DNA of 64,000 nucleotides from Anaeromyxobacter sp. Fw109-5. GTDB lineage: Bacteria > Myxococcota > Myxococcia > Myxococcales > Anaeromyxobacteraceae. The notes below the pieces were generated by a model. It was not told where the DNA came from, made no database searches, and saw only the letters and a program-made list of their open reading frames with translations. The stretch is taken from the NCBI RefSeq assembly GCF_000017505.1, contig NC_009675.1, forward strand, positions 3,233,001-3,297,000. Direction: 5' to 3'. How positions within the stretch are numbered: position 1 is the first letter of the stretch; each line of letters opens with the position of its first letter. Shown one piece after another: positions 1-64,000 of this stretch. Made by a program: the position numbers and the translations under genes.

Positions 1-208
1 GGCTGCGCTCCATCTCGTCGGCCGCCATCAGCGCGATCTCGGCGGGCGAGGCGATCACGTCGGACGGCTGGGGGGGCGGCGGGACGTGCACGTGCAGCAG
101 GGTCACCTCGGCGCCGGTGCGCCGCGCCTGCTCCACCGCCTCCTCCAGCGCGAGCCTCGACGGATCCGAGAAGTCCACCGCGCAGCAGATCTTCTTCCAC
201 TCGCTCAT
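1..208 (-). CDS. Universal stress protein, UspA family (N-terminal part)
   Basis: Only the first 69 codons lie in the window; the gene continues past its left edge. The product starts MSEWKKICCAVDFSDPSR and continues with an alternating strand/helix pattern (ALEEAVEQARR, then EVTLLHVHVPPP). This matches the first beta-strand, first helix and second strand of UspA proteins: the VDFSDPS stretch is the usual start of the fold, and the HVHVPP strand end is also typical. A strong purine-rich ribosome binding site (GAGGAGGAGG) lies just upstream of the ATG. USPs bind ATP or AMP and act in stress survival. It is divergent from the Lon-type protease gene, another stress function. Whether the ATP-binding glycine motif is present cannot be seen. 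Confidence 0.8.
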   Translation of the reverse strand, partial: MSEWKKICCAVDFSDPSRLALEEAVEQARRTGAEVTLLHVHVPPPPQPSDVIASPAEIALMAADEMERS

Positions 209-553
209 GGTCCGCCTCCTCCTCGCCTGCGGCGGGGTCGGCCCGACGTCCCCACGCGATGCTACGCCTCCGGCACGGCGCCACGGCCGACGAGACGGGT
301 CGCCCCGCCGGTACGATCGACCCGCCCGCTGCGCGCCGGCCCGCTCGTTCGCTCGTGCGCGAGACGCCGCCCGCGGCAGCGGACCGCGCCCTCGCGAGCG
401 GCCCCCTGCGGGCGAACACCCAACGTCCGGCGTTGCGTGCCCGCGCCACGGCGGGACGATCGTCGTCGTCGACCGCCGTGGCGCTCTCGTGGTCGGCGGC
501 GCCGCGTCGCTGGGCGAGCTGGAGCGCCGGTCACGAACGCGCCGAGGGAAGCC
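209..553. other. Intergenic region between divergent usp and lon-like genes
   Basis: About 345 bases separate the two divergent starts. The region must hold both promoters, but I see no clear -35/-10 pair, operator palindrome or small gene. The frame of the protease stays open upstream of its proposed start, as is common at this GC content; the upstream peptide is Arg/Pro-rich and looks non-coding. Confidence 0.4.
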
Positions 554-2998
554 ATGCCGATCGCCCCGCTGTCCGCGACGTCGCTCCGTCCTGCCGGGCT
601 CGCCCCCGGGATGTCGTTCGAGACCACCGCCGAGCTCGAGGACCTCGAGGGTCCCCTCGGGCAGGCCCGCGCGACCGAGGCGCTCCGGCTCGCGGTGTCG
701 CTGGGCGGCGAGGGCTACAACGCCTACGTGATGGGGCCGCCCGGCGCGGGCAAGCGCACGTTCGTGATGCGCATGCTCGGCCGCACCGCGCTCGAGGCGC
801 CGACGCCGTCCGACTGGTGCTACGTGAACGACTTCGCCGATCCTCGCCGGCCGGGACGGATCGAGCTGGCGCCCGGGCGCGGGCGCCAGCTGCGCGCGGA
901 CCTGGACCGGTTCGGCGCCGGGCTCCGCGACGTCCTGCCGGCGGCGTTCGAGAGCCGCGACCACCGCGCCCGGGTGCACGTGCTCGAGCAGGAGCTGGAG
1001 GAGGCCCGCGAGGCCCCGGTGAACGAGGTGCGGCGGCGCGCCGAGGCGCGCGGGGTCGCGCTCCTGCACGGGCCCATCGGGTTCGCGTTCGCTCCGGTGA
1101 AGGACGGCGAGATCGTCGGGCCGGACGCGTTCCACACGCTGCCCCTGGAGGTGCAGGAACGGTTGAAGCGGGACATCGGCGAGCTGCAGAACCAGCTCGC
1201 CGACGTGCTGCGGGCCATGCCGGACCTCGAGCGGCGCCACCGGGAACGCCTGAAGGAGGTGAACGGCACGTTGACCGCCCGCGTCGCCGACGAGCTGCTC
1301 CACGAGCTGCGGCGGCGCTACGCGGACGCCTCCGCCGTCCTCGCGCACCTCGACGCGATCCGGGCGGACCTGGTCGAGCGGGTCCACGAGCTGCTCGCCG
1401 CCATCGAGGGCACCAACGAGATCCCGTCCGCGCTGCGCAAGCTCCTCGCCGACACCCCGTTCCTGCGCCGCTACGGGGCGAACGTGATGGCCGATCACGC
1501 CGAGCGCGCCGGCGCACCCGTCGTCCACGAGGACCTGCCGTCGCTCTCGAACCTCGCGGGACACGTGGAGCACCACGCGCACCTCGGCACGCTCGTGACC
1601 GACTTCAGCCTGGTCCGCCCGGGCGCCCTCCACCGCGCCAACGGCGGCTACCTCGTGCTCGACGCGCGCAAGGTCCTCGTCCAGCCCTTCGCGTGGGACG
1701 CGCTCAAGCGGGCCCTGCGCGCGCGGGAGATCCGGATCGACCCTCCGGAGCGGCTGCTCGGGCTGATGGGCACCTCGACGCTCGAGCCCCAGCCGATCCC
1801 CCTGCAGACGAAGGTCGTGCTCCTCGGTGACCGCGCGCTGTACCAGCTCCTGTCGATCCTCGATCCCGAGTTTCCGCAGCTCTTCAAGGTCGAGGTGGAC
1901 TTCGACGACGAGCTCCCCCGCTCCCCGGAGCGCGACCGCGAGTTCGCGCGATTCGTCGCCACCGTCGCCCGCCGCGAGGGGCTGCCTCCCTTCGAGCGCG
2001 CCGCGGTCGAGCGGATGCTGCGCGAGGCCACCCGCCGCGCGGGGGACTCCACCCGCATCAGCGCCGACGCGGCGGCGATCCACGATCTCGCTCGCGAGGC
2101 GGCGCACGTGGCGCAGGGCCAGGGGCGCACCGCCGTGACCGCCCCCGACGTCCACGCCGGGGTGGAGGCGCAGGAGCGCCGCGCCGGACGGGTCCGGGAT
2201 CTGCTCGACGAGGAGCTCCGCCGCGGGACCCTCCTCGTCGAGACCGCCGGCGCGCGCGTGGGTCAGGTGAACGGCCTGTCGGTCGTGACGACCGGCCGCC
2301 GGATGTTCGGCCGGCCGAGCCGGATCACCGCGCGCGTGCGCCTCGGGCGCGGCGAGGTGGTGGACATCGAGCGAGAGGTCGAGCTGGGCGGCCCCCTCCA
2401 CTCGAAGGGCGTGCTCATCCTTTCCGGCTTCCTGGGCGGCCGATACTGCGCGTCCACGCCGCTCGCGCTCGGCGCCACGCTGGTGTTCGAGCAGTCCTAC
2501 GGCGGCGTCGAGGGCGACAGCGCCTCGTCGGCGGAGGCGTACGCGCTGCTCTCCGCCATCTCCGGGGTGCCGCTGCGCCAGTCGCTCGCCGTGACCGGCT
2601 CGGTGGATCAGCTCGGGAACGTGCAGGCCGTGGGCGGGGTCAGCGAGAAGGTCGAGGGGTTCTTCGAGGTGTGCCGCGCGCGCGGCCTTCGCGGCGACGA
2701 GGGAGTGCTCGTGCCCGCCTCGAACGTGCCGCACCTCGTGCTGCGCGACGAGGTCCTCGCCGCGATCGAGGACGGCCAGTTCCGCGTCTACCCGGTGAGG
2801 ACCCTCGACGAGGGGCTGGAGCTCCTCTCCGGTGTGCTCGCCGGAGCGCCCGACGCGAGGGGGGCGTTCCCGCCCGACACCTTCAACGGCCGCGTCGCGG
2901 CGCGCCTCGCCGAGCTCGCGGCCGCGGCCCGCACGTTCGCCCAGGGTGATCGCGACGGAGCGAGCGGCCACGGCCACGGTCACGGACGGGCCCGCTGA
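554..2998 (+). CDS. ATP-dependent LonB-like protease (AAA + S16 peptidase)
   Basis: Predicted cytosolic ATP-dependent protease of 814 residues. The Walker A loop is GPPGAGKRT at residues 61-69. The C-terminal third is a Lon-type Ser/Lys peptidase domain: EGDSAS places the catalytic serine at about Ser656, in the arrangement typical of LonB, and AVGGVSEK supplies the lysine dyad partner at about Lys699. The middle helical region (HVLEQELEEAREAP onward) fits the AAA_32 family of Lon-related proteases rather than LonA, and no LonA-type N-terminal domain is seen. The ATG at 554 was chosen because it follows GAGGGAAGCC and starts the homologous-looking sequence. The protein ends in a short His/Gly tail (GHGHGHGRAR) that could bind metal. 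It is divergent from usp. Confidence 0.9.
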   Translation: MPIAPLSATSLRPAGLAPGMSFETTAELEDLEGPLGQARATEALRLAVSLGGEGYNAYVMGPPGAGKRTFVMRMLGRTALEAPTPSDWCYVNDFADPRRPGRIELAPGRGRQLRADLDRFGAGLRDVLPAAFESRDHRARVHVLEQELEEAREAPVNEVRRRAEARGVALLHGPIGFAFAPVKDGEIVGPDAFHTLPLEVQERLKRDIGELQNQLADVLRAMPDLERRHRERLKEVNGTLTARVADELLHELRRRYADASAVLAHLDAIRADLVERVHELLAAIEGTNEIPSALRKLLADTPFLRRYGANVMADHAERAGAPVVHEDLPSLSNLAGHVEHHAHLGTLVTDFSLVRPGALHRANGGYLVLDARKVLVQPFAWDALKRALRAREIRIDPPERLLGLMGTSTLEPQPIPLQTKVVLLGDRALYQLLSILDPEFPQLFKVEVDFDDELPRSPERDREFARFVATVARREGLPPFERAAVERMLREATRRAGDSTRISADAAAIHDLAREAAHVAQGQGRTAVTAPDVHAGVEAQERRAGRVRDLLDEELRRGTLLVETAGARVGQVNGLSVVTTGRRMFGRPSRITARVRLGRGEVVDIEREVELGGPLHSKGVLILSGFLGGRYCASTPLALGATLVFEQSYGGVEGDSASSAEAYALLSAISGVPLRQSLAVTGSVDQLGNVQAVGGVSEKVEGFFEVCRARGLRGDEGVLVPASNVPHLVLRDEVLAAIEDGQFRVYPVRTLDEGLELLSGVLAGAPDARGAFPPDTFNGRVAARLAELAAAARTFAQGDRDGASGHGHGHGRAR

Positions 2999-3165
2999 AC
3001 CGTGCCGGTCGCTGCGCCCTCGGCCCCTCGCGGTGCCCGTGAAGCAGGGAGACGGCCGCCCTCGCGCCCGCCCGCAAGCGGGGCCACCGATGCCCGCCGT
3101 CGTCGTCGCACTCGGCGGGCCGGCCCGGGACATGGTAAGGATCCGGGCTCGGAGGGCCCGCGTTC

Positions 3166-3609
3166 GTGAAGATCCTCGCCTTCGCCCTGGGTAACGCCAT
3201 CCGAGCCGACGACGGGGTCGGCCTCGCCGTCGCGCGCGGGCTCGACGCGCTCGTCCCGGACCTGGAGGTGGTCGAGGTCCAGGAGCTCCTGCCCGAGCAC
3301 GCCGACGCGGTCGCGGGCGTGGACGGCGTGCTCTTCCTCGACACGTCGGTCGGGGGGACGCCCGGCGACGTCCGTGCCGACCGGCTGGTCCCACGGCCGG
3401 CCCGCGCGGCCATCCTGCACGCGCTGATGCCGGAGGAGATCCTCGGCCTGGCCCGGGCCCACTTCGGCCACGCCCCTCCCGCCGCCCTCGTCACCATCGC
3501 CGGGCGCGACTTCGCGTTCGGCGAGGCGCTCTCGCCCGAGGTGGAGGCGGCGCTGCCGCTCGCGCGCGAGAAGGCGCGGGAGATGGCGGCCCAGTTCCGC
3601 CCCGCGTAG
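3166..3609 (+). CDS. Hydrogenase maturation protease (peptidase M52 family)
   Basis: 147 residues starting at GTG. The N-terminus ILAFALGNAIRADDGVG carries the GN-x2-R-x-DDG-x-G signature of HyaD/HybD/HycI-type endopeptidases, which clip the C-terminal tail of NiFe hydrogenase large subunits after nickel insertion. A conserved acidic residue follows in VVEVQELLPEHA, and FLDTSVGGTPG occupies the place of the usual third-strand DA motif. The length fits the family. No hydrogenase structural or hyp genes are visible in this window, so the gene is an orphan here and its substrate must be encoded elsewhere. It lies 167 nt downstream of the protease gene and need not be co-transcribed. Confidence 0.85.
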   Translation: MKILAFALGNAIRADDGVGLAVARGLDALVPDLEVVEVQELLPEHADAVAGVDGVLFLDTSVGGTPGDVRADRLVPRPARAAILHALMPEEILGLARAHFGHAPPAALVTIAGRDFAFGEALSPEVEAALPLAREKAREMAAQFRPA

Positions 3610-3676
3610 CGCTACGGTCGCGAGCCGCCGCGGAGCGGCGGGAGGCGCGCGGGCAGCCTCGCGATGGTGCCTCTCG

Positions 3677-3907
3677 TCACCTCCCCGGTCCACTGCGAGT
3701 CGACGGAGGAGAACGCTTGCTGCTCCTGAAGCCGAACTCCGTCACGTAGACGTTCCCGTCGCGATCGATCTCGATCCCCTCGGGGGCGGTCGCCTCGTCC
3801 GGGAGCGTCGCGAAGGTGCTCGCGTGGCGCCGATTCCATGCGCCGGCGGGGGAAGGCATCGCCGTCAGCGCTGCGGTGGCCAGGGCCGCGACTGCGTGCA
3901 TTCGCAT
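3677..3907 (-). pseudogene. Truncated secreted SMP-30/NHL-type beta-propeller remnant
   Basis: The 76-residue frame starts at an ATG behind a good ribosome binding site (GCAGGAGGAG). It begins with a clear signal peptide, MRMHAVAALATAALTAMPS, ending near SPAGAW. The mature part contains FATLPDEATAPEGIEIDRDG followed by NVYVTEFGF, which matches the first blade of SMP-30/gluconolactonase or NHL propellers, normally about 300 residues. The frame then decays into Ser/Arg-rich sequence and stops. About 80% of the expected protein is missing and no continuation is recognisable before the hydrogenase-protease gene. I read it as a degraded gene; a short secreted peptide is possible but less likely. 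Confidence 0.55.
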
Positions 3908-4239
3908 CGTGACCGGCTCCTCCTGCGGGCTCGCAGCCATATGCGAGGCGCGGCCGCGGGGAGCGCGGTCCTCGTGGGGTGAACCTGGGAGGCGCCGCTC
4001 CCGGCGAGCGCGGGGCGAAGTCAGCGTCGCGGTCGCTCCGGCCTCTCGAGCTCCAGCTCGAGGGTGGTGCGTGCACGAGGGTCGCTGCCGCTCGGGCTCT
4101 CCCACTCCGCGCGGGCGAACGCCGGCAGCCGCCGGGGACGGCCCGCCGAGCGCCGCGCCGTCCCGCGCGCGCTGGCGAGGGCGTGACTAACCTCGGGCGA
4201 GGCGCGGGCGTCACCCTTCACCGCGCCGAGGAGGCACGC
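3908..4239. other. Intergenic region, no gene seen
   Basis: About 330 bases between the divergent SMP-30 remnant and the DUF1540 gene. Frames are open on both strands but translate to Arg/Pro/Ala-rich sequence without recognisable motifs. Nothing else supported. Confidence 0.35.
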
Positions 4240-4530
4240 ATGGCATCGGCGATGCCGGTGATCTCGAGCTGCGAGGTGTCGAGCTGCTTCTACAACGCAG
4301 GGAAGATGTGCCACGCGCCGGCCATCAACGTCGGCAGCGAGCACGCCGCCTGCGACGCGTTCATGTCCGACGGGAAGGGGCGTCACAGCGCTCGCAAGGA
4401 CGTGGGGCTGGTCGGCGCCTGCCACATCGAGGAGTGCCGCTTCAACGACGACATGACCTGCGCGGCCGCGTCCATCGTGGTGCTCGGCCACGGCGGCCAC
4501 GCGGACTGCGGGACCTACCAGCACCGCTGA
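4240..4530 (+). CDS. Small Cys-rich protein with two DUF1540 motifs
   Basis: 96 residues; the ATG follows GAGGAGGCACGC. Two similar cysteine modules are visible: ISSCEVSSCFYNAGKMC with CDAF downstream, and VGACHIEECRFNDDMTC with CGTY downstream. Each has the spacing C-x4-C-x6-C and then a distal C, which is the DUF1540 pattern. The family is small and cytosolic and is thought to bind metal; its role is not established. No partner gene is adjacent. The reading frame extends upstream, but the chosen ATG has the ribosome binding site and begins the conserved part. Confidence 0.85.
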   Translation: MASAMPVISSCEVSSCFYNAGKMCHAPAINVGSEHAACDAFMSDGKGRHSARKDVGLVGACHIEECRFNDDMTCAAASIVVLGHGGHADCGTYQHR

Positions 4531-4554
4531 GGGCGTCCGGCTGGGCCGGCGCCC
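4531..4554 (+). terminator. Possible terminator hairpin after the DUF1540 gene
   Basis: Immediately after the stop codon, GGGCG and CCGGC pair with GCCGG and CGCCC around a TGG loop, with one bulged T at 4536. There is no T-run, so it could be a factor-assisted terminator or simply a stable 3' end. Confidence 0.4.
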
Positions 4555-4615
4555 CACCGGCCCTCTCTACCTGCCGGGCGGCCGTCCGACCCCCGTGCTA
4601 GGATGCCACCGCCGC

Positions 4616-4643
4616 TTGACTCGCGCGGCGGCGGTCTTATGAA
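4616..4643 (+). promoter_or_regulatory. Promoter of the tmRNA gene
   Basis: TTGACT at 4616-4621 and TATGAA at 4638-4643 are separated by 16 bp. This is a strong sigma-70-type match and stands out in such GC-rich sequence. The mature 5' end of the tmRNA lies 23 nt after the -10 box, leaving a short leader to be processed, as expected for RNase P maturation. Confidence 0.75.
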
Positions 4644-4665
4644 AGGACCGTCAGTTCGCAGACTT

Positions 4666-5015
<350 letters not shown>

Positions 5016-5021
5016 CTTCAA

Positions 5022-6377
5022 CTACTCGGATCGACTCGACTCCGGCTTCGGCCGGAGGCCTGTCTCCACGCCGTCTCCAACGGAGATGGCGCGCACCGCG
5101 GACGGTGCGGTCCCATCCCCTTCACCTGGCCCACCACCCGTTCGCCCCGAGCGTAGCGGCGCCGCAGGCGCCGCGGAGTCGAGGGGCGTCCCGACCTCAT
5201 CCTCGACGGGCCTGCGGTCGAGCAGCCGGATGGCCGCATCCTTGTGCGCCGGCGAGAGGTGCATGTACCGCTGCGTGGTCGTGAGGTCCTGGTGCCCGGC
5301 CAGCTCCTGGATCGCCTTCGCCGTCGCGCCCTGCATCGCGAGGTGCGAGCAGAACGTGTGGCGGAGGATGTGATAGGCGCCCGTCGCCGGCAGCACGGCC
5401 CGGCGCTGCGCGCGCTGCACCCACATCCGGATCTCCTTGTTCGTCGGGGACGCTCCGCCGTCGTAGTACAGGACGCGCGGCCCCTTGAGATGCCGGTGGG
5501 ACCTTAGCGCCTCGGCGAGCCGCTCGGTCAGCGGCAGCCGGCGGGAGCGCCCGCCCTTCGGCAGCGTGACGTGCCCGTTCCACGAGCTGCGCTGGACGTG
5601 CACCGTCCGTCGCCGCAGGTCGACGTCCGTCCACTCGAGGGCGATCGTCTCGCCGCGGCGGAGCCCGGCGTCGCCGCCGAGGAGCACGAGCAGCTCGATG
5701 CGGGGATCGATCGCTGCCGCGCCCTCGACGAGATAGCGGTACTCGGCGAAGTCGTAGAACGGGACCTCGACGAGCTCCCACTTGAGGAGCCGGATCCGGC
5801 ACGGCATCGCGTCGATGACCTTCCAGTCCACGGCGCGCTTCAGCATGACCGACAGCGCGGTGAGGACGTTGTTGATGGACTTGTTCGCCATCTCGTCCTC
5901 GACCAGCTCGCCCTTGAACCGCTGGACGAGCTCGTCGCCGATCGCGTCGAGCCGCAGCGACCCGAAGGTCGGCTCGAGGTGCGTGCGGAACACGCTCTCG
6001 TAGGCCTCGGCGGTCGACGGCTTCAGCCGGTTCGCCTTCACGTGCCCCTCGATGAACCGGGGCTTGAACTCGGCGAGCGTCGGCACGACGCGCGCCTGCC
6101 TCGGCTTCCTCCCTTTCTGGGCCAGGATCTGCCCCTCGCGTTCCTGCGCCCACCGAAGCGCGGCGCTCTTCCCGCTCACGGGCGCCTTCACCCGTTCGCG
6201 GATCGGAGTGCCGTCCGGCAGCCGCAGCACGAGGTCCACTTCCCACCCGTCCGTCACGCGTTCGCAACCGGGCGCACAGCGCTGGCGGCCGAGCTTCCGG
6301 CCACCCTGCCCGCTCTCCAGTCGCGGGCAACCCGGGACGTGGTTCACGGCCACCACGTAGGGCCTGATCTTCACCAT
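5022..6377 (-). CDS. Tyrosine recombinase / phage-type integrase
   Basis: 451 residues from an ATG at 6377 behind GCAGGAGGCGCG; the frame is open further upstream, but that part is Arg/Pro-rich. The catalytic set is complete: Arg240 in GLRRGE, Lys274 in LPKGG, His336 and Arg339 in HILRH, His362 in GHQDLTTTQ and Tyr371 in RYMHLS. Residues 100-190 form the SAM-like core-binding domain (TLAEFKPRFIEGHVKANRL). Before it lies an arm-binding region with Cys17, Cys34 and Cys38 that could bind zinc. The gene ends beside the tmRNA, so excision and integration rebuild or split this junction. The last 60 residues are Pro/Gly/Ser-rich and probably disordered. Confidence 0.93.
   Translation of the reverse strand: MVKIRPYVVAVNHVPGCPRLESGQGGRKLGRQRCAPGCERVTDGWEVDLVLRLPDGTPIRERVKAPVSGKSAALRWAQEREGQILAQKGRKPRQARVVPTLAEFKPRFIEGHVKANRLKPSTAEAYESVFRTHLEPTFGSLRLDAIGDELVQRFKGELVEDEMANKSINNVLTALSVMLKRAVDWKVIDAMPCRIRLLKWELVEVPFYDFAEYRYLVEGAAAIDPRIELLVLLGGDAGLRRGETIALEWTDVDLRRRTVHVQRSSWNGHVTLPKGGRSRRLPLTERLAEALRSHRHLKGPRVLYYDGGASPTNKEIRMWVQRAQRRAVLPATGAYHILRHTFCSHLAMQGATAKAIQELAGHQDLTTTQRYMHLSPAHKDAAIRLLDRRPVEDEVGTPLDSAAPAAPLRSGRTGGGPGEGDGTAPSAVRAISVGDGVETGLRPKPESSRSE
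5062..5079 (+). promoter_or_regulatory. Candidate integrase arm-type sites, left end
   Basis: Two direct GTCTCCA repeats at 5062-5068 and 5073-5079 start 11 bp apart, about one helical turn. An identical pair with the same 11 bp spacing lies near the other end (10100-10117). The left pair lies within the 3' part of the integrase coding region. The role as arm sites is inferred from position and symmetry. Confidence 0.5.
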
Positions 6378-6441
6378 CGCGCCTCCTGCAGCGCGACGGT
6401 GCACGCCTTGCGGTGGTGGACTGTAATCCTCACGACCCGGC

Positions 6442-6765
6442 TCAGCGACCCCTGTCGAGGAGCGCGTCGAGCTCGGCGCGGCGGAAGCGGAGGCGGCGCC
6501 CGAGTTTGTGGGCCGGAACCTGGCCGCGCTCCACGGCGGCGTAGAGCGCCTTCCGCGAGGGGAAGCCGAGATGGGCCGTCGCCTCGTCCGCGGTGAGCCA
6601 GCGCAGCCGGCGGTCCTCGGCGTCGCGGTCTGCGCCGGCGGAGGCGGGGCGCCTGGCCCTGGCGCGCGCCGCCACCTGCCCGCGGCCAGCCATCCGCTGC
6701 GGCCTCTCAACGCTCGCCTTGGCGCTCCAATCGAACGCCGCCTGCTCCGCCCCGGCTTCTGCCAT
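6442..6765 (-). CDS. Excisionase-like helix-turn-helix protein
   Basis: 107 residues from an ATG at 6765 behind GGGGAGAAGGTC; an in-frame start at 6837 is possible. The C-terminal 60 residues carry a winged-helix, MerR/excisionase-type DNA-binding domain: LTADEATAHLGFPSRKALYA, then AVERGQVPAHKLGRRLRFRR and a closing helix ELDALLDRG. This is the HTH_17 pattern of Xis-like proteins, which bend att DNA and favour excision, and sometimes repress the integrase. The N-terminal half is Ala/Arg-rich and low complexity. It lies 64 nt upstream of the integrase on the same strand, consistent with one xis-int transcript. Confidence 0.8.
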   Translation of the reverse strand: MAEAGAEQAAFDWSAKASVERPQRMAGRGQVAARARARRPASAGADRDAEDRRLRWLTADEATAHLGFPSRKALYAAVERGQVPAHKLGRRLRFRRAELDALLDRGR

Positions 6766-7343
6766 GACCTTCTCCCCGCCGCCCTCGCCGGCGCTCGCCG
6801 CACCGGACCTCACGCTCGTTGCGGCATGACCTAACATGCCGGCTACCGCACTCTCAACGTGCAGCGGCCGTCACGCCCCGATTTTCGCGACCCCCTGCCA
6901 CGAGAACCGTCTTTCGCGGTGAGTGAAACTGGACGCCGCGACCGCCCCTACACCGAGGGAGAGCGATGCGATCCGGAGTCGACGGCCGGTGGTGGCAGCG
7001 CGGCGACAGTCACCATCAGTGATTTCGATGGGTTCACTGCCGTTTGTCACCCTGCTGGTGGCAGCCCGTCCGACCGCGAAGGCAATTCTGGCTGGAAGCA
7101 CGCGCGCTTCGGCTGCACCAGGAGGTGCGTATGGTCTGTGACCGTTAAGGACCCGAGGAGGCTCCCGAAGAAGCGGCAGTTCGCCGGCCGTGCGATGCCG
7201 CCGAGAAGGGCGTCCCGACACCGAACGGGCGGAGCCCGTTCGCTTGCAGCGGAGCCACACCGGTGGCACGCTACGCCGTGCCCGTCAGGGTTGGTCGGTT
7301 CCATGGGGGCAAGGGCGGTCCGGGAGCGCGAAGGGAGAACCGC
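6766..7343. other. Region of the island without a recognised gene
   Basis: About 580 bases separate the divergent xis-like and RHH-like genes. Short frames exist on both strands but have neither a convincing ribosome binding site nor a recognisable product. Base composition is slightly less GC-rich than the flanks (for example 7010-7160). It probably holds the promoters of both flanking genes and may contain decayed sequence. Confidence 0.35.
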
Positions 7344-7841
7344 GTGGCGCAACTCCAAGCCGACGGGGAGCCCCGGAAGTCGTTCCGGACGAAGACGCTC
7401 CGGCTTCACCCGCTCGAGAACCGCATCTTCGAGCAAGCCTGCGAGGCGCTGAACGGGATGGAGCGCACCCAGCTCATGCAGGAGGCGGTCATCCACGAAG
7501 CGGCCCGCCTCGGAGTCCGCTGGACGGCAGAGCCAGCCCCGCCGCTCTCCTCGTCGTGGCCCTACATACCGGACCGCGGCGACGAGCCGACCGAGGTGCG
7601 GGTCTCGATCACGGTGAGCCTTCCCGTCGCGGAGATCATCACTCGAGCGGCCGAGCACGTCCACGCGAGCGAGCCGATGTTCATCATCGGGGCGACGCTC
7701 GCGCACATCGGGCGGCTCAAGGCCCGCTTCAAGGCCATCCACGCGGACACGCCGGAGGAAGCCCGCGCCATCCGCGCCGGCCTGGACAAGATCAAGCTGC
7801 CGCCGCGGTACCTGTATCCGCGCCGGTCGAGGCGAGGCTGA
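7344..7841 (+). CDS. Tandem ribbon-helix-helix-like protein, function unknown
   Basis: 165 residues from a GTG at 7344, chosen because AAGGGAGAA lies upstream; a GTG at 7263 in frame would add 27 residues. Two stretches look like ribbon-helix-helix units. The first is KTLRLHPLENRIFEQACEAL followed by a helix with MQEAVIHEAARLG. The second is EVRVSITVSLPVAEIITRAA followed by IIGATLAHIGRLKARF. Each has a basic strand, a helix, a turn and a second helix, as in Arc/MetJ or plasmid copy-control proteins. It may be a repressor of the island's genes. I do not recognise a named family. The C-terminus is basic (YLYPRRSRRG). Confidence 0.65.
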   Translation: MAQLQADGEPRKSFRTKTLRLHPLENRIFEQACEALNGMERTQLMQEAVIHEAARLGVRWTAEPAPPLSSSWPYIPDRGDEPTEVRVSITVSLPVAEIITRAAEHVHASEPMFIIGATLAHIGRLKARFKAIHADTPEEARAIRAGLDKIKLPPRYLYPRRSRRG

Positions 7842-7914
7842 TCGAGTCGCCGTGCGTCGTCGCGAAGCCCGACCCGGGGTCCGAGTGATGGCGCGGAAGT
7901 CGAAGGCGAGCCGC

Positions 7915-7943
7915 TTGCCGACGTCCGCCTGCCTCGTTATACA
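7915..7943 (+). promoter_or_regulatory. Promoter of the AbrB/Doc toxin-antitoxin operon
   Basis: TTGCCG at 7915-7920 and TATACA at 7938-7943 are separated by 17 bp, 26 bp before the antitoxin ATG. The AT-rich block around the -10 (TTATACATTAG) is conspicuous here. Autoregulation by the antitoxin at this site would be expected, but no palindrome is obvious. Confidence 0.6.
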
Positions 7944-7969
7944 TTAGTCAGAACGGAGCGGATCACGTC

Positions 7970-8194
7970 ATGCGCAAGAAGCTCTCCGCCATCGGCAACA
8001 GCCTCGGCATCGTCATCGAGAAGCCTATCCTCGAGCTCCTGGACATCGACCGGGAGACGGAGCTCGACATGCGGACGGACGGGGAGCGGCTCATCATCGA
8101 GCCCATCCGGGGAGCCAAGCGGGCGAAGGTGAAGGCGGCGGCGCAGCGCGCGATGGCGGCGCACGACGCGACCCTCCGGAAGCTCGCGAAGTGA
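7970..8194 (+). CDS. AbrB/MazE-type antitoxin of the Doc pair
   Basis: 74 residues. The N-terminal 45 form a swapped-hairpin AbrB/SpoVT domain: MRKKLSAIGNSLGIVIEKPI, then LELLDIDRETELDMRTDGER and LIIEPI. The GNS-x-GIVI segment is the hallmark of MazE-like antitoxins. The C-terminal tail KRAKVKAAAQRAMAAHDATL is a basic/alanine helix, the part expected to wrap the toxin. The stop overlaps the toxin start as GTGA, so the two are translationally coupled. It should neutralise the Doc-like toxin and repress the operon. Doc toxins are classically paired with Phd antitoxins; pairing with an AbrB fold is a known alternative. Confidence 0.88.
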   Translation: MRKKLSAIGNSLGIVIEKPILELLDIDRETELDMRTDGERLIIEPIRGAKRAKVKAAAQRAMAAHDATLRKLAK

Positions 8195-8586
8195 GCGAAC
8201 CCGTCTTCCTCGACGTCGAGGACGTGCTCCTCATCCACGAGGAGCAGCTCGCGCGCTACGGCGGGGCCGCGGGAATTCGCGACGCTGGCCTGCTTGAATC
8301 GGCGGTCGCCGTACCGCGCGCGTCAGCCGGCGGCGAGTTCGCGCACCAGGACCTCTTCGCCATGGCGGCCGCCTACGCGTTCCACATCGCGCAGAACCAA
8401 CCGTTCTTGGACGGCAACAAGCGGGCGGGCCTCCTTGCTGCGTTGGTGTTCCTCGACTTGAACGGCGTTGAGATCGCCGACCCCGAGGGCCGCCTCTACG
8501 ACGCCATGATCGCGATCGCCGCCCACGAGTTGGACAAGCCGGGGATGGGCCACCTCCTGCGGGAACTGGCAACCGCGCCTCGATAA
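8191..8586 (+). CDS. Fic/Doc-family death-on-curing toxin
   Basis: 131 residues, GTG start inside the antitoxin stop. Fold and length match Doc: a start EPVFLDVEDVLLIHEEQLAR, then YGGAAGIRDAGLLESAVAVP and the core motif QPFLDGNKRAG at residues 70-80. Doc proteins phosphorylate elongation factor Tu and stop translation. In Doc and Fic the first motif residue is the catalytic His (H-x-F-x-D/E-x-N-K/G-R); here that position is Gln70 (codon CAA, one base from His). Phe, Asp, Asn, Lys and Arg of the motif are intact. Either activity is reduced or lost, or this lineage uses a variant motif; I cannot tell which from sequence alone. Confidence 0.9.
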   Translation: MSEPVFLDVEDVLLIHEEQLARYGGAAGIRDAGLLESAVAVPRASAGGEFAHQDLFAMAAAYAFHIAQNQPFLDGNKRAGLLAALVFLDLNGVEIADPEGRLYDAMIAIAAHELDKPGMGHLLRELATAPR

Positions 8587-8705
8587 GGGAACGTCACGCT
8601 GACGGCGAAACGCGTCGAGCGCCTGGCTGGCGACCTCCGTGCGGACGAGCGCTGATCACCGAGCAGCGGGGGCACGCCCTCGTCGACGTTAAGTCGAGCC
8701 TTCGC

Positions 8706-9875
8706 CTAAGGGAGCAGCGCGGTGACCGGAACGGGCACGTGGCTCTCGCTGGTGGAGTCGTTCCCGAGCTGACCGGAGACGTTCCTCCCCCAGCACTGCA
8801 CGCCGCCATTCACGACCGCGCAGGTGTGGTACTCGCCTGCGGCGATCGCCTGCACCCCGCTCGTGAGGCCCACGACGTCGACCGGCACGGCGATCCCGAC
8901 GTTGGCGTCCGGGTAGGTGGTGGAATCGTTCCCGAGCTGACCGTAGTAGTTCTGTCCCCAGCATCGGAGCCCACCGTTCACGAGCGCGCAGGTGTGGACG
9001 TACCCTGCGGCGATCGCCTGCACCCCGCTCGTCAGGCCCTGGACCTGGACGGGCACCCAGCTATCGATGGTGGCGTTGTCCCCGAGCTGGCCGACGTGAC
9101 CAAACCCCCAGCAGTGGACGCCACCGTTCGCGAGCGCGCAGGTGTGGGAACCCCCTGCGGCGATCGCCTGCACCCCGCTCGTGAGGCCCTGAACCGGAAC
9201 CGGCACTGAGCTGTCCGTGGTGGAGTTGTTACCGAGCTGACCGTTGAAGTTGTCCCCCCAGCATTGGACGCCGCCATCCACGAGCGCGCACGCGTGGAAG
9301 GGGCCGGTGGTGACGGCCTGCACTCCACTCGTCAGGCCCTGGACCGGGGTCGGCACGTGACTATCCGTGGTGGAGTTGTTCCCGAGCTGACCGGTGTCGT
9401 TGTGCCCCCAACACTGGACCCCGCCATTCGCGAGCGCACACGTGTGGGCGGCGCGCGCAACGATGGCCTGCACCCCACTCGTCAGGCCCTGGACCGCGAC
9501 GGGCACGTGGCTGTCGGTGGTGGAGTCATTCCCCAGCTCGCCGTAGTGATTGTATCCCCAGCACTGGACGCCGCCGTTCACGAGTGCGCACGTGTGGAAC
9601 GTGCCCACGGCGACCGCCTGCACCCCGTTCCTCAGGCCCTGAACCGGGACCGGTACGGAGCTGTTCGTCGTGGAGCCGTTCCCGAGCTGACCGTGGCCAT
9701 TGTCCCCCCAGCACTGAACGCCGCCGTTCACGAGCGCGCAAGTGTGGGAGTACTCCGCGGCGACGGCGCCCGCCATGCCTGGCGGCGCGGGACTCGAGGC
9801 AGTGGAATCACTGCCCGCGCATCCAGCCTGGATGCCCAGCACGATCAAGCCTACGGCGATCTGGGCTGCGCGCAT
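8706..9875 (-). CDS. RCC1-repeat surface lipoprotein
   Basis: 389 residues. It opens with a lipoprotein signal, MRAAQIAVGLIVLGIQAGC, giving an acylated Cys at position 19. About seven near-identical repeats of 50-51 residues follow, each of the form HTCALVNGGVQCWGDNGHGQ, LGNGSTTNS, then VPVPVQGLTSGVQAI. These are regulator-of-chromosome-condensation-type blades, predicted to close into a seven-bladed propeller outside the cytoplasm, with two Cys per blade that may pair. Such RCC1-like lipoproteins are common in myxobacteria; their role is unknown. At DNA level the repeats are similar enough to recombine. It is the last cargo gene before the right end of the island and is transcribed towards the toxin. 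Confidence 0.85.
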   Translation of the reverse strand: MRAAQIAVGLIVLGIQAGCAGSDSTASSPAPPGMAGAVAAEYSHTCALVNGGVQCWGDNGHGQLGNGSTTNSSVPVPVQGLRNGVQAVAVGTFHTCALVNGGVQCWGYNHYGELGNDSTTDSHVPVAVQGLTSGVQAIVARAAHTCALANGGVQCWGHNDTGQLGNNSTTDSHVPTPVQGLTSGVQAVTTGPFHACALVDGGVQCWGDNFNGQLGNNSTTDSSVPVPVQGLTSGVQAIAAGGSHTCALANGGVHCWGFGHVGQLGDNATIDSWVPVQVQGLTSGVQAIAAGYVHTCALVNGGLRCWGQNYYGQLGNDSTTYPDANVGIAVPVDVVGLTSGVQAIAAGEYHTCAVVNGGVQCWGRNVSGQLGNDSTSESHVPVPVTALLP

Positions 9876-10251
9876 GCTCCCCCCTGAACTTCACGTCGCG
9901 GAAACTGCGGTTTGCGAATGTACCAGTTCCTGACGGGCTCGCGTTGTCTCTCCAGGCTCGCGCTTCCGGTCCTCCTGATCGGGGACGTCGCGCTCGCGAT
10001 AATTCGGGCCAGAGCCGCGCGGCGCGAGACGCTCTCCTCGTCCGCCGCCGCTCCTGGATGGCGGTGGGGTGAGCGGCGCCTCCGCGGGTCGACTGCGTCG
10101 TCTCCAAACTGTCTCCAAGCCCAAGGCCGATTCGCGTGGATTCGGGGCGGCCACCGTGGACTGCGCCGAGAACCTCAACCCGCCGACCGCGAAGGCGTTC
10201 CCGGCGAAAGGCGTGCACCGCCGCGAGGTTAGCTATTCACGGTAAGTGAGT
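9876..10251. other. Right end of the island, no gene seen
   Basis: About 375 bases between the RCC1 gene and the right attachment copy. No frame has a convincing start and product. The region holds the RCC1 promoter, the second GTCTCCA pair (10100-10117) and probably other recombination sites. Confidence 0.4.
10100..10117 (+). promoter_or_regulatory. Candidate integrase arm-type sites, right end
   Basis: GTCTCCA occurs at 10100-10106 and 10111-10117, again starting 11 bp apart and in the same orientation as the left pair at 5062-5079. The pair lies about 140 bp inside the right attachment copy. Confidence 0.5.
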
Positions 10252-10273
10252 TTCGACTCCCGGCGCCTCCACT
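10252..10273 (+). repeat. Attachment-site copy 2 (right end of the island)
   Basis: TTCGACTCCCGG through GCCTCCACT differs from the tmRNA copy at 4994-5015 by one base in 22 (T to C at the sixth position). The sequence immediately 5' does not continue the tmRNA, so this is a partial duplicate produced by integration, not a second tmRNA gene. Confidence 0.85.
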
Positions 10274-10287
10274 TCAAGTCACCGAAG

Positions 10288-10316
10288 GCCCTCGCTCTGC
10301 GGGGGCTTTTTCTTTT
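10288..10316 (+). terminator. Rho-independent terminator, probably the displaced tmRNA terminator
   Basis: GCCCTCGC at 10288-10295 pairs with GCGGGGGC at 10299-10306 (one G-T pair) around a TCT loop, followed by TTTTTCTTTT. It begins 15 bases after the right attachment copy. If the island is removed in silico, it lies 15 bases after the tmRNA-encoded CACT, exactly where a tmRNA terminator belongs. Confidence 0.8.
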
Positions 10317-10528
10317 CGGACCCTCGGGCTTCACCGACAGACGCGCGAGCTCGGCCTCGCTCACGCCACGACCGGCGCGGGCATTGGGCGCGATGGGCGC
10401 CCATGGACACGCGGGCGCCCACAGGGGCGATGCACTCTCGGATGACGTCGGACTGCCGGCTCGTCGGTTGCGGTGACGGCGCCGTTCGTTAAGAACGTCC
10501 GGCGGTGTGATTCCAAAGGAGATGCAGC

Positions 10529-10917
10529 ATGGACCGATTCACCGGCGGTTGCCTGTGCGGCAACGTCCGCGTCGTGGCGTCGGGGCTCCCGTACCGGGCG
10601 GGCTTTGTCACTGTCTCGACTGCCGCAAGCACCACGGGGCCCTGTTTCACGCTTCCGCCGTGTTCCCTCGGGATGCGGTGACGATAGAGGGCGAAACACG
10701 CGAGTACGCCGGGCGGTCTTTCTGTCCCCGCTGCGGCTCGCCCATTTTTGGACGCACCGCAGACGAGATCGAAGTGAACCTGGGATCGCTGGATGCCCCT
10801 GACCAGCTGAGGCCAACCTACGAGAGCTGGACCGTCCGTCGCGAGTCCTGGTTGCCGCCGTTCCCGCTCACGAGACGATACGACCGCGATCGAGACCCCT
10901 CGGGTCGCTTCGAGTAG
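10529..10917 (+). pseudogene. GFA / CENP-V family protein, frameshifted
   Basis: The gene starts at ATG 10529 behind CCAAAGGAGATGCAGC and encodes MDRFTGGCLCGNVRVVASGL followed by PYRAG. The frame is then lost, but the expected continuation GLCHCLDCRKHHGALFHASA and the third metal site FCPRCGSP appear in the next frame and run to the stop at 10917. One missing base near 10605 explains the break. All zinc ligands of the glutathione-dependent formaldehyde-activating fold are otherwise present: C-x-C, CHC-x2-C and C-x2-C. Either the gene is freshly inactivated or there is a one-base sequence error; the protein would have about 129 residues. An intact relative lies at 30558-30914. Confidence 0.75.
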
Positions 10918-11017
10918 GTCGCACGAAGGGTGCGAGCCAGAGCTCCCGCGCGCGCGTCGTGACTCCGGGCACGAGGTTCAGCCCCCGGCTCAGCCGGCTC
11001 GTGCGCGCGCAGGGCGC

Positions 11018-12169
11018 TCAGGCCCAGCGCTCGAGCCACTCGCGCTCCCACGCCTCCTTGGCTCTGCGGGCGTCTTCGGTGGGCGGCTCCAGGGCCACCA
11101 CCGGGACGGGATCGCCGAAGAAGTCGCCGCGCCCGCGCGCCGCCACGCCGTCGCCCGTCTCGACCCAGCACTCGCCGATCGCGGAGTAGGCCTCCGCGGG
11201 CTCGCCGCCGAGGATCTCGGTCGCCACCGCGCGCGCGACGACCTGCGCCTCGCCCTGCGCGAACGTCGCGGCCTTGGGGAGCGGCTTGCCCATCTTCAGC
11301 GGGATTCCCGTGACGTCGCCGATGGCCCAGACGCGGTCGAAGCGAGTGCGGAGCGTGGACCGGTCGACCGGGATCCACCCGCTCTCGGCCGTGAGCCCCG
11401 CCTCGCGCACGACGCGGGGGGCACGGTGCGGCGCGACGAAAGCGAGCAGGTCGTACGCGGCGGCGGCGCCGTTCGCGAAGTGAAGCCGCCGCTGTCCCGC
11501 GTCGGCCCGGACGGCCTGGTGATCCGGGTGGTATGCGATGCCCTTCGCGGCGAGGAGATCGCGGACGGCGCCCGACACCTTCGGGCCCGCCACGCCCATC
11601 GGCGCCGGCTCCGCCGCGTAGAGGTCCACCTCCACCTTCTCCCGGACGCCGCGCCGGCGCAGGGTCCATTCCATCAGCAGCGCCGCCTCGTACGGTGCGG
11701 CCGGGCACTTGTACGCGGGGGCCGCGGTCAGGACGACGAGCCGTCCGCTGGAGAACGACGCGAGCGCGTCGCGGAGCGCCACTGCCCCGTCGAGCGCATA
11801 GAAGGAGTGCCCGGCCGCGGCGAGCCCGGGGACGCCGGACGGGTCGAGGTCGGCGCCGAGCGCGACGACGAGGTGATCCGCGTCGAGCCGCCGACCCGCC
11901 ACCTCCACGCGGCGCCGCTCCGGGTCGATCCGCTCGAGCTCGCCGGCGACGACCTCGACCCCGCGCCGCGACAGCGACGCCATGGGTCGCGCGATCTCGT
12001 CCGGGCGCCGCTCGCCGACGATCACGCGCAGCAGCGAAGCCCCGAGGACGAAGTGATCCGCGCGCTCGACCAGCGCGATCCGGTGCTCGGCCGGGAGCAG
12101 CTTGCGCAGCTCCGTCGCGACGACGCTTCCCCCCACCCCGCCTCCCAGGATCACCACGCTCGCGCCCAT
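11018..12169 (-). CDS. FAD/NAD(P)-dependent oxidoreductase, sulfide:quinone reductase-like
   Basis: 383 residues. The N-terminal dinucleotide fold is VVILGGGVGGSVVATELRKL, with the acidic end of strand two at RIALVERADHF. The C-terminal FAD-phosphate motif is VWAIGDVTGIPL, followed by KMGKPLPKAATFAQGEA, as in SQR and FCC-B flavoproteins. One possibly redox-active cysteine sits in YKCPAAPYEAALLME; I do not see the full three-cysteine set of classical SQR, and there is a second Cys in SAIGECWVETGDG. The substrate is therefore uncertain; sulfide or polysulfide chemistry at the membrane is plausible. It is divergent from the ArsR operon. Confidence 0.8.
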   Translation of the reverse strand: MGASVVILGGGVGGSVVATELRKLLPAEHRIALVERADHFVLGASLLRVIVGERRPDEIARPMASLSRRGVEVVAGELERIDPERRRVEVAGRRLDADHLVVALGADLDPSGVPGLAAAGHSFYALDGAVALRDALASFSSGRLVVLTAAPAYKCPAAPYEAALLMEWTLRRRGVREKVEVDLYAAEPAPMGVAGPKVSGAVRDLLAAKGIAYHPDHQAVRADAGQRRLHFANGAAAAYDLLAFVAPHRAPRVVREAGLTAESGWIPVDRSTLRTRFDRVWAIGDVTGIPLKMGKPLPKAATFAQGEAQVVARAVATEILGGEPAEAYSAIGECWVETGDGVAARGRGDFFGDPVPVVALEPPTEDARRAKEAWEREWLERWA

Positions 12170-12519
12170 GACGGCCTCCGTCCGCCGCGCCGGTCTACGG
12201 CGCCTCGGCATGCACCTCGCGCCGGTGTCGCACCGGGTCCGGCGGACCGGACGGAAGCCGCATGCCTCCCGTACCCGGAGAACCGCTCCTCGGTTCCCGG
12301 CTGGCGCCTCGGGCTGGCCTCCGTCCGCTCGGCGAGGTGACGTGGGTGCTGCCTCGGACCGCCCGTTACGCCCGATGTAACGGGGCCGTGACGCGTGGCC
12401 CGAGTTCCGCTCGCTCGTCGCGCTCTCGGAGATCGGCGCCCGCGCCACTTCGCGGGCGAAGACCTCCTGTACTTAACCGCGTGGTTGACAACCATCCGGT
12501 TGAGTACGATGCTGGGTCC
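12170..12519. other. Divergent intergenic region upstream of the ArsR operon
   Basis: 350 bases between the SQR-like and arsR-like starts. The last 50 bases carry the double operator described separately. The remainder is GC-rich with no supported gene. Confidence 0.4.
12473..12503 (+). promoter_or_regulatory. Double ArsR-type operator overlapping the operon promoter
   Basis: Two inverted repeats share the same layout: AACC-GCGT-GGTT (12475-12486) and CAACC-ATCC-GGTTG (12489-12502). Both have a four-base spacer and their centres are 15 bp apart. Between them lies TGGTTGACAACCA, itself symmetrical around one base. A TTGACA at 12485-12490 could be the -35 box, so a bound repressor would block polymerase. 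The likely ligand is the ArsR-like protein encoded next. Confidence 0.55.
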
Positions 12520-12903
12520 ATGACGTCGAGCGACGCCCTCAGCACCACGCTCTCTGCCCTGGCGGACCCGACGCGCCGGCACATCCTCGCCCGGCTCGCC
12601 AGCGGCGACGCTACGGTCAAGGAGCTGGCCGCACCGTACGAGATGAGCCTTGCGGCGGTCTCCAAGCACCTGAAGGTGTTGGAGGGGGCGGGCCTCATCA
12701 CCCGCAGCCGCGAGGCGCAGCGTCGCCCGTGCCATCTCGAGGCCGAGCCACTTCGCGCCCTGTCCGACTGGCTCGACGAGTACCGCCGCTTCTGGGAGCG
12801 GAGCTTCGAGAGCTTGGGGGACTACGTGAAGACGCTGCAGCACCCTCCCCGGGGAGGGAGCCCCGGGCGACGGACGAAGCCCAGGCCGGGAGGGAGCCGA
12901 TGA
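12520..12903 (+). CDS. ArsR-family winged-helix repressor
   Basis: 127 residues, ATG at 12520. The core is the classic ArsR helix-turn-helix: LSALADPTRRHILARLASGD, then VKELAAPYEMSLAAVSKHLK and VLEGAGLITRSREAQRRPCH. It belongs to the subgroup lacking the CVC metal site and adjoining SRPBCC genes, which usually sense something other than arsenite. The C-terminal helix LSDWLDEYRRFWERSFESLG is typical of that subgroup; the last 20 residues are basic. The stop overlaps the next start as ATGA, so repressor and SRPBCC protein are translationally coupled. Autoregulation through the double operator just upstream is likely. Confidence 0.9.
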   Translation: MTSSDALSTTLSALADPTRRHILARLASGDATVKELAAPYEMSLAAVSKHLKVLEGAGLITRSREAQRRPCHLEAEPLRALSDWLDEYRRFWERSFESLGDYVKTLQHPPRGGSPGRRTKPRPGGSR

Positions 12904-13373
12904 CGGTCCGGATCGACGTGAGCTCGAGCCGCGAAGCGGTGATCGTCATGACCCACACGCTCGATGCGCCACGCGAGACCGTGTGGCTGGCGTTCACCAC
13001 GCCCGAGCACGTCGCGCGCTGGTACGGCGGCGAGGGCTTCACGAACCCGGTCTGCGAGATGGACGTCCGTCCTGGCGGCCGCTGGCGGCACGTCATGCGG
13101 ACGCCGGACGGGAGCGAGCACCACTACGAGTTCGTCTTCGTCGAGGTCGTGAGGCCGGAGCGGCTCTCGTGGCAGGCCGAGCGGGGGTTCCCCGGCAAGC
13201 CCCTCCCCCTGAACACGCTCACGCTCGAGGACCTGGGGCGGCAGACGCGCGTGAGGTTCGAGGCGCGCTTCACCTCCATGGCGGAGCGGGATCTGGCGAT
13301 GAGCTGGGGCTTCGCGGACGTCCTTCGCGAGGGCGTCGAGCGCATGCGCGCGCTCCTCGCGTCGCTGGTCTGA
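12900..13373 (+). CDS. SRPBCC / AHSA1-like domain protein
   Basis: 157 residues. The fold is recognisable from VIVMTHTLDAPRETVWLAFT, then TPEHVARWYGGEGFTNPVCE and the Gly-rich strand DVRPGGRWRHVMRTPDGSEH. The family resembles the activator-of-Hsp90 C-terminal domain and START/Bet v 1 proteins, which bind hydrophobic ligands in a central cavity. Paired ArsR-SRPBCC genes are common in soil bacteria; the ligand and activity are usually unknown. The protein is cytosolic and complete. It may bind the same small molecule that releases the ArsR repressor, but this is inference. Confidence 0.88.
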   Translation: MTVRIDVSSSREAVIVMTHTLDAPRETVWLAFTTPEHVARWYGGEGFTNPVCEMDVRPGGRWRHVMRTPDGSEHHYEFVFVEVVRPERLSWQAERGFPGKPLPLNTLTLEDLGRQTRVRFEARFTSMAERDLAMSWGFADVLREGVERMRALLASLV

Positions 13374-13416
13374 GCAACCGAAGGCAGGCAACCTCGGCAG
13401 GAACGGGAGGGAGCAC

Positions 13417-13813
13417 GTGCGTACGCTGGTCGTCTTCAATCAGCTGTCGGTCGACGGCTACTTCGTGGACGCCCACGGGGACATGTCCTGGGCGAAGGAG
13501 GGCGCCGACGAGGAGTTCGACCGGTTCACGACGGAGCGCGCGCGAGGAGGGGGCGTGCTCGTCTTCGGGCGCGTCACCTACCAGATGATGGAGAGCTTCT
13601 GGCCCACGCGCGAGGCCGCGCGGATGCTGCCCGAGGTCGCGGAGCAGATGAACGCGCTGCCGAAGGTGGTCTGCCCGGTCGCGCTGGGCGCTGGACGGAC
13701 GATCTTCGACGGCCTCCGTCAGCGCGTGGACTACGCTGACCGAGTCGCGGATCTTCGAGAACGGGAAGATCCTCCTGCGCTACGCGCCCGCCGGCGCGGC
13801 ACGCAGGCGCTAG
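13417..13813 (+). pseudogene. Dihydrofolate-reductase-like (RibD C-terminal) gene, deleted and frameshifted
   Basis: It starts at GTG 13417 behind GGGAGGGAGCAC. The first 85 residues are a normal N-terminal half: MRTLVVFNQLSVDGYFVDAH, GDMSWAKEGADEEFDRFTTE, and VLVFGRVTYQMMESFWPT. After ALPKVV the product jumps directly to CPVALGAGRTIFDGL, which belongs near the end of the family, so roughly 50 residues are missing in the middle. About 15 codons later the frame shifts; the true C-terminus (LTESRIFENGKILLRYAPAG) is readable in another frame up to the TAG at 13811-13813. Two independent lesions make this a decayed gene. It lies in the ArsR-SRPBCC neighbourhood, where such genes often occur. Confidence 0.75.
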
Positions 13814-14020
13814 GAGCGCCGGACTGGGTCCTCCAGGGATCGCCTGATGAGAAACGGCTGCTGGAGACCCGCCCGGGAACGCCGCAGGGCGACGCGATCG
13901 GCTGCGCCGGGCGACGGTCGGCGCGTTGCTCGTACAGCAGGGGCGTGCCTCACCAGGCTGCTCGGCATTGCGGGAGCCGAGCACCGGGATCAGAGAAACG
14001 GTCCAGGGAGGGAGACGCGC

Positions 14021-14431
14021 ATGGTCCAGGCCGCCACGAAGTCATTCGTCGAGAAGGTCCACGGCGTCCGCTATCAGGTGAGAGACGTCGCTCGCTCCGT
14101 GTCGTTCTATACGCAACAGCTCGGGTTCGCGTTGGAGCACGAGCAGCTCCCCGCATTTGCGAACGTCTCTCTGGGTGAGGCGCATCTGCTGCTCAGCGGG
14201 CCTGGTGCATCAGGCTCGCGGCCGATGCCGGACGGGCAGCAGCAGGAGCCGGGCGGCTGGAACCGGGTGGTGCTGAAGGTCACGGATCTTGCGGGCTTCA
14301 TCGCTGAGCTGAAGAAGGCAGGCGTCCGGTTTCGCAACGAGGTGGAGACAGGCCCTGGCGGTCGACAAGTCCAGATCGAGGATCCGGACGGGAATCCCAT
14401 CGAGCTCTTCGAGCCCGCTCGATCGCGGTAG
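14021..14431 (+). CDS. VOC (glyoxalase/bleomycin-resistance) superfamily protein
   Basis: 136 residues; the ATG follows CAGGGAGGGAGACGCGC. The two beta-alpha-beta3 modules are visible: VHGVRYQVRDVARSVSFYTQ and QLGFALEHEQLPAFANVSLG, then VVLKVTDLAGFIAELKKAGV and IEDPDGNPIELFEPARSR. The closing DPDGNPIELFEP is the typical metal-ligand strand with its glutamate. Such proteins are metal-dependent lyases, dioxygenases or resistance proteins; the substrate here cannot be told. It is the intact downstream neighbour of the broken DHFR-like gene. Confidence 0.88.
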   Translation: MVQAATKSFVEKVHGVRYQVRDVARSVSFYTQQLGFALEHEQLPAFANVSLGEAHLLLSGPGASGSRPMPDGQQQEPGGWNRVVLKVTDLAGFIAELKKAGVRFRNEVETGPGGRQVQIEDPDGNPIELFEPARSR

Positions 14432-14486
14432 CCGGCGGCCTGAAGACCGCCTCGATCCCCGTGCACTGAAGCGGCGCGGTGTCGGC

Positions 14487-15134
14487 TCACCTCTGGGCGT
14501 ACCGCTTCGCGGCGGCCACGTCGCCGCGAAGCTCTTCGGCGGTGCGCCGCGGTCCGTATCCGGGCGTGTCGCGCTGGATCCGCCAGCCCTCCTTCAGCGA
14601 CCCGAGATCGACGACGTCGAACCCGAACCGATCGATGAGGTGGCTCACGGTCGCCTTCGCCCCGGGGTCGTCGCCGGCGATCGCCAGCGCTCTTCGGTTC
14701 CGGGTCCCGGGCGGCTGGCCATCCTGGGTGAGATCGGCCGCGTGGATGTGGTTGAACGCCTTCACCACCTTCGAGGTCGGCAGGTGGGCCTGGAGGAGCT
14801 CGGAGGTGGTCGTGGTCTCGGCGTCGAGGGCTGGGATGTGGCCGTCGCGCTGCGGGTAGTAGTTGTTCGTGTCGATGACGACCTTGCCGGCGAGCGGCTC
14901 CACCGGAACGGAACGGTAGCTCCTCAGAGGGATGGTGACGACCACGAGATCGCCTGCGCGCGCCGCCTCGAGGGGCGTCCCCGCCCGAGCCTGCGGGCCG
15001 AGCTCCTTCACCAGGCCGGCGAGCGTCTCCGGCCCTCGCGAGTTGCTCATCACCACCTGGTAGCCGTTCGCCACGGCGAGACGTGCGAGCTGACTGCCGA
15101 TGTGCCCTGCCCCGATGAAGCCGATGGTCGTCAT
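14487..15134 (-). CDS. NADPH-dependent F420 reductase-like protein
   Basis: 215 residues, ATG at 15134. The N-terminal Rossmann motif is TIGFIGAGHIGSQLARLAVA, and SNSRGPETL supplies the NADP 2'-phosphate pocket. VVVTIPLRSYRSVPVEPLAG, VVIDTNNYYPQRDG and KAFNHIHAADL match the YdfG/FNO group (NADP oxidoreductase, coenzyme F420-dependent). Many bacterial members do not use F420 and act as imine or ketone reductases, so cofactor and substrate are open. It is convergent with the VOC gene, 55 bases away. Confidence 0.85.
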   Translation of the reverse strand: MTTIGFIGAGHIGSQLARLAVANGYQVVMSNSRGPETLAGLVKELGPQARAGTPLEAARAGDLVVVTIPLRSYRSVPVEPLAGKVVIDTNNYYPQRDGHIPALDAETTTTSELLQAHLPTSKVVKAFNHIHAADLTQDGQPPGTRNRRALAIAGDDPGAKATVSHLIDRFGFDVVDLGSLKEGWRIQRDTPGYGPRRTAEELRGDVAAAKRYAQR

Positions 15135-15320
15135 GCCGGTTCCGTAGGGGCGCGCGGGCCCTCGCGCCAGCCATGGTGCGAGGCCTGCTTCGTCTGCAGG
15201 GGGCCCGCCGGAGCGTGGGCGCACCCCGGTCGCCGGGCCGGCGAGGCGGTGGCGCGCCCCGGGCACGACAGCTCCTTCATGACGCGCGGTGACCGGCGGG
15301 CAGGCGTCGGGCAACGAGAC

Positions 15321-15349
15321 TTGCTAAGGCCGCGGAATCCGGCTATCTC
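15321..15349 (+). promoter_or_regulatory. Candidate promoter before the third attachment copy and infA
   Basis: TTGCTA at 15321-15326 and TATCTC at 15344-15349 are 17 bp apart. A transcript from here would cross the third tmRNA-like copy and reach infA about 210 bases later. The match is moderate and unsupported by other evidence. Confidence 0.35.
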
Positions 15350-15376
15350 CGTGCCGTGAAGTGCCCGGCTCCTCGG

Positions 15377-15397
15377 TTCGAGACCGGCGCCTCCACT
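15377..15397 (+). repeat. Attachment-site copy 3, degenerate
   Basis: TTCGAGACCGGCGCCTCCACT resembles the tmRNA T-arm/acceptor copy; the last 14 bases (15384-15397) are identical to both other copies. Similarity appears to continue for about nine bases beyond the repeat shared with copy 2 (CAAGTCAC versus GAAATCAC). The T-stem no longer pairs. It looks like the right end of an older integration event. Confidence 0.65.
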
Positions 15398-15560
15398 GAA
15401 ATCACAGCGGTTTTCGAACCCCGTCCAAACAGGGGGCCACCAGGCCGCCGCCGGGCGGTGTTCGGGTCTCGAGGCCGCCTCTATCGGAAGCTTGGCCGGC
15501 GCGGCGCGCTGTGAGCCCGGCGGGCCAGTCGCAGAGAAGCAGTGACCACCAAGGAGAGAG

Positions 15561-15779
15561 ATGAGCGAGAAGGAAGCCGGTATCGAGGTGCAGGGCAGAG
15601 TGGAAGAGTCGAGCGGCAGCATGTACCGCGTGAAGCTCGATCAGGGCCCGATCGTACTGGCCTATCCGTCCGGCAAGATGAAGCGGTTCCGCATCCGCAT
15701 CATCACGGGCGACCGGGTGAAGGTTGAGCTGTCGCCGTACGACCTGACGCGCGGCCGCATCACCTATCGCGACAAGTAG
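15561..15779 (+). CDS. infA: Translation initiation factor IF-1
   Basis: 72 residues, the standard length. The start is ATG behind AAGGAGAGAG. The S1-like OB fold is clear: [20 protein letters not shown], then [20 protein letters not shown] and [16 protein letters not shown]. The last stretch is almost invariant in bacterial IF-1. IF-1 binds the 30S A site with IF-2 and IF-3 at initiation. The strand before SGKM reads GPIVLAYP in place of the common HKVLAHI, a mild divergence. Some genomes carry a second divergent IF-1; whether another copy exists here cannot be seen. Confidence 0.95.
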
Positions 15780-15847
15780 CATCCACGAGCCGCCCGGACG
15801 ACCGTGGTTCGTCTCCGGCGCATCGACTCGAGCACGACGAAGCGATG

Positions 15848-15871
15848 GAGCCGGCGCGAGCCGGCTCGTTT
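15848..15871 (+). terminator. Terminator after infA
   Basis: GAGCCGGC (15848-15855) pairs perfectly with GCCGGCTC (15860-15867) around a GCGA loop, followed by GTTTCGTCT. It lies between the convergent infA and rsgA genes and may serve both. Confidence 0.6.
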
Positions 15872-15926
15872 CGTCTCGGCCGAGCGAGCGAGGTCGGTCG
15901 CGGCAGCCCGACCTCGCCCGCAGACC

Positions 15927-16976
15927 TCAGCGCCCCCGCTCGCGCGGCAGCCGGCGCAGCGCCTTCGAGACCGCCTTCCACCGCGCGCGCTCCACCCGCG
16001 CCGCGCCACCCTCGCGGCGCGCCGCCTGACGCTCGAGCTCGAGCGCGAGCTTGCGGTGGCTCTCGACGCGCGCGGCGTCGAGGTGCCCGTCGGCGATCGC
16101 CTCCCGGACGGCGCACCCGGGCTCGCTCCCGTGCGAGCAGTCCCTGAACCGGCAGCGCGCCGCGATCGCCGCGAGGTCCTCGAACGTCGCGTCGAGCCCG
16201 CTCGCGTCCCAGAGCCGCAGCTCGCGGATCCCCGGACCGTCCACCAGCGCGCCGCCGGCGGGGAGCAAGAAGAGCTCGCGGCCCGTCGTCGTGTGGACGC
16301 CCCGGTCGTCGGAGCCACGCACCGGCGCGGTGCGCTGCGCCTCGCGGCCGAGGAGCGCGTTCACGAGGGTGGACTTCCCCGCGCCGGAGGGGCCCACGAG
16401 GACGCCGGTCCGGTCCGAGCGCAGGCGCGCCGCGAGCGCGGCGACGCCCTCGCCGGTGAGCCCGGAGGCGACCTCGACCTCGACGGCGGGCGCAGCGCCG
16501 CGGGCCTCGGCGAGCGCCGCGGCGAGGTCCTCCGCCCGGTCCGGCTTCGTGAGGACGATCACCGGCTCCGCCCCGCCCGCATGCACCGCCGCGAGCGTCC
16601 GCTCGAGGCGGCGCGGGTTCGGGCCCTCGTCGAGCCCCTGCACGACGAACACGACGTCCACGTTGGCGGCGAGCACCTGCTCCGCGGTCGCTCCACCCGC
16701 GACGTTCCGGGAGAGCCAGGTGCGGCGCTCGAGGACGCGGGCGACGGTGCGATCGGGCCCGGGGGTCGCGACGACGAAGTCGCCCACCACCGGGAGGACG
16801 CCCTCGGCGCGCAGCCGGCCCGGGACGAGGACGGCATGGGCGCCGTCCGGAAACTGGACGAGGAGGCTGCGGCCGCGAGCCGCGACCGCGCGACCGACGA
16901 GGGACGACTGGAGCTCCTCCAGGGAGAGCTGCGAAGAGAAGAAGGGACCGAAGCCGATGAGCTCGGGACGAACCAC
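15927..16976 (-). CDS. rsgA: Ribosome small-subunit-dependent GTPase
   Basis: 349 residues, GTG start. It is a circularly permuted GTPase that assists late 30S assembly. An N-terminal OB domain (residues 25-90) precedes the G domain in the order G4-G5-G1-G2-G3: VIVLTKPDRAEDL is G4, EVASGLTGEGVAAL is G5, and VLVGPSGAGKSTLVNALLG is the Walker A loop. VHTTTGRELFLLP and LVDGPGIREL are the switch regions. The C-terminal zinc site is CRFRDCSHGSEPGCAV. G4 reads TKPD instead of NKxD, a change seen in many RsgA proteins. It is convergent with infA, another 30S-related function. Confidence 0.95.
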   Translation of the reverse strand: MVRPELIGFGPFFSSQLSLEELQSSLVGRAVAARGRSLLVQFPDGAHAVLVPGRLRAEGVLPVVGDFVVATPGPDRTVARVLERRTWLSRNVAGGATAEQVLAANVDVVFVVQGLDEGPNPRRLERTLAAVHAGGAEPVIVLTKPDRAEDLAAALAEARGAAPAVEVEVASGLTGEGVAALAARLRSDRTGVLVGPSGAGKSTLVNALLGREAQRTAPVRGSDDRGVHTTTGRELFLLPAGGALVDGPGIRELRLWDASGLDATFEDLAAIAARCRFRDCSHGSEPGCAVREAIADGHLDAARVESHRKLALELERQAARREGGAARVERARWKAVSKALRRLPRERGR

Positions 16977-17299
16977 GGAGTACCTCGAAAGCGCGAGTGA
17001 CGGACGAGATCCGCGCCCCCTCGGCTGAGGTGGCGGGATCCGGACGGGCGCGCGTCACCTGCCGTTCGGCAGGCGGACGCGGCGACTCGGGCTAGCGGGC
17101 ACGATCCACGGCTCCGGAATAAACCGGAAGCGGGTGCGCAGGCAAGTGGCGCGCGCGGGGAGGTCGCAACCCCACCCCCGCGGCGTGCGCCCTCGGCTCG
17201 CCGAGACTCGGCGCCGCCGCAGGGACCGGTGGAAAATGGACAATCCCCCGGCAGCGCCGGGGGATTGTCGTGGAGTGACTCTCTGGTTGACGGGCTGTT
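16977..17299. other. Intergenic region with a strong hairpin
   Basis: About 320 bases between rsgA (leading leftwards) and the end of the Cys-rich gene. Apart from the perfect hairpin at 17241-17267 I see no gene or promoter motif that can be supported. Confidence 0.4.
17241..17267 (-). terminator. Terminator of the Cys-rich secreted protein gene
   Basis: A perfect 12-bp stem, CAATCCCCCGGC with GCCGGGGGATTG, encloses AGC. On the minus strand it is followed by TCCATTTTCC, a T-rich run, and lies 33 bases after the stop codon of the Cys-rich gene. Confidence 0.75.
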
Positions 17300-19225
17300 C
17301 TACTGACAGACCGCCGCGGCGATGCAGAGGCTATCGCTCTTGACGGTTCCCTCCGGGCACCCGGAAAGCTGACAGCTGGAGGTGGCGGCATTGAAGGCGC
17401 TTCCCGCCTGGCAGGCCGCGCCGGAACAGCTGCCGGTGCCGATCTGGAGGCCGAATCCCGCCGGGCAGGACCAGGGCCCCACGTACTGGAGGGTCTCGGG
17501 GTCCCAGCCGAACCCGGGGAGCGGATCGGGGGAGGTGCAGCCCTCCTCGTAATAGCCGTAGCTCCCGCCCTGCGGGCAGGCGGAGTTCAGGACGCCGGCG
17601 CAGACATGGGTGCCGACGTCGAGGATGTATCCCGGCGGGCAGGTCGGAGCGACGGGGCTGACCTGCGGAGCGAAGTCGCACTGGGTGGTGCTGTTGTTGT
17701 ACGTCTGCCCGGCTGCGCAGGCCGGAGCGGCCGCGGCTTCGCACTTGCTGGTGGTCGCGTTGATCGTCGTCCCTGCCGGGCAGCTCGCCGTCACCATCGG
17801 GCCGGAGCAGCTGCCGTCCCAGGTGTTGACGGAATAGGCCGGCGGGCAGGCCCACGGCCCGATGTACAGGCCGGTCTCGTTGTCCCAGCCGAACCCGGGG
17901 AGCGGATCGGCGGAGGTGCAGGTCTGCTCGTAATACCCCCAGGTGCCGCCCTGGGTGCAGGAGGAGCTGGGCGCTCCGACGCAATCGAGGCCGTTGAAGA
18001 GGTAGCCCTCGGGACAGCTGTCGGCCGGGGTGAACGTGGCCGGGATCTCGCACTTGTCGCTGTAGCCGTTGTACGTGTGACCGCTCGCGCAGGGAGAGAG
18101 GTTCGCGGCCTCGCACTTACCGTAGAAGGGGTCGAAGCTGGAGCCGGCAGGGCAAGTCAAGGTGCTGGCCGCGACGGGAGCAGGGGCCTCACACGCGAGG
18201 GTGGCCGAGTCGTACACCTGACCTGCCGGGCAGGCCGCGCCGGAACAGCTGCCGGTGCCGATCTCGAGGCCGAACCCCGCCGGGCAGGACCAGGGCCCCA
18301 CGTACTGGAGGGTCTCGGGGTCCCAGCCGAACCCGGGGAGCGGATCGGGGGAGGTGCAGCCCTCCTCGTAATAGCCGTAGCTCCCGCCCTGCGGGCAGGC
18401 GGAGTTCATGCCGCCGGCGCACACGTTGGTGTCGGCGACGAGGACGTGGCCCGGCGGGCAGGTGGAGGCGTCGGCGCTGACGAGCGGAGCGAATTCGCAC
18501 TGGGTCGTGCTGTGGTTGTACGTCTGCCCGGCGGCGCAGACCGCCGCGGCAGCGGCCTCGCACTTGTTGGTGCGCGCGTTGATGGTGCTGCCCGCAGGGC
18601 AGCTCGCCGTCACCATCGGTCCGGAGCAGCTGCCGTCCCAGGTGTTGACGGAATAGGCCGGCGGGCAGGCCCACGGCCCGATGTACAGGCCGGTCTCGTC
18701 GTCCCAGCCGAACCCCGGGAGCGGGTCGGCGGAGGCGCAGGTCTGCTCGTAGTAGCCCCAGTAGCCGCCCTGGGTGCAAGCGGAGTCGGGCGCTCCCAGG
18801 CACTTGTCGAGGGTCGCGTCGAAGGCATATCCCTCCGGACAGCTGGCGGCCGGAGTGAACGTGGCCGGGATCTCGCACTTGTCGCTGTAGCCGTTGTACG
18901 TGTAGCCGCTCGGGCAGGGAGAGAGATTCGCGGTCTCGCACTTGCCGAAGAAGGCGTTGAAGCTGCTGCCGGCCGGGCAGGTCGCCGAGCTCGTCGTGGC
19001 AGGGGCAGACGCTTCGCACTGGCTGGAGCTCGTGCTGTAAGCGTACCCCGGCAGACAAGCGTGGAAATCCCCCTCGCACCGGTCGGCCGCGACGTCGAGC
19101 GTCGTGCCCGACGGGCAGACGGCGGTGGACGGGGGCGGGCAGGCACCCTCGGCGGCGCCGGGCTGCAGGGCAAGGAAGCAGCAGATCACGGACGCCAGAC
19201 CAGGCACAACGAATCTTCGGTTCAT
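17300..19225 (-). CDS. Secreted Cys-rich protein with internal duplication
   Basis: 641 residues from an ATG at 19225; an in-frame ATG 11 codons upstream is possible. The signal peptide is MNRRFVVPGLASVICCFLAL, cleaved near GAAEGA. The rest is a chain of short cysteine modules of the type CPAGSSFNAFFGKCE, CPSGYTYNGYSDKCE and CPPGHVLVADTNVCAG. Aromatic linkers such as GGYWGYYEQTC and DPLPGFGWDDETGLYIGPW separate them. About 275 residues are duplicated almost exactly, so the protein is two long repeats plus a tail. No enzyme motif is seen; it looks like a disulfide-stapled adhesin, matrix or cell-surface structural protein. I do not recognise a named family. A strong terminator follows. Confidence 0.8.
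   Translation of the reverse strand: MNRRFVVPGLASVICCFLALQPGAAEGACPPPSTAVCPSGTTLDVAADRCEGDFHACLPGYAYSTSSSQCEASAPATTSSATCPAGSSFNAFFGKCETANLSPCPSGYTYNGYSDKCEIPATFTPAASCPEGYAFDATLDKCLGAPDSACTQGGYWGYYEQTCASADPLPGFGWDDETGLYIGPWACPPAYSVNTWDGSCSGPMVTASCPAGSTINARTNKCEAAAAAVCAAGQTYNHSTTQCEFAPLVSADASTCPPGHVLVADTNVCAGGMNSACPQGGSYGYYEEGCTSPDPLPGFGWDPETLQYVGPWSCPAGFGLEIGTGSCSGAACPAGQVYDSATLACEAPAPVAASTLTCPAGSSFDPFYGKCEAANLSPCASGHTYNGYSDKCEIPATFTPADSCPEGYLFNGLDCVGAPSSSCTQGGTWGYYEQTCTSADPLPGFGWDNETGLYIGPWACPPAYSVNTWDGSCSGPMVTASCPAGTTINATTSKCEAAAAPACAAGQTYNNSTTQCDFAPQVSPVAPTCPPGYILDVGTHVCAGVLNSACPQGGSYGYYEEGCTSPDPLPGFGWDPETLQYVGPWSCPAGFGLQIGTGSCSGAACQAGSAFNAATSSCQLSGCPEGTVKSDSLCIAAAVCQ
17331..18982. repeat. 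Two imperfect tandem copies of about 826 bp inside the Cys-rich gene
   Basis: Copy one spans about 18157-18982 and copy two about 17331-18156. Long stretches are identical, for example around the GFGWDPETLQYVGPW codons (18290-18400 versus 17470-17580). The copies differ by small indels in the linkers. This indicates a gene-internal duplication. Confidence 0.7.
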
Positions 19226-19609
19226 ACTCGCTCCGTCCCTTGGTTCCCGGGACATCACTCACCGTTACCGTCATACGAAGCGCAGAGAAGCCTCGCGCTT
19301 CACCCTTGGTTACGCTTCACGTCGACGTCGTGTTCAGCCGGTTCGCGTCCACGGACACGGTTGGAGCGATGCGGGCGATGCCCAGCCGCGCTGCGTTTGC
19401 GATCCGTCCGAGCGGTGGCTGGCAGTGAACACCCCGCGAACGAGCCTGTCGCCCCCCAACGGAGGCATTTGCTTGCTGATACCTGTCGTCAACATGCGCT
19501 GACGGCGAAATCGACGCCGCGCCGTTGATCTCGATCACGGGCGCCAGCGCCGGTGGAGCAGGCCTCGCGGCGCCGCTCCCCCATGATCACCTTCCGTGAA
19601 AGCGTGACC
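19226..19609. other. Intergenic region, no gene seen
   Basis: 384 bases, less GC-rich than average around 19260-19420. It lies upstream of the Cys-rich gene and should hold its promoter. No -35/-10 pair is convincing, and short frames on both strands lack recognisable products. Confidence 0.35.
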
Positions 19610-20230
19610 TCAGGGGGCGTCGCCGTGAAGCGCCGCCGCCCCGACCACGCGCCCGGCGACGAGGCGCACCCGCCACACGCCGCCGTTCGGGATGAAGCGC
19701 GGCGGCGCGACCTGCGCGGGCCCCGGGCAGGCGCCGAGGGCGGCGGCGAGGAACGCCCGCATCACGCCGCCGTGGGTCACGAGCACGGCCGGCGACTCGA
19801 GGCGCCCGGCGGCCCGCTCGATCGCCGGGAGGACGCGCGCGAGCAGCGCGTCCGTGGACTCGCCGGCGGGCGGCGGCGCGCGCGGATCGGAGACGTGGCG
19901 CGCCCACTCCTCCGGAAATCGCGCCTCGCACTCTCCCCGGGTGAGGCCCTCCCAGAGCCCGTAGGCGCGCTCGCGCAGGTCCGCGTCCACGAACGCGATG
20001 CGGAGCCCGAGCGCCTCGCCCACGATCTCGGCGGTGCCGCGCGCGCGGCAGAGGTCGCTCGTCGCGATCGCGCGGACACCCTCGGGGCGCAGCCGAGCGG
20101 CGAGCGCGGCCGCCTGCGCCCGGCCCGTCGCGTTGAGCGGCACGTCCGTCTGGCCCTGCCACCGCCCGGCGGCGTTCCAGTCCGTCTCACCGTGCCGCAC
20201 GAGGAGCAGGTGTCGTTCGGTCGGCGCCAT
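19610..20230 (-). CDS. Histidine phosphatase family protein (phosphoglycerate-mutase fold)
   Basis: 206 residues, ATG at 20230. The phosphate-pocket motif is [20 protein letters not shown], with the phospho-accepting His in [18 protein letters not shown] holds the second Arg, [13 protein letters not shown] the acid and [15 protein letters not shown] the second catalytic His. These are all four hallmarks. Members include cobalamin-pathway CobC, cofactor-dependent phosphoglycerate mutase and broad phosphatases; length and the QGQTDVPLN segment fit CobC/GpmB-like enzymes. No cobalamin genes are adjacent, so the substrate is unknown. Confidence 0.9.
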
Positions 20231-20523
20231 CGGAGGAACGTTTACGCGACCCGGGCGGGAACGCCAACGCCGCGGGGCGCTTCCGGCGCGCCGAGTTGCG
20301 AAATGGCACCGGTTGTGCCAGGGTGCGCGCGCGCGACGCCGTCGAGGTGGGTGAACGTCGCGCATTTCCGCACCCGTCGGCGCGCTGGCGAAGAAATTCC
20401 GGCGACGCGCGACGGGTTCGAGACGAGCGGCGTACTGGCTGGCCCGAGGGTGGCCGGCGACCGGCGCCGCGCACCGATTCGCCCATCATTTGCTCGGTCC
20501 GCCCCCGCGGGTGGAGGTACGAC

Positions 20524-22611
<2,088 letters not shown>

Positions 22612-22628
22612 GATCCCGTGCGGCGTCC

Positions 22629-23921
22629 ATGATCCGGAAGGAAGCGATCCTTCAGAGCCCGCTGCGGCTCCTCGACCGCTCGATCCGCGGCGGGCTCGGG
22701 AGGGGTCACCTGGGCGTGATCATGGCGCCGGCGGGCGTCGGCAAGTCCGCCTGCCTCGTGCAGCTCGGGCTCGACGCCCTGCTGCGCGAGCGGCCGGTCC
22801 TCCACGTCGCGATCGGGCAGTCCGTGGAGCACGTCTCCGCGAGGTACGACGCGCTCTTCGACGATCTCGCCGAGCGCGTCGACCTGGCCGACCGGCGGGG
22901 CGTGCGCCAGCTCGTCGCCCGCCGGCGCCTCATCTGGGCGTCGGTGGAGCGCGCCTTCAGCGCGAGGGGGCTCGACGAGGCGGTGGCTGCGTTCCAGGCG
23001 CACCTCGGGGCCGGGCCCCACGCCATCCTCGTGGACGGCTTCGACTGGGAAGCGGCCGGGTGCGCCGCGACGGTCCGCGCGATCAAGGCGAGCGCGGCGC
23101 GCGTCGGCGCCGAGCTGTGGATGACCGCGCGCGACGCGCTGTGCCGCGAGCTCGGGCGCGGCCCCCCCCTCGCCTCCCGGTCGGACGACTGCGCCGCGCT
23201 CGTCGACGTCGGCATCCTCCTCGAGCCCCACGGACCGCACGCCCGGCTGACGCTGGTGAAGGACTTCGAGCGGTTCCCCGAGACCGACGTCGCGCTCGTG
23301 CTCGAGGGCGGCAGCCTGCGGCTGCCAGGCGACGAGGACGCGCCGCCGTCGATGGAGCGCTCCCCTGAGGAGTTCACGCTGCTCGGGAGCGGGTCGCCGG
23401 GGGCCGAGGAGGAGTTCGGCGCCTGCGCCGAGCGATGGGGCGTCCGCGAGGTGAACTTCTCGTTCGCCGACCGTCACGAGCTCGCCCGCACGCGCGGCCT
23501 CGTCGAGCTGAGCGAGGACGAGCTCAGGGTGGGCGAGGTCAGCGGCGCCTACATGAAGGCGCACCTCCATCGCGCGCCACCGGAGTCGCCGGAGCTGCGG
23601 CGCGTGCTCCAGGCCATCTGGCACCAGGTGAGCGCTGCGGGCGAGGTGTTCTTCGTCGGCGCCGTGAACCCCGACAAGACGGCCCACGGGGGGACCGGCT
23701 GGGCGGTCGAGCTGGCTCGACACTGGGAGAAGCCGGTCCACCTGTTCGACCAGGAGCGGGGGCGCTGGCTCCGGTGGGACGAGCGCGACTGGGTCGCCGA
23801 GGAGGCGCCCGTCATCACGCGCGAGCGGTTCGCGGGCTGCGGCACGCGCGCCCTGACCGAGGACGGCCGCGCGGCGATCCGCGCGCTGTTCGAGCTGAGC
23901 TTCGGGGCTCCGCGTTCCTAG
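22629..23921 (+). CDS. P-loop ATPase fused to a SLOG-like nucleotide-binding domain
   Basis: 430 residues, only 17 bases after the EF-G stop, so probably co-transcribed. Residues 20-235 form a RecA/KaiC-like ATPase: Walker A is APAGVGKS at 33-40, Walker B is AILVDGFDW at 132-140. Sensor-like WMTARDALCREL and VKDFERFPETDVALVLEGG follow, as in DnaB/KaiC-type folds. Residues 250-430 start TLLGSGSPGAEEEFGACAER. They contain FFVGAVNPDKTAHGGTGWAV and HLFDQERGRWLRWD, suggesting a Rossmann-like SLOG/lysine-decarboxylase-type fold that binds nucleotide derivatives. That second assignment rests on motif shape only. I do not recognise a named family for the whole protein; the neighbour suggests a link to translation or stress signalling. 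Confidence 0.7.
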   Translation: MIRKEAILQSPLRLLDRSIRGGLGRGHLGVIMAPAGVGKSACLVQLGLDALLRERPVLHVAIGQSVEHVSARYDALFDDLAERVDLADRRGVRQLVARRRLIWASVERAFSARGLDEAVAAFQAHLGAGPHAILVDGFDWEAAGCAATVRAIKASAARVGAELWMTARDALCRELGRGPPLASRSDDCAALVDVGILLEPHGPHARLTLVKDFERFPETDVALVLEGGSLRLPGDEDAPPSMERSPEEFTLLGSGSPGAEEEFGACAERWGVREVNFSFADRHELARTRGLVELSEDELRVGEVSGAYMKAHLHRAPPESPELRRVLQAIWHQVSAAGEVFFVGAVNPDKTAHGGTGWAVELARHWEKPVHLFDQERGRWLRWDERDWVAEEAPVITRERFAGCGTRALTEDGRAAIRALFELSFGAPRS

Positions 23922-23954
23922 GCAGTCGCGTCCGCCGGCGGGCACCGCGCGGGC

Positions 23955-24089
23955 TCACTCGTCCAGTCCGTCGAGCGCGCCGTCCGTCTCCTGCTCGCGG
24001 GAAACGAGGTCGAAGAGCTCGTCCTGGGGCCTCGCGGTGCAGTGACCGGTCTCGAGCTGTTCCAGGTCGGCATCGAAGTCTGCGTCCAT
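23955..24089 (-). CDS. Small acidic protein, function unknown
   Basis: 44 residues starting at an ATG behind GGAGAGGGGCG. The product, MDADFDADLEQLETGHCTAR plus PQDELFDLVSREQETDGALD and GLDE, is strongly acidic and has one Cys. The residue use differs from the Arg/Pro/Ala-rich shadows seen elsewhere, and the ribosome binding site is good, so I think it is real. No family is recognised. Confidence 0.45.
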   Translation of the reverse strand: MDADFDADLEQLETGHCTARPQDELFDLVSREQETDGALDGLDE

Positions 24090-24252
24090 CGCCCCTCTCC
24101 GTGGTGGGGCGGCCACCGCGCTCGCTCGTCGCGCGCGGCGCGCCGCCGTCTCCACGGATGACCGGGACCGCGGTCAGAGCTGACCGGGGCGGCCTGAACG
24201 TGACCGGAGGGAACCACCCGGCCCAACGTTCCCCTCGAGGACCCCCCGTGCC

Positions 24253-26019
24253 TCAGAGATCGATGACCACGTCTCCGGTGGGCCTCGAGCAACAGATGAG
24301 CACGCTGCCGGGCGCGGGGGGATCGAGTGGTTCGGGGTCGTAGGCCACGGAGCCCGAGATGAGCCCGCTCTGACAGTTGTGGCAGACGCCCGTGCGGCAC
24401 GACCACCTCGCTGGCACGTCGCAGGCCTCCGCGAGCTCGAGCAGGGAGCCGCGCGACGGGCTCCACCGAACGGCGAGCCCGCTCCGGGCGAACGAGACGA
24501 GCGGTCCCGAGCCGGCCGGCCCGAGGGGTGGGTGTGGCGTGCGGGCAGCAGCGGGCGCGATCCCAGGCGTCATCGATTCGCCGGGCCCGAACACCTCCGT
24601 ATGGATCCGCGCCCGTGAGACCCCCCACCCCGCCAGGCCGGCGGTCAGGTCGCTCAGGAACGCGGGAGGGCCGCACAGGTAGAAGTCCGCATCGCGGGGA
24701 ACCCCCACCTCCTCGAGGGCGGCGACGGTGAGACGTCCGGGAGCGTCGAAGTCGGTCCCGGGCACGTCCTCCGGGCGCGGCCGGCTGTAGCGGACGTGAG
24801 AGTGCCCGCCGGGGAGCGCGCGTACCAGGCCGCGGGACTCCTCGCGAAACGGGTGATCGTCGCGGTTGCGTCCGCCGAACAGCCACCACACCTCCCGCCG
24901 CGAGCGCTCCATGGCCAGCACGTGGAGCATCGCCAGCACCGGGGTCGCTCCCACCCCGGCGCCGAGCAGGACGACGGGCCCCTCGCCATCACGTAACGTG
25001 AACGTCCCCCGAGGCGCGCTCACCTCCAGCAGGTCGCCTACGCGAGCGCGCTCGCACAGATAGGCGCTCGCCACTCCATGCGGCTCGCGCTTGACGCTGA
25101 CGCGGTATCGCTCGAGGCTCGGCGCACCGGAGAGCGAGTAGCTGCGCAGCAGGGGAGGCCCTCCCGGAGCGGGCCGAAGCCGCAACACCACGAACTGCCC
25201 ACCCAGCGCCCGCGCGAGGGAGCTCCCGTCGGCGGGCTCGAGCTCGATGGACACCACGCTGCCGCTCTCCGGCGTGATGCGGGCGATACGGAGCGGGCGG
25301 AAGCCCGGCCAGGCCGGTGCCGGCGACGACGGAGGGTCCAGCCCAGGGTTGCCCGCCGGCGCCCCTGTGGCCGCCCCCGCGTGGTCGAGCATGGCCTGGA
25401 AGGATCCTCTCCAGCCCGGGCTCAGCGCCGGGATGCGGAGCGCCCGCTCCAGATCCGCGCGGAGGTGGCCCGGCAGGTAGAGGAGCGCGTTCACCCGCGC
25501 AACGGTCATGCGCTCCGGGCCGTCCGCCACCTTCGCGATCTCGTCGCCCGCCGCGACGTCGCCCTCCTGGAGCACGCGCAGGTAGAAGCCGGGCCTGCCG
25601 CTCGAGACGAGGAGCGCCGGCATCCGGGGGTCGTCCATGCGTATGCCGACGCGGTAGCAGGTCACGCGCGGCTGCGTCACCTCGAAGATCGCGCCCCCGA
25701 TGCGATACCGGTCGCCGATGCACACCTCGTCATCGGGCAGGCCGTCGACGGTGAAGTTCTCGCCGAACTGCCCGAAGGTGAAGCCCCCTCGACCGAGCTC
25801 CTTCTCCCAGAACCGGTAGGAGGCGAGCTGGTAGACGAGCACCGCTCGCTGCTCTCCCCCGTGGCCAGCCAGGTCGCCCTGCCGGTCGCCGTCGATGTTG
25901 AGCCGTCTCACCATGCGCCGCCCCGCCACGGGCGCCTTCCAGACCGACGTGTGAACGGTCTGGCCTTGCCATGCGAGGTCACGGGGCACGCCCACGTTCA
26001 CTGACAGCAATCGCGGCAC
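24253..26019 (-). CDS. MOSC domain - ferredoxin-NAD(P) reductase - 2Fe-2S ferredoxin fusion
   Basis: 588 residues from a GTG at 26019 behind TCGGAGGACCCG; the frame is open further upstream without plausible protein. Residues 1-170 are a YiiM-like MOSC domain (RRLNIDGDRQGDLAGHGGEQ, then FGENFTVDGL) with the expected Cys in QPRVTCYRVG. Residues 225-460 are a flavin reductase: RSYSLSG binds the isoalloxazine, VVLLGAGVGATPVLAML binds NAD(P), and FYLCGPPAFL closes the site. Residues 505-588 are a plant-type ferredoxin with CDVPARWSCRTGVCHNC and the distal Cys in SVLICCSRP. Such fusions are thought to reduce N-hydroxylated or molybdenum-cofactor-related substrates; the true one is unknown. Confidence 0.92.
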   Translation of the reverse strand: MPRLLSVNVGVPRDLAWQGQTVHTSVWKAPVAGRRMVRRLNIDGDRQGDLAGHGGEQRAVLVYQLASYRFWEKELGRGGFTFGQFGENFTVDGLPDDEVCIGDRYRIGGAIFEVTQPRVTCYRVGIRMDDPRMPALLVSSGRPGFYLRVLQEGDVAAGDEIAKVADGPERMTVARVNALLYLPGHLRADLERALRIPALSPGWRGSFQAMLDHAGAATGAPAGNPGLDPPSSPAPAWPGFRPLRIARITPESGSVVSIELEPADGSSLARALGGQFVVLRLRPAPGGPPLLRSYSLSGAPSLERYRVSVKREPHGVASAYLCERARVGDLLEVSAPRGTFTLRDGEGPVVLLGAGVGATPVLAMLHVLAMERSRREVWWLFGGRNRDDHPFREESRGLVRALPGGHSHVRYSRPRPEDVPGTDFDAPGRLTVAALEEVGVPRDADFYLCGPPAFLSDLTAGLAGWGVSRARIHTEVFGPGESMTPGIAPAAARTPHPPLGPAGSGPLVSFARSGLAVRWSPSRGSLLELAEACDVPARWSCRTGVCHNCQSGLISGSVAYDPEPLDPPAPGSVLICCSRPTGDVVIDL

Positions 26020-26273
26020 CGGGTCCTCCGAGGCCTTCGCCACCTGGGCGCCTGCTCCTCGCCTGGCCTGGGCTCCAGGCGAACGGACAGGGCTTCGGTG
26101 GCCCTGGCCACTCCCTCCGAACGGACTGTCGTTGATGAATTGGCCTGGAGGGTTCAACGGCCGCGCGGGGTGCCGCGACGGGACGCGCTGGACCGAGGCC
26201 TCGACGCCTCCTCCCGCCACACGAGCGAGCCGCGAGCGTCCTCCGCGCGCGCGCCGCCGGCGAGCGCCCGCCC

Positions 26274-27113
26274 TCACCCCGCGATCAGGGCGATCGCGCC
26301 CAGCACCGCCACGATCCCGGCGCCCTGCGTCCGGCTCACGCGCTCCCGCAGCAGCCCTGCCGCGAGCAGCACGGTGCTCGCGGGGTACATGGAGGAGAGG
26401 ACCGCCGCGACGTCGAGGCGGCCGGCCTGCGCCGCGAGGATGAAGAAGGCGTTCCCGCCCGCGTCGAGCGCCCCGGAGAGCACGACGAGCGGCGCGGCCG
26501 ACCTCGCCGGCACCCAGGGGCCGCGGCGGACGGCGGCCGCGGCGAGGGCGAGCGCCAGCGACGTGCCGCGCGCCGCGGCGAGGGGCCAGAAGGTCCCGCC
26601 CTGCGCGCCGCGGTCCATCAGCACGAGGAACCCGCCGAAGCCGCACCCGGCGAGGAGCGCGAGCCCGAGCCCGTCTCGGCGCTCACCGGGCGGGCCTGCG
26701 CGCGCGATGAGCCAGATGCCGGCGAGCGCGAGGGCGAACCCGACGAGCTTCGAAGGCGGCGGCACGCCCTCGACGATCGCGCTCCACGCGAGCGGGATCG
26801 TCGCCGAGAGCACCGCGGAGAGGGGCGCGACCACCGCCATCCGCCCCACCGCGAGCCCGCGGTACAGCGCGGCCAGGCCGATGGCCCCTGACGCGCCGGC
26901 CGCGACGCTCCACGCGAGCGCGGCCCTCGCGGGCGACTCCTCGCGGAGGAGCAGCGCGAGCGCGACGATGAGCGCGACGCCGGCCGCCTGGCCGAGCGCG
27001 AGGACACCGAGGACCGGCGACCGCTTCGATGCGAGCCCTCCGGTGAAGTCGCCTGCGCCCCACGACGCGGCGGACGCGAGACCCAGGAAGACGGCGGCGG
27101 CGTCGGGCGGCAT
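26274..27113 (-). CDS. EamA/DMT-family transporter
   Basis: 279 residues, ATG at 27113. Ten hydrophobic helices are arranged as two EamA halves: AVFLGLASAASWGAGDFTGG opens the first, and GLGLALLAGCGFGGFLVLMD the second. Each half ends with a helix of the AIVEGVPPPSKLVGFALALA and ERVSRTQGAGIVAVLGAIAL type, typical of drug/metabolite transporters. These inner-membrane proteins export amino acids, metabolites or toxins, probably by proton exchange. The substrate cannot be inferred, and neighbours give no hint. Confidence 0.9.
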   Translation of the reverse strand: MPPDAAAVFLGLASAASWGAGDFTGGLASKRSPVLGVLALGQAAGVALIVALALLLREESPARAALAWSVAAGASGAIGLAALYRGLAVGRMAVVAPLSAVLSATIPLAWSAIVEGVPPPSKLVGFALALAGIWLIARAGPPGERRDGLGLALLAGCGFGGFLVLMDRGAQGGTFWPLAAARGTSLALALAAAAVRRGPWVPARSAAPLVVLSGALDAGGNAFFILAAQAGRLDVAAVLSSMYPASTVLLAAGLLRERVSRTQGAGIVAVLGAIALIAG

Positions 27114-27255
27114 CGCGCGCGATGGTACCCGCTATTGGCTCAGGGCGCGGGGCCGCGACGACCGAGGGCACCCGCGACTACCGCACCGAAGCCCCTCGCC
27201 GGGCGGGCCCCGAGGAGCGCTGGCAGGGCCCGCCTTCGCCGGATAGCGATGGTGC

Positions 27256-27468
27256 ATGTGGATCACCCCGGAAGCCCCTTCGTCGAGACCTGCGGGCGCC
27301 CCGAACGCGACGCGTGTCCCACCTGCCGGCACCGACCCGGAGTGCGACTGGTGCGGTCGGGCCCTGCGTCGCGAGACGGCGGTCCAGCGGGGCTCGCGCG
27401 AGGGCGACGAGACGGACGAGACCGAGGTCGTGCAGCTGTGCGCCGAATGCGAGTTCGGAGCCGACTGA
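27256..27468 (+). CDS. Small zinc-ribbon-like protein
   Basis: 70 residues, ATG at 27256. Two C-x2-C pairs, ECDWCGRAL at about residue 30 and QLCAECEFGAD at the end, frame an acidic loop (EGDETDETEVV). This is the layout of a short zinc ribbon. The N-terminal 28 residues are Pro/Ala-rich and might not belong to the gene. No clear ribosome binding site is seen. No function can be given. Confidence 0.5.
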   Translation: MWITPEAPSSRPAGAPNATRVPPAGTDPECDWCGRALRRETAVQRGSREGDETDETEVVQLCAECEFGAD

Positions 27469-27558
27469 CCCCTGCGGCCCCCGATCTCGGCTACGACCGC
27501 GCGGGCGAGGGCAGCCTCGTCGATGGCGAGCGCATGCTGCGGCCCTCCCGCGGGACGA

Positions 27559-27924
27559 TCACCCCGGCCGAGCCTGCTTGCGGACCTTCTTGATGAAGGT
27601 CTTCGTACACCGTCCGTGGGTGCTCTCGTGGTTCACGATCTCCGCGATCAGGCGCGTCTTGGCGTCCGCGAACAGCACCGTGGAGGCGTTCACCTCTCGA
27701 GCGAGCTGCATGCCTTCCGGCGTCGCGGGCACCTTCGGCCCCGTGGCCACCGCGGCCGCCGGGCGGTAGTGCGACGGCTTCGTCTTGGTGACGTCGTGGA
27801 AGCCGGACGACGCCTCGGCGCGTCGCCCGGACCCGTGGCAGCTGGGACAGGTCGCGGAGCTGCCGCCGAGCGCGTTGCCGACCCGCCCGTCCCCACCGCA
27901 CATCCGGCACGTCTCGACTTCCAT
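27559..27924 (-). CDS. DnaJ-type zinc-finger protein
   Basis: 121 residues, ATG at 27924. The N-terminus has two CxxCxGxG modules, CRMCGGDGRVG and CPSCHGSGRR, forming half of the DnaJ Cys-rich zinc domain; no J domain is present. The remaining 85 residues (FHDVTKTKPSHYRPAAAVAT, then EGMQLAREVNASTVLFADAK and a basic helix TKTFIKKVRKQARPG) match nothing I can name. Stand-alone proteins of this type are often annotated as DnaJ-like. It may help folding or bind nucleic acid through its basic end. Confidence 0.7.
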   Translation of the reverse strand: MEVETCRMCGGDGRVGNALGGSSATCPSCHGSGRRAEASSGFHDVTKTKPSHYRPAAAVATGPKVPATPEGMQLAREVNASTVLFADAKTRLIAEIVNHESTHGRCTKTFIKKVRKQARPG

Positions 27925-28042
27925 GGCACCCTCCGTGGACCGTCATCGCTGCCACGGCCATCCGGCCGCTCCCATCGACCGTAGCACGGTGGTCGGTCCG
28001 CCGCTGGGATGGCCGGGATCCGGCGTGCCCGTGGACCTCCCC

Positions 28043-28939
28043 TCACCCGTCGGCCCAGCGCGCGCTCCGGGCACCCAGCGTGGCGAGGAGCGGACGGGCG
28101 TCCACCTTCTCGCACCACCGCTCGAACCGGGCGCGCGGGATCCCCTGCCAGCGCAGCTCCTCGAGCGACTCCGCGAGCGGCGCGTCCGAGACCAGCGTCG
28201 CCAGGCGTCGGTACAGCACGGCGGCGTCGCGGTGCTCGACGAGCGTCGCGGCGAGCTGGGTCGCTCCGCGGATGCCCGCGGGCCAGCGCGCCGGCTGCTC
28301 CGGGATGGCGTCGAGGTGGCCGTGCGCCGCCAGGAGCCGCGCGGCGGTCACCGGCCCGAACCCGGGAACGCCCGGGATCCCGTCCGCGGAGTCACCCACG
28401 AGGGCGAGGTAGTCGGGCACGCTCTCCGGGCGGATCCCTCTGCGCGCGAGGAGCGACCCCTCGTCGATCTCACGCCGGCGCACGCGGTCGACCATCACGA
28501 CCCGGCCACCGTCGAGGCACTGCCCGAGGTCCTTGTCGGGCGTGACGATCCGGACCTGCTCCACCGCGTCCCGGAACCGGCGAACGCCGGTGGCGAGCGC
28601 GTCGTCGGCCTCGAGCTCCCGCATCGACCAGACGACGAGGCCGAGGGCGCGGGCCGCCTCCTCCGCCGCGTCGAACTGCGCCCGGAGCTCGGGAGGGACC
28701 CCCTCGTCGCTCTTGTACCCGGCCCAGAGATCGTTCCGGAACGAGCGGATGGGGTTGTCGAACGCCACGGCCAGGTGCGTCACGCCCTCGGCGGCGTCGT
28801 GCAGGAGCCCGAGCAGCGAGATGACGAGCCCGACGGTCGCCTTCGCCTCCCCTCCTGCCCTCGCGCGGTGACTGGCCATGCGGGGGGAGAAGTGAGCCCG
28901 GAACAGCTCGAACGTGCCGTCGACGAGATGGACGCGCAT
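28043..28939 (-). CDS. 5'-3' exonuclease, PolA N-domain/T5 FEN family
   Basis: 298 residues from an ATG at 28939; a GTG two codons earlier is possible. Conserved acidic clusters that bind the two metals are visible: VHLVDGTFELFRAHF, AFDNPIRSFRNDLW with the GYKSDEGVP arch region, LEADDALATGVRRF, VTPDKDLGQCL and VGDSADGIPGVPGFGP. The last one is the helix-hairpin-helix DNA grip. It lacks the polymerase and 3'-5' domains of Pol I, so it is a stand-alone flap or RNA-primer nuclease. A separate polA with its own N-domain probably exists elsewhere. Confidence 0.9.
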   Translation of the reverse strand: MRVHLVDGTFELFRAHFSPRMASHRARAGGEAKATVGLVISLLGLLHDAAEGVTHLAVAFDNPIRSFRNDLWAGYKSDEGVPPELRAQFDAAEEAARALGLVVWSMRELEADDALATGVRRFRDAVEQVRIVTPDKDLGQCLDGGRVVMVDRVRRREIDEGSLLARRGIRPESVPDYLALVGDSADGIPGVPGFGPVTAARLLAAHGHLDAIPEQPARWPAGIRGATQLAATLVEHRDAAVLYRRLATLVSDAPLAESLEELRWQGIPRARFERWCEKVDARPLLATLGARSARWADG

Positions 28940-28984
28940 GACCACCGGCAGGTGTACCGGGCGAGCCCGTCCGCGGCCCGTCCC

Positions 28985-29968
28985 TCATCGATTCACGTCG
29001 ACCACCAGCCGCCCGCGGACCCTGCCCGCGAGGACCTCTCCGGCGGCGGCGATCGCCTCTCCCAGCGCGATCTCGCGGGTGATCGCGTCGAGCCTGTCCG
29101 CCTCGAGATCGCGCTCCAGCCGCGACCAGGCCTCTCGGCGCAGCTCCGTGGGGGCCATCACGCTGTCGATGCCGTAGAGGGTGACGCCGCGGAGGATGAA
29201 GGGCGCCACCGTGGCGGGGAAGTCCATCCCCTGCGCCAGCCCGCAGGCCGCGACCGCCCCGCGATACCGGGTGGTCGCGCACACGTTCGCCAGGGTGTGG
29301 CTGCCGACCGAGTCCACCGCGCCGGCCCAGCGCTCCTTGCCGAGCGGCTTGCCCGGCGCCGAGAGCTGCGCGCGGTCGAGGATCTCCGAGGCGCCCAGGG
29401 AACGGAGGTAGTCCGACTCCTCGGCGCGGCCCGTGGATGCCACGACGGAGTGGCCCAGCCTCGAGAGCAGCGCGACGGCGATGCTGCCCACGCCGCCGCT
29501 GGCGCCGGTGACCAGCACCTCGCCATCGCCCGGCGCGATGCCGTGCCGCTCGAGCGCGAGCACGCAGAGCATGGCCGTGTATCCCGCGGTGCCGATGGCC
29601 ATCGCCTGCCGCGTCGTCAATCGGTCGGGCACCGGCAACAGCCAGGCGCTCTTCACTCGCGCCCTCTGGGCGAGACCGCCCCAGTGGCTCTCGCCCACGC
29701 CCCACCCGTTCAGCAACACCCTGTCGCCCGGTCGGCGCGCGGGATCGCCGCTCGCCTCCACGACGCCGGCGAGGTCGATCCCCGGCACCATGGGATACTT
29801 GCGCACCACCGGCGACCTGCCCGTGATGGCGAGGGCATCCTTGTAGTTGAGCGTCGAGTACTCGACGCGCACGGTCACCTCGCCGTCCGGCAGCCGGCCT
29901 TCGTCCAGCTCGGCGAGGTGGGCGACGTGCCCCGCGTCGGCCTTCTCCACGAGAATCGCTTTGAACAC
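28985..29968 (-). CDS. acuI: Acrylyl-CoA reductase-type quinone oxidoreductase (MDR family)
   Basis: 327 residues from a GTG behind GGAGGAGTCCAGA. It belongs to the zinc-free medium-chain dehydrogenase/reductases: VEYSTLNYKDALAITGR is the N-terminal catalytic segment, MVPGIDLAGVVEASGD the linker strand and VLVTGASGGVGSIAVALLSR the NADPH Rossmann motif. NGWGVGESHWGGLAQ and AACGLAQGMDFPATVAPFIL are hallmarks of the YhdH/AcuI subgroup, which reduces acryloyl-CoA to propionyl-CoA and detoxifies acrylate. It lies 45 bases from the exonuclease gene on the same strand. Confidence 0.9.
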   Translation of the reverse strand: MFKAILVEKADAGHVAHLAELDEGRLPDGEVTVRVEYSTLNYKDALAITGRSPVVRKYPMVPGIDLAGVVEASGDPARRPGDRVLLNGWGVGESHWGGLAQRARVKSAWLLPVPDRLTTRQAMAIGTAGYTAMLCVLALERHGIAPGDGEVLVTGASGGVGSIAVALLSRLGHSVVASTGRAEESDYLRSLGASEILDRAQLSAPGKPLGKERWAGAVDSVGSHTLANVCATTRYRGAVAACGLAQGMDFPATVAPFILRGVTLYGIDSVMAPTELRREAWSRLERDLEADRLDAITREIALGEAIAAAGEVLAGRVRGRLVVDVNR

Positions 29969-30128
29969 TCTGGACTCCTCCGCGCCGGCGCGAAGCAGCG
30001 TTCGCTCCTCGTGGCGACGTCACCGGGACAGTAGCAGCGGCGCCCGACTCGAGCAGACCGAATCGCCTGCGCCTTCCACCGCGCACCTCGCCGCTCCCCG
30101 CCAGGGGCCTTCATGGCGCGGCCTCCGC

Positions 30129-30515
30129 TCACCCGATCTTCGCCCCTCGCGCCGCGAGCAGCTCGCGCAGCACCGACCGATGGCAGCGCGCCTCATCCTC
30201 GCAGTAGCACCCCACGGAGAACTCCGCGGCGTGCGAGAGCCTGGCGAGCAGATCGAGCGTGCGGCTCGCCCCGGGCTGGGCCATCTCGGCGCGAAACTTC
30301 TTCGCGAACCTCGCCCAGTCGCGCTCCGACTGCGCCGCCTTGCCGAGCTTCATCGTCGCGACGCTCGGCGCGAGCTCCGGATACCAGACGTCGTACCAGT
30401 CCTCCGCGGCGAAGCGCGCCGCCGGCACGCCACGCGGCGGGCGGCGCACCGTGCCGATTCGTAGACCCTCCCCGGTGCCGCGGGGACCGCCGAGGCGGAC
30501 GATACGAACGCTCAT
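30129..30515 (-). CDS. DUF488 family protein
   Basis: 128 residues, ATG at 30515. The signature regions are VRIVRLGGPRGTGEGLRIGT at the start, DWYDVWYPELAP in the middle and VGCYCEDEARCHRSVLREL near the end. The last resembles the Cys-rich DUF488 motif C-Y/F-C-x3-x2-CHR. DUF488 proteins are small and cytosolic, with a proposed nucleic-acid or RNA-modification link, but no established reaction. It is divergent from the second GFA gene, 42 bases apart, so they may share a control region. Confidence 0.85.
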   Translation of the reverse strand: MSVRIVRLGGPRGTGEGLRIGTVRRPPRGVPAARFAAEDWYDVWYPELAPSVATMKLGKAAQSERDWARFAKKFRAEMAQPGASRTLDLLARLSHAAEFSVGCYCEDEARCHRSVLRELLAARGAKIG

Positions 30516-30557
30516 GACATTTCTCCCAGCTCGTACCCGCGGAATGGGACCCCTCTC

Positions 30558-30914
30558 GTGCTGACCGCCACCTGCCACTGCGGCGCCGTACGCGTCGAGC
30601 TGCCGCGAAGGCCCCGCTCCCTGACGAGCTGCAACTGTTCGATCTGCAGACGGTACGGCACCCTCTGGGCGTACTACAAGCCGAGCTCGATCCGAGTCGT
30701 GTGCGCGGCCGGTGCGACGTCGAGCTACTCCTGGGGTCACAGGACCATCCGCTTCGTCCGCTGCGACACGTGTGGATGCGTGACCCACTACGAGCGCGAC
30801 GGCTCTCCGGAGCGGAGCGTCGGGGTGAACGCGCGCAACGTCGATCCGGCCGAGCTGGGCTCGGTGCGCGTCCGCAGGCTGGATGGCGCGGCGACGTGGA
30901 AGTACCTGGACTGA
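30558..30914 (+). CDS. GFA / CENP-V family zinc protein
   Basis: 118 residues, GTG start. All metal ligands of the glutathione-dependent formaldehyde-activating fold are present: TATCHCGAVRVEL, TSCNCSICRRYGTLWAYY and VRCDTCGCVTHYE. The central SVGVNARNVDP strand and the closing VRRLDGAATWKYL are typical. Founding members were proposed to bind S-hydroxymethylglutathione; most relatives have no proven activity. It is the intact counterpart of the frameshifted GFA gene at 10529-10917. Confidence 0.88.
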   Translation: MLTATCHCGAVRVELPRRPRSLTSCNCSICRRYGTLWAYYKPSSIRVVCAAGATSSYSWGHRTIRFVRCDTCGCVTHYERDGSPERSVGVNARNVDPAELGSVRVRRLDGAATWKYLD

Positions 30915-30992
30915 ACCCTCGCCCCCCGTACCCGGCCCGGCGAGCTGGCGCTGGCACGCCCACCACCACGCGATGAGTACACTTCGGATAGG

Positions 30993-32054
30993 GTGCGTCG
31001 TTTGGACCGCCATCCACGGCGAGGGACCCCATCCCGAATCAGGGCGCGCCCCGCTGGGGTGTGCCGGTGGTCGTGCATCGTCTCCGCGCTCGCGCTCGCG
31101 CTCGCCGGGTGCGGCTTGCGCGCGGACCGCGACCGCGAGCCGCTCGTGGTCGCCACCGTGAGGCAGCCCGCGACCGCGCTCTTCTTCGTCGCGCGCGAGT
31201 CGGGCTGCTTCGACGACGAGCGCCTCCAGGTCGTCGAGCACGGGTTCGAACTCGGCCGGGACGCCGTCTCGCTGCTGCTGCAGAATCGCGCCGACGTCGC
31301 CATCGCGTTCGAGACGCCGACGCTGCGCGCGGCCGTGGCCGACGAGCGCATCCGCGTGCTCACGACGCTGCACAAGTCGATGCGCAACACCCGTCTCGTC
31401 GCTCGCCGAGATCGCGGGTTCGCGTCCTTCTCCGAGCTCGCCGGTGCGCGCATCGGCCTCGCGGAAGGCTCGAACGCCGACTTCTTCGTCGACCTGGTCC
31501 TCCGATTCGGGGGTGTCCCGCGATCGGGGGTGACCATCGTGAACCTCTTTCCGGAAGCCTCGGTCGGCGCGCTCGCGAGGGGCGAGCTGGACGCGGCGGT
31601 CCTTTCCGATCCCTGGGCCGCGCGCGCGGAGCAGCTGCTGGGCGATGACGCGCGGGTGCTCCAGACCGATCTCTACACGGAGATGTCGCTCCTGCTGACG
31701 CGGGACGACGTTCTCCACACTCGGGAGGGAGCGCTGCGAAGGCTCGTCCGAGGGCTCGCGTGCGGGGAGCGCGTGTCACGGGAGCATCCGGAGGAGGCGC
31801 TGCGCCGCATCCGCGCGCGGTTCCCGGAGCTCGGCGAGCGCGAGCTGCGAGAGCAGCTCTCGCGGGTCGAGTGGGGGCTCGGGCTCGACCACGTGCTCCT
31901 GGGCGTGCTGCGCGACGAGCGCGACTGGTTCCGCGACTCCGGTGGCCTGGAGGGCGCGGGCCCCGATCTGCAGCGGCTCCTCGCACGCGGCCTCCTGGAG
32001 GACGTCGAGCCCGAAGCCGTCATGCTCCTGCCTGCGACGGGGGCCGCGCGGTGA
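30993..32054 (+). CDS. NMT1/THI5-like substrate-binding lipoprotein
   Basis: 353 residues from a GTG at 30993; a second in-frame GTG at 31059 would start directly at the signal, CRWSCIVSALALALAGC, a clear lipobox. The mature part is a periplasmic-binding fold: PLVVATVRQPATALFFVARE, FDDERLQVVEHGFELGRDAV, NRADVAIAFETPTLRAAVAD, and the hinge strand GARIGLAEGSNADFFVDLVL. This resembles SsuA/ThiY/taurine-type binding proteins. No permease or ATPase gene is near; instead the stop overlaps the start of a histidine kinase as GTGA. I infer that it works as a ligand-sensing partner of that kinase. Confidence 0.82.
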   Translation: MRRLDRHPRRGTPSRIRARPAGVCRWSCIVSALALALAGCGLRADRDREPLVVATVRQPATALFFVARESGCFDDERLQVVEHGFELGRDAVSLLLQNRADVAIAFETPTLRAAVADERIRVLTTLHKSMRNTRLVARRDRGFASFSELAGARIGLAEGSNADFFVDLVLRFGGVPRSGVTIVNLFPEASVGALARGELDAAVLSDPWAARAEQLLGDDARVLQTDLYTEMSLLLTRDDVLHTREGALRRLVRGLACGERVSREHPEEALRRIRARFPELGERELREQLSRVEWGLGLDHVLLGVLRDERDWFRDSGGLEGAGPDLQRLLARGLLEDVEPEAVMLLPATGAAR

Positions 32055-33556
32055 AGAGCCTGACGCGCGCGATCTTCGTGCAGACGGTGGTCCTCGCCTT
32101 CGTCATCGGCGCCGCGCTCGCGTTCCTGGGCTGGGAGTCCGCGCGTCAAGCCCGCGCGCTGGAGCGGGACGCGAACCAGGTCCGCGTCGCGACCGCGCTC
32201 GCGCTCGCGCTCACCGACGCCGCGCACGAGGAGGAGCGCTGGATCTCGTCGCTCGCTTCTCGCTCCGCGGCGCTCCAGGAGACGCGCATCGCAGAGGCAG
32301 GGGAGCACGTGGCCAGGCGGTCCACGGACATCGAGGCGTTCCCGCTCTCGCCGCGTGCAGCGGAGGTCTGGACGCAGTTCGTCGGATCGCGGCGGGCCCT
32401 GCGCCCGTACACCGAGGAGGTGGTCGCGGCCGCGAGGCGCGGCGACCCGACGGCGATGACCCTCGCGCTGGACAAGTGGCGACTCATGAACGCCCGCGCG
32501 GACCTCCTGCTCAGCAACTTCACCGCCTACCACCTCAACCGGCTCGATCGGACGGTGGCGGATCTCCAGCGGCGCCGGACGCGCACGCTCGCGCTGGCAG
32601 GAGCCGCGGTCGCCGCCGCGCTCCTGCTGGCGGCCGGGTTCGCCGCCGCGCTCTCGCGCAAGGTCGTGCTGCCGCTCGTCGAGATGGCGAGCACCGCGAA
32701 CCGCATCCAGGCGACGGGGACCGCGACCCCGGTCGCGGGGGCGGAGCGCCGCGACGAGCTGGGCGTCCTCGCCCGCGCCTTCAACGACATGACGGGACGG
32801 CTCGTGTCGGCGAACACCACCCTCGCCGGCGCCAACGCGAGCCTCGCCGAGGCCGTGCGCGCGCGGGACGAGTTCATCTCCATCGCGTCTCACGAGCTGA
32901 AGACGCCCATCACGCCGCTCGCCCTTCGCGTCCAGCATCTGCTGCGTATCGCGCGCGAGGCGCAGCACGGCCTCGTCCCACGCGAGCAGCTCGTCAGGGT
33001 GACCCGGAACCTGGACACCCACGTCGTCAAGCTCTCGAAGCTCGTCGAGAACCTGCTGGACGTCTCGCGCATCAACTCGGGTCAGCTCGCGCTCCGGATG
33101 GAGGACTTCCCCCTCGCCGCCGCCGTCGGCGACGCGCTGGACCGGGTCTCCGAGGAGCTGTCGGCCGCGAGCTGCGACGTGCGCGTCGAAGGCGCCACGG
33201 ACGTCATCGTCCGCGGCGACCGATCGCGGGTCGAGCAGGTGCTCGTGAACCTCCTCGGGAACGCCGCCAAGTACGCGCCCGGCGGCCCCGTGGTCGTGAG
33301 GGTGGCGGCGAGCGCCGACGTGGTCGAGGTGGAGATCGAGGACGCCGGGCCGGGGATCACTCCCCAGGATCAGCAGCGCATCTTCGAGCGGTTCGAGCGC
33401 GCGGCCGCCGACCGGCACGTCTCCGGGCTGGGACTCGGCCTCTACATCGCGCGCGAGATCGTGCAGGCCCACAGCGGCGAGCTCTCGGTCCGGAGCGAGC
33501 CCGGTCGCGGGGCGACGTTCGCGATGCGCTTCCGGAGAGCGTCGCCGGGAAGCTAG
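32051..33556 (+). CDS. HAMP-domain sensor histidine kinase
   Basis: 501 residues, GTG start inside the stop of the binding lipoprotein. Membrane helix 1 is at about 7-27, a roughly 150-residue helical periplasmic domain follows, and helix 2 is at about 180-202 (LALAGAAVAAALLLAAGFAA). HAMP runs to about 260 (PLVEMASTANRIQATG and DELGVLARAFNDM). The phospho-acceptor is His281 in FISIASHELKTPITPLA. The ATPase domain has QVLVNLLGNAAKYAPGG (N box), EDAGPGITP (G1), IFERFERA (F box) and SGLGLGLYIAREIV (G2). No response regulator is adjacent. The periplasmic domain probably docks the co-encoded binding protein. Confidence 0.93.
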   Translation: MKSLTRAIFVQTVVLAFVIGAALAFLGWESARQARALERDANQVRVATALALALTDAAHEEERWISSLASRSAALQETRIAEAGEHVARRSTDIEAFPLSPRAAEVWTQFVGSRRALRPYTEEVVAAARRGDPTAMTLALDKWRLMNARADLLLSNFTAYHLNRLDRTVADLQRRRTRTLALAGAAVAAALLLAAGFAAALSRKVVLPLVEMASTANRIQATGTATPVAGAERRDELGVLARAFNDMTGRLVSANTTLAGANASLAEAVRARDEFISIASHELKTPITPLALRVQHLLRIAREAQHGLVPREQLVRVTRNLDTHVVKLSKLVENLLDVSRINSGQLALRMEDFPLAAAVGDALDRVSEELSAASCDVRVEGATDVIVRGDRSRVEQVLVNLLGNAAKYAPGGPVVVRVAASADVVEVEIEDAGPGITPQDQQRIFERFERAAADRHVSGLGLGLYIAREIVQAHSGELSVRSEPGRGATFAMRFRRASPGS

Positions 33557-33574
33557 CCCCGGCCGCCCGCGCCG

Positions 33575-35359
33575 CTAGCGCGCCGGGATCGCGAGCTTCG
33601 TCCCGAACCGCGCCTCGTACCGCGTCGCGAGCGCGGCGAGCGCGGGCGCATCCTCCAGCCGCCGGTAGGCGAGCGCGAGGCGCGTCCAGGCCTCGCCGTC
33701 CCCGTCGTCGAGCTCGATGGCGCGGCGGAGGTGCGTGGCCGCGTCGGCCCAGCGTCGCTCCGCGATGGCGGTCTCGCCGAGGGCGCGGGGCGGATAGGGG
33801 GCGTCGGGAGCGGCCGCCGCCGCGGCCTCGCAGGCCCTCCGGGTCGCCGCGAGGCGCTTGCCGGCGGCGCGCACGCGGCAGCTCACGAGCGCGGCGCCCG
33901 GCGTGCCGGCGAACGTCCGCTCGAGCCGCGCCGCGCCATCGGCCGCGGCGTCGAGCTTCGCCAGGGCGACGTGCCGCTCCGCCTCGCGGAGCGCGGCGAC
34001 GTACTCGGCCTCGCGGTCCGCCGGGAGCGGCGGCGACACCGACGCGAGCCCGACCTGGCGGCGGGTCCGCGCGCAGTCCGCCCGGAGCACGTCGGCGCCC
34101 GGCAGGGAAGCGACGCGCGCGGCGAGCCGCTCCGCGGCGGAGCACGCCTCGACCTCCCCGTAGAGCTGCGCGACGCGCAGCCAGGTGTCCGGCGCCGCGC
34201 CGCGCGCCTCCAGCACCGGCTCCGCGCGCACGAGCGCCCGGGCGGCGCCCGGCCGGTCCCGCTGGTCCAGCAGGACCATGGCGAGCGCGACGAGCACCTC
34301 GGCGCCGGCGTCCGGCGCGTCCGCGGCCGCGCGGCAGGCCGCGAGCGTCTCTCGAGCCCGCGTGGAGCGCGCCATGGCGGCGAAGCAGGCGCGGCCCGGC
34401 CCCGGCGAGACGCCCGCGGCGGCCGGGCCCGGCGCCGGCGCCGCCCCGCCGGCGGGCCCGAAGAAGGCGTCCGCCGCCGCGAGCGCGCCGTCGCGGGTCG
34501 CCCCGTTCCACGCCGCTCCGGTCCGTGCGACGACGTCGCGGTACCCCCGCGCCCACTCCGCGCGCGCCGCCGGGTCCCGCGTGTCCCGGTGTCGAAGCCC
34601 GAGCCGCACGAGCGCGGCGGACTCCTGCGAGAACCGCGAGCCGCGCGTGCCGTAGAACGGCGACATGAGCCACTCCGGCGCGCGCTCGTGGAACGCGCCG
34701 AGCGTGTGCGCCCACTCGTGCAAGAGCACCGCGGTCTCGCGGTGGAGCATCCGCTCGCGGACGACCGCCTCGCGCTCCGAAGCGGAGAGGTGGTCGAGCG
34801 AGGCCTCCATCGCGTTCCGCTCGTCGCGCGAGTGCATCGCGCGGATCACCACGTGCCGGCCGAACTGGAACGCCATCCCGAGGAGCGGATCCGCCACGGC
34901 CACGGACTCGCTCGCGGGCACGAACCCGAACACCCAGTCGACGTCGCCCCCCGGATCGACGGCCGCGAGCGAGGCGAGCGCCGCCTCGAGGTTCCCCGAG
35001 CCTTCGCCGCTCTCCCAGGTGCGCACCGACTCCACGGCGAGCCGCGCGCCGAACAGCGGCTCGAGGACCCGGTTCGCACGCTCGAGCTGGGCGTGGAGCT
35101 TCTCTCGCCACCTGAGCGTCTGCCGCTGGTACCCCGCGTCCACGTACAGACGCACGCGATAGGTGCGCGCGGCGGGAGGGGCCTCCGCCGCGGAGGGCGC
35201 CTCGATGTCCGCCGGCCGCAGCGTCCTCGCGTAGTCGCGCTGCACGTCCGCGGTGGTGCGGCAGCCCGCGAGGATCGCCAGCCCCGCGATGAGCGCCGTG
35301 GCCGCGAGCCGGTGCAGCCGCTCCCCGCGCCGAGCCGCGCGGCATGTCCCTGGTGCCAT
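33575..35359 (-). CDS. Metzincin-like lipoprotein with C-terminal TPR-like region
   Basis: 594 residues from an ATG at 35359. The signal TALIAGLAILAGC places a lipobox Cys at 33. Residues 60-240 resemble a zinc peptidase: VLLHEWAHTLGAFH supplies HExxHxxGxxH (His214, Glu215, His218, His224), and WLMSPFYGTRG eight residues on has a Met that could be the metzincin Met-turn (Met232). Residues 330-594 are Ala-rich paired helices (AETAIAERRWADAATHLRRA, DDGDGEAWTRLALAYRRLED), typical of tetratricopeptide repeats. The predicted place is the outer or inner membrane, facing the periplasm. I do not recognise a named family. It is convergent with the sensor kinase, 18 bases apart. Confidence 0.75.
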   Translation of the reverse strand: MAPGTCRAARRGERLHRLAATALIAGLAILAGCRTTADVQRDYARTLRPADIEAPSAAEAPPAARTYRVRLYVDAGYQRQTLRWREKLHAQLERANRVLEPLFGARLAVESVRTWESGEGSGNLEAALASLAAVDPGGDVDWVFGFVPASESVAVADPLLGMAFQFGRHVVIRAMHSRDERNAMEASLDHLSASEREAVVRERMLHRETAVLLHEWAHTLGAFHERAPEWLMSPFYGTRGSRFSQESAALVRLGLRHRDTRDPAARAEWARGYRDVVARTGAAWNGATRDGALAAADAFFGPAGGAAPAPGPAAAGVSPGPGRACFAAMARSTRARETLAACRAAADAPDAGAEVLVALAMVLLDQRDRPGAARALVRAEPVLEARGAAPDTWLRVAQLYGEVEACSAAERLAARVASLPGADVLRADCARTRRQVGLASVSPPLPADREAEYVAALREAERHVALAKLDAAADGAARLERTFAGTPGAALVSCRVRAAGKRLAATRRACEAAAAAAPDAPYPPRALGETAIAERRWADAATHLRRAIELDDGDGEAWTRLALAYRRLEDAPALAALATRYEARFGTKLAIPAR

Positions 35360-35512
35360 CGTCGCCCCCTCGCGCGCGCAGTGTACCGAACCGGCCGGTT
35401 CCGCGTCCGGAATGACCTCGGCGAGCCCGCGGATTTGCCGTACAGCGACCGAAGGTGCAATCTTCGCGTCGACGTCTCCACACATCGCGATCGCCGAGGG
35501 CGGGGAACCCAC

Positions 35513-36075
35513 ATGACGCGTGCCACCAGGGCTGCCGTACTCATCGCCACGCTTGCGCTCTCGGGCTGCGGCGGCGGCGGCGGCGGCGGCGACTCCGACG
35601 GCGCACCGCTCCCGGACCAGTCCGCGAGCTTCGTGGGGCGGTGGGATGGCACGTTCAGCATGACCATGGAGGGCCAGACCAGCTCGGCGCTGGTCTACGT
35701 CCCGATCACGCGGCACGGGACGAACTCCATCAACGTCGGCGGGTTCTGCGCGGACGGCAGCGGCGTGGACGCGCAGGTCACGTCGAGCAGCTCGTTCCTC
35801 GTCGACGGCCTGACGTGCCCGCCGCAGGCGATCGGGACCTGCCCGGCCGTCACGTTCACGTTCCTCCGAGGCGGGACGGGAATCTGGCGAGCGGCCAGCT
35901 CACGATGAACGTCGCCGGGTCGATGTCGGGCTGCGACAAGACGTTCCCGTTCACGACGACCTTCGCCGGCGCCAGGACCTCGAGCGAGCCGCAAGCGATC
36001 TCGATGGCGCGAGACGATCGGGGCGGGAGCGACACCGTCGCCGCCGCGATCGCCGCGCAGGCCGGGCTCTTCTAG
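35513..36075 (+). pseudogene. Lipoprotein gene with a frameshift
   Basis: The ATG at 35513 starts a lipoprotein signal, MTRATRAAVLIATLALSGC, followed by a Gly run (GGGGGGGDSDG). A beta-rich domain follows (FVGRWDGTFSMTMEGQTSSA, FLVDGLTCPPQAIGTCPAVT). In this frame the protein ends early at 35908 with IWRAASSR. In the next frame the expected continuation DGNLASGQLTMNVAGSMSGC and KTFPFTTTFAGART is readable to 36075. One missing base near 35880 explains it. The intact protein would have about 187 residues. Function unknown. A sequencing error is the alternative to true inactivation. Confidence 0.6.
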
Positions 36076-36221
36076 GCGCGGCAGGCCCCGCGACGCGTCG
36101 ACGGCGACGGGCGCGCCGATGCCCTGGCCCGCTCTGCGCCCCGGCGTGCGGGCGCTCGCGCCGACGGGCCGGTGGCGCAGCGGCGGTACCGCCCGACGCG
36201 CGTCAGGCCCAACGTGAAGGC

Positions 36222-36719
36222 GTGAAGGGCTTCGACTTCGCGTCACTCTGGGCGCCCGAGCTGTCACCGTGGGAGGTCGTCCTCAGGGCGACGATCATCT
36301 ACGTGTTCATCCAGGTGCTGTTCCGCGTCGTGGGGCGGAAGGAGCTCGCGCGATGGGGCGCGTCCGACATCGTGCTCCTGTTCCTCATCGCGACGGCGGC
36401 GCGCAAGAGCATCGTGGCGGACGACCCGAGCCTGACGACGGCGATGGTCGCGCTCGGGACGATCGTCGGCCTCGACTGGGCGCTCTCCGCGCTCTCGGCC
36501 CGGAGCAGCCGCGTGGCCGACTTCGTCGCCGGGCCGGTCAGGCAGCTCGTGCGGGACGGAGAGCTGCAGCGCGAGGTCATGCGCAAGACGCGCGTCTCCG
36601 AGGACGAGCTCCTCTCGCACGTGCGCGAGAAAGGGAAGGAGAGCCTCGCCGACGTGAAGCACGCCTTCCTGGAGCGGTCCGGCAAGATCACGGTGATCCC
36701 GCGCGAGCGGGGGCCCTGA
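36222..36719 (+). CDS. DUF421 (YetF-like) membrane protein
   Basis: 165 residues, GTG start. The N-terminal half has three membrane helices: EVVLRATIIYVFIQVLFRVV, GASDIVLLFLIATAARKSIV and TAMVALGTIVGLDWALSALS. The FRVVGRKELARWGASDIVLL stretch is the family signature (GRKE, then SDxxLL). The C-terminal cytosolic part carries LVRDGELQREVMRKTRVSED, like the DUF421 core, but is shorter than in B. subtilis YetF (about 230). The role is unknown; Bacillus relatives influence spore-envelope or lipid properties. Confidence 0.88.
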   Translation: MKGFDFASLWAPELSPWEVVLRATIIYVFIQVLFRVVGRKELARWGASDIVLLFLIATAARKSIVADDPSLTTAMVALGTIVGLDWALSALSARSSRVADFVAGPVRQLVRDGELQREVMRKTRVSEDELLSHVREKGKESLADVKHAFLERSGKITVIPRERGP

Positions 36720-36768
36720 GGGACCCCCGCCCGCCGACCTTCCCGGCGCCGCACCGTCACCGCCCCGC

Positions 36769-37113
36769 TCACTCGGGCTTCGGGTCGCGCAGCATCACGA
36801 GGAGCATGCGGGTCCGCTCGTCGGCGTCGAGCGAGTGCGGGACGTTCGCCGGCATCCGGGTGATGCTGCCCGGCGGCGCCGCGACCGGCTTCCCGCCGAT
36901 GTGGAGCGTCATGGCCCCCTCCAGCACCACCACCAGCGCGTCGAACGGGGAGGTGTGCTCGGTGAGCCCCTGCCCCTTCTCGAAGGCGAAGAGCGTGACG
37001 TTGCTCGTGCCCTTCTTCGCGAGCACCCGGCTCGCGATGCCGTGCTCGGCATAGCCGAGGAGGTCCTGGAAGCGGTGCGCCTCGGCGGGTGGCAGGGTGT
37101 TCTCGCTCGCCAT
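36769..37113 (-). CDS. Cupin-domain protein
   Basis: 114 residues, ATG at 37113 behind AAAGGATCGACCTG. Cupin motif 1 lies in NVTLFAFEKGQGLTEHTSPF and motif 2 in AAPPGSITRMPANVPHSLDA. The usual metal ligands are present as the first His (TEH) and the distal His (VPHS), while the second His of motif 1 is replaced. Small single-domain cupins of this type often sense or bind small molecules; no substrate is suggested. The start MASENTLPPAEAHRFQDLLG resembles the anti-oxidant cupin group found in anaerobes. Confidence 0.88.
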   Translation of the reverse strand: MASENTLPPAEAHRFQDLLGYAEHGIASRVLAKKGTSNVTLFAFEKGQGLTEHTSPFDALVVVLEGAMTLHIGGKPVAAPPGSITRMPANVPHSLDADERTRMLLVMLRDPKPE

Positions 37114-37331
37114 CAGGTCGATCCTTTCATGTCGCGCCGCCATCGAGGCCGCGCTCCGACAGGATAGGCGCCAGCGGGGAAGGGAGCACCGTCTCGCCGG
37201 CGCGCCGCGTGGACGGCAGGCCCGCGGAGCTCCCCCCAACGGGCGATACGGAGCGCAAACGAGCGTCCGCCGAATTGCCCGGCGCCTCTACCCGGGTACG
37301 ATGCGGGGGGCACGGCGGAGGGAAAGTAGGA

Positions 37332-37628
37332 ATGGCCTCGACCGACAAGCAGAAGCAGTCGCTGTATTTTCCCGAAGAGATGCTGCAGGAGATCATGCGG
37401 GAGGCGAACCGGCTCGACCGGTCGCTCTCGTGGACCATGCAGCAGGCGTGGCGCCTCGCGCGCGAGGAGGTCCGGAAGTTCCCCGCGATGAACCCACATC
37501 GCGGCCGGGCCGAGCAGCCGCGGCCGCCCCCGCTCGACGTCCGCCGCGCCGACGCGCCTCCGCGGGCCCCGTCGGCTCAGGTCCTCGAGTTCCTCCGGGG
37601 CAAGTTCGACCGCGAGCTCGCCGGCTGA
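37332..37628 (+). CDS. TIGR04563-like small protein (ribbon-helix-helix-like)
   Basis: 98 residues; the ATG follows GGAAAGTAGGA. The first 50 residues, MASTDKQKQSLYFPEEMLQE then IMREANRLDRSLSWTMQQAW, form a strand followed by two helices, as in ribbon-helix-helix DNA-binding proteins. This fits the TIGR04563 family that I associate with myxobacteria. The tail is Pro/Arg-rich and then AQVLEFLRGKFDRELAG. It may be a small transcription regulator; no target is known. It is divergent from the cupin gene, 218 bases apart. Confidence 0.75.
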   Translation: MASTDKQKQSLYFPEEMLQEIMREANRLDRSLSWTMQQAWRLAREEVRKFPAMNPHRGRAEQPRPPPLDVRRADAPPRAPSAQVLEFLRGKFDRELAG

Positions 37629-37794
37629 CGCGGCGGCGACGCCTCGGCCTCGCCCGCCACGCACGAGCCGCCCACCCCTCCCCTGCCACCGCCCGCGGCG
37701 TGCACCGCGCGCCGGACGTGCGCTCGCGGAATTAACGCCGAGTCTCGCGAGCCACACGCAGCGGCGCCGGACGACGGGGCCCTGGGCGGAGCGA

Positions 37795-39078
37795 CTACCG
37801 CGCGTCGCGCGGATCCCACAGCGCCTGGTCGAAGTCCGGGTCGGGGGCCTCCGGGGCGGGGCGCTCCGGCTCCGGCACGTTGCGCAGGTTCACGCGCACG
37901 CGCGTCCACGTCGTGTAGCGCCCGCGCATGGCGTCCACCAGGACGTCCTCCGGCCGCAGGCGCGCCGCCGCCTCCGGGTGGCGCGCCCGCCACCGCTCGA
38001 AGCCGGCGAGCGCGTCGTCCTTGCGCGCAGCGCGCGCCACGACGACGAGCGGCATCCTCGCGCGAGGGGCGCCCTTGCGGCGCGAGGGCTGCACGCGGGA
38101 GGGCTCGTCGGCGGCCTTCGCATAGTGAGGGGGCCACGGCGCGTCGCCCATGCCGTCGGCCCGCTGGCGGGCGGAGAGCTCGAGCAGCGGGAGGAGCGAA
38201 CCCGCGCTCGCGTCGATCCCCGCCCCGGGATCGCCCATCGCGGCCACGCGCGCGGGCACGGTGCGCAGGGTGAAGTCCGCCGGGTCGCAGGCCGGCAGCT
38301 CGTCCCAGGTGATGGGCGTCGAGACGCGGGCGTCCGGCGTCGGGCGCACGGAGTACGCGGAGGCGGTCGTGCGGTCCTTGGCGTTCTGGTTGTAGTCCAC
38401 GAACACGCCGTGGCGCTCCTCCTTCCACCACTTGCTCGTCGCGCTGCGCGGCGCGCGCCGCTCCACCTCACGCGCGAGCGCCAGCGCCGCCTCCCGCACC
38501 TCCGTGAACGTCCAGCGCCGCTCGATGCGGGCGTAGACGTGCATGCCGCGGGAGCCGCTCGTCTTCGGCCACCCGGTGAGCCCGTGATCCGCGAGCACCT
38601 CGCGCACGACGGAGGCCACCTCCCGGACCCGCTCCCACCCGACGCCCGGCACCGGATCGAGATCCACGCGCAGCTCGTCGGGGTGCTCGAGATCGTCTGC
38701 TCGCACGGGGTGCGGGTTGAGATCGATGCAGCCCAGGTTCACCACCCACGCGAGCTGGGCGGCGTCCCGCACCACCACCTCGTGCGCGGTGCGGCCGGAG
38801 GGGAAGGCGAGCTCGACCACCTCCACCCAGCCCGGCCGCGACTCCGGCGCCCGCTTCTGGAAGAAGAACTCGCCCTCGGCGTCGTCGACGAAGCGCTTCA
38901 GCGCCATGGGCCGGCCCTGGACGCCGCGCAGCGCACCGCCGTGCACGGCCAGGTAGTACTCGACGAGCTCGAGCTTGGTGACGCCCGCGCCGCGGAACTT
39001 CAGCTTGTCGGGACTCGAGATGACGACCTCGCGCCCGGCGATCTCGAGGACGACACGCTTTCGCGCGGAGGACCCCAT
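37795..39078 (-). CDS. Stand-alone LigD polymerase/primase-domain protein
   Basis: 427 residues, ATG at 39078. It is the polymerase domain of bacterial non-homologous end joining: ISSPDKLKFRGAGVTKLELV at the start, NLGCIDLNPHPVRADDLEHP, the catalytic acid pair in ELRVDLDPVPGVGWERV, the nucleotide loop TSGSRGMHVYARI and DYNQNAKDRTTASAYSVRP. No ligase or phosphoesterase domain is attached and no ku gene is visible, so it must cooperate with enzymes encoded elsewhere. The last 100 residues (QPSRRKGAPRARMPLVVVAR, then LRPEDVLVDAMRGRYTTWTR) are an extra C-terminal extension of unknown role. Confidence 0.92.
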   Translation of the reverse strand: MGSSARKRVVLEIAGREVVISSPDKLKFRGAGVTKLELVEYYLAVHGGALRGVQGRPMALKRFVDDAEGEFFFQKRAPESRPGWVEVVELAFPSGRTAHEVVVRDAAQLAWVVNLGCIDLNPHPVRADDLEHPDELRVDLDPVPGVGWERVREVASVVREVLADHGLTGWPKTSGSRGMHVYARIERRWTFTEVREAALALAREVERRAPRSATSKWWKEERHGVFVDYNQNAKDRTTASAYSVRPTPDARVSTPITWDELPACDPADFTLRTVPARVAAMGDPGAGIDASAGSLLPLLELSARQRADGMGDAPWPPHYAKAADEPSRVQPSRRKGAPRARMPLVVVARAARKDDALAGFERWRARHPEAAARLRPEDVLVDAMRGRYTTWTRVRVNLRNVPEPERPAPEAPDPDFDQALWDPRDAR

Positions 39079-39264
39079 GCGCCAGGATCTGCTCGCGCGA
39101 GCGCGCGCTCGCCACCCTCCGTGCGTAAACGCCCGCTTGGCACGGCCCTCAAAGAGGACGCTCCGCGCCGTGTCGATCCCGCGGTGCTCCGTTCGTCGAG
39201 GCACTAGAGCCAGGGACCACGGCGATCATCGCCGGCATCCCTGCCCAACCGAAGGAGAACGACG

Positions 39265-39681
39265 ATGCGAGTCATGGTGATCGTGAAGGCGAGCAAGGAC
39301 TCCGAGGCCGGCATCCTCCCCGACGAGAAGCTCCTCACCGAGATGGGGAAGTTCAACGAGGAGCTCTCCAAGGCGGGCGTGATGCTGGCCGGCGAGGGAC
39401 TCCACGCCAGCTCGAAGGGGGCGCGGGTGCGGTTCTCCGGCGGGAAGAAGACGGTCCTCGACGGTCCGTTCGCCGAGACGAAGGAGCTCGTCGCGGGCTT
39501 CTGGCTGTGGCAGGTGCGCTCCATGGACGAGGCCATCGAGTGGCTGAAGCGCGCGCCGTTCGAGGACACGGAGGTGGAGATCCGGCCGGTGTTCGAGGCA
39601 GACGACTTCGGCGCGGCGCTCACGCCCGAGCTCCGCGAGCAGGAGGAGCGCATTCGCGCGGAGGCGGCCGCGAGGCACTAG
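39265..39681 (+). CDS. YciI/DGPF-domain protein
   Basis: 138 residues, ATG behind CGAAGGAGAACGACG. The family start MRVMVIVKASKDSEAGILPD is followed by KKTVLDGPFAETKELVAGFW, which contains the defining DGPF motif, and by DEAIEWLKRAPFEDTEVEIR. YciI-like domains are ferredoxin-fold dimers of unknown reaction. DGPF proteins are typically encoded beside ECF42-type sigma factors, as here: the sigma gene starts 36 bases downstream. It may sense or process the signal to which the sigma factor responds. Confidence 0.92.
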   Translation: MRVMVIVKASKDSEAGILPDEKLLTEMGKFNEELSKAGVMLAGEGLHASSKGARVRFSGGKKTVLDGPFAETKELVAGFWLWQVRSMDEAIEWLKRAPFEDTEVEIRPVFEADDFGAALTPELREQEERIRAEAAARH

Positions 39682-39717
39682 GCCCGCCGGCTGCCTCGCC
39701 ATCCCGTACGAGCCGCC

Positions 39718-41007
39718 TTGACGACCAGCGACACGCGCCGCGCCATACACGCGGTCTACCGGATGGAGTCGGCGAGGCTCGTCGCCGGGCTCACGCGGAT
39801 GGTGCGCGACGTGGGCCTCGCGGAGGAGCTCGCGCAGGACGCGCTCGTCGCGGCGCTCGAGCGGTGGCCTGAGTCGGGCGTCCCGGACAACCCGGGCGCC
39901 TGGCTCATGGCCGCCGCGAAGCATCGCGCCATCGACGAGCTGCGCCGGGGCAAGCGGCTCGAGCAGAAGCACGAGGAGCTCGGCCACGCGCTCGCGGCCG
40001 AACGAGAGGCAGGCGCGCCCGAGCTCGAGGCGGCGCTCGACGATCCGGTGGGCGACGACCTGCTGCGCCTCGTGTTCATCGCCTGCCACCCGGTGCTCTC
40101 GACCGAGGCGCGCATCGCGCTGACGCTGCGCCTCCTCGGCGGCCTGACCACCGAGGAGATCGCGCGAGCGTTCCTCGCCGCGGAGCCGACGGTGGCCCAG
40201 CGCATCGTCCGCGCGAAGCGGACCCTCGCCGAGGCCCGCGTCCCCTTCGAGGTGCCTCGCGGGGCCGAGTTCGCCTCCAGGCTCTCGTCGGTGCTGCAGG
40301 TGATCTACCTCGTGTTCAACGAGGGCTACACCGCGACCGCCGGGGAGGACTGGATGCGACCGGCGCTCTGCGAGGACGCGCTCCGCCTCGGGCGCATCCT
40401 GGCCGGGCTCGTCCCCGGGGAGCCGGAGGTGCACGGGCTCGTCGCCCTCATGGAGCTCCAGGCGTCGCGATCGCGGGCGCGGCTCGGCCCGTCCGGAGAG
40501 CCCATCCTCCTGCTCGATCAGGACCGCGCGCGCTGGGACCACGTCCTCATCCGGCGCGGGCTCGCCGCCCTCGCTCGGGCCGAGCGCCTCGGCGGGCTCG
40601 GGCCCTACGGGCTGCAGGCGGCCATCGCCGCCTGCCACGCCCGGGCGCGCACGGCCGCCGAGACGGAGTGGGTGCGCATCGCCGCCCTCTACGACGCGCT
40701 CGCCCAGCTCTCCCCCTCCCCGATCGTCGAGCTGAACCGCGCGGTCGCCGTCGCCATGGCGTTCGGGCCGGCGGCGGGGCTCGAGCTCGTCGACGCGCTC
40801 CGGACGGAGCCGGCGCTCAAGGCCTATCACCTCCTGCCGGCGGTGCGCGGCGACCTCCTCGCGAGGCTCGGACGGCTGGACGAGGCGCGCGCCGAGCTCG
40901 AGCGCGCGGCCACGCTCACGCGCAACGCACGCGAGCGCGATCTCCTGCTCGGGCGCGCCGCGAGGTGCGGCGGCGGCGCGCGTGAAGCGGGCGGGGCCGC
41001 GGATTAG
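39718..41007 (+). CDS. ECF42-type RNA polymerase sigma factor with C-terminal extension
   Basis: 429 residues from a TTG start. Region 2 is AIHAVYRMESARLVAGLTRM with LAEELAQDALVAALERWP and PGAWLMAAAKHRAIDELRRG. Region 4 is ARIALTLRLLGGLTTEEIAR with EPTVAQRIVRAKRTLAEARV. The remaining 230 residues (VIYLVFNEGYTATAGEDWMR, PIVELNRAVAVAMAFGPAAG, then a helical-repeat end LLARLGRLDEARAELERAAT) are the TPR-like extension that characterises ECF42 and replaces an anti-sigma factor in control. The DGPF gene just upstream confirms the group. Expect it to direct the promoter of its own DGPF operon. Confidence 0.93.
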   Translation: MTTSDTRRAIHAVYRMESARLVAGLTRMVRDVGLAEELAQDALVAALERWPESGVPDNPGAWLMAAAKHRAIDELRRGKRLEQKHEELGHALAAEREAGAPELEAALDDPVGDDLLRLVFIACHPVLSTEARIALTLRLLGGLTTEEIARAFLAAEPTVAQRIVRAKRTLAEARVPFEVPRGAEFASRLSSVLQVIYLVFNEGYTATAGEDWMRPALCEDALRLGRILAGLVPGEPEVHGLVALMELQASRSRARLGPSGEPILLLDQDRARWDHVLIRRGLAALARAERLGGLGPYGLQAAIAACHARARTAAETEWVRIAALYDALAQLSPSPIVELNRAVAVAMAFGPAAGLELVDALRTEPALKAYHLLPAVRGDLLARLGRLDEARAELERAATLTRNARERDLLLGRAARCGGGAREAGGAAD

Positions 41008-41037
41008 GACGGACGAGGTGAGCCACGGAGGAGCCCC

Positions 41038-41340
41038 ATGTGCCGCAACATCCGGGTGCTGTACCACTTCGACCCTCCCACGACGGAGGCCGAGATCCGC
41101 GACGCGGCGCTCCAGTACGTGCGCAAGGTGAGCGGGCTGCGCGAGCCCTCCGCGGCCGACGCCCCGGCGTTCGAGCGCGCCGTCGCGGAGATCGCGCAGA
41201 GCACCGGACGGCTCCTCGCGGCCCTCACCGCGCGCACCGCCGTGCGGACCCGCGAGCACGAGCGGGAGAAGGCGCGCCTTCGCGGCCTGCGACGCGCGGT
41301 CCCATCCGCCGCGAGCCTGGCGCCCCCTCGGCGAAGATGA
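41038..41340 (+). CDS. DUF2277 family protein
   Basis: 100 residues, ATG 30 bases after the sigma gene and so probably in its operon. The start MCRNIRVLYHFDPPTTEAEI and the continuation RDAALQYVRKVSGLREPSAA define the family, which is short and of unknown function. The Cys-Arg-Asn-Ile start is nearly invariant. The C-terminal tail is Arg-rich and variable. Confidence 0.9.
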   Translation: MCRNIRVLYHFDPPTTEAEIRDAALQYVRKVSGLREPSAADAPAFERAVAEIAQSTGRLLAALTARTAVRTREHEREKARLRGLRRAVPSAASLAPPRRR

Positions 41341-41405
41341 TCCCGCGCGGCACGGGGAGCGCCCGCGGCTGGCGCGGCGCCTGCCCGGCACGCTAAGACC
41401 TCGGC

Positions 41406-42638
41406 ATGCCCGCCCCCGCGCCCCGGCGCCGCCCTCGCCCGCCGGCGACGGTGCTCACGCCGGCCGAGGCCCGCGCGTTCCTCGTCGGCCACCACGCGCT
41501 CGCCGCGCCCGAGCTCCCGCGCGGCGCGGCCGGCGTCCGCGCCCTCCTCGCGCGCCTCCGCTGCATCCAGCTCGACCCGCTCGATCCCCTCGGCACGAAC
41601 GCGGATCTCGTCGCGCTCGCTCGCGTGGACGGCATCGGGAAGGGCGACGTCTATCGGCACCTCCTCCCCGGCCACGCCTTCGAGCACTTCGCGAAGGAGC
41701 GCTGCCTGCTGCCGGCGGATGCCTTCCCCTGGTACCGGGCCGAGCTCGCGGTCGAGGCCCAGTGGTGGTCGCACGCCGAGCGGCTGCGGCGCCTGCCGGC
41801 CGGCGTCGTCGAGAAGGTGCTCGAGGAGGTCCGCGCGCGCGGGCCGGTGGCGGCCGACGACCTCTCCGATCACGGCCGCGTCGAGCCGCTCGACTGGAGC
41901 GGCTGGAAGGGCACGCCGCGCGCCGCGAAGATGGCGCTCGAGGTCCTGCAGACGCGCTGCGAGGTGGTGGTGAGCGGACGCGGACCGCGCGGCAAGCTGT
42001 ACGACGTGCCGGAGCGCGCGCTGCCGGACGCGGCGCGGCGGCGCGTCCACCCGCCCGGCCGGGGGGCCGAGGCCCGGGTCGAGGCGTTCCGGCGCTGGGC
42101 GCTCCTCGAGCGCGTGGAGGCGGCCGGGCTCCTCTCTCGAGGCGGCGGCGCGACCTGGTCGATGCTCGATCCCGCCCGGCGCGCCGGCATACCGGAGGCG
42201 CTCCTCGCCGAAGGCGCCGTCGAGGAGGTGCAGGTCGTGGGCTCGACGCGCGCGTACCTGGCGCCGCGGGGCTTCGCGGCGCGCAGGCACCCCGCGCCCG
42301 ACGGCCGGGTCCGGCTCCTCGGCCCCCTCGACCCGCTCATCTGGGATCGGGGCCTGGTCCGCGCCGCCTTCGGCTTCGACTACAGCTGGGAGGTCTACCG
42401 CCCTGCGCACCTGCGCCGCTTCGGCTGGTACGTCTGCCCGCTGCTCCGCGGCGACGCGCTGGTCGGACGCCTCGACGGCGCGGTGGAGCGGGGCGCGCTC
42501 CGGGTCCGCGCGGTGTGGGCGGAGCCGGACGGCGACCTCGACCGCCTTGCGCTCCTCGCCTGCCTCGAGCGTCACGCGGCCGCATGCGGGGTGGAGCGGG
42601 TGGTGCTCCCACGCCGGATCCGCATGAACCGCGGGTGA
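41406..42638 (+). CDS. YcaQ/AlkX-like winged-helix DNA glycosylase
   Basis: 410 residues, ATG start. It belongs to the HTH_42 (DUF1006) family of interstrand-crosslink glycosylases. The catalytic QxD motif is in CIQLDPLDPLGTNADLVALA. The winged helices are visible in VLEEVRARGPVAADDLSDHG and in VEAFRRWALLERVEAAGLLS, and the tail VRLLGPLDPLIWDRGLVRAA then SWEVYRPAHLRRFGWYVCPL is conserved in YcaQ. These enzymes remove alkylated bases and unhook crosslinks made by nitrogen mustards or natural toxins. It lies 65 bases after DUF2277. Confidence 0.9.
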   Translation: MPAPAPRRRPRPPATVLTPAEARAFLVGHHALAAPELPRGAAGVRALLARLRCIQLDPLDPLGTNADLVALARVDGIGKGDVYRHLLPGHAFEHFAKERCLLPADAFPWYRAELAVEAQWWSHAERLRRLPAGVVEKVLEEVRARGPVAADDLSDHGRVEPLDWSGWKGTPRAAKMALEVLQTRCEVVVSGRGPRGKLYDVPERALPDAARRRVHPPGRGAEARVEAFRRWALLERVEAAGLLSRGGGATWSMLDPARRAGIPEALLAEGAVEEVQVVGSTRAYLAPRGFAARRHPAPDGRVRLLGPLDPLIWDRGLVRAAFGFDYSWEVYRPAHLRRFGWYVCPLLRGDALVGRLDGAVERGALRVRAVWAEPDGDLDRLALLACLERHAAACGVERVVLPRRIRMNRG

Positions 42639-42710
42639 GGTTCGCCGCGCGGCCGAAGGTCGGGGGACGACCGCGGCCAGGGGCTGGTGAGCCGCCAAAC
42701 CCCGCGTCGG

Positions 42711-44621
42711 CTAACGCAGCGCCGGCGCGCTCGCCTCGGCGGCGGTCGCCCCCGTCGCGCCGGGCGGAGCCTTCGTCCGCCGCGACAGGCTGACCAGGCG
42801 CTGCGGGACGCGCCGGATCTTGCCGCGCACCCTCCCCTCCAGCACCTCGACCTCGACGGGCGGCGTCAGCTCGAAGCGGTAGCCGCGGTGCGGGATCGGG
42901 TGCCGGAGCGTCATGCCACGCCAGGTGAACTCGTGCACGAAGGGGCGGGCGACGAGGCCGTGACGGACGTGCTGCCGGTGCTGCAGGAGGAACGACGCCA
43001 GCTGCACCGCGGCGTGGTTGAACAGGCGGTGACAGCCGTGGCTCTCGCTGCCCAGGATGGAGTGGTAGTTCACCGATCCGTGCGTGCGGATGCCGTTGTC
43101 GTACCAGAGCGTGCCCTCCGCGCCCTCCACCGGTCGCAGGTGCGGGAGCATGACGAGGCCGTACGCGGAGGCGTAGCCCGGCCCGAGGAGGTCCGTGTCG
43201 GGCAGCCACTTCCGCGCTCCGTGCGCCCGGTGCACCAGGGCGCGCGCCGGGGTCTGGGGCGGCGGCAGCCACGCCGGCGACGCGACCACGAAGCGCCAGA
43301 GGCGCTTGCCCACGTCCGAGTTCTTGTAGCGAAGGCCGACCCTCCCCCGGCTCCCCACCTCCTTCTTCCACCCGCCGATGGTGGTCGGCCACCGCACGAG
43401 GGCGACCTCCTCTCCGCCGGGGGTGCGCGCGTAGAGGGTGAGCGTGGGCCGGTTGGTGATGCGCCCGCGCCACGTCGGGAGCTCGTACCAGACGTCGCCG
43501 CGATCGATCTCCGCGCGCAGCTCCATGTGCTCGGCGTGGTACGCGGGGGCGGGCGGGAGCCTCACGGCCACGAGGAGCCGGCGCGTGGCCCCGAACCCCC
43601 GCGCGCGGAAGAACCCGGCGGCCGCCTCCCCGTCGATCCATCCCAGCGCCTCCGCCGCGGCCTCGGTCGCCGGGGAGATCACGTCCGGCGCGCCGCCCTC
43701 CAGCGGCTCGAGCCGATCGGTGGCGTGGAACGCGTCCCCGTCGATGCGCCGCGACAGGATGGTGCCCCGGTCCGCCGCCGCGCTGCCGTCCTCCAGGAGC
43801 CCCGCGGCGTCGACCACGCGCGCGCGGAGCGAGCGCAGGAGCGCCCTGAAGTCCAGCTCGCGGCTGTCCTCCGCGAGCGCCCTGCGCGTCTCGCGATCCA
43901 GGACGCCCCAGGAGACGATCGCGTGCTTGCGCTGATACGCCTCGAGCGCCTCCTGCAGGCGCCACCGCGGCGTGCGCCGCGCGGGAGGCAGCAGCCGGTC
44001 GCAGATCAGCCGCTGCTCGAGCGCAGCGAGCGCGCTCCGGACGGAGGGCGATCGGGCTGCGGACGCGGGGCGCGGCGCGCTCGCGAGCGCCTGGATCGAC
44101 GCCGCGTCGACGAAGGCGTGGCACCCGTGGCGCTCGTCGTCGAGGAGGCGCTGCGCCAGCACCCGGAAGCTCGGGAAGATGCCGTACGGCTCCAGGAACC
44201 CGTCGCGGCGCGCCCGCTCGCCGTCGTCCCCGGCCGGGAACTCCTCGTTCGCCAGCGCCACGTAGGTCGCGCGGTACGGCTGCGGGAGCTGGACCAGGTC
44301 GTCCGGATCCCGGAGCGCCATGGGCGCCCAGTCGTCGGACAGGTCGACCACCGTGAGGCCGTAGCTCCGCGCCTGCTCCGGGCAGATGCGCCCGACCTCC
44401 CCGCCCTGCTCGAACACCGGGACCGGGGTCTCGCACTCCTGCGCCGTCGGCTGGTCCGGCGTCCCGCCTCGCCCCGCCTCCGCCGCGGGCGCGCACATGG
44501 GCGCGGGCGGGGGCGGCGGCTCCACGACGCACCCGCCGAGGAGCGCCACGACGACCGGTGAGACGAGCCAGGGCGCCCGCGATCGCGGCGACGGCCTGGG
44601 GGCTCCACATCGTTGCTGCAC
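42711..44621 (-). CDS. L,D-transpeptidase (YkuD) lipoprotein
   Basis: 636 residues from a GTG at 44621. The lipobox is VVVALLGGC, followed by a Pro-rich linker. The C-terminal quarter holds the YkuD domain: GIRTHGSVNYHSILGSESHG with HGCHRLFN, so the nucleophile is about Cys530, with His528 before it. The motif reads SHGCHRL where SHGCIRL is common. The N-terminal 400 residues contain a peptidoglycan-binding-like helical part (RLQEALEAYQRKHAIVSWGV) and a long region that I do not recognise. The expected role is 3-3 crosslinking of peptidoglycan or attachment of proteins to it. It is divergent from the thiol-redox cluster, 167 bases apart. Confidence 0.88.
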   Translation of the reverse strand: MQQRCGAPRPSPRSRAPWLVSPVVVALLGGCVVEPPPPPAPMCAPAAEAGRGGTPDQPTAQECETPVPVFEQGGEVGRICPEQARSYGLTVVDLSDDWAPMALRDPDDLVQLPQPYRATYVALANEEFPAGDDGERARRDGFLEPYGIFPSFRVLAQRLLDDERHGCHAFVDAASIQALASAPRPASAARSPSVRSALAALEQRLICDRLLPPARRTPRWRLQEALEAYQRKHAIVSWGVLDRETRRALAEDSRELDFRALLRSLRARVVDAAGLLEDGSAAADRGTILSRRIDGDAFHATDRLEPLEGGAPDVISPATEAAAEALGWIDGEAAAGFFRARGFGATRRLLVAVRLPPAPAYHAEHMELRAEIDRGDVWYELPTWRGRITNRPTLTLYARTPGGEEVALVRWPTTIGGWKKEVGSRGRVGLRYKNSDVGKRLWRFVVASPAWLPPPQTPARALVHRAHGARKWLPDTDLLGPGYASAYGLVMLPHLRPVEGAEGTLWYDNGIRTHGSVNYHSILGSESHGCHRLFNHAAVQLASFLLQHRQHVRHGLVARPFVHEFTWRGMTLRHPIPHRGYRFELTPPVEVEVLEGRVRGKIRRVPQRLVSLSRRTKAPPGATGATAAEASAPALR

Positions 44622-44788
44622 GAACGAACTGTAGAGCGACGACGCGACGGGGCTCGATGTATTCGTCGGCGCACATCGCCCCGGGCGGTCGCGCGTGCAC
44701 GCTCGGTGCCGGCCCGCTGTGCGCGACGGGAGCAGAGCGACGCAGCGCGGTCCTTGACCCTCCGAGGGCTGCTTGCTTTGTCAGCACG

Positions 44789-46435
44789 ATGCCCACGCAC
44801 GATCCAGCGTTCACGGAGCACCTCCGGGGGGAGCCTCCGCCGGTCGTGGAGCCGCGCCGGCGCCCGCCGCGCCGCGGCGACTTCCCGATCGCAGCACTCC
44901 TCGTCGCGCTCGCCGCGGCGCTCGTGGGCGCGACCTTCGCCGCGCTCAGCACCGGCGACTTCATGCAGCACCTCGACCGGCAGGTGCACGCGATCCACTG
45001 CTCGTTCCTGCCCGGAGCCGCGAAGGACCTGGCCGCGAGCGGCTGCCGCACGGTCATGATGAGCCCCTACAGCTCGTTCTTCCGCGAGAGCCTCTGGGGC
45101 GGCGTGCCGGTGAGCCTCTGGGCGCTGGCCGTGTTCGCGTTCCTCGCCTACCGCACCGCGCTCGTCCTGTGGCGGGGCGAGACGTCCGAAGGCGAGACCA
45201 AGGTGCTCCTCGCCGCCTCCGTCCTGCCGGTCGCGATGTCGGCCCTGTTCGGCGCGGTCTCCGTCGTCGCGCTCGACACCCTCTGCAAGATCTGCATCGG
45301 CATCTACGCCGCGAGCGCGCTCTGCTTCGGCGGAGCGCTCTTCGCGTACCGCGCCCAGCGCGCCTCGGCGCCACGCGAGGCGCGGTTCGCGCCGGCGCTG
45401 CTGGAGGGCGCCGGTCTCGTCGCCTTGCTGACGGTGGCGTACGTCGTCCTCGCGCCGAAGCCGGATCCCAGGAGCGCGACGTCGGGGTGCGGCTCCCTGG
45501 TCCGGGCGGAGGACACCGCCGGGGTGATGATCCCGCTCACGTCGAGCCCCGGCGGCGCCCCGTCGATCGAGGTGCTCGATCCGCTGTGCGCCTCCTGCAA
45601 GGCGTTCGACGCGCGGCTCGCGGCGAGCGCGCTCGGCGAGCGGCTGCAGCTGAGGGGCGTGCTGTTCCCCCTCGACTCGGCCTGCAACTGGATGGTCACC
45701 GAGGCGGTCCACCCGGGCGCCTGCGCCGTCAGCGAGGCGGTCCTGTGCGCCGCGGGGGTGGGAGACGCCCCGAAGGACGGCGCCGCCGCGGCAGCCGTGC
45801 TCCGGTGGGCCTTCGCGCGCCAGGAGGACCTCCGGGCGCTCGGCGCGAGGGACGAGGCCGGGCTGCGGGCGGAGATCGAGCGGGAGTTCCCGGCCGTTCG
45901 CGGCTGCCTCGGCGGCGCGCTCGTCAGGAGCAAGCTCACGAAGAGCCTGCGGTGGGCCGTCGCCAACGCCGTCCCGGTGCTCACCCCGCAGCTGTTCGTG
46001 GGGGACGTCCGGATGTGCGACGAGGACACGGATCTCGGCCTCGAGTACACGCTGGCGCGCATGCTGTCGCCGGAGGCCGAGCGGGAGCGCGCCAGGATGC
46101 GCGCCGCCGAGCCGCCCCGCCCCGCTCCCCCGCCCCCGCTCGCGGACCTCCAGGCGGCGGCGCCGGTGAAGGCGCCCGACGAGGCCATGGCGAGCGCGAC
46201 CACGCCAGCCGCGCGACCGGCGAACGACCCCCCGTCTCCCGGGGAGTCCCAAGGGGCGGAGCCTCCGCGTTCGCCCACGCTCGTGGAGGCCGCGGCGAGG
46301 GAGGCGCCCGCCGAGCCGGCGCCGGACGAGGGCGGGGACGCGGAGCGCGCAGAGCCCACGCCGGAGCAGCCGCCCAGCGATCCCGAGGCGCCGCCCGAGG
46401 GCGTGCGCGCCTCGGGCGAGGAGACCGAGCCATGA
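44789..46435 (+). CDS. VKOR domain fused to a DsbA-like thioredoxin domain
   Basis: 548 residues, ATG at 44789. Residues 30-240 are a vitamin-K-epoxide-reductase membrane domain: four or five helices, the loop pair Cys in AIHCSFLPGAAKDLAASGCR, the conserved Ser in MMSPYSSFF and the active CxxC in DTLCKICIGIYAAS. Residues 270-430 are a periplasmic thioredoxin fold with IEVLDPLCASCKAFDARL (CxxC) and VPVLTPQLFVGD, which resembles the cis-Pro loop (here TPQ). The last 110 residues are a disordered Pro/Glu/Ala tail. VKOR-Dsb fusions oxidise secreted proteins and pass electrons to quinone, replacing DsbA/DsbB. The stop overlaps the next start as ATGA. Confidence 0.92.
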   Translation: MPTHDPAFTEHLRGEPPPVVEPRRRPPRRGDFPIAALLVALAAALVGATFAALSTGDFMQHLDRQVHAIHCSFLPGAAKDLAASGCRTVMMSPYSSFFRESLWGGVPVSLWALAVFAFLAYRTALVLWRGETSEGETKVLLAASVLPVAMSALFGAVSVVALDTLCKICIGIYAASALCFGGALFAYRAQRASAPREARFAPALLEGAGLVALLTVAYVVLAPKPDPRSATSGCGSLVRAEDTAGVMIPLTSSPGGAPSIEVLDPLCASCKAFDARLAASALGERLQLRGVLFPLDSACNWMVTEAVHPGACAVSEAVLCAAGVGDAPKDGAAAAAVLRWAFARQEDLRALGARDEAGLRAEIEREFPAVRGCLGGALVRSKLTKSLRWAVANAVPVLTPQLFVGDVRMCDEDTDLGLEYTLARMLSPEAERERARMRAAEPPRPAPPPPLADLQAAAPVKAPDEAMASATTPAARPANDPPSPGESQGAEPPRSPTLVEAAAREAPAEPAPDEGGDAERAEPTPEQPPSDPEAPPEGVRASGEETEP

Positions 46436-47121
46436 ACGACGCGTCCAAGCGCTGGATCCTCCTCGCCGCCGCGCTCGCGATCCCGACCGCGCTGGTGGTC
46501 ACCTGGGCGCGGGCGGCGGAGCGGCGGCTCGCGGAGAGCGGGGGCGCGGCCCGCGAGGTGGCGACCGCGAGCGTCGCGAACGACGCCTACTGCACGCCGG
46601 AGCTGAAGGCCATCGTCCGCCGCGTCGCCGGCGCCTGCGGCCTGCTCGACGCCGGCGGCGGGGGGAGGGGCTGCCAGCCGCTCCAGGCCAGGAAGGTGGC
46701 GGCGCTCTCCGGCAGCGACTTCAACGCCATCTTCGAGCCGCTCGCTCACCGCGCGCACATCGTCCAGTTCGACCCCGCGACGGCGGCGCTGGACGATCCC
46801 GCCCGGCGGCTGATCGAGCAGGCCTGGAGCGATCAGCGCGGCGGGAGCTTCTTCTTCGTCGTCACCCGCGCCAGCGCCGACGGCGACGAGAAGTACAACG
46901 AGGCGCTGAGCCGCGACCGCGCCAAGGCGGTGCTCGAGTACCTCGACGGCAAGTTCCACGACGAGGACCTCCGGAAGCAGGTGGGCCTGCTGTGGCTGGG
47001 CGAGGAGTTCGCGCAGCTGTCGACCGAGTTCTGCGGGTGGGACCGCTCCCGCTCCGGGACCTGCAGCCGCTCCGACATCAACCGCAGCGCCTTCATCGCC
47101 TGGATCGACTGTGCGATCTGA
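46432..47121 (+). CDS. Cys-containing OmpA-like membrane-anchored protein
   Basis: 229 residues, ATG overlapping the VKOR stop. One N-terminal helix (WILLAAALAIPTALVVTWA) anchors it. The periplasmic part has cysteines at NDAYCTPELKAIVRRVAGAC and GRGCQPLQARK. The C-terminal region resembles OmpA-type peptidoglycan binding: HIVQFDPATAALDDPARRLI, NEALSRDRAKAVLEYLDGKF, EFCGWDRSRSGTCSRSDINR, where DINR-S fits the R-x2-N-R-R-like end. Six or more Cys suggest disulfides made by the VKOR fusion. Translationally coupled to it and followed by a TlpA-like gene. Confidence 0.7.
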   Translation: MNDASKRWILLAAALAIPTALVVTWARAAERRLAESGGAAREVATASVANDAYCTPELKAIVRRVAGACGLLDAGGGGRGCQPLQARKVAALSGSDFNAIFEPLAHRAHIVQFDPATAALDDPARRLIEQAWSDQRGGSFFFVVTRASADGDEKYNEALSRDRAKAVLEYLDGKFHDEDLRKQVGLLWLGEEFAQLSTEFCGWDRSRSGTCSRSDINRSAFIAWIDCAI

Positions 47122-47761
47122 CCGGCGCGCGTCCGCCGGGGCGGCCGCGCTCCTCGTCCTGGCGCTCGGGACCGGGTGCCGGGAGCAGCCGGCCTCCGCG
47201 GCGGCCGCGGTCCCGGAGCGCTTCGCGGGGGTGCGGAAGCGCGACGCCTCCCCGGCGGCGCAGAGCCCGTTCTGCGAGCGCAGCTATCCCGCCGACGGCG
47301 CCGGCGCCCGCCGCTACGCGGCTCCTCCCCTGCGCCCCCTCCCCGGCGGCGAGGTCCGGCCCACCTCCGCGGGCACGAGCCAGGGGGCGAACGCCTGGAC
47401 CTGGCTCAATCTCTGGGCCACCTGGTGCACCCCGTGCGTCGAGGAGATGGACCTGCTCCGCCGCTGGCGCGACGGCTTCGCCCGCGACGGCCTCGAGGTC
47501 CGCTTCGAGCTCGTCAGCATCGACGCAGCGGATCGAGAGAGGGAGCTCGTCGCCTGGCGCTCGAAGGGCCTCCCCGGGCGGCTGGGCTGGCTGCGCTCGG
47601 AGGGCGAGCTCGCAGCGGTGCTCGACTCGCTGGGGGTGGCGCGGGACGCGATGATCCCGATCCACGCGCTCGTGGACGGCTCCGGCCGGCTGCGCTGCGT
47701 CCGCGTCGGCGCGGTGCACGAGCAGGACTACGCCGCGGTGAAGGCGCTGCTCGCGCCATGA
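47111..47761 (+). CDS. TlpA-like thioredoxin lipoprotein
   Basis: 216 residues, GTG start overlapping the previous gene by 11 bases. The signal ends with LLVLALGTGC, a lipobox. The active site is LNLWATWCTPCVEEMDLLRR (WCTPC, the TlpA/ResA type), and the cis-Pro region is ARDAMIPIHALVDGSGRLRC. Such proteins reduce disulfides in the periplasm, for example in apocytochromes or copper-site precursors. Its placement with a VKOR-DsbA fusion and a Cys-rich envelope protein suggests an oxidase-reductase pair acting on the same envelope substrates. Confidence 0.92.
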   Translation: MRSDRRASAGAAALLVLALGTGCREQPASAAAAVPERFAGVRKRDASPAAQSPFCERSYPADGAGARRYAAPPLRPLPGGEVRPTSAGTSQGANAWTWLNLWATWCTPCVEEMDLLRRWRDGFARDGLEVRFELVSIDAADRERELVAWRSKGLPGRLGWLRSEGELAAVLDSLGVARDAMIPIHALVDGSGRLRCVRVGAVHEQDYAAVKALLAP

Positions 47762-47840
47762 AACTCCGCCGGCGGCGCCTCGACGCCGGCCACGAGGCGC
47801 CCGCGGTCATGGTGACCGCCTCGCGGCGCAGCGCGTCCGT

Positions 47841-48392
47841 TCACGCGGGGCGCTGCGGGACGGCCAGCTCGTCCAGCGTCCGCCGGTAGACCGCGGCGTC
47901 TCGAGAGGAGAAGCAGCAGAAGATCGTCCGCTCGACGCTCGTCCCCCGCGCGATCGCGGCCAGGATCTCCCCGACGGCGATGCGGGTCGCCCGCTCGATG
48001 GGGAAGCCGTAGACGCCGGTCGAGATCGCAGGGAACGCGACCGAGCGGAGGCCATGCTCCTCGGCGAGCCGCAGCGCGCCCCGGTAGCAGGACGCGAGGA
48101 GGCCGTCCTCGCCCGCGCCGCCGCCCCTCCACACGGGGCCGACGGCGTGGAGCACGTACCGAGCAGCCAGGTCGTGACCCCCGGTCGGCTTCACCTCGCC
48201 CGTGCGTGCGCCACCCAGCCGGCGGCATTCCTCCAGCAGCTTCGGCCCCGCGGCGCGGTGGATGGCGCCGTCCACCCCGCCGCCGCCGAGGAGCGAGGTG
48301 TTCGCCGCGTTCACGATCGCGTCCACGGCGAGCGTCGTGATGTCACCCTCGACGACCTCCACGCGCCCGCCGGCCCAGCCGTGCTCCGCCAT
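47841..48392 (-). CDS. Macrodomain protein, O-acetyl-ADP-ribose deacetylase-like
   Basis: 183 residues from an ATG at 48392. Typical MacroD motifs: [60 protein letters not shown] and [20 protein letters not shown]. These hydrolyse O-acetyl-ADP-ribose or remove mono-ADP-ribose from proteins. The catalytic NAAN and GGVDGAIH segments are intact. It is convergent with the tlpA-like gene and divergent from a large membrane protein. No ADP-ribosyltransferase gene is seen nearby. Confidence 0.93.
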
Positions 48393-48512
48393 GCGCCGTC
48401 CATAACCCGGCGCGCCCGTCCCGCGGAGACCTTCGCTGCGCCCCCACCCGGGCGCTCCCTCGCTCGCCCGGCCAGTCGCCTCCGCACGCCCCTTCGCGGT
48501 AAGAAGGACGCC

Positions 48513-50741
48513 ATGTCCCAGCCGAACGCCGCAGCCGACCTCTCTCCGGACGCGCCGGAGACGCCCGCAGCGCCGAGGTCGCGAGCGCGACACCGCTTCA
48601 AGTTCCACCGGGTAGGCGGACTCGATCAGGTCGCCCTGGAGACCGGCGCGGACCTCCTCGCGCTCGAGGAGCTGGACCAGAAGCTCTGGATCTCCCTCTC
48701 CTGCCCGACGCGCGGCCTCGAGCTCGATCCGCGCACGCTCGACCTCCTCGACCTCGATCGCGACGGGCGCGTCCGCGCCCCCGAGATCCTGGCGGCCATC
48801 CGCTTCTGCGCGGCGCGCCTGCGGGACGTGGGGCTCGTCCTGTTCGGCGCCGACTCGCTCGCGCTCGCCGAGCTCCGGGAGGACACGCCGGAAGGGACGG
48901 CCGCGCTCAGCGCCGCCCGCCACCTCCTCGAGCACGTCGGCCGGCCGGAGGCGACGTCGATCCGGGTGGAGGACGTCGCCGACACCACCAAGGTGTTCGA
49001 GCGGACGCTCTTCAACGGCGACGGCATCGTACCGCCCGAGGCGGCCACGGAGCTCGAGACGCGCCAGCTCCTCCACGACGTCCTCGTCACGATGGGCGGC
49101 ACGACGGACCGGAGCGGCAAGCCGGGGGTGGACCGCGCCCGCGTGGACGCGTTCTTCGCGGAGGCGGAGGCGTACGCGGACTGGTGGCGGTGCGGCCAGG
49201 AGCTCCCGGACGTGCTGCCGCTCGGCGAGCGGACCGCCGCCGCGCACGCCGCCGTCGAGGCGGTCCGCGCGAAGGTGGACGACTTCTTCGTCCGCTGCGG
49301 GCTGGCCGCCATGGAGCCCCGCTCCGCCGCCGCGCTGAACCGGACCGAGCCCGAGTTCGCCGCGCTGGCCGCGAAGGATCTGGCCTCCGCCCGCGCCGAC
49401 GTCGCCGCCTTCCCGATCGCGCGCATCGAGCCCGGTCGCGCGCTCCCGCTCGCGCAGGGCGTCAACCCCGCCTGGGCGGCCGCCGTCGCCGCCCTCCAGC
49501 GGGACGCCGTCGCGCCGCTCCACGGCGACGGGAAGGACGCGCTCACGCTCGAGGAGTGGACCTCGCTCGTCGCCCGGTTCGCGCCGTACGAGGCGTGGCT
49601 CGCGACGAAGCGGGGCGCGAAGGTGGAGGCGCTCGGGATCGCCCACGTGCGCAAGCTGCTCGCCGGGGCCGGCCGGACCGGCGCCGACGCCCTCCTCGCG
49701 AGGGACGAGGAGCTCGCGTCCGAGGCCGCTGCCATCGGTGACGTCGTCCGCCTGGTCCACTACCACCGCGACCTCGGGACGCTGCTCAAGAACTTCGTCT
49801 CGTTCGCGGACTTCTATGATCCCCTCCGCCCGGCGGTGTTCCAGGCGGGCACGCTCTTCCTCGACGCCCGCAGCTGCGAGCTGTGCATCCGCGTGGACGA
49901 CCCGGCTTCCCACTCGGCGCTCGCCTCGCTGTCGCGCATGTACCTGGCCTACTGCGAGTGCCGGCGGCCCGGCGGCGAGGCGATGAAGATCGTCGCCTGC
50001 TTCACCCAGGGCGACGCGGACTACCTCATGGTCGGCCGCAACGGCATCTTCTACGACCGCAAGGGCCGCGACTGGGACGCGACGATCGTGAAGATCGTGG
50101 AGAACCCGATCAGCCTCCGCCAGGCGTTCTGGGCCCCCTACAAGAAGGGGCTCAAGTTCGTCGAGGACCAGGTCGCGCGCTTCGCCCAGGCCAAGCAGAA
50201 GGCGGCGGACGAGAAGGTGGAGGGCACCGCGACGCGCGTGGCGGACGCCGCCATCCTGGAGAAGGCCCATCCCCCGCCGCCCGTGGACGTCGGCAAGATG
50301 GTGGGCATCATCGCCGCCCTCGGCGTCGGCATCGGCGCCCTGGGCACGCTCCTCGGCGGGTTCGTCACCGGGTTCATGGACCTGCAGCCGTGGTGGGCGA
50401 AGGGCGTCGCCGTCGGCGCCATGGTCCTCGTGGTGTCGGGCCCCTCGGTGCTCATCTCCTGGCTCAAGCTCAGGCACCGCACGCTCGGGCCCATCCTCGA
50501 CGCGAACGGCTGGGCCGTGAACGGCCGCGTCCGCATCAACCTGCCGCTCGGGACCGCGCTCACCGACCGCGCGGCGCTCCCGGCCGGCGCGCGCCGCCGC
50601 CTCGACGATCCCTACTCCGACGACCGCTCCCGTCGCCGCACGCGCCTGCTCTGGGCCGCCGCCCTCCTCGCCGCGCTCGCGCTCGCCGCCGCCCGCCACC
50701 TGGGCGCGTGGCCGTTCGGGCCGCCGTTCTGGCGGGGGTGA
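48513..50741 (+). CDS. Large protein with EF-hand-like segment and C-terminal membrane helices
   Basis: 742 residues, ATG at 48513. The N-terminal part ([20 protein letters not shown], then [20 protein letters not shown]) contains one canonical-looking EF-hand loop, [12 protein letters not shown], and a second candidate in [13 protein letters not shown] near residue 340. The middle is helical and unrecognised, with [20 protein letters not shown] and [20 protein letters not shown]. Membrane helices lie at about 600-660 ([20 protein letters not shown] and [18 protein letters not shown]) and near the C-terminus ([16 protein letters not shown]). Calcium binding and membrane attachment are inferred. 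I cannot name the family. Confidence 0.75.
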
Positions 50742-50745
50742 CCGC

Positions 50746-51336
50746 TCAGTCCCCGCTCAGCCCCCGGATCGCCCCGGTGGCCATGTCGTAGACCCAGCCG
50801 TGGATGCGCAGCCTGCGAGCGTTCAGCGCGTGGCGCACGAACGGGTACTCGCGCAGGTGCTCGAGCTGGAGCCGCACGTTCTCCTCCACGATGAGGCGCG
50901 AGCGCTGCTCCGCAGGCAGCTCGACGTGGAGCCCGCGCAGCTTCTCGTCGACGCGCTCCTTCGCCTTGTAGGCGTTGATGAGCCAGACCGGGATGTACTT
51001 GTCGTTCCCGTCGTCCTCGTCGAGCGCCGCGATGCCGCCGCAGCCGTAGTGCCCGCAGATGACGACGTCCGGGATCTCGAGGTGGTTGATCGAGAACTCG
51101 AGGACCGCGGAGAGGTTCCAGTCGTTCGTCGCGACGACGTTTCCCACGTTGCGGTGCACGAACACCTCGCCGGCGTGGGTGCCGGTGATGATGTTCACCG
51201 GCACGCGGGAGTCGGAGCACCCGATCCACAGCACGGTGGGGTGCTGGCCCCGGGCGAGCTCCGCGAAGAACTCCTTCTCGCGGGCGAACGTCTCCGCGAC
51301 GAAGCGGCGGTTTCCCTCGAGCAGCTTCGTGATCAT
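50746..51336 (-). CDS. Beta-class carbonic anhydrase
   Basis: 196 residues, ATG behind TCCGGAGGTCGTG. The zinc ligands and active-site dyad are present: Cys40, Asp42 and Arg44 in [15 protein letters not shown], then His96 and Cys99 in [23 protein letters not shown] is also conserved. The enzyme interconverts CO2 and bicarbonate, supplying carboxylases. It is a short, complete member of the family. It lies convergent with the EF-hand-like gene (4 bases between stops) and divergent from the OmpA lipoprotein gene. Confidence 0.95.
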
Positions 51337-51502
51337 CACGACCTCCGGACGGCGCTGGCACACGATGCCGCAGCGCGATCGGCCCTGCCAGCGCGAGGGT
51401 GCTCCGCGCGCGCCGTGCGCCGCACATGGGCGCCGGACTCCCTCCTTTGCCCGTCCCACGCGCTCGGTACAATGCGGCCTCCCCTTCGCCGGAGGTCAAC
51501 CG

Positions 51503-52273
51503 ATGCGCGCCGTCCTCGTCGTCGCCCTCGCCGGGCTCACGTCCGCCTGCGTCTCGCAGGGCAAGTTTCGCAACAAGGCCGCCGAGGCCGATCAGCTGAG
51601 GGCCCGCGGGGCGGAGCTCGAGGCCGCGCTCTCGACGACGCAGGGCGAGCTCGCCAGCTCCCGCGACGAGGCGTCCGCGCTGAAGGCGCAGCTCGACGCG
51701 CTCTCCGCGTCGAAGCAGCAGCTGCAATCCCAGGTCGCCGACCTCGCCACCTCCAAGACGAAGCTCGAGACCGTCAAGGCGGAGCTCGAGAAGAAGAGCT
51801 CCGAGTACGAGAAGATGGCGAACGCGCTCCGCGGCGAGATCGACGCCGGCCGGGTGGAGCTCACCGAGCTGCGCGGCAAGATGACCGTCAAGATGAAGGA
51901 CAAGATCCTCTTCTCGTCCGGCTCGGCGACGCTCGGGCGGGCCGGGAAGGACGCGCTCCGCGCGGTGGCCGAGGTGCTGACCGGCGTGGAGGGCAAGGTC
52001 ATCCGCGTCGAGGGGCACACCGACAACGTGCCGCTCGGCCGCGGCTTCGCGACGAACTGGGACCTGTCGGTCGCGCGCGCCCTCGCGGTCGTGCGCTTCC
52101 TGCAGGAGTCGGGCGTCCAGCCCTCGCGCCTGGCCGCCGCCGGCTACGGCGAGCACCAGCCGATCGCCTCGAACGACACGCCCGAGGGCCGCAGCCAGAA
52201 CCGGCGCATCGAGATCGTCCTCGCGCCCGGGGAGCTGCCCGAGCCGGCCCCGGCGGCGCCCGCCGGGACGTGA
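51503..52273 (+). CDS. OmpA-family peptidoglycan-binding lipoprotein
   Basis: 256 residues; the ATG follows GCCGGAGGTCAACCG. The lipobox is ALAGLTSAC (Cys16). Residues 25-125 are a long coiled coil (ADQLRARGAELEAALSTTQG, LDALSASKQQLQSQVADLAT). The OmpA domain follows: KILFSSGSATLGRAGKDALR, VIRVEGHTDNVPLGRGFATN, WDLSVARALAVVRFLQESGV and PEGRSQNRRIEIVL, which includes the Asp and Arg that grip diaminopimelate. It should link the outer membrane to the cell wall across the periplasm. A Pro/Ala tail ends the protein. Confidence 0.93.
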   Translation: MRAVLVVALAGLTSACVSQGKFRNKAAEADQLRARGAELEAALSTTQGELASSRDEASALKAQLDALSASKQQLQSQVADLATSKTKLETVKAELEKKSSEYEKMANALRGEIDAGRVELTELRGKMTVKMKDKILFSSGSATLGRAGKDALRAVAEVLTGVEGKVIRVEGHTDNVPLGRGFATNWDLSVARALAVVRFLQESGVQPSRLAAAGYGEHQPIASNDTPEGRSQNRRIEIVLAPGELPEPAPAAPAGT

Positions 52274-52289
52274 TGCATGAGGTGGGGCC

Positions 52290-53606
52290 CTACGCCCCTC
52301 CGCCCGCGCGCGGCGGCGTCCGGCGCCTGCCGCGGGTCCGGGCGCGCCGCACGCCGAGCGCCCTCGTCTCCGCCTCGATCCGGGCGACGAGCGCCGCCGG
52401 CTCCGCGAGGACCGCCGTGTCCGCCCGGACGCCCACCCGCACGTCCCCGGCGTAGCCCAGGACGCTCACGCCGAGCCCCAGGTTCGCCGGGTGCGGCACC
52501 CAGAACATCGCGGCCGCGAGCGGGCGGCCCGCGAGGTGGATGGGGCTCCTCGGCCCGGGGAGGTTCGTCAGGACGAGCGACGCCTTGCGCGCGAAGAAGC
52601 GGGTCAGCGCGTGCTGCACGGCGCTCGGCGCGTAACCGGCGAGCGCGAGCACGTCGTGCGCCACGAGCGCGCCCGCCCCGGAGCGCAGCGCCGCGACCCG
52701 CGCGTGGACCGCCTCGAGCCGCGCGCGCGCCGCCGCCAGGTCGACCGGCAGGTCGAGGAACACGAGCCCGAAGCGGTTCCCCAGCGACGCGTCGGCGCCG
52801 AGATCGGGCCGGCCCGGACGGAAGTTCACGGGGATGAACGCCCGCACCGGGCGCGGCGGCCGCCCGCCCCGCGACACGAGCGGCCGGAGGGCGCCGGCGA
52901 TCGCCGCCACCACGAGGTCGTTCACCGTCGCTCCCGCGCGGTGGGCCGCCTCGCGGATCGCGTCGAGCGGCAGAGCGTCCGACCACGCCACCCTCCGCAC
53001 GCCGGAGAGCGGCGCCGCGGAGAGGGCGGGAGGATCGCTCGGCATCGCCGCGAGGCGAGCGAGCGTCACGGCGAACCCGGCCGCCTCGCGCACGGCGGTG
53101 AGGTCCGGCCGGCCCGGCCAGGCGTGCGCCGCCGGATCGATCCGGGCGCGCGGCGCCTCCTGCGCGGCGTGCTCGTCGGCGAGCGCGAGCAGCAGCGCCA
53201 CCAGCGCGAACCCGTCCCCGAGCGCGTGCTGCAGCTTCGCCACGATCGCGCCGCCGCCGCCGCGCTCCCGCACCACGTGCACGCGCCACAGCGGATGCGC
53301 CGGATCGAGCCACGAGGTGGCCACCTCGCCGATGAAGTCGCGGAGCGCGCCGGGTGGGAGCTCCGTCGCGGTGAGGTGGCGGCGCAGCGAGAAGCCCGGA
53401 TCGAGCTCCCAGCCCGGCGCCCCGATCCAGGCCGGCACGGGACGCTGGCGGAAGCGCTCGACGGAGAGGAGCCGCTCCTCGACGAGCCGCTTCACCCGCC
53501 CCAGCTCCACGGCCCCACGGAACGCGAGGAGCGCGACCACGTCGGTCTCGTTCCTCGGACGATCCATCCGGTACCAGGCGGCGTCGCCGGCGGTCATCCG
53601 CTGCAT
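52290..53606 (-). CDS. Wax ester synthase / diacylglycerol acyltransferase
   Basis: 438 residues, ATG at 53606. The WS/DGAT order is clear: N-terminal MTAGDAAWYRMDRPRNETDV, DPAHPLWRVHVVRERGGGG (PLW motif), the catalytic segment KLQHALGDGFALVALLLA, VNDLVVAAIAGALRPLVSRG (ND motif) and VLTNLPGPRSPIHLAGRPLA. The usual HHxxxDG appears as QHALGDG: the catalytic His127 and Asp131-Gly132 are kept while the first His is Gln. The enzyme transfers acyl-CoA to fatty alcohols or diacylglycerol to store neutral lipid. It is convergent with the OmpA lipoprotein gene. Confidence 0.9.
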   Translation of the reverse strand: MQRMTAGDAAWYRMDRPRNETDVVALLAFRGAVELGRVKRLVEERLLSVERFRQRPVPAWIGAPGWELDPGFSLRRHLTATELPPGALRDFIGEVATSWLDPAHPLWRVHVVRERGGGGAIVAKLQHALGDGFALVALLLALADEHAAQEAPRARIDPAAHAWPGRPDLTAVREAAGFAVTLARLAAMPSDPPALSAAPLSGVRRVAWSDALPLDAIREAAHRAGATVNDLVVAAIAGALRPLVSRGGRPPRPVRAFIPVNFRPGRPDLGADASLGNRFGLVFLDLPVDLAAARARLEAVHARVAALRSGAGALVAHDVLALAGYAPSAVQHALTRFFARKASLVLTNLPGPRSPIHLAGRPLAAAMFWVPHPANLGLGVSVLGYAGDVRVGVRADTAVLAEPAALVARIEAETRALGVRRARTRGRRRTPPRAGGGA

Positions 53607-53898
53607 GCCGAACCCCCGGCCGGCGCTGCACCCCCGCGCCGGTGCTGCACCCCTCGCGTGCAGCGTAGCGCCGTGCCACGAGGCGGCGTCCCCGTCCACG
53701 CGGGGCCCGGGAGCCGAGCCCCGCGCCGGCGCCGCGTGCGGACGGGCGCTCGTCCGCCCTCCGGCCCGCCGCACCCTCCGGGCGGACGGGTCGTCGCTGC
53801 CCACCGCCGCGGGTGGCTACTCATGGTGATGACGCTGCGTGATCGCGGCGAGCCCGGAGCGCGCGGCGGCCCGAGGAGCGGGGCGCCCGGAGGTGGCG

Positions 53899-54366
53899 GT
53901 GAGGCAGGAGAAGAGCGACGAGGGAGCGCGGGGCCTGTTCTCGATCGCGTTCACGCGGCTGCAGGACGTCATCTACCTCGCGCTCGGCGCGCTGCTGGGC
54001 GTGAGCGCCGTCGCCCTCGTGGTCCACGGCGGCATCGATCTGGTCCGCGCCATCCTCGCCGGGGTGGACGTCGCCGCGGTCGTCACGCTCCTCGACCGCA
54101 TCCTGCTCGCGCTCATGGTCGTGGAGCTGCTCTACACGGTGCAGGTCTCCTTCCGCGAGCACGCCCTCCTGCCGGAGCCGTTCCTGCTCGTCGCCCTCAT
54201 CGCCGCGGTCCGGCGGATCCTGGTCATCACCGCGGAGCTCGGCGCGAAGCCCGGGGTTCCGGAGGACGTCTTCCGCCACGTGATGTGGGAGCTCGTCCTG
54301 CTCACTGGCCTCATCCTCGTGCTGGTCGCCTCCGTCGTGATCCTGCGGAAGCGGGCGGCGGACTGA
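53899..54366 (+). CDS. PsiE-like phosphate-starvation-inducible membrane protein
   Basis: 155 residues from a GTG behind GGAGGTGGC; an ATG at 53839 is possible. Four membrane helices: VIYLALGALLGVSAVALVVH, LLDRILLALMVVELLYTV, PFLLVALIAAVRRILVITAE and LVLLTGLILVLVASVVILRK. The EPFLLVALIAAVRRILVITA segment is typical of the PsiE/DUF4149-like family. PsiE responds to phosphate or carbon limitation in E. coli, but its activity is unknown. The 3' end overlaps the convergent methyltransferase gene by 56 bases. Confidence 0.82.
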   Translation: MRQEKSDEGARGLFSIAFTRLQDVIYLALGALLGVSAVALVVHGGIDLVRAILAGVDVAAVVTLLDRILLALMVVELLYTVQVSFREHALLPEPFLLVALIAAVRRILVITAELGAKPGVPEDVFRHVMWELVLLTGLILVLVASVVILRKRAAD

Positions 54367-55177
54367 CGCGCCTCCGCCCGATCACGTAGGCGATCCAGCC
54401 GGCCTGGTTGCGCGCGCTCGCCCGCGGCAGGTAGCGCGAGGGGCCGGAGGCGACGTCCCAGAGCACCTCCAGGTCGACGAGCCCGGCTTCGCCGAGCAGC
54501 TCGGTCAGCTCGGGGAGGCTCCACAGGCGCCAGTCGTACTCGAACGCCCGGCGCATGGGACGGCCGCGGGCGAACTCGAAGTGGATCGCGCAGCGGATCC
54601 CGTGCGTGATGGGATCGAAGCGCTGCTGCTCCCAGACGTAGGTCACGCCGCTCCCGATCCGTCGCCGCTCGACGAGCTCCTTCTGCGCGTCCCAGCCGCC
54701 GAACGCGTCGAGCATCAGCACCCCCCCCGGCGCCAGCGCCGCCCGCGCGGAGCGCAGGTACCCGCGCAGGGCGGCGCGCGTCCGGAACACCCCGTAGCTG
54801 AAGTTGAGCGCCACCACCGCGTCGAACCGCTCGCGTGGCGCCTCGCGCACGTCGGCCTGGACGAGGCGGAGCCGCGCCGCCGCGTCGCCCAGGGAGGGGA
54901 TCCGGTAGCTGCGGGCCCAGGCGTGCACGGAGGGATCCAGGTCGACGGCGACCGCGATCCGCTCGGGCCCCCGCTCGACCCAGCTCGCCGCGAGCGCGGC
55001 GGTCCCGCTGAAGTCCTCGCGGAGGCGGCGCGCCGGCTGCTCGAACCTCCGGAGGACGCGCTCCACGACGGCGACGTCGGCGGCCGGGTCCTGGACGGCG
55101 CGCTCGTAGAGCCGGTGGCGGTCGCGAGGGCCTGGGGTGGGGAGAGCGTCGGCGCTGGAGTCGTGGGGGGCGCGCAT
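54311..55177 (-). CDS. Class I SAM-dependent methyltransferase
   Basis: 288 residues, ATG at 55177. Motif I is REDFSGTAALAASWVERGPE, motif II region IAVAVDLDPSVHAWARSYRI, and motif IV FDAVVALNFSYGVFRTRAAL. LRSARAALAPGGVLMLDAFG is the post-IV strand. Downstream VWEQQRFDPITHGIRCAIHF and LWSLPELTELLGEAGLVDLE are usual for small-molecule methyltransferases. The substrate is unknown. The N-terminal 20 residues look disordered. Its 3' end overlaps the PsiE gene, which is on the opposite strand. Confidence 0.88.
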   Translation of the reverse strand: MRAPHDSSADALPTPGPRDRHRLYERAVQDPAADVAVVERVLRRFEQPARRLREDFSGTAALAASWVERGPERIAVAVDLDPSVHAWARSYRIPSLGDAAARLRLVQADVREAPRERFDAVVALNFSYGVFRTRAALRGYLRSARAALAPGGVLMLDAFGGWDAQKELVERRRIGSGVTYVWEQQRFDPITHGIRCAIHFEFARGRPMRRAFEYDWRLWSLPELTELLGEAGLVDLEVLWDVASGPSRYLPRASARNQAGWIAYVIGRRRVSPPPASAGSRRRRPARG

Positions 55178-55313
55178 CGGGGCGCCTCCATACCGCTCCG
55201 GCGGGTGTCCGGCAAATCCGCCACCTCGCCCCCGCCGCGGCCGCCCTCGCCGGGTACGCCCTCCGGTGGAGGCCGCCCTGCCCCGCCGCGCCTGCCGCCC
55301 TATCTACCGGCGC

Positions 55314-57137
55314 ATGCGCCTGCCGGGAACGCTCGCCCTCCTCGCCCTCGCCCTCGCCTCCTGCGGTCGACGCGCCGCGACCCGCGCGGCGCCGGAGCCG
55401 GCCTTCGACGCCGGGCGTGCGCGCGCGGAGGTGGGCTGGCTCGCCGATCCGGCGCGCACCGGGCGCGGCGTGGGGACCCCCGGCGCCGCGCAGGCGGCCG
55501 ACTGGATCGCGGCGCGGTTCCGCGAGGCGGGGCTCGCCCCCGCCTGGGACGAGGGGTACCTGCAGCGCTTCGAGGCGCCGTTCCGCGCCACGCTCGGCGA
55601 GCGGAACGCGTTCGCGGTGGGGTCCTCGCACGGCGAGCTCGAGCGGGACTTCCTCCCGTTCGACTTCAGCGACGACGGCGCGGTCGAGGCCGAGGTCGTC
55701 TTCGCGGGCCACGGGATCACCGCGCCGGCCCTCGGCCACGACGACTACGGCGGCCTCGACGTGAAGGGGAAGATCGTGCTCGTGGCGCAGGACTTCCCGC
55801 GCGAGTCCGACGCCGCCTCGCCCTTCCGCGACCCGCGCCACTACCGCTTCGCCGAGTGGCGCTACAAGGCGACGAACGCGCGCGAGCACGGCGCCGCGGC
55901 GCTCATCGGCGTGCGCGACGTCTGGGCCGAGGGGCACGGGGGCGCCGACGACCTGCCCCCCTGGCGCGGCCAGGTCTCGTCGCGCGCCGGGATCGTCGCG
56001 GCGCGCGTCACGGCCGCGGCGCTCGCCCGGGCCGGCGTCGACGTGCGCGCGCTCGCCGCTCCGGGCGAGGCCGACGGCAAGCCCCACTCGCGGCCGCTCG
56101 GCGTGCGCGCACGGCTCGAGGTGCGGGTGCTGCACGAGCGGGCCACCACCGCCAACGTGGTCGCCATCCTGCCCGGGCGGGATCCCGCCGTCGCGGGCGA
56201 GTGCGTCGTCGTCGGCGCCCACCACGACCACCTCGGCCTGGGCGGCGACTCGTCGCTCGCACCCGAGCGGCTCGGCACGGTCCACCCCGGCGCGGACGAC
56301 AACGCGAGCGGGGTGGCCGCGCTCCTCGCCGTCGCCCGCGCGTTCGCCGCGGAGGGCCCGCCGCGGCGAACCCTCCTCTTCGCGGCGTTCGGCGCGGAGG
56401 AGCTCGGGATCCTGGGCTCCTCGGAGCTCGCCCAGCACCCCCCGCCCCGCTGCCCGACCGAGCGGATGCAGCTCATGGTGAACCTCGACATGGTGGGCCG
56501 CCCCGCCGCGGGGAAGGTCTACGTGGACGGCGCCGACACGGCGCGCGGGCTGCGCGACCTCGTGAAGGCGCTCGCCGAGCGCCCCCCGCGCCTCCCGCTG
56601 AAGCTCGCCTTCGGCGAGGGCGACGGCTACGGGCCCTCGGATCACACGAGCTTCTACGCCCGGGACGTCCCCGTGCTGTTCCTCTTCACGGGCCCCCACC
56701 CCGACTACCACCGGCCCTCGGACACGCCCGACAAGATCGACGGGGCGGGACTCGCCGCCGTGGCGCGCCTCGCCTACCGGGCGGCGCGCGAGGCCGCCGA
56801 GCGGGACGGCCGGCTCGAGGTGGTCCGGACCGCCTCGCCGCCGCCGCGCGAGCGCGGCGAGCGCGGCTACGGCACCTACCTCGGCGCGATCCCCGACTTC
56901 GCCGAGCGCAGCGCCCCCGGCGTGCTCCTCACCGGGGTGCGGGCGGGCAGCCCCGCCGAGCGGGCGGGGATCGCGGCGGGGGACGTGCTCCTGCGAGTCG
57001 GCCCGACGAAGCTCCTCGGCCTGCAGGATCTCGCCTTCGCCCTCCGCTCGCACCGGCCGGGCGACGAGGTGGAGGTGGAGTGGGAGCGCGCCGGGGCGCG
57101 CAGGACCGCGAAGGTGAGGCTCGAGGAGCGGCGGTGA
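55314..57137 (+). CDS. M28-family metallopeptidase lipoprotein with PDZ domain
   Basis: 607 residues, ATG at 55314; the lipobox is LALLALALASC. Residues 130-270 include a protease-associated insert (VKGKIVLVAQDFPRES). The two-zinc M28 site is complete: VVVGAHHDHLGLGGDSSL, HPGADDNASGVAALLAV, LFAAFGAEELGILGSS (catalytic Glu pair), VNLDMVGRPAAGKVYVDG and YGPSDHTSFYARDVPVLFLF. Residues 520-605 are a PDZ domain (GVLLTGVRAGSPAERAGIAA, GDVLLRVGPTKLLGLQDL). It is a periplasmic aminopeptidase, probably membrane-tethered. The TolB-like gene follows at 73 bases. Confidence 0.93.
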   Translation: MRLPGTLALLALALASCGRRAATRAAPEPAFDAGRARAEVGWLADPARTGRGVGTPGAAQAADWIAARFREAGLAPAWDEGYLQRFEAPFRATLGERNAFAVGSSHGELERDFLPFDFSDDGAVEAEVVFAGHGITAPALGHDDYGGLDVKGKIVLVAQDFPRESDAASPFRDPRHYRFAEWRYKATNAREHGAAALIGVRDVWAEGHGGADDLPPWRGQVSSRAGIVAARVTAAALARAGVDVRALAAPGEADGKPHSRPLGVRARLEVRVLHERATTANVVAILPGRDPAVAGECVVVGAHHDHLGLGGDSSLAPERLGTVHPGADDNASGVAALLAVARAFAAEGPPRRTLLFAAFGAEELGILGSSELAQHPPPRCPTERMQLMVNLDMVGRPAAGKVYVDGADTARGLRDLVKALAERPPRLPLKLAFGEGDGYGPSDHTSFYARDVPVLFLFTGPHPDYHRPSDTPDKIDGAGLAAVARLAYRAAREAAERDGRLEVVRTASPPPRERGERGYGTYLGAIPDFAERSAPGVLLTGVRAGSPAERAGIAAGDVLLRVGPTKLLGLQDLAFALRSHRPGDEVEVEWERAGARRTAKVRLEERR

Positions 57138-57210
57138 GCGGGTCCCCTCGCTGTAGGGCCTCCCCCGTGCGGGAATCGACAGGCGCCCGCGCGGCGGGAA
57201 GCTTCGACCC

Positions 57211-58261
<1,051 letters not shown>

Positions 58262-58284
<23 letters not shown>

Positions 58285-59194
58285 GCGCGACGTCGGCGCT
58301 CACCCGCCAGCGCTTCTTCGCGAGCTCGAGCCAGGCGCGCGTGGCGGGCGACAGCTGGCGGTCGCGCCGCCAGATGAGGGCCACGTCCCAGGGGATCCGC
58401 GGCTCGGAGATGCGCACCGAGCGGACCTGCTGCGGGTCGAGCTGGCGGCAGATCGTGTTCGGCAGCAGCGCCACCCCGATGTTCGCCGCCACGGCCGCGA
58501 CGATGAAGTCCCAGTGCGAGCTCTCGCTCACCACGGTCGGCTTGAAGCCGCTGCGGCGGCACGCCTCCAGGATGTGGCCGTGGAGGGCGAACTCCGGCCG
58601 GTAGAGCACGAAGGGTGTACCCTCCAGCTCGCGCAGCGTGAGCGCGCTCCGGCGGGTGAGGGGATGGGTCGGGTGGAGCACCGCCCTGAGCTCGTCCTTC
58701 ACGAAGGGCATCGTGCCGAACGCCTGCTCGTCGGTGGGCAGCACGATGGCGCCCACGTCGAGATCGCGGCTCATGATGAGCGCCTCGAGGTGGTGCGAGC
58801 CCTCCTCGCGCAGCTCGAGCAGGATGCCGGGGTAGGCCTGGTGGTACTCCGCGAGCAGCGGCGCGACGAAGGTGACGCCGACGATGGGGGGCATGCCGAC
58901 GCGCAGCCGCCCGCGCCGGAGCTGCGAGAGCTCCGCGACCTCCTCCTCGATCATGCGCAGCGAGTCGAGCACGCCCTCGGCGCGCTCGAGCACGATCTGC
59001 CCGGCGTCGGTGAGGGTCACGCGCCGGCGCTCGCGCACGAGCAGCGCCGCGCCGAGCTCCTCCTCCAGCGCCTTCACCATCTTGCTGATGGCGGGCTGGC
59101 TCACGTGCAGCGAGCGGCTCGCCCGCGTGAACCCGCCCTGCCGCGCCACCTCGACGAAGTACCGCAGCGCCGTGACGTCCACCGTCTCCTCCAT
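58262..59194 (-). CDS. LysR-type transcriptional regulator
   Basis: 310 residues, ATG at 59194. The winged helix is DVTALRYFVEVARQGGFTRA, RSLHVSQPAISKMVKALEEE and LLVRERRRVTLTDAGQIVLE. The inducer domain starts at GRLRVGMPPIVGVTFVAPLL, and VDGA-like DVGAIVLPTDEQAFGTMPFV follows. The IVGVTF and PTDEQ segments resemble the CidR/CitR subgroup that controls acetate or fermentation genes. The divergent gene across a 113-base AT-richer gap (an RsbRD-like protein) is the natural first target. No clear T-N11-A operator could be chosen. Confidence 0.92.
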
Positions 59195-59307
59195 GTCGGT
59201 TGGTTATCACTAGAATAGCAAGAATGAATTTCCGGCATACACGGATCTTCGACTAGGTTGCGCGCGGGCTCACGGGAAGGACCTCCGGAGCCACACGGGA
59301 GACGACG

Positions 59308-59799
59308 ATGACGATGGAAGATCTGCTGCGCGACGAGGAGGCGGCCATCCTGGAGGAGGCCGCACTCGAGGCCGCGCAGCTCGAGCACTACCGCCGCGAC
59401 GGCGCCCAGGCGACGCGCGGACGGCTCGAGCTCCTCTACCGCCAGCTGGTGGACGCGGTGCTCGCACGCGATCTCAACGCGCTGCGCGCCCACGTCACCC
59501 GCCTGGCGCACGAGCGATTCGCGGCGGGGTTCGACCTCTCCGAGGTGCAGGCCGCGTTCTCGATCCTCGAGGACGCCATCTGGCGGAAGGCGCTGTCCCG
59601 GCTGCCGTCGGACGAGCGAGCCTGGGGCCTCAGCCTGGTCGGGACCGTCTTCGCGCAGGGCAGGAGCACGCTCGCGCGAACCTACGAGTCGCTCGCGCCA
59701 CGCGCACCGGCGCCGTGCGTCGATCTCGCGCCCCTGTTCTTCGGCGCGGACTCCGTGCGGACCTCGCGGTTCGTGGAGGAGCTGGTCTACCCGGTCTGA
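59308..59799 (+). CDS. RsbRD N-terminal-like sensory protein
   Basis: 163 residues, ATG at 59308 (a second ATG two codons later is possible). It is all-helical: MTMEDLLRDEEAAILEEAAL, ALEAAQLEHYRRDGAQATRG, then LAHERFAAGFDLSEVQAAFS and ILEDAIWRKALSRLPSDERA. This matches the RsbRD_N type, a globin-like domain of stressosome co-antagonists, but no STAS domain is attached. A stand-alone unit might serve as a partner-binding domain. It is divergent from the LysR gene, which may control it. Confidence 0.7.
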   Translation: MTMEDLLRDEEAAILEEAALEAAQLEHYRRDGAQATRGRLELLYRQLVDAVLARDLNALRAHVTRLAHERFAAGFDLSEVQAAFSILEDAIWRKALSRLPSDERAWGLSLVGTVFAQGRSTLARTYESLAPRAPAPCVDLAPLFFGADSVRTSRFVEELVYPV

Positions 59800-59819
59800 T
59801 CGCCGTTCGCTCTCCAGGG

Positions 59820-59857
59820 CCCCCGCCGCGATCGCGCGCACGCGCGGGCGGCGGGGG
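59820..59857. terminator. Bidirectional hairpin between convergent genes
   Basis: CCCCCGCCGC at 59820-59829 pairs with GCGGCGGGGG at 59848-59857, and the loop can itself pair partly (CGCG with CGCG). It lies between the RsbRD-like and M19 genes, which converge here. There is no T-run. Confidence 0.5.
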
Positions 59858-59897
59858 TCAGGGGGGGGTGTGGATCGAGCGATTGTTTCACGGCGCC

Positions 59898-61067
59898 TCA
59901 AGGGAGGTTCGCGAGCAGGAAGCGCAGCGCGTTCTCGCCCATGACGGCGCGGATCGCGTCCTCCGAGAGCCCCTCGTCGAGCAGCGCCTGGGTGAGCACC
60001 TCCAGGCGGGAAGCGTCGAACGGCACCGTGGTCGCGCCGTCCCAGTCCGAGCCGAGCGCGACGTGCCTCACCCCGGCGACCTTCACGGCGTGCCGGATCG
60101 AGCGGGCGATGGCCCGCGGCGAGCGATCGCACACCGCGCCGTCCCAGTAGCCGATGCCGACGAGCGCGCCGTTCCGGGCGAGCCTGCGGAGCTGCCCGTC
60201 GGCCAGGTTGCGCGGCCCCGGGCAGACGGCGCTCACGCCGGTGTGAGACACCATCACCGGCCGGCGCGCCTGCGCGAGCGCCTCGTCGAAGGCGCGCGGC
60301 GAGGCGTGCGCGAGGTCCACGATCATGCGGCGCTCCTCCATGCGACGAAGCGCGTCGCGGCCGAGGGGGGTGAGCCCGCCTCGACGCGCCCCGTGCGCCG
60401 AGCCGGCCGCCGCGTTGTCCGCGAAGTGCGCGAGCCCCGCCGAGCGGAAGCCCGCCTCGAAGAGGGCGTCGAGCGTCTCGAGCCGCCCCTCGAGCGCGTG
60501 CAGCCCCTCCGTCGCGAGCACCGCCACCACCACGCGCCGTCCCGCCGGCTGGCGTGCGCGGGCCTCCAGCGCGGCGGCGAGCTCCGCGCGCGAGGTGGCC
60601 AAGACCAGCCGGCCCTCGGACTCCGCGGCCGCCCGGCGGAGCTTGTCGCCCTGGTGGAGCGCCCGCGCGAGCCGGCTGTTCCAGCTGCTCGCGGGCCACC
60701 GCGAGGCGATCGCGAGCGGCGTGACGAGGTCCATGCCGCCGGCGTTCGCGTCGTAGTTGTAGCCGCGCGGGACCTCGGTGACCGTCGAGAACAGCTGCAC
60801 CGCGACGTTGCCCTCCTCGAGGCGCGGCACGTCGCTGTGGCCCCGCGTCGAGCGGCGCAGCGGATCGCGATCCCAGAGCAGGAGGTCGTCGTGCAGGTCG
60901 GCGATCCGCAGCGAGGCGTGCAGGCGGCGGGCGCGGTCCGACACCTCGTGCACCGCGCGCGTCTCCACGCGGTTCAGGCGCCCCGCCACCAGGGGCGGGA
61001 GCGCGAAGAAGAAGATCCCCGCCGCGGCGAGGAGGAGCGCTGTGGCGAGGCGGAGCACGGAGGGCAT
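59898..61067 (-). CDS. Membrane dipeptidase, peptidase family M19
   Basis: 389 residues, ATG at 61067. The N-terminal helix LATALLLAAAGIFFFALPPL is a signal anchor. The two-zinc dipeptidase site is visible: RIADLHDDLLLWDRD (HxD), VAVLATEGLHALEG (Glu bridge), MIVDLAHASPRAFDEAL, VMVSHTGVSAVCPGPRNLAD and VALGSDWDGATTVPFDASRL. M19 enzymes hydrolyse dipeptides, including those with D-residues at the C-terminus, and act in peptide or cell-wall recycling. NAAAG and GLTPLG segments are typical. It ends 98 bases from the RsbRD-like gene, with a hairpin between. Confidence 0.92.
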   Translation of the reverse strand: MPSVLRLATALLLAAAGIFFFALPPLVAGRLNRVETRAVHEVSDRARRLHASLRIADLHDDLLLWDRDPLRRSTRGHSDVPRLEEGNVAVQLFSTVTEVPRGYNYDANAGGMDLVTPLAIASRWPASSWNSRLARALHQGDKLRRAAAESEGRLVLATSRAELAAALEARARQPAGRRVVVAVLATEGLHALEGRLETLDALFEAGFRSAGLAHFADNAAAGSAHGARRGGLTPLGRDALRRMEERRMIVDLAHASPRAFDEALAQARRPVMVSHTGVSAVCPGPRNLADGQLRRLARNGALVGIGYWDGAVCDRSPRAIARSIRHAVKVAGVRHVALGSDWDGATTVPFDASRLEVLTQALLDEGLSEDAIRAVMGENALRFLLANLP

Positions 61068-61120
61068 GGTACGCCACGGCGAGGCCCCGCGGGCCGCCGT
61101 TCCCTGAGCCGGGCTCGTGA

Positions 61121-61999
61121 TCAGTGGGCGTGCACCCCACTCCAGCGGGCCGCCTCGTGGCAGCCGGCGCACGCGCTCGTCACGGCGCCGAGGGATCGGG
61201 TGACCGCGGACCAGCGCCCCGCCGTCGCGGCGGCCTCGAGCTGGACCGCGCCCTCGCCGAGCAGCCCCGCCAGCTGCTCCACCGTCGCCGCCACCTCCGG
61301 CCCCGCGTGCTCACCGGCGTGCTCCGCGACGCGCCTCGGCCCCTCCGCCTCGAGCCAGCGCGCGACGCGCGCGATCTCCCCCGCCGCGCCCGCCACGCGC
61401 GCGTAGCCGCCGGCGGTGGGGCGCTCGACCAGCATCCGGCCGTAGGCCGCGCTGGCGTCGGCCCACGCGCCGCGGAGCCGCTCCATCGCGTCGTCGAGAT
61501 CCTCGGGCGGAGTGCTCCGGCGCGACAGCGTGGGCGCCAGCGCGCCGTGGGCCGCCGCGGTCACGGCCATGCCCGAGTGGAAGACCAGCACCTCCCCGCC
61601 GATCCAGCCCGTCCCGGCGAGGAGGACCGCGAGCAGGAGGGCGCACGCCGCCGTCCCGCGCCCCGCGATCGCGCCGCGGCGGAGGGCCCGGAGCCGAACG
61701 GCCGCGAGCGCGAGCAGGAGCACGGTGCCGGCGGCGCCCATCCCGAGGTGCAGCCATCGCCAGGTCCCGAGCCCTTCCGGCCACGGCAGGAGCGCGTTCG
61801 CGACCAGGCCCGCCCCTGCCGTCGCGACCGCGAAGACCGCCCCCACGCCGAGCGCGACGTCCCCCGCGAACGACCAGCGATCGGAGCGCCGGACCGCGGC
61901 GAGCCCGTACGCGAGGACGACCACCGGGAGGACGCCCAGCGTGACGTGCACGAGCGCGGGGTGCACCGTCGTCGCGCGGATGGCGCTGAACGGGTCCAC
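61121..61999 (-). CDS. DUF2231-like membrane protein with C-terminal haem-c motif
   Basis: 292 residues, GTG start. The N-terminal 145 residues hold four membrane helices: VHPALVHVTLGVLPVVVLAY, ALGVGAVFAVATAGAGLVAN, LHLGMGAAGTVLLLALAAVR and CALLLAVLLAGTGWIGGEVL. The first, with its His-Pro-x2-VH, is the DUF2231 start. The C-terminal 110 residues form a four-helix-like bundle ending with TSACAGCHEAARWSG, one CxxCH haem site, resembling cytochrome c'. The product could pass electrons between quinone and a periplasmic partner. It is 16 bases after the P460 gene and surely co-transcribed. Confidence 0.8.
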   Translation of the reverse strand: MDPFSAIRATTVHPALVHVTLGVLPVVVLAYGLAAVRRSDRWSFAGDVALGVGAVFAVATAGAGLVANALLPWPEGLGTWRWLHLGMGAAGTVLLLALAAVRLRALRRGAIAGRGTAACALLLAVLLAGTGWIGGEVLVFHSGMAVTAAAHGALAPTLSRRSTPPEDLDDAMERLRGAWADASAAYGRMLVERPTAGGYARVAGAAGEIARVARWLEAEGPRRVAEHAGEHAGPEVAATVEQLAGLLGEGAVQLEAAATAGRWSAVTRSLGAVTSACAGCHEAARWSGVHAH

Positions 62000-62015
62000 G
62001 ACGTCCCGGCTCCGG

Positions 62016-62534
62016 TCACTTCGAGAAGACGAGGTCGTTCGGGGCGGCGGTGTGGCAGCCGACGCAGCCCTTCACATCCGGCCCCGCGACGGGCTTGCCG
62101 TCCCGCGTGAAGACCTTCCAGTCCGGCGTCGCGCGGATCCAGAACCAGGAGCCGTTGCGCTTCGCCATGACGGTGAGCGACGCCGCGTCGGCGTCGGGCT
62201 GGGGGCGGTTCTCCTTCACGATGACGCTGCCCTCCGGGTACTGCCCGCCCGCCGTCGGCCCCTTCGCCGCCGCCTCGTTGCGCCAGGCCACGACGTAGGT
62301 CCCCCCGTGGCCCTTCGAGAGCACGGGCCTGGCGTACTGCGGGAACGTGCTCCAGGATCGATAGCCCTTCGCCTCCTCGAGGATCGCCCGCGCCTCACCG
62401 GCCGGCGCGACGCCCTTCTGCTCCTCCCCTTTGCCGTGCCCGGGCTGCGCTTGCGCGGCCGACTGCGCCAGCACGCCCACCGCGGCGACGCTCGCGACGA
62501 GCGCCGCCAGGGCGACACCGTGGACTCCCTTCAT
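62016..62534 (-). CDS. Cytochrome P460 family protein
   Basis: 172 residues, ATG behind CTGGACGGAGGAGCCACG. The signal peptide MKGVHGVALAALVASVAAVG ends near AQAQPG. The mature domain reads EEAKGYRSWSTFPQYARPVL, HGGTYVVAWRNEAAAKGPTA and GQYPEGSVIVKENR. The haem site near the C-terminus is KGCVGCHTAAPNDLVFSK. P460 cytochromes oxidise hydroxylamine or nitric oxide in ammonia oxidisers; related cytochrome c'-beta proteins bind NO. The crosslinking lysine of true P460 cannot be fixed without alignment. First gene of the two-gene redox transcript. Confidence 0.9.
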   Translation of the reverse strand: MKGVHGVALAALVASVAAVGVLAQSAAQAQPGHGKGEEQKGVAPAGEARAILEEAKGYRSWSTFPQYARPVLSKGHGGTYVVAWRNEAAAKGPTAGGQYPEGSVIVKENRPQPDADAASLTVMAKRNGSWFWIRATPDWKVFTRDGKPVAGPDVKGCVGCHTAAPNDLVFSK

Positions 62535-62878
62535 CGTGGCTCCTCCGTCCAGGCGCTCCACCTGCAGTGTCGAGTGCACTAGGCCGGGCGCCGCGCCGAG
62601 GACACGGCGCGGATGGGCCGTCGCGACGGGGCCAGGACATCGGTGAGCGCGCGACCACGCGCCAGGCAGGATCCCCCAGGGACGAGCGTCCGCCCGGGAG
62701 AAGGAGAGTCGCTGCGAGGGCGGGAGCACGTCCGCTTCTCCGCCCGTGAAGCGGCTGCTGCCGCCCCCGGTCCCGACGCGGCGCGCCAGGACGCGCACTT
62801 ATGAGACTTGACGCCGGTCAAGCGCAGCAACACGGAGTGAAACGAACGCGCAGACCATCGCCAAGGAGGCATCGACTC
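62535..62878. other. Divergent control region of the redox cluster
   Basis: 344 bases between the cytochrome P460 and cupredoxin starts. Apart from the FNR/CRP-like palindrome at 62807-62822, no gene or promoter box is supported. An Arg-rich open frame crosses the area and is not a gene. Confidence 0.45.
62807..62822 (+). promoter_or_regulatory. FNR/CRP-family operator
   Basis: CTTGAC-GCCG-GTCAAG is a perfect inverted repeat with a four-base spacer. It contains TTGAC-N4-GTCAA, the form recognised by FNR, FixK and DNR-type regulators (core TTGA-N6-TCAA). Its centre is 64 bases before the cupredoxin ATG, a fitting distance for class II activation. Control by oxygen, nitrate or NO is inferred. 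Confidence 0.6.
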
Positions 62879-63598
62879 ATGCCACGCCAGCGACTCATCC
62901 CGAGCTCGATCCTCGCCGTTCTCGTCACGGCCGCTCTCCCCTCCTCCGTCCTCGCCTACGAGGTCGCGCCGGTCGCGGACGGCGGGACCATCAGCGGGAA
63001 GGTCACGTTCAGCGGGCCCGTCCCGACGAAGAAGATCATCCCGACCAAGGACAAGGAGGTCTGCGGCGACATCCGCGAGGAGCCGGAGATCGTCGTCGGC
63101 GCGGACAAGGGCGTCCTCGACGCGGTCGTGTACCTGAAGTCCGTCGAGAAGGGGAAGGCGTTCCAGAAGCCCGCCCAGAAGCCGGAGATCGTGAACAAGG
63201 GGTGCCGCTTCGTCCCCAACGTCCAGGCGTTCCCGGTCGGGACGGTCGTCATCGTCAACTCCGACCCGGTCATGCACAACACCCACGGCTTCCACGACAA
63301 GGCGACCGTCTTCAACGTCGCGCTGCCGATGAAGGGGCAGCGCATCGAGCGGCCGCTCAAGAAGCCGGGCATCACGCGCGTGGAGTGCGACGCGCACGGC
63401 TGGATGCTCGCGTGGATCTACGTCGCGGACAATCCGTACTACGCCGTCACGCAGAAGGACGGCGCGTTCAGCATCACCGACGTGCCGCCGGGGAACTACA
63501 CGCTCGTCGCCTGGCACGCGTTCACGGGCCCGACCGAGGTGGCGGTCACCGTGAAGCCGAAGGAGGCGGCGAAGGTCCCCGTCGAGCTGAAGAAGTAG
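62879..63598 (+). CDS. Secreted cupredoxin-like / carboxypeptidase-regulatory-like protein
   Basis: 239 residues, ATG at 62879 behind CCAAGGAGGCATCGACTC. The signal peptide SSILAVLVTAALPSSVLAYE is cleaved before YEV. The domain starts with GGTISGKVTFSGPVPTKKII and has one Cys in DKEVCGDIREEPE. The plastocyanin-like site is VIVNSDPVMHNTHGFHD followed by ITRVECDAHGWMLAWIYVAD: two His, a Cys, a further His and a Met, a possible type-1 copper set. The C-terminal end DGAFSITDVPPGNYTLVAWH is a regulatory-like beta fold. It is the first gene of a probable operon with a TAT-exported phosphoesterase, and lies divergent from haem proteins. Confidence 0.85.
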   Translation: MPRQRLIPSSILAVLVTAALPSSVLAYEVAPVADGGTISGKVTFSGPVPTKKIIPTKDKEVCGDIREEPEIVVGADKGVLDAVVYLKSVEKGKAFQKPAQKPEIVNKGCRFVPNVQAFPVGTVVIVNSDPVMHNTHGFHDKATVFNVALPMKGQRIERPLKKPGITRVECDAHGWMLAWIYVADNPYYAVTQKDGAFSITDVPPGNYTLVAWHAFTGPTEVAVTVKPKEAAKVPVELKK

Positions 63599-63636
63599 TC
63601 CCGCCGTTCGGGATCGAAGAGTCGGAGGAGACGCCG

Positions 63637-64000
63637 ATGGAACACAATCAGAGAGAGCGAAGCGAGCTGCACGAAGTGCTGCAAGGCTCCGGCGAGCGCC
63701 CCGACCGTTCGCTGGTCATCACCCGCCGCACCTTCCTCCACAGGTCGCTGCTGACCGGGACGGCGGGCGCGGCCGCCTACGGTTGGTTCCCGCTGATCAA
63801 CACGCTCGACCTGGCCCTCGGTGCGCAGCAGGGGTTCAAGTTCGCCTGGATCTCCGACACGCACCTGTATCCCAAGGACGTCAACACGCGCTTCGTCGAC
63901 AAGGCGGTGCGCGCGACCAAGGAGGTCATCGCGATGAGGCCCGCCGCGGACTTCCTCATGTTCGGCGGCGACCTCGCCCAGCTCGGCGATCCCGTGGAGC
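63637..64000 (+). CDS. TAT-exported metallophosphoesterase (N-terminal part)
   Basis: Starts at ATG 63637 behind GTCGGAGGAGACGCCG and runs off the right edge; 121 residues are visible. A twin-arginine signal, ITRRTFLHRSLLTGTAGAAA, sits about 30 residues in. The calcineurin-type metal site begins with FAWISDTHLYPKD (D-x-H) and continues with FLMFGGDLAQLGDP (GD). The full enzyme would be expected to need about 300 residues. TAT export implies a folded metalloprotein, acting in the periplasm on phosphoester substrates. It is 38 bases downstream of the cupredoxin-like gene and almost certainly in the same operon. Confidence 0.9.
   Translation, partial: MEHNQRERSELHEVLQGSGERPDRSLVITRRTFLHRSLLTGTAGAAAYGWFPLINTLDLALGAQQGFKFAWISDTHLYPKDVNTRFVDKAVRATKEVIAMRPAADFLMFGGDLAQLGDPVE

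Follow-up and report, generated by a model that had tools for sequence, protein, structure and literature searches.

That chemoreceptors, kinases and cyclases can perceive signals via solute-binding proteins (SBPs) is established (PMC9602780), and SBP-dependent sensing by kinases is already known as a kind. According to PMC11113362, 10 of the 11 characterised SBP-kinase couples are gene neighbours, and for most receptors the signal is unknown. The same source reports that AgtS and AruS of P. aeruginosa did not bind their neighbouring SBPs, a case in which adjacency failed as a predictor, so that an SBP gene adjoining a kinase gene does not always denote a partnership. Among the closest described systems, AioX, ArxX and ArrX are sensing SBPs, and in the AioX/AioS/AioR system for arsenic oxyanions the SBP is clustered with its kinase and with the AioR regulator (PMC5908839). 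TorS appears in a list of all-helical kinase sensors, where its ligands are given as TorT and TMAO (PMC8534201). In Anaeromyxobacter dehalogenans, two kinases are predicted to carry sensor domains of SBP fold, and the sensor of Adeh_2942 (PDB 4K0D) is a four-helix bundle (helices 38-75, 77-101, 104-134 and 137-179), for which the available text of this source mentions no binding-protein partner (PMC3831638).

The locus described here lies in a 64,000-nucleotide stretch (hereafter the window) of the Anaeromyxobacter sp. Fw109-5 genome, which consists of a single 5.28 Mb contig. The first gene of the two-gene unit (31059-32054, + strand) encodes an NMT1/SsuA-TauA-type solute-binding lipoprotein of 331 aa, assigned on the basis of Pfam NMT1 (PF09084; E 2.2e-16 and 60.9 bits for a 353-aa form, above the cut-off of 20.5), an AlphaFold model and SsuA and TauA as structural neighbours. 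Its start is probably the GTG at 31059, which is favoured over the alternative GTG at 30993 (+ strand, yielding the 353-aa form) by the preference of a codon-model gene caller and by three same-genus orthologues that start near the equivalent residue. A lipobox (LAGC; 31101-31112, + strand), recognised by sequence, contains the candidate lipidated residue Cys18 (codon 31110-31112), and this cysteine is invariant in a six-row alignment. The second gene (32051-33556, + strand) encodes a sensor histidine kinase of 501 aa with the domain order TM-sensor-TM-HAMP-HisKA-HATPase_c, as derived from Pfam and a structural model. Its periplasmic sensor domain (32141-32584, + strand; approximately residues 31-178) is predicted by AlphaFold to be a four-helix bundle between two TM helices, and is followed by a HAMP domain (32651-32806, + strand; residues 201-252; Pfam 1.6e-10), a HisKA domain (32861-33082, + strand; Pfam 3.4e-10) and a HATPase_c catalytic domain (33215-33538, + strand; residues 389-496; Pfam 1.2e-29). 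The phospho-acceptor His281 (codon 32891-32893), located in the HisKA motif SHELKTP, is invariant in kinase alignments, and with HisKA, phospho-acceptor histidine and HATPase_c all present the protein is an orthodox HisKA kinase.

A preliminary description of this DNA had noted that the NMT1-type SBP gene overlaps the HAMP kinase gene by GTGA, and that no ABC permease, ATPase or response regulator is nearby. Both statements were borne out, the first by the open reading frame coordinates and Pfam and the second by Pfam for the surroundings of the pair. Specifically, the overlap (32051-32054, + strand) consists of the GTG start of the kinase gene (32051-32053) and the TGA stop of the SBP gene (32052-32054). 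Short gene overlaps, for example of 4 bases, are frequent in bacteria, and given this frequency the overlap by itself would mean little. No consensus promoter or terminator was detected for the pair. The window has 57 called genes, 18 of which were covered by the Pfam scan; these span 22.6 to 41.0 kb with the pair included (8 proteins at E <= 0.1 and 10 proteins at E <= 1e-4), and neither an ABC permease nor an ABC ATPase nor a receiver domain was revealed among them. With no permease or ATPase gene in its operon, the SBP does not classify as part of an ABC importer, and because no response regulator lies nearby, the locus amounts to an incomplete two-component pair. An SBP gene that adjoins a gene for a kinase with a predicted extracytoplasmic sensor, and that comes with no transporter, has the arrangement of an SBP-dependent two-component system.

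The only transporter-family gene among those scanned encodes an EamA-type protein (26274-27113, - strand). The upstream same-strand neighbour of the SBP gene is a GFA-domain gene ending at 30914, and the downstream neighbour of the kinase gene (33575-35359) has the opposite orientation. Elsewhere in the window, Pfam indicated a fusion of a MOSC/YiiM-type protein with a ferredoxin-reductase-like module that includes a 2Fe-2S domain (24253-26043, - strand), and two small genes overlapping by four bases (7970-8586, + strand) resemble, by eye, an AbrB-type antitoxin and a Doc/Fic-type toxin. Like AioX, ArxX and ArrX, the SBP of the window is clustered with a kinase. Unlike AioX, which represents a new subfamily of oxyanion-binding proteins with a regulator gene in the cluster (PMC5908839), it is NMT1/SsuA-like and has no regulator nearby.

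The AlphaFold model of the SBP (mean pLDDT 94.8, from a 30-row alignment) was nearest, among solved structures, to SsuA (3ksx; Z 30.6, 283 residues, rmsd 2.6) and next to TauA (6ssy_B; Z 29.8, 279 residues, rmsd 2.5). In predicted fold and in family the protein is therefore like the ABC-importer binding proteins SsuA, TauA and NrtA, whereas it differs from them in its identity of only 16-18% in the SsuA and TauA structural alignments, in its setting and in its scores below the curated NCBIfam cut-offs (SsuA_fam, 80.1 vs 163.5; taurine_ABC_bnd, 34 vs 304.25). Because it falls under these cut-offs, the ligand cannot be read from family membership. Comparison with ArrX (6x8w) gave E 0.23 with the family profile A4, and 4.6e-11 with the broad profile A5, which also contains ABC-linked SBPs.

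The kinase model was weaker (mean pLDDT 75.4 and pTM 0.41, from 8 rows), with a pLDDT of 79-92 per ten-residue block over residues 31-180 of the sensor and with predicted helices at 2-67, 73-96, 101-130 and 133-222 (TM helices included). The predicted sensor thereby resembles that of Adeh_2942 in being a four-helix bundle with similar helix spacing, although its profile gave no match to 4K0D in a PDB sequence search. PDB sequence matches of this profile to a C-type lectin chain (E 4.4e-4, with no stretch passing alone) and to an ATPase inhibitor (E 2.2) were taken as chance. The isolated window sensor matched no Pfam family at E <= 5 (4HB_MCP_1, TarH, dCache and others), and the rows listed in structure searches with the kinase model were nearly all kinase cores, so that the sensor fold was hardly probed against solved structures. 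The combination of an all-helical sensor and a binding protein is also that of TorT/TorS, unlike which the window kinase scored 128.1 bits, below the NCBIfam TorS cut-off of 676.5. TorT is a member of another SBP family.

Conservation was examined by searching for the SBP in 60 relatives and, with profiles of SBP and sensor, in 195 Myxococcota genomes, scoring being limited to at most 11 to 16 candidates per genome. Among the scored candidates of the 195 genomes, sensor matches at E < 1e-9 were obtained at eight loci, located in the window genome (G000) and in G001, G002, G005, G010, G015, G149 and G150, which together span three genera and two families, and SBP matches at E < 1e-40 corresponded to the same eight loci. 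Sensor matches of lower significance (E 0.004 to 0.01) were regarded as noise. The SBP gene was located directly upstream of the kinase gene at all eight loci (that of G149 being cut by a contig end), with a 4-base overlap at five of them (the window, L027, L028, L089 and L090) and a 7-base overlap at the other three (L024-L026), where a second possible start would give 4. Four gene surroundings could be distinguished, namely those of the window, of L024-L026, of L027 and L028 (which have several flanking genes in common) and of L089 and L090 (which have the downstream gene in common, a chaperonin by eye). That the pair recurs eight times, and in four different gene surroundings, indicates that it is more than chance. 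The strong sensor matches were patchily distributed, occurring in 4 of the 9 genomes of the genus (that of the window included) and in 6 of the 24 of its family. For both genes, dN/dS values in three same-genus genomes ranged from 0.20 to 0.66, which is purifying selection on each of them.

No ABC ATPase motif was flagged within four genes of any of the eight pairs, to the extent that the contig ends at L089 and L090 allow. The arrangement that would speak against a sensing role, an orthologous SBP gene within a complete ABC operon that lacks the kinase, was looked for as well, and all eight close homologues found turned out to adjoin a kinase of the same sensor family. A scan of genome contigs with a single-protein query yielded no match, and the same scan with an alignment query yielded three loci, two of which were already in the set. 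In L115, from a groundwater Deltaproteobacteria MAG, a kinase gene (1076 aa) is located ten bases downstream of the SBP gene.

Judged from these comparisons, the conserved pair is best explained as a split receptor, and we consider it likely that SBP and kinase make one receptor in which the loaded SBP switches the kinase. The lipoprotein would be exported, anchored to a membrane and bind a small molecule; the fold cluster of the protein hints at an anion or at a solute resembling a sulfonate or an amine. Once loaded and closed, it may dock on the four-helix-bundle sensor of the kinase, and docking might in turn shift TM2 and HAMP and thereby change autophosphorylation at His281, in whichever direction the switch works. 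The phosphate would then pass to a response regulator encoded elsewhere in the window genome, and in relatives to a fused or adjacent receiver.

Alternatively, the kinase might sense a ligand of its own via the helical bundle, with the SBP acting as an antagonist, a buffer or a second input rather than as the main detector. Such direct sensing has parallels in the all-helical sensors of NarX and KinB, for which nitrate and phosphate are given as ligands (PMC8534201). Moreover, a second kinase-linked SBP lineage has a different sensor domain that could not be aligned with that of the window, and profile comparison of the window sensor revealed no homology to the sensor of this lineage or to that of the chemoreceptor in L037. 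However, strong sensor matches were found solely beside this SBP family (8/8 among the scored candidates of the phylum search), which points to a dependence of the sensor on the SBP and makes direct sensing as the main input unlikely.

A wider view of the SBP family was obtained from the 31 SBP rows at E <= 1e-15 in the 195 genomes, 18 of which were kinase-linked, 12 ABC-linked (ten on the basis of an ATPase motif no more than four genes away on either strand, L043 and L091 by eye) and one chemoreceptor-linked. The ten best rows were all kinase-linked. Two of the 18 kinase-linked rows were located at two contig ends of G023 (L030:4269-6576 and L029:5970-8472), the last 17 bases of which are identical, and these ends are probably the halves of one SBP gene, which would leave 17 kinase-linked genes instead of 18. 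In the joined locus the SBP would be preceded by a hybrid kinase and followed by a kinase and a CheY-like receiver. The search in the 60 relatives additionally revealed L033, a further kinase-linked locus, upstream of which lies an ABC set of the sugar type that has an SBP_bac_1 protein of its own.

As a control, 60 NMT1 loci were taken from the score-ranked matches listed, and therefore do not represent a random draw from all NMT1 proteins (58 were every second row not already in the set, and two replaced a repeated region and a row that had been skipped). Automatic rules, in which ABC-linked stands for an ATPase motif within three genes, called 45 of them ABC-linked, 9 other (some of which may be ABC-linked beyond contig ends), 4 NMT1-kinase fusions and 1 chemoreceptor-linked, with 1 not called. 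A free SBP with a kinase as the next same-strand gene occurred at 0 of the 60 control loci. The four fusions (L119:2047-4749, L121:10-2607, L122:3930-6473 and L123:1982-4528) were confirmed by Pfam and contain NMT1, PAS, HisKA, HATPase_c and receiver domains, the HisKA of L121 scoring just under the cut-off. As in the pair of the window, an NMT1 domain is the apparent kinase input in these sampled Myxococcota proteins, although they combine it with PAS and receiver domains in one polypeptide whereas the window system comprises two proteins. The preliminary description had further proposed a two-component sensor with the SBP as its ligand detector, a proposal that gains support from the conserved pairing, from the ABC-free loci and from these NMT1-kinase fusions in the same phylum.

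That control NMT1 proteins are mostly ABC-linked (45/60), and that the fold of the SBP is the SsuA and TauA fold, would also be expected if the SBP were an orphan transport subunit using an ABC permease encoded elsewhere, with the kinase merely a co-regulated neighbour. Against this, the four SsuC-like permease matches in the window genome each adjoin a binding protein or domain of their own (L036; L109, with NMT1_2; L110 and L111, by eye from the sequence starts), so that no vacant permease of the SsuC type is visible for the SBP. Three NMT1 matches were found in this genome at E <= 0.01. Together with the lack of ABC ATPase motifs around the orthologous pairs noted above, the occupied permeases make an orphan transport subunit very unlikely. 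Finally, a pair that are neighbours by history only, overlapping through genome compactness and without any functional link, would accord with the commonness of short overlaps and with the two non-interacting P. aeruginosa neighbourhoods (PMC11113362), but the retention of the pair across three genera of two families, in four gene surroundings and with both genes under purifying selection, renders this scarcely credible.

The SBP can further be placed within its family by means of a tree of 18 SBPs linked to kinases, 17 linked to ABC genes and 1 linked to a chemoreceptor, which included L033 as well as both members of each close pair and left out L030 (truncated), L091 and L115. Linkage labels changed 3 times on this tree vs 12.7 times in shuffles, showing that kinase-linked SBPs cluster. 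A single kinase-linked clade was neither shown nor rejected (AU p 0.164), the separating branch being weak (77/93), and one long-branched ABC-linked row (L093) was located inside the kinase-linked SBPs. A strict lipobox pattern was present in 10/16 kinase-linked vs 4/17 ABC-linked SBPs and a relaxed pattern in 14/16 vs 7/17; these counts, which involve rows related to each other and exclude two truncated rows, favour lipidation being commoner in kinase-linked SBPs.

With regard to chemoreceptors, an NMT1 SBP gene overlaps by four bases that of a chemoreceptor with a 4HB_MCP_1 sensor in both L037:7107-10186 and L124:1796-4887, and the sensor of the latter was recognised by Pfam as 4HB_MCP_1 and TarH. 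The chemoreceptor-linked SBP of L037 falls among the ABC-linked SBPs on the tree. In the window's genome itself, L112:1-7654 (G000:C1:4139000-4146653) contains a Phosphonate-bd-type binding protein within a chemosensory cluster that also encodes two proteins with MCP domains, two that are CheW-like, a receiver and, judged by eye, a CheA-like protein.

The SBP and sensor of the window are nearest to those of L024-L026 (60-62% and 45-47% identity), whereas its HisKA/HATPase region is nearer to L027 and L028 (49-53%, vs 36-42% to L024-L026). A transmitter swap between lineages was considered in this regard, but common descent of the four kinase cores was not rejected by the tree test (AU p 0.116), and the swap therefore stays a hint. 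The L024 kinase carries a fused REC domain (Pfam) in an extension that also aligns in L025 and L026, a CheY-like REC follows the kinase in L029, and a REC-GGDEF response regulator gene (L089:383-1735) is located directly upstream of the SBP gene on the same strand, which suggests a c-di-GMP output at L089. Because these receiver arrangements vary by locus, the output appears to differ between lineages while the input module is constant. In L024 (6180-8254), the selenoneine genes senA and senB (NCBIfam) precede the pair on the same strand at a distance of 127 bases, and similar genes occur in L025 and L026. A link of the pair to selenoneine synthesis was discarded, as senB lies at 644 kb in the window genome, far from the pair, and SenB also occurs in genomes of the family without the pair, so that SenB is no general partner.

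An evenly poised reading, for which we see about as much chance of being right as of being wrong, is that an NMT1/SsuA-type lineage of Myxococcota left transport and became a dedicated lipidated signalling co-receptor with changing partners, to which gene overlap often couples it, and that related NMT1 proteins moved separately to chemoreceptors and into fusions. As part of this same reading, the partners would comprise four-helix-bundle kinases whose sensor family is as yet unnamed, PAS/GAF kinases that have another sensor, receiver-fused kinases and a kinase preceded by a diguanylate-cyclase regulator. Titles and abstract openings of the open-licence literature yielded nothing on NMT1-type binding proteins paired with kinases in Myxococcota, and this SBP family, its sensor domain and its spread in the phylum were not met in the open-licence literature searched. 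A kinase with a separate binding-protein detector is approachable by ligand screening on the binding protein. The kinase-linked genes (17 or 18, plus L033) form a defined Myxococcota set, and this set shows how an importer-type subunit can turn into part of a sensor.

Follow-up and report, generated by a model that had tools for sequence, protein, structure and literature searches.

The right end of the window (the whole 64,000-nt stretch of Anaeromyxobacter sp. Fw109-5 DNA that was analysed) carries two divergent gene pairs, and every element that the earlier note had named was found in place. On the minus strand, the gene of a cytochrome P460-family protein is accompanied by that of a protein with a DUF2231 membrane domain (PF09990, 37.7 bits; cut-off 26.4) and a cytochrome c′-like haem domain, whose PF01322 score of 21.7 bits is below the cut-off of 26.5. 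On the plus strand, a cupredoxin gene is followed by a metallophosphoesterase gene. The plus-strand operon runs three genes past the window end, and an oxidase cluster and an SCO gene follow (Table 1).

Table 1. Features at the right end of the window and beyond it, in window numbering
Feature	Position	Strand	Basis or remark
Left part of ~12.4 kb island	61081-64000, on to about 73449	.	Homology break against congeners
DUF2231 membrane domain with C-terminal cytochrome c′-like haem domain (CAGCH), partner gene of P460	61121-61999	-	Domain calls
Cytochrome P460-family mono-haem protein (CVGCH)	62016-62534	-	PF16694, 38.9 bits (cut-off 27)
FNR/FixK-type palindrome TTGACGCCGGTCAA	62808-62821	.	Sequence; centre 62814.5
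Shine-Dalgarno AAGGAGG of cupredoxin gene	62863-62869	+	Sequence
Cupredoxin-like exported protein, opens core operon	62879-63598	+	Motif, orthologues, PDB match; ATG at 62879
TAT-exported metallophosphoesterase	63637 to ~64785	+	PF00149, 46 bits; leaves window at 64000
SoxA/TsdA-like mono-haem cytochrome c	64819-65262	+	Beyond window
Superoxide-reductase-like SoxYZ fusion	65285-66127	+	Beyond window
Rhodanese	66131-66685	+	Beyond window
caa3 oxidase cluster	67338-72644	-	Beyond window
SCO	72775-73428		Beyond window

Comparison with congeners showed that these genes lie on an island. The island is missing from the same site in two congeners (G035 and G038), where homology ends at 61039-61080 and picks up again at 73449 (G038) or 75752 (G035). 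No metallophosphoesterase, P460 or DUF2231 gene was found in 8 congeners. Genome G102 has a degraded P460-DUF2231 pair with the two genes adjacent. The plus-strand operon probably arrived in this strain on the island together with the P460 gene, the DUF2231/cytochrome c′ gene and the oxidase.

The TTGAC-N4-GTCAA palindrome that the earlier note had reported before the cupredoxin gene is exact, and its centre lies 64.5 nt upstream of the ATG. It is the only match in the window at up to one mismatch; 0.37 matches were expected, and at least one occurred in 31 of 100 shuffles. Genome-wide, the exact pattern has 5 sites and TTGAY-N4-RTCAA has 11, against 1 for the reversed control in each case. 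The motif class is enriched in the genome, although a lone site in 64 kb of sequence would be no more than moderately improbable by chance. The absence of an FNR-type regulator from the genome, which the earlier note had held would count against it, was not borne out. Such a regulator is encoded at 2825537-2826247, with an N-terminal CNAC...C, the recognition helix ETLSR, and PF00027 and PF13545 domains. Seven of 8 congeners keep it at 91-98% identity; the genome of the remaining one is 66% complete. Several other boxes in the focal genome precede multihaem cytochrome or redox operons, and boxes in congeners precede hydrogenase and molybdo-oxidoreductase genes. Given this conserved regulator and the occurrence of like boxes ahead of cytochrome operons in the genus, the box before the cupredoxin gene is plausibly real, and it probably gives the operon an oxygen or redox response.

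A chance match, leaving the operon without FNR regulation, is rather unlikely, and this question is independent of what the operon does. The frequency of matches in the shuffles fits chance, as do exact genome sites that adjoin unrelated genes such as glycosyltransferases. The palindrome is also missing from all orthologous loci. It was found in 0 of 83 cupredoxin upstream regions, being absent in G023, G029, S. meliloti, Phyllobacterium and 80 further loci, and no FixK box was found at the S. meliloti pSymA orthologue. The earlier note had named this loss beforehand as evidence against its proposal. Chance is opposed by the 11-to-1 enrichment, by the cytochrome or redox genes downstream of 6 of the 11 sites, by the counterparts in two congeners of the box at the 4206609 cytochrome, and by the distance of ~64 nt to the start codon, an ordinary operator position. 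The suggestion of FNR-type control with a redox role held for the regulator and for the boxes at cytochrome operons, but not for conservation across orthologous regions.

The cupredoxin has a type-1 copper motif (H133, C170-x2-H173-x2-M176) whose residues are invariant in three orthologues, a C-terminal carboxypeptidase-regulatory-like domain, and a match to the blue-copper structure 5FC9 (E 1.7e-5). The metallophosphoesterase resembles GpdQ-type phosphodiesterases (GpdQ/CpdA-like family), a resemblance that speaks against a sulfur function. The cytochrome matched the structures 1h31 (E 5e-9) and 4wq7 (E 2e-6), and its C109 aligns with the catalytic-haem Cys of TsdA and with a Cys of SoxA. The motif CAMCH-28-NWC, including this Cys, was present in 81 of 81 core cytochromes. 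SoxA and TsdA have an invariant Arg four residues before the haem-ligand Cys (PMC4423706). The focal cytochrome has M105 at this position, as does the N-terminal haem domain of SoxA 1h31; the missing Arg also speaks against a sulfur function.

The SoxYZ fusion matched PF13501 (54.8 bits), PF08770 (45.5 bits) and PF01880 (43 bits; cut-off 22.2), and has the arm motif GGCAG (C152). Its profile matches were the superoxide reductase (SOR) 2amu (7.6e-7), SoxZ (8e-6) and SoxY (3e-4), and SOR structures were the best PDB matches of residues 39-154. The SOR-type ligand set of four His and one Cys is complete (H51, H75, H81, H134 and C131). The structure model (pLDDT 81, pTM 0.77) aligned with SoxZ (VIA Z 10, rmsd 1.6, 101 residues) and with neelaredoxin (VIA Z 8.9, rmsd 4.0, 116 residues). 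The arm Cys, H75 and C131 were kept in 19 of 19 fusion homologues. The SoxY half is a putative neelaredoxin-like domain with a candidate Fe(His)3-4(Cys) site, judging from these matches.

In the gene-order check proposed in the earlier note, the cupredoxin-metallophosphoesterase-cytochrome c core was kept in ~80 loci across many phyla. The hosts include Rokubacteria, Methylomirabilota, Binatia, Tectomicrobia, Nitrospirae and alpha-, beta- and gammaproteobacteria; the core also occurs on rhizobial symbiotic plasmids, and the cupredoxin is present in 78 of 80 loci. Among the 66 long loci (at least 12 kb), a haem-copper O2 reductase lies near the core in 63, SCO in 30 and TauE in 38. The oxidase is caa3 in the focal strain and a cbb3 variant in most relatives, where subunit I scored as ccoN/FixO-like; the core is unchanged. 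Of 75 subunit I ORFs, 70 carry the active-site Tyr that lies six residues ahead of the CuB HH (the other five are ORFs of ~187 aa), and on the strength of its retention the adjacent oxidase was rejected as an NO reductase. Sulfur partners occur in 39 of the 66 long loci, as an SOR-like SoxYZ fusion, separate SoxY and SoxZ, a canonical SoxYZ fusion, flavocytochrome sulfide dehydrogenase (FCSD; PF21706, 155 bits) or rhodanese. At locus L122, a canonical SoxYZ fusion without SOR-type ligands sits in the slot of the SOR-like fusion. In the remaining 27 long loci, the surrounding ~8 kb is free of sulfur genes, and in Myxococcaceae the metallophosphoesterase-cytochrome pair is joined instead by a MauG/peroxidase-like dihaem cytochrome; both observations count against a sulfur module.

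Sulfur carriers, FCSD, the SoxA/TsdA-like cytochrome and oxidases that reduce O2 recur as conserved partners; they indicate a role in sulfur and in electron transfer, aerobic or microaerobic, and not in NO. We regard it as an evenly balanced proposition that the plus-strand operon encodes a periplasmic, SoxB-independent, Sox-like sulfur module tied to a haem-copper oxygen reductase. The C152 swinging arm of the TAT-exported SoxYZ fusion would be loaded with reduced sulfur in the form of sulfide, persulfide or thiosulfate. Electrons would pass to the SoxA/TsdA-family cytochrome, with its haem and invariant C109, and the cupredoxin would hand them on to the adjacent terminal oxidase. The rhodanese would shift sulfane sulfur. 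The hydrolytic step done by SoxB in Sox may fall to the TAT metallophosphoesterase. This last role is a guess, because the focal genome has no SoxB (best TIGR04486 score 20.4 bits against a cut-off of 550). SoxB also stayed under this cut-off in G023, G029 and the genomes behind loci L069 and L129. Anaeromyxobacter is mostly known for anaerobic respiration, which counts against a reading built on sulfur and an oxidase.

A role in oxidative stress is unlikely. The neelaredoxin-like half would then be a working periplasmic superoxide reductase guarding the adjacent oxidase; it would receive electrons from the cytochrome c and the cupredoxin, and the SoxZ half would be a scaffold. The complete Fe(His)4(Cys) ligand set, the PF01880 score and the top-ranking SOR structures fit such an enzyme, as does the peroxidase-like cytochrome of the Myxococcaceae clusters, and TAT-SORs are already a described class (SORGOdb, PMC3116461). 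However, all five ligands are present in only 12 of the 19 homologues (H51 is missing in 5, H81 in 1 and H134 in 2), and the NCBIfam SOR models scored 32 bits, under the cut-off of 61.9. The SoxY-type arm Cys is invariant, yet not needed by an SOR, and the fusion at L122 does without the ligands.

It is quite unlikely that the operon instead helps to build the adjacent haem-copper oxidase or to supply its metals, with the Sox-like parts as redox chaperones. The cupredoxin with its type-1 copper motif, the copper ATPase neighbours and the frequency of oxidase, SCO and TauE genes in the long loci would agree with this. Such a role leaves the cysteine-bearing SoxA/TsdA cytochrome, FCSD and rhodanese unexplained, and the core stays constant while the oxidase class switches.

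The P460 protein has K107 (in GSVIVK) at the haem cross-link position, with slightly ambiguous gap placement in the alignments. This residue aligns with Phe61 of McCP-beta and Lys70/78/106 of P460s (PMC11928373 Table 2). H76 is at the capping position. T121 occupies the Gly82/Glu96 position, in line with P460s inactive in NH2OH oxidation (PMC11928373 Table 2), and, from the alignment, the protein lacks the distal carboxylate (Glu96/Asp102) needed for hydroxylamine oxidation. A single-sequence PDB search gave irrelevant matches only, whereas profile searches worked; the structure model, built from four sequences, had a pLDDT of 63, too low for conclusions to be drawn from it. An NO or hydroxylamine response, in which P460, DUF2231/cytochrome c′ and the FNR-type box would mark an NO-related anaerobic operon, is very unlikely: K107, the FNR-type regulator and a P460/c′-beta-like gene after the core in four other loci (L071, L103, L105 and L120) favour it, but T121, the sulfur partners, the O2-type rather than NOR-type oxidases and the absence of the box from orthologous regions oppose it, and none of the 11 boxes examined adjoins a recognisable nitrate, nitrite or NO reductase gene (neighbours judged by eye), where the earlier note had suggested looking. 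As the main function it was rejected, given the residues of the P460 protein, the genes beside the boxes and the partner genes. This tempting reading, drawn from a single P460 gene and a single palindrome, is now corrected.

The earlier note did not recognise the gene combination, and we found no description of it in the literature searched, whose coverage leaves out many subscription papers. Within the same coverage, nothing relevant was found on SoxY with superoxide reductase/desulfoferrodoxin or on SoxYZ with a metallophosphoesterase. The gene set is widespread yet apparently undescribed. A broader, somewhat doubtful proposal is that it forms a separate SoxB-independent periplasmic sulfur-oxidation system, laterally spread over many phyla. 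Its carrier would be a functional SOR/SoxY intermediate, with Fe(His)4(Cys) beside a persulfide-carrying arm Cys, wired via the cysteine-ligated cytochrome and cupredoxin into a dedicated terminal oxidase. If the sulfur reading is right, sulfur electrons would have an unrecognised path into O2 respiration without SoxB, present in lineages from soil, sediment and symbioses and in uncultured ones (Rokubacteria, Methylomirabilota, Entotheonella and rhizobia). The SOR-like fusion would then point to a possible origin of the Sox carrier fold and offer testable iron-sulfur chemistry.

Compared with the cytochrome P460/cytochrome c′-beta superfamily, the focal P460 shares the Pfam family, CxxCH and the cross-link Lys, but differs in its distal Thr, its capping His and its position divergent from a sulfur-type operon. 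FNR/FixK/DNR regulons likewise have TTGAY-N4-RTCAA boxes ahead of cytochrome operons and an ETLSR-type regulator, whereas the cupredoxin-operon box is not conserved in orthologous loci. Neelaredoxin and superoxide reductases, including TAT-SORs (PMC3116461), share the fold and ligand set of residues 39-154, but the focal domain is joined to SoxZ via a cysteine arm, and some homologues miss one or two ligands. The TIGR04557 quinoprotein-dehydrogenase-associated SoxYZ-like carrier is also an exported SoxY-SoxZ fusion with a GGC arm; the focal fusion scored 80.7 bits against its cut-off of 140, and the true members examined (L178-L180) lie outside the core operon and have no His/Cys ligands. Among the proteins examined, neither canonical SoxY nor TIGR04557 members combine the SOR ligand set with the SoxY arm cysteine. 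The Sox system (SoxAX-SoxYZ-SoxB-SoxCD) shares with the focal operon a swinging-arm Cys carrier, a SoxZ domain, a SoxA-family cysteine-bearing cytochrome and a metallophosphoesterase. Unlike Sox, the focal genome has no SoxB, the operon has no recognised SoxX, and its phosphoesterase comes from another family; SoxY and SoxZ are fused, an SOR-like set of metal ligands is retained in the SoxY half, and the operon is linked to a terminal oxidase.

The focal genome (G000) is a single 5.28 Mb contig with a GC content of ~73%, in which the window is G000:C1:3233001-3297000. Every element listed in the earlier note (P460, DUF2231-haem protein, cupredoxin, TAT phosphoesterase and palindrome) was found, and the plus-strand operon extends past the window end with cytochrome c, SoxYZ-fusion and rhodanese genes.

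Features of the focal locus and FNR-type box sites (window numbering, running past 64000; genome positions in the last row)
Feature	Position	Strand	Remark
DUF2231 fused to cytochrome c'-like haem domain	61121-61999	-	
Cytochrome P460 family protein	62016-62534	-	
TTGACGCCGGTCAA palindrome	62808-62821		centre 64.5 nt before cupredoxin ATG
Cupredoxin-like protein	62879-63598	+	good Shine-Dalgarno
TAT metallophosphoesterase	starts 63637	+	
SoxA/TsdA-domain mono-haem cytochrome c	64819-65262	+	beyond window
TAT-signal SoxYZ fusion	65285-66127	+	beyond window
Rhodanese	66131-66685	+	beyond window
caa3 oxidase cluster	67338-72644	opposite to operon	beyond window
SCO	72775-73428		beyond window
Boxes before cytochrome/redox operons	2039831, 2079186, 2790661, 3610764, 4206609		with the cupredoxin box

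Comparison with two congeners showed that the left flank is common to G035 up to 61080 and to G038 up to 61039, and that homology resumes at 75752 and 73449, respectively. These shared flanks delimit an island of ~12.4 kb (61.08 to 73.45 kb) specific to Fw109-5 among the genomes seen. The phosphoesterase, P460 and DUF2231 were each found in none of the eight congeners searched. The GC content of the island is 71.5%, against 73.0 and 72.6% in the flanks, which taken alone is weak evidence. The conserved left flank also encodes a helical 163-aa protein without Pfam match (window 59308-59799), divergent from a LysR gene.

The phosphoesterase profile found 177 relatives, of which 80 were kept. Genes for cupredoxin, TAT phosphoesterase and SoxA-like cytochrome follow one another in this order almost throughout (78, 79 and 76 of 80). 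A P460/c'-beta-like gene directly follows the core cytochrome in four loci (L071, L103, L105 and L120), so P460 recurs beside the core, but seldom. Of the 66 loci that span 12 kb or more, 63 have a haem-copper oxidase, mostly a cbb3 variant encoded by two genes, one for CcoN and one for a CcoO with additional cytochrome c domains fused to it. Its subunit I has, six positions ahead of the CuB HH, the Tyr that is typical of C-family O2 reductases. Sulfur genes recur next to the core in varying forms: the focal SoxYZ fusion, flavocytochrome c sulfide dehydrogenase together with unfused SoxY and SoxZ on Sinorhizobium meliloti pSymA, a canonical SoxYZ fusion in the exact slot of the focal one in locus L122, and rhodanese in Fw109-5, genomes G023 and G029 and locus L134. 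In Myxococcaceae (L043, L045, L050 and others), the phosphoesterase-cytochrome pair is accompanied by a MauG/peroxidase-like dihaem cytochrome instead of SoxYZ and oxidase. The S. meliloti core operon (L055, CP130049.1) lies on the symbiotic megaplasmid with the sulfide dehydrogenase, SoxYZ, groEL and the cbb3 variant, and the phosphoesterase occurs in about 40 rhizobial plasmid records. We read the locus as a module that handles sulfur and passes electrons to an O2 reductase, with about an even chance of being right.

A 15-sequence profile of the SoxYZ fusion matched superoxide reductase (SOR; 2amu, 7.6e-7), SoxZ (8e-6 and 1.2e-5) and SoxY (4uwq_B, 3.4e-4). In an AlphaFold2 model of a Rokubacterial homologue (pLDDT 81, pTM 0.77), residues 173-287 matched Paracoccus SoxZ (2ox5) at VIA Z 10, and residues ~35-155 matched some fourteen SOR entries at VIA Z 7.5-8.9, above unrelated Ig-like rows. 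Residues H51, H75, H81, C131 and H134 of the focal fusion correspond to the iron ligands of SOR centre II, Fe(His)4(Cys) (PMC3116461). All 19 fusion sequences, from 18 distinct loci, have the arm Cys as well as H75 and C131; H81 was present in 18, H134 in 17 and H51 in 14, and 12 had all five ligands. The focal fusion has His or Cys at the H75, H81, C131 and H134 positions, whereas aligned canonical SoxY and true TIGR04557 members have neither. The family is thus a carrier of the SoxY type with a putative SOR-like metal site, either retained or regained. SOR-type protection of the oxidase, on which this site also bears, is a main rival but an unlikely one; oxidase biogenesis, the other, is likewise doubtful.

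A profile of the core cytochrome matched SoxA (1h31, 5e-9) and TsdA (4wq7, 2e-6). Its NWC cysteine is invariant (81/81) and aligns with the Cys that bears the thiosulfonate intermediate at the TsdA catalytic haem (Cys123 in precursor numbering; PMC4423706). Four residues before this Cys, TsdA and SoxA both have an invariant Arg, whereas the core cytochrome has a Met, which SoxA also has in its other haem domain. The core cytochrome may therefore be catalytic, but its haem could equally well be a cysteine-ligated one for electron transfer.

In the focal P460, K107 of the motif GSVIVK supplies the Lys of the cross-link position, Thr121 occupies the distal carboxylate position and His76 is the capping residue. 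Hydroxylamine oxidation needs the distal carboxylate (Glu96/Asp102), and a P460 with Ala there, to which Thr121 is comparable, was cross-linked but inactive (PMC11928373 Table 2). The P460 may bind NO, but is unlikely to oxidise hydroxylamine. The P460/c'-beta-like genes of the four loci encode Met or Thr in place of the cross-link Lys. In locus L169 (G102:C46), a decayed P460-DUF2231/cytochrome c' pair has both reading frames truncated, so the pair exists elsewhere and is undergoing loss. An NO/hydroxylamine function of the locus is very improbable.

The palindrome can best be argued for the plus-strand operon, because the P460 start is ~275 nt away. The pattern TTGAY-N4-RTCAA occurs at 11 sites genome-wide, against one for the reversed control, and six precede c-type cytochrome or redox operons. 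Inspection by eye of the genes beside the 11 sites showed no recognisable nitrate, nitrite or NO reductase. The box at 2790661 shares the core GCCG with the cupredoxin box; this second exact TTGACGCCGGTCAA (L003) is immediately 5' of a multihaem cytochrome, FeS, NrfD-like and cytochrome c operon. A similar box precedes the 4206609 cytochrome in G035 and G038, and other congener boxes lie upstream of genes for a hydrogenase small subunit and for TAT molybdo-enzymes. An exact box also lies between TetR and DNA polymerase IV genes (G000:C1:173898; L004, L142) and is retained in three congeners (L141, L144, L154), so conserved boxes are not all at redox genes. The genome does contain an FNR-type regulator of the CRP/FNR family (2825537-2826247). 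Cysteines cluster near its N-terminus, and its helix, ETLSR, is of the kind by which FNR and FixK recognise TTGA half-sites. Seven of eight congeners have this regulator at 91-98% conservation; the genome of the eighth is 66% complete. Together these make an FNR-type regulon with this box credible in the genus. The box was absent from all 83 regions upstream of orthologous cupredoxin genes, and so was not inherited with the module across lineages; the cupredoxin box would have been added locally as a regulatory element, or have arisen by chance.

No description of the module was found in the open-access literature searched, which misses many subscription journals. That the phosphoesterase takes the SoxB role is only a guess, because a genome search found no SoxB in the focal genome and the PDB relatives of the phosphoesterase are GpdQ-type. 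In these two respects the locus differs from Sox.
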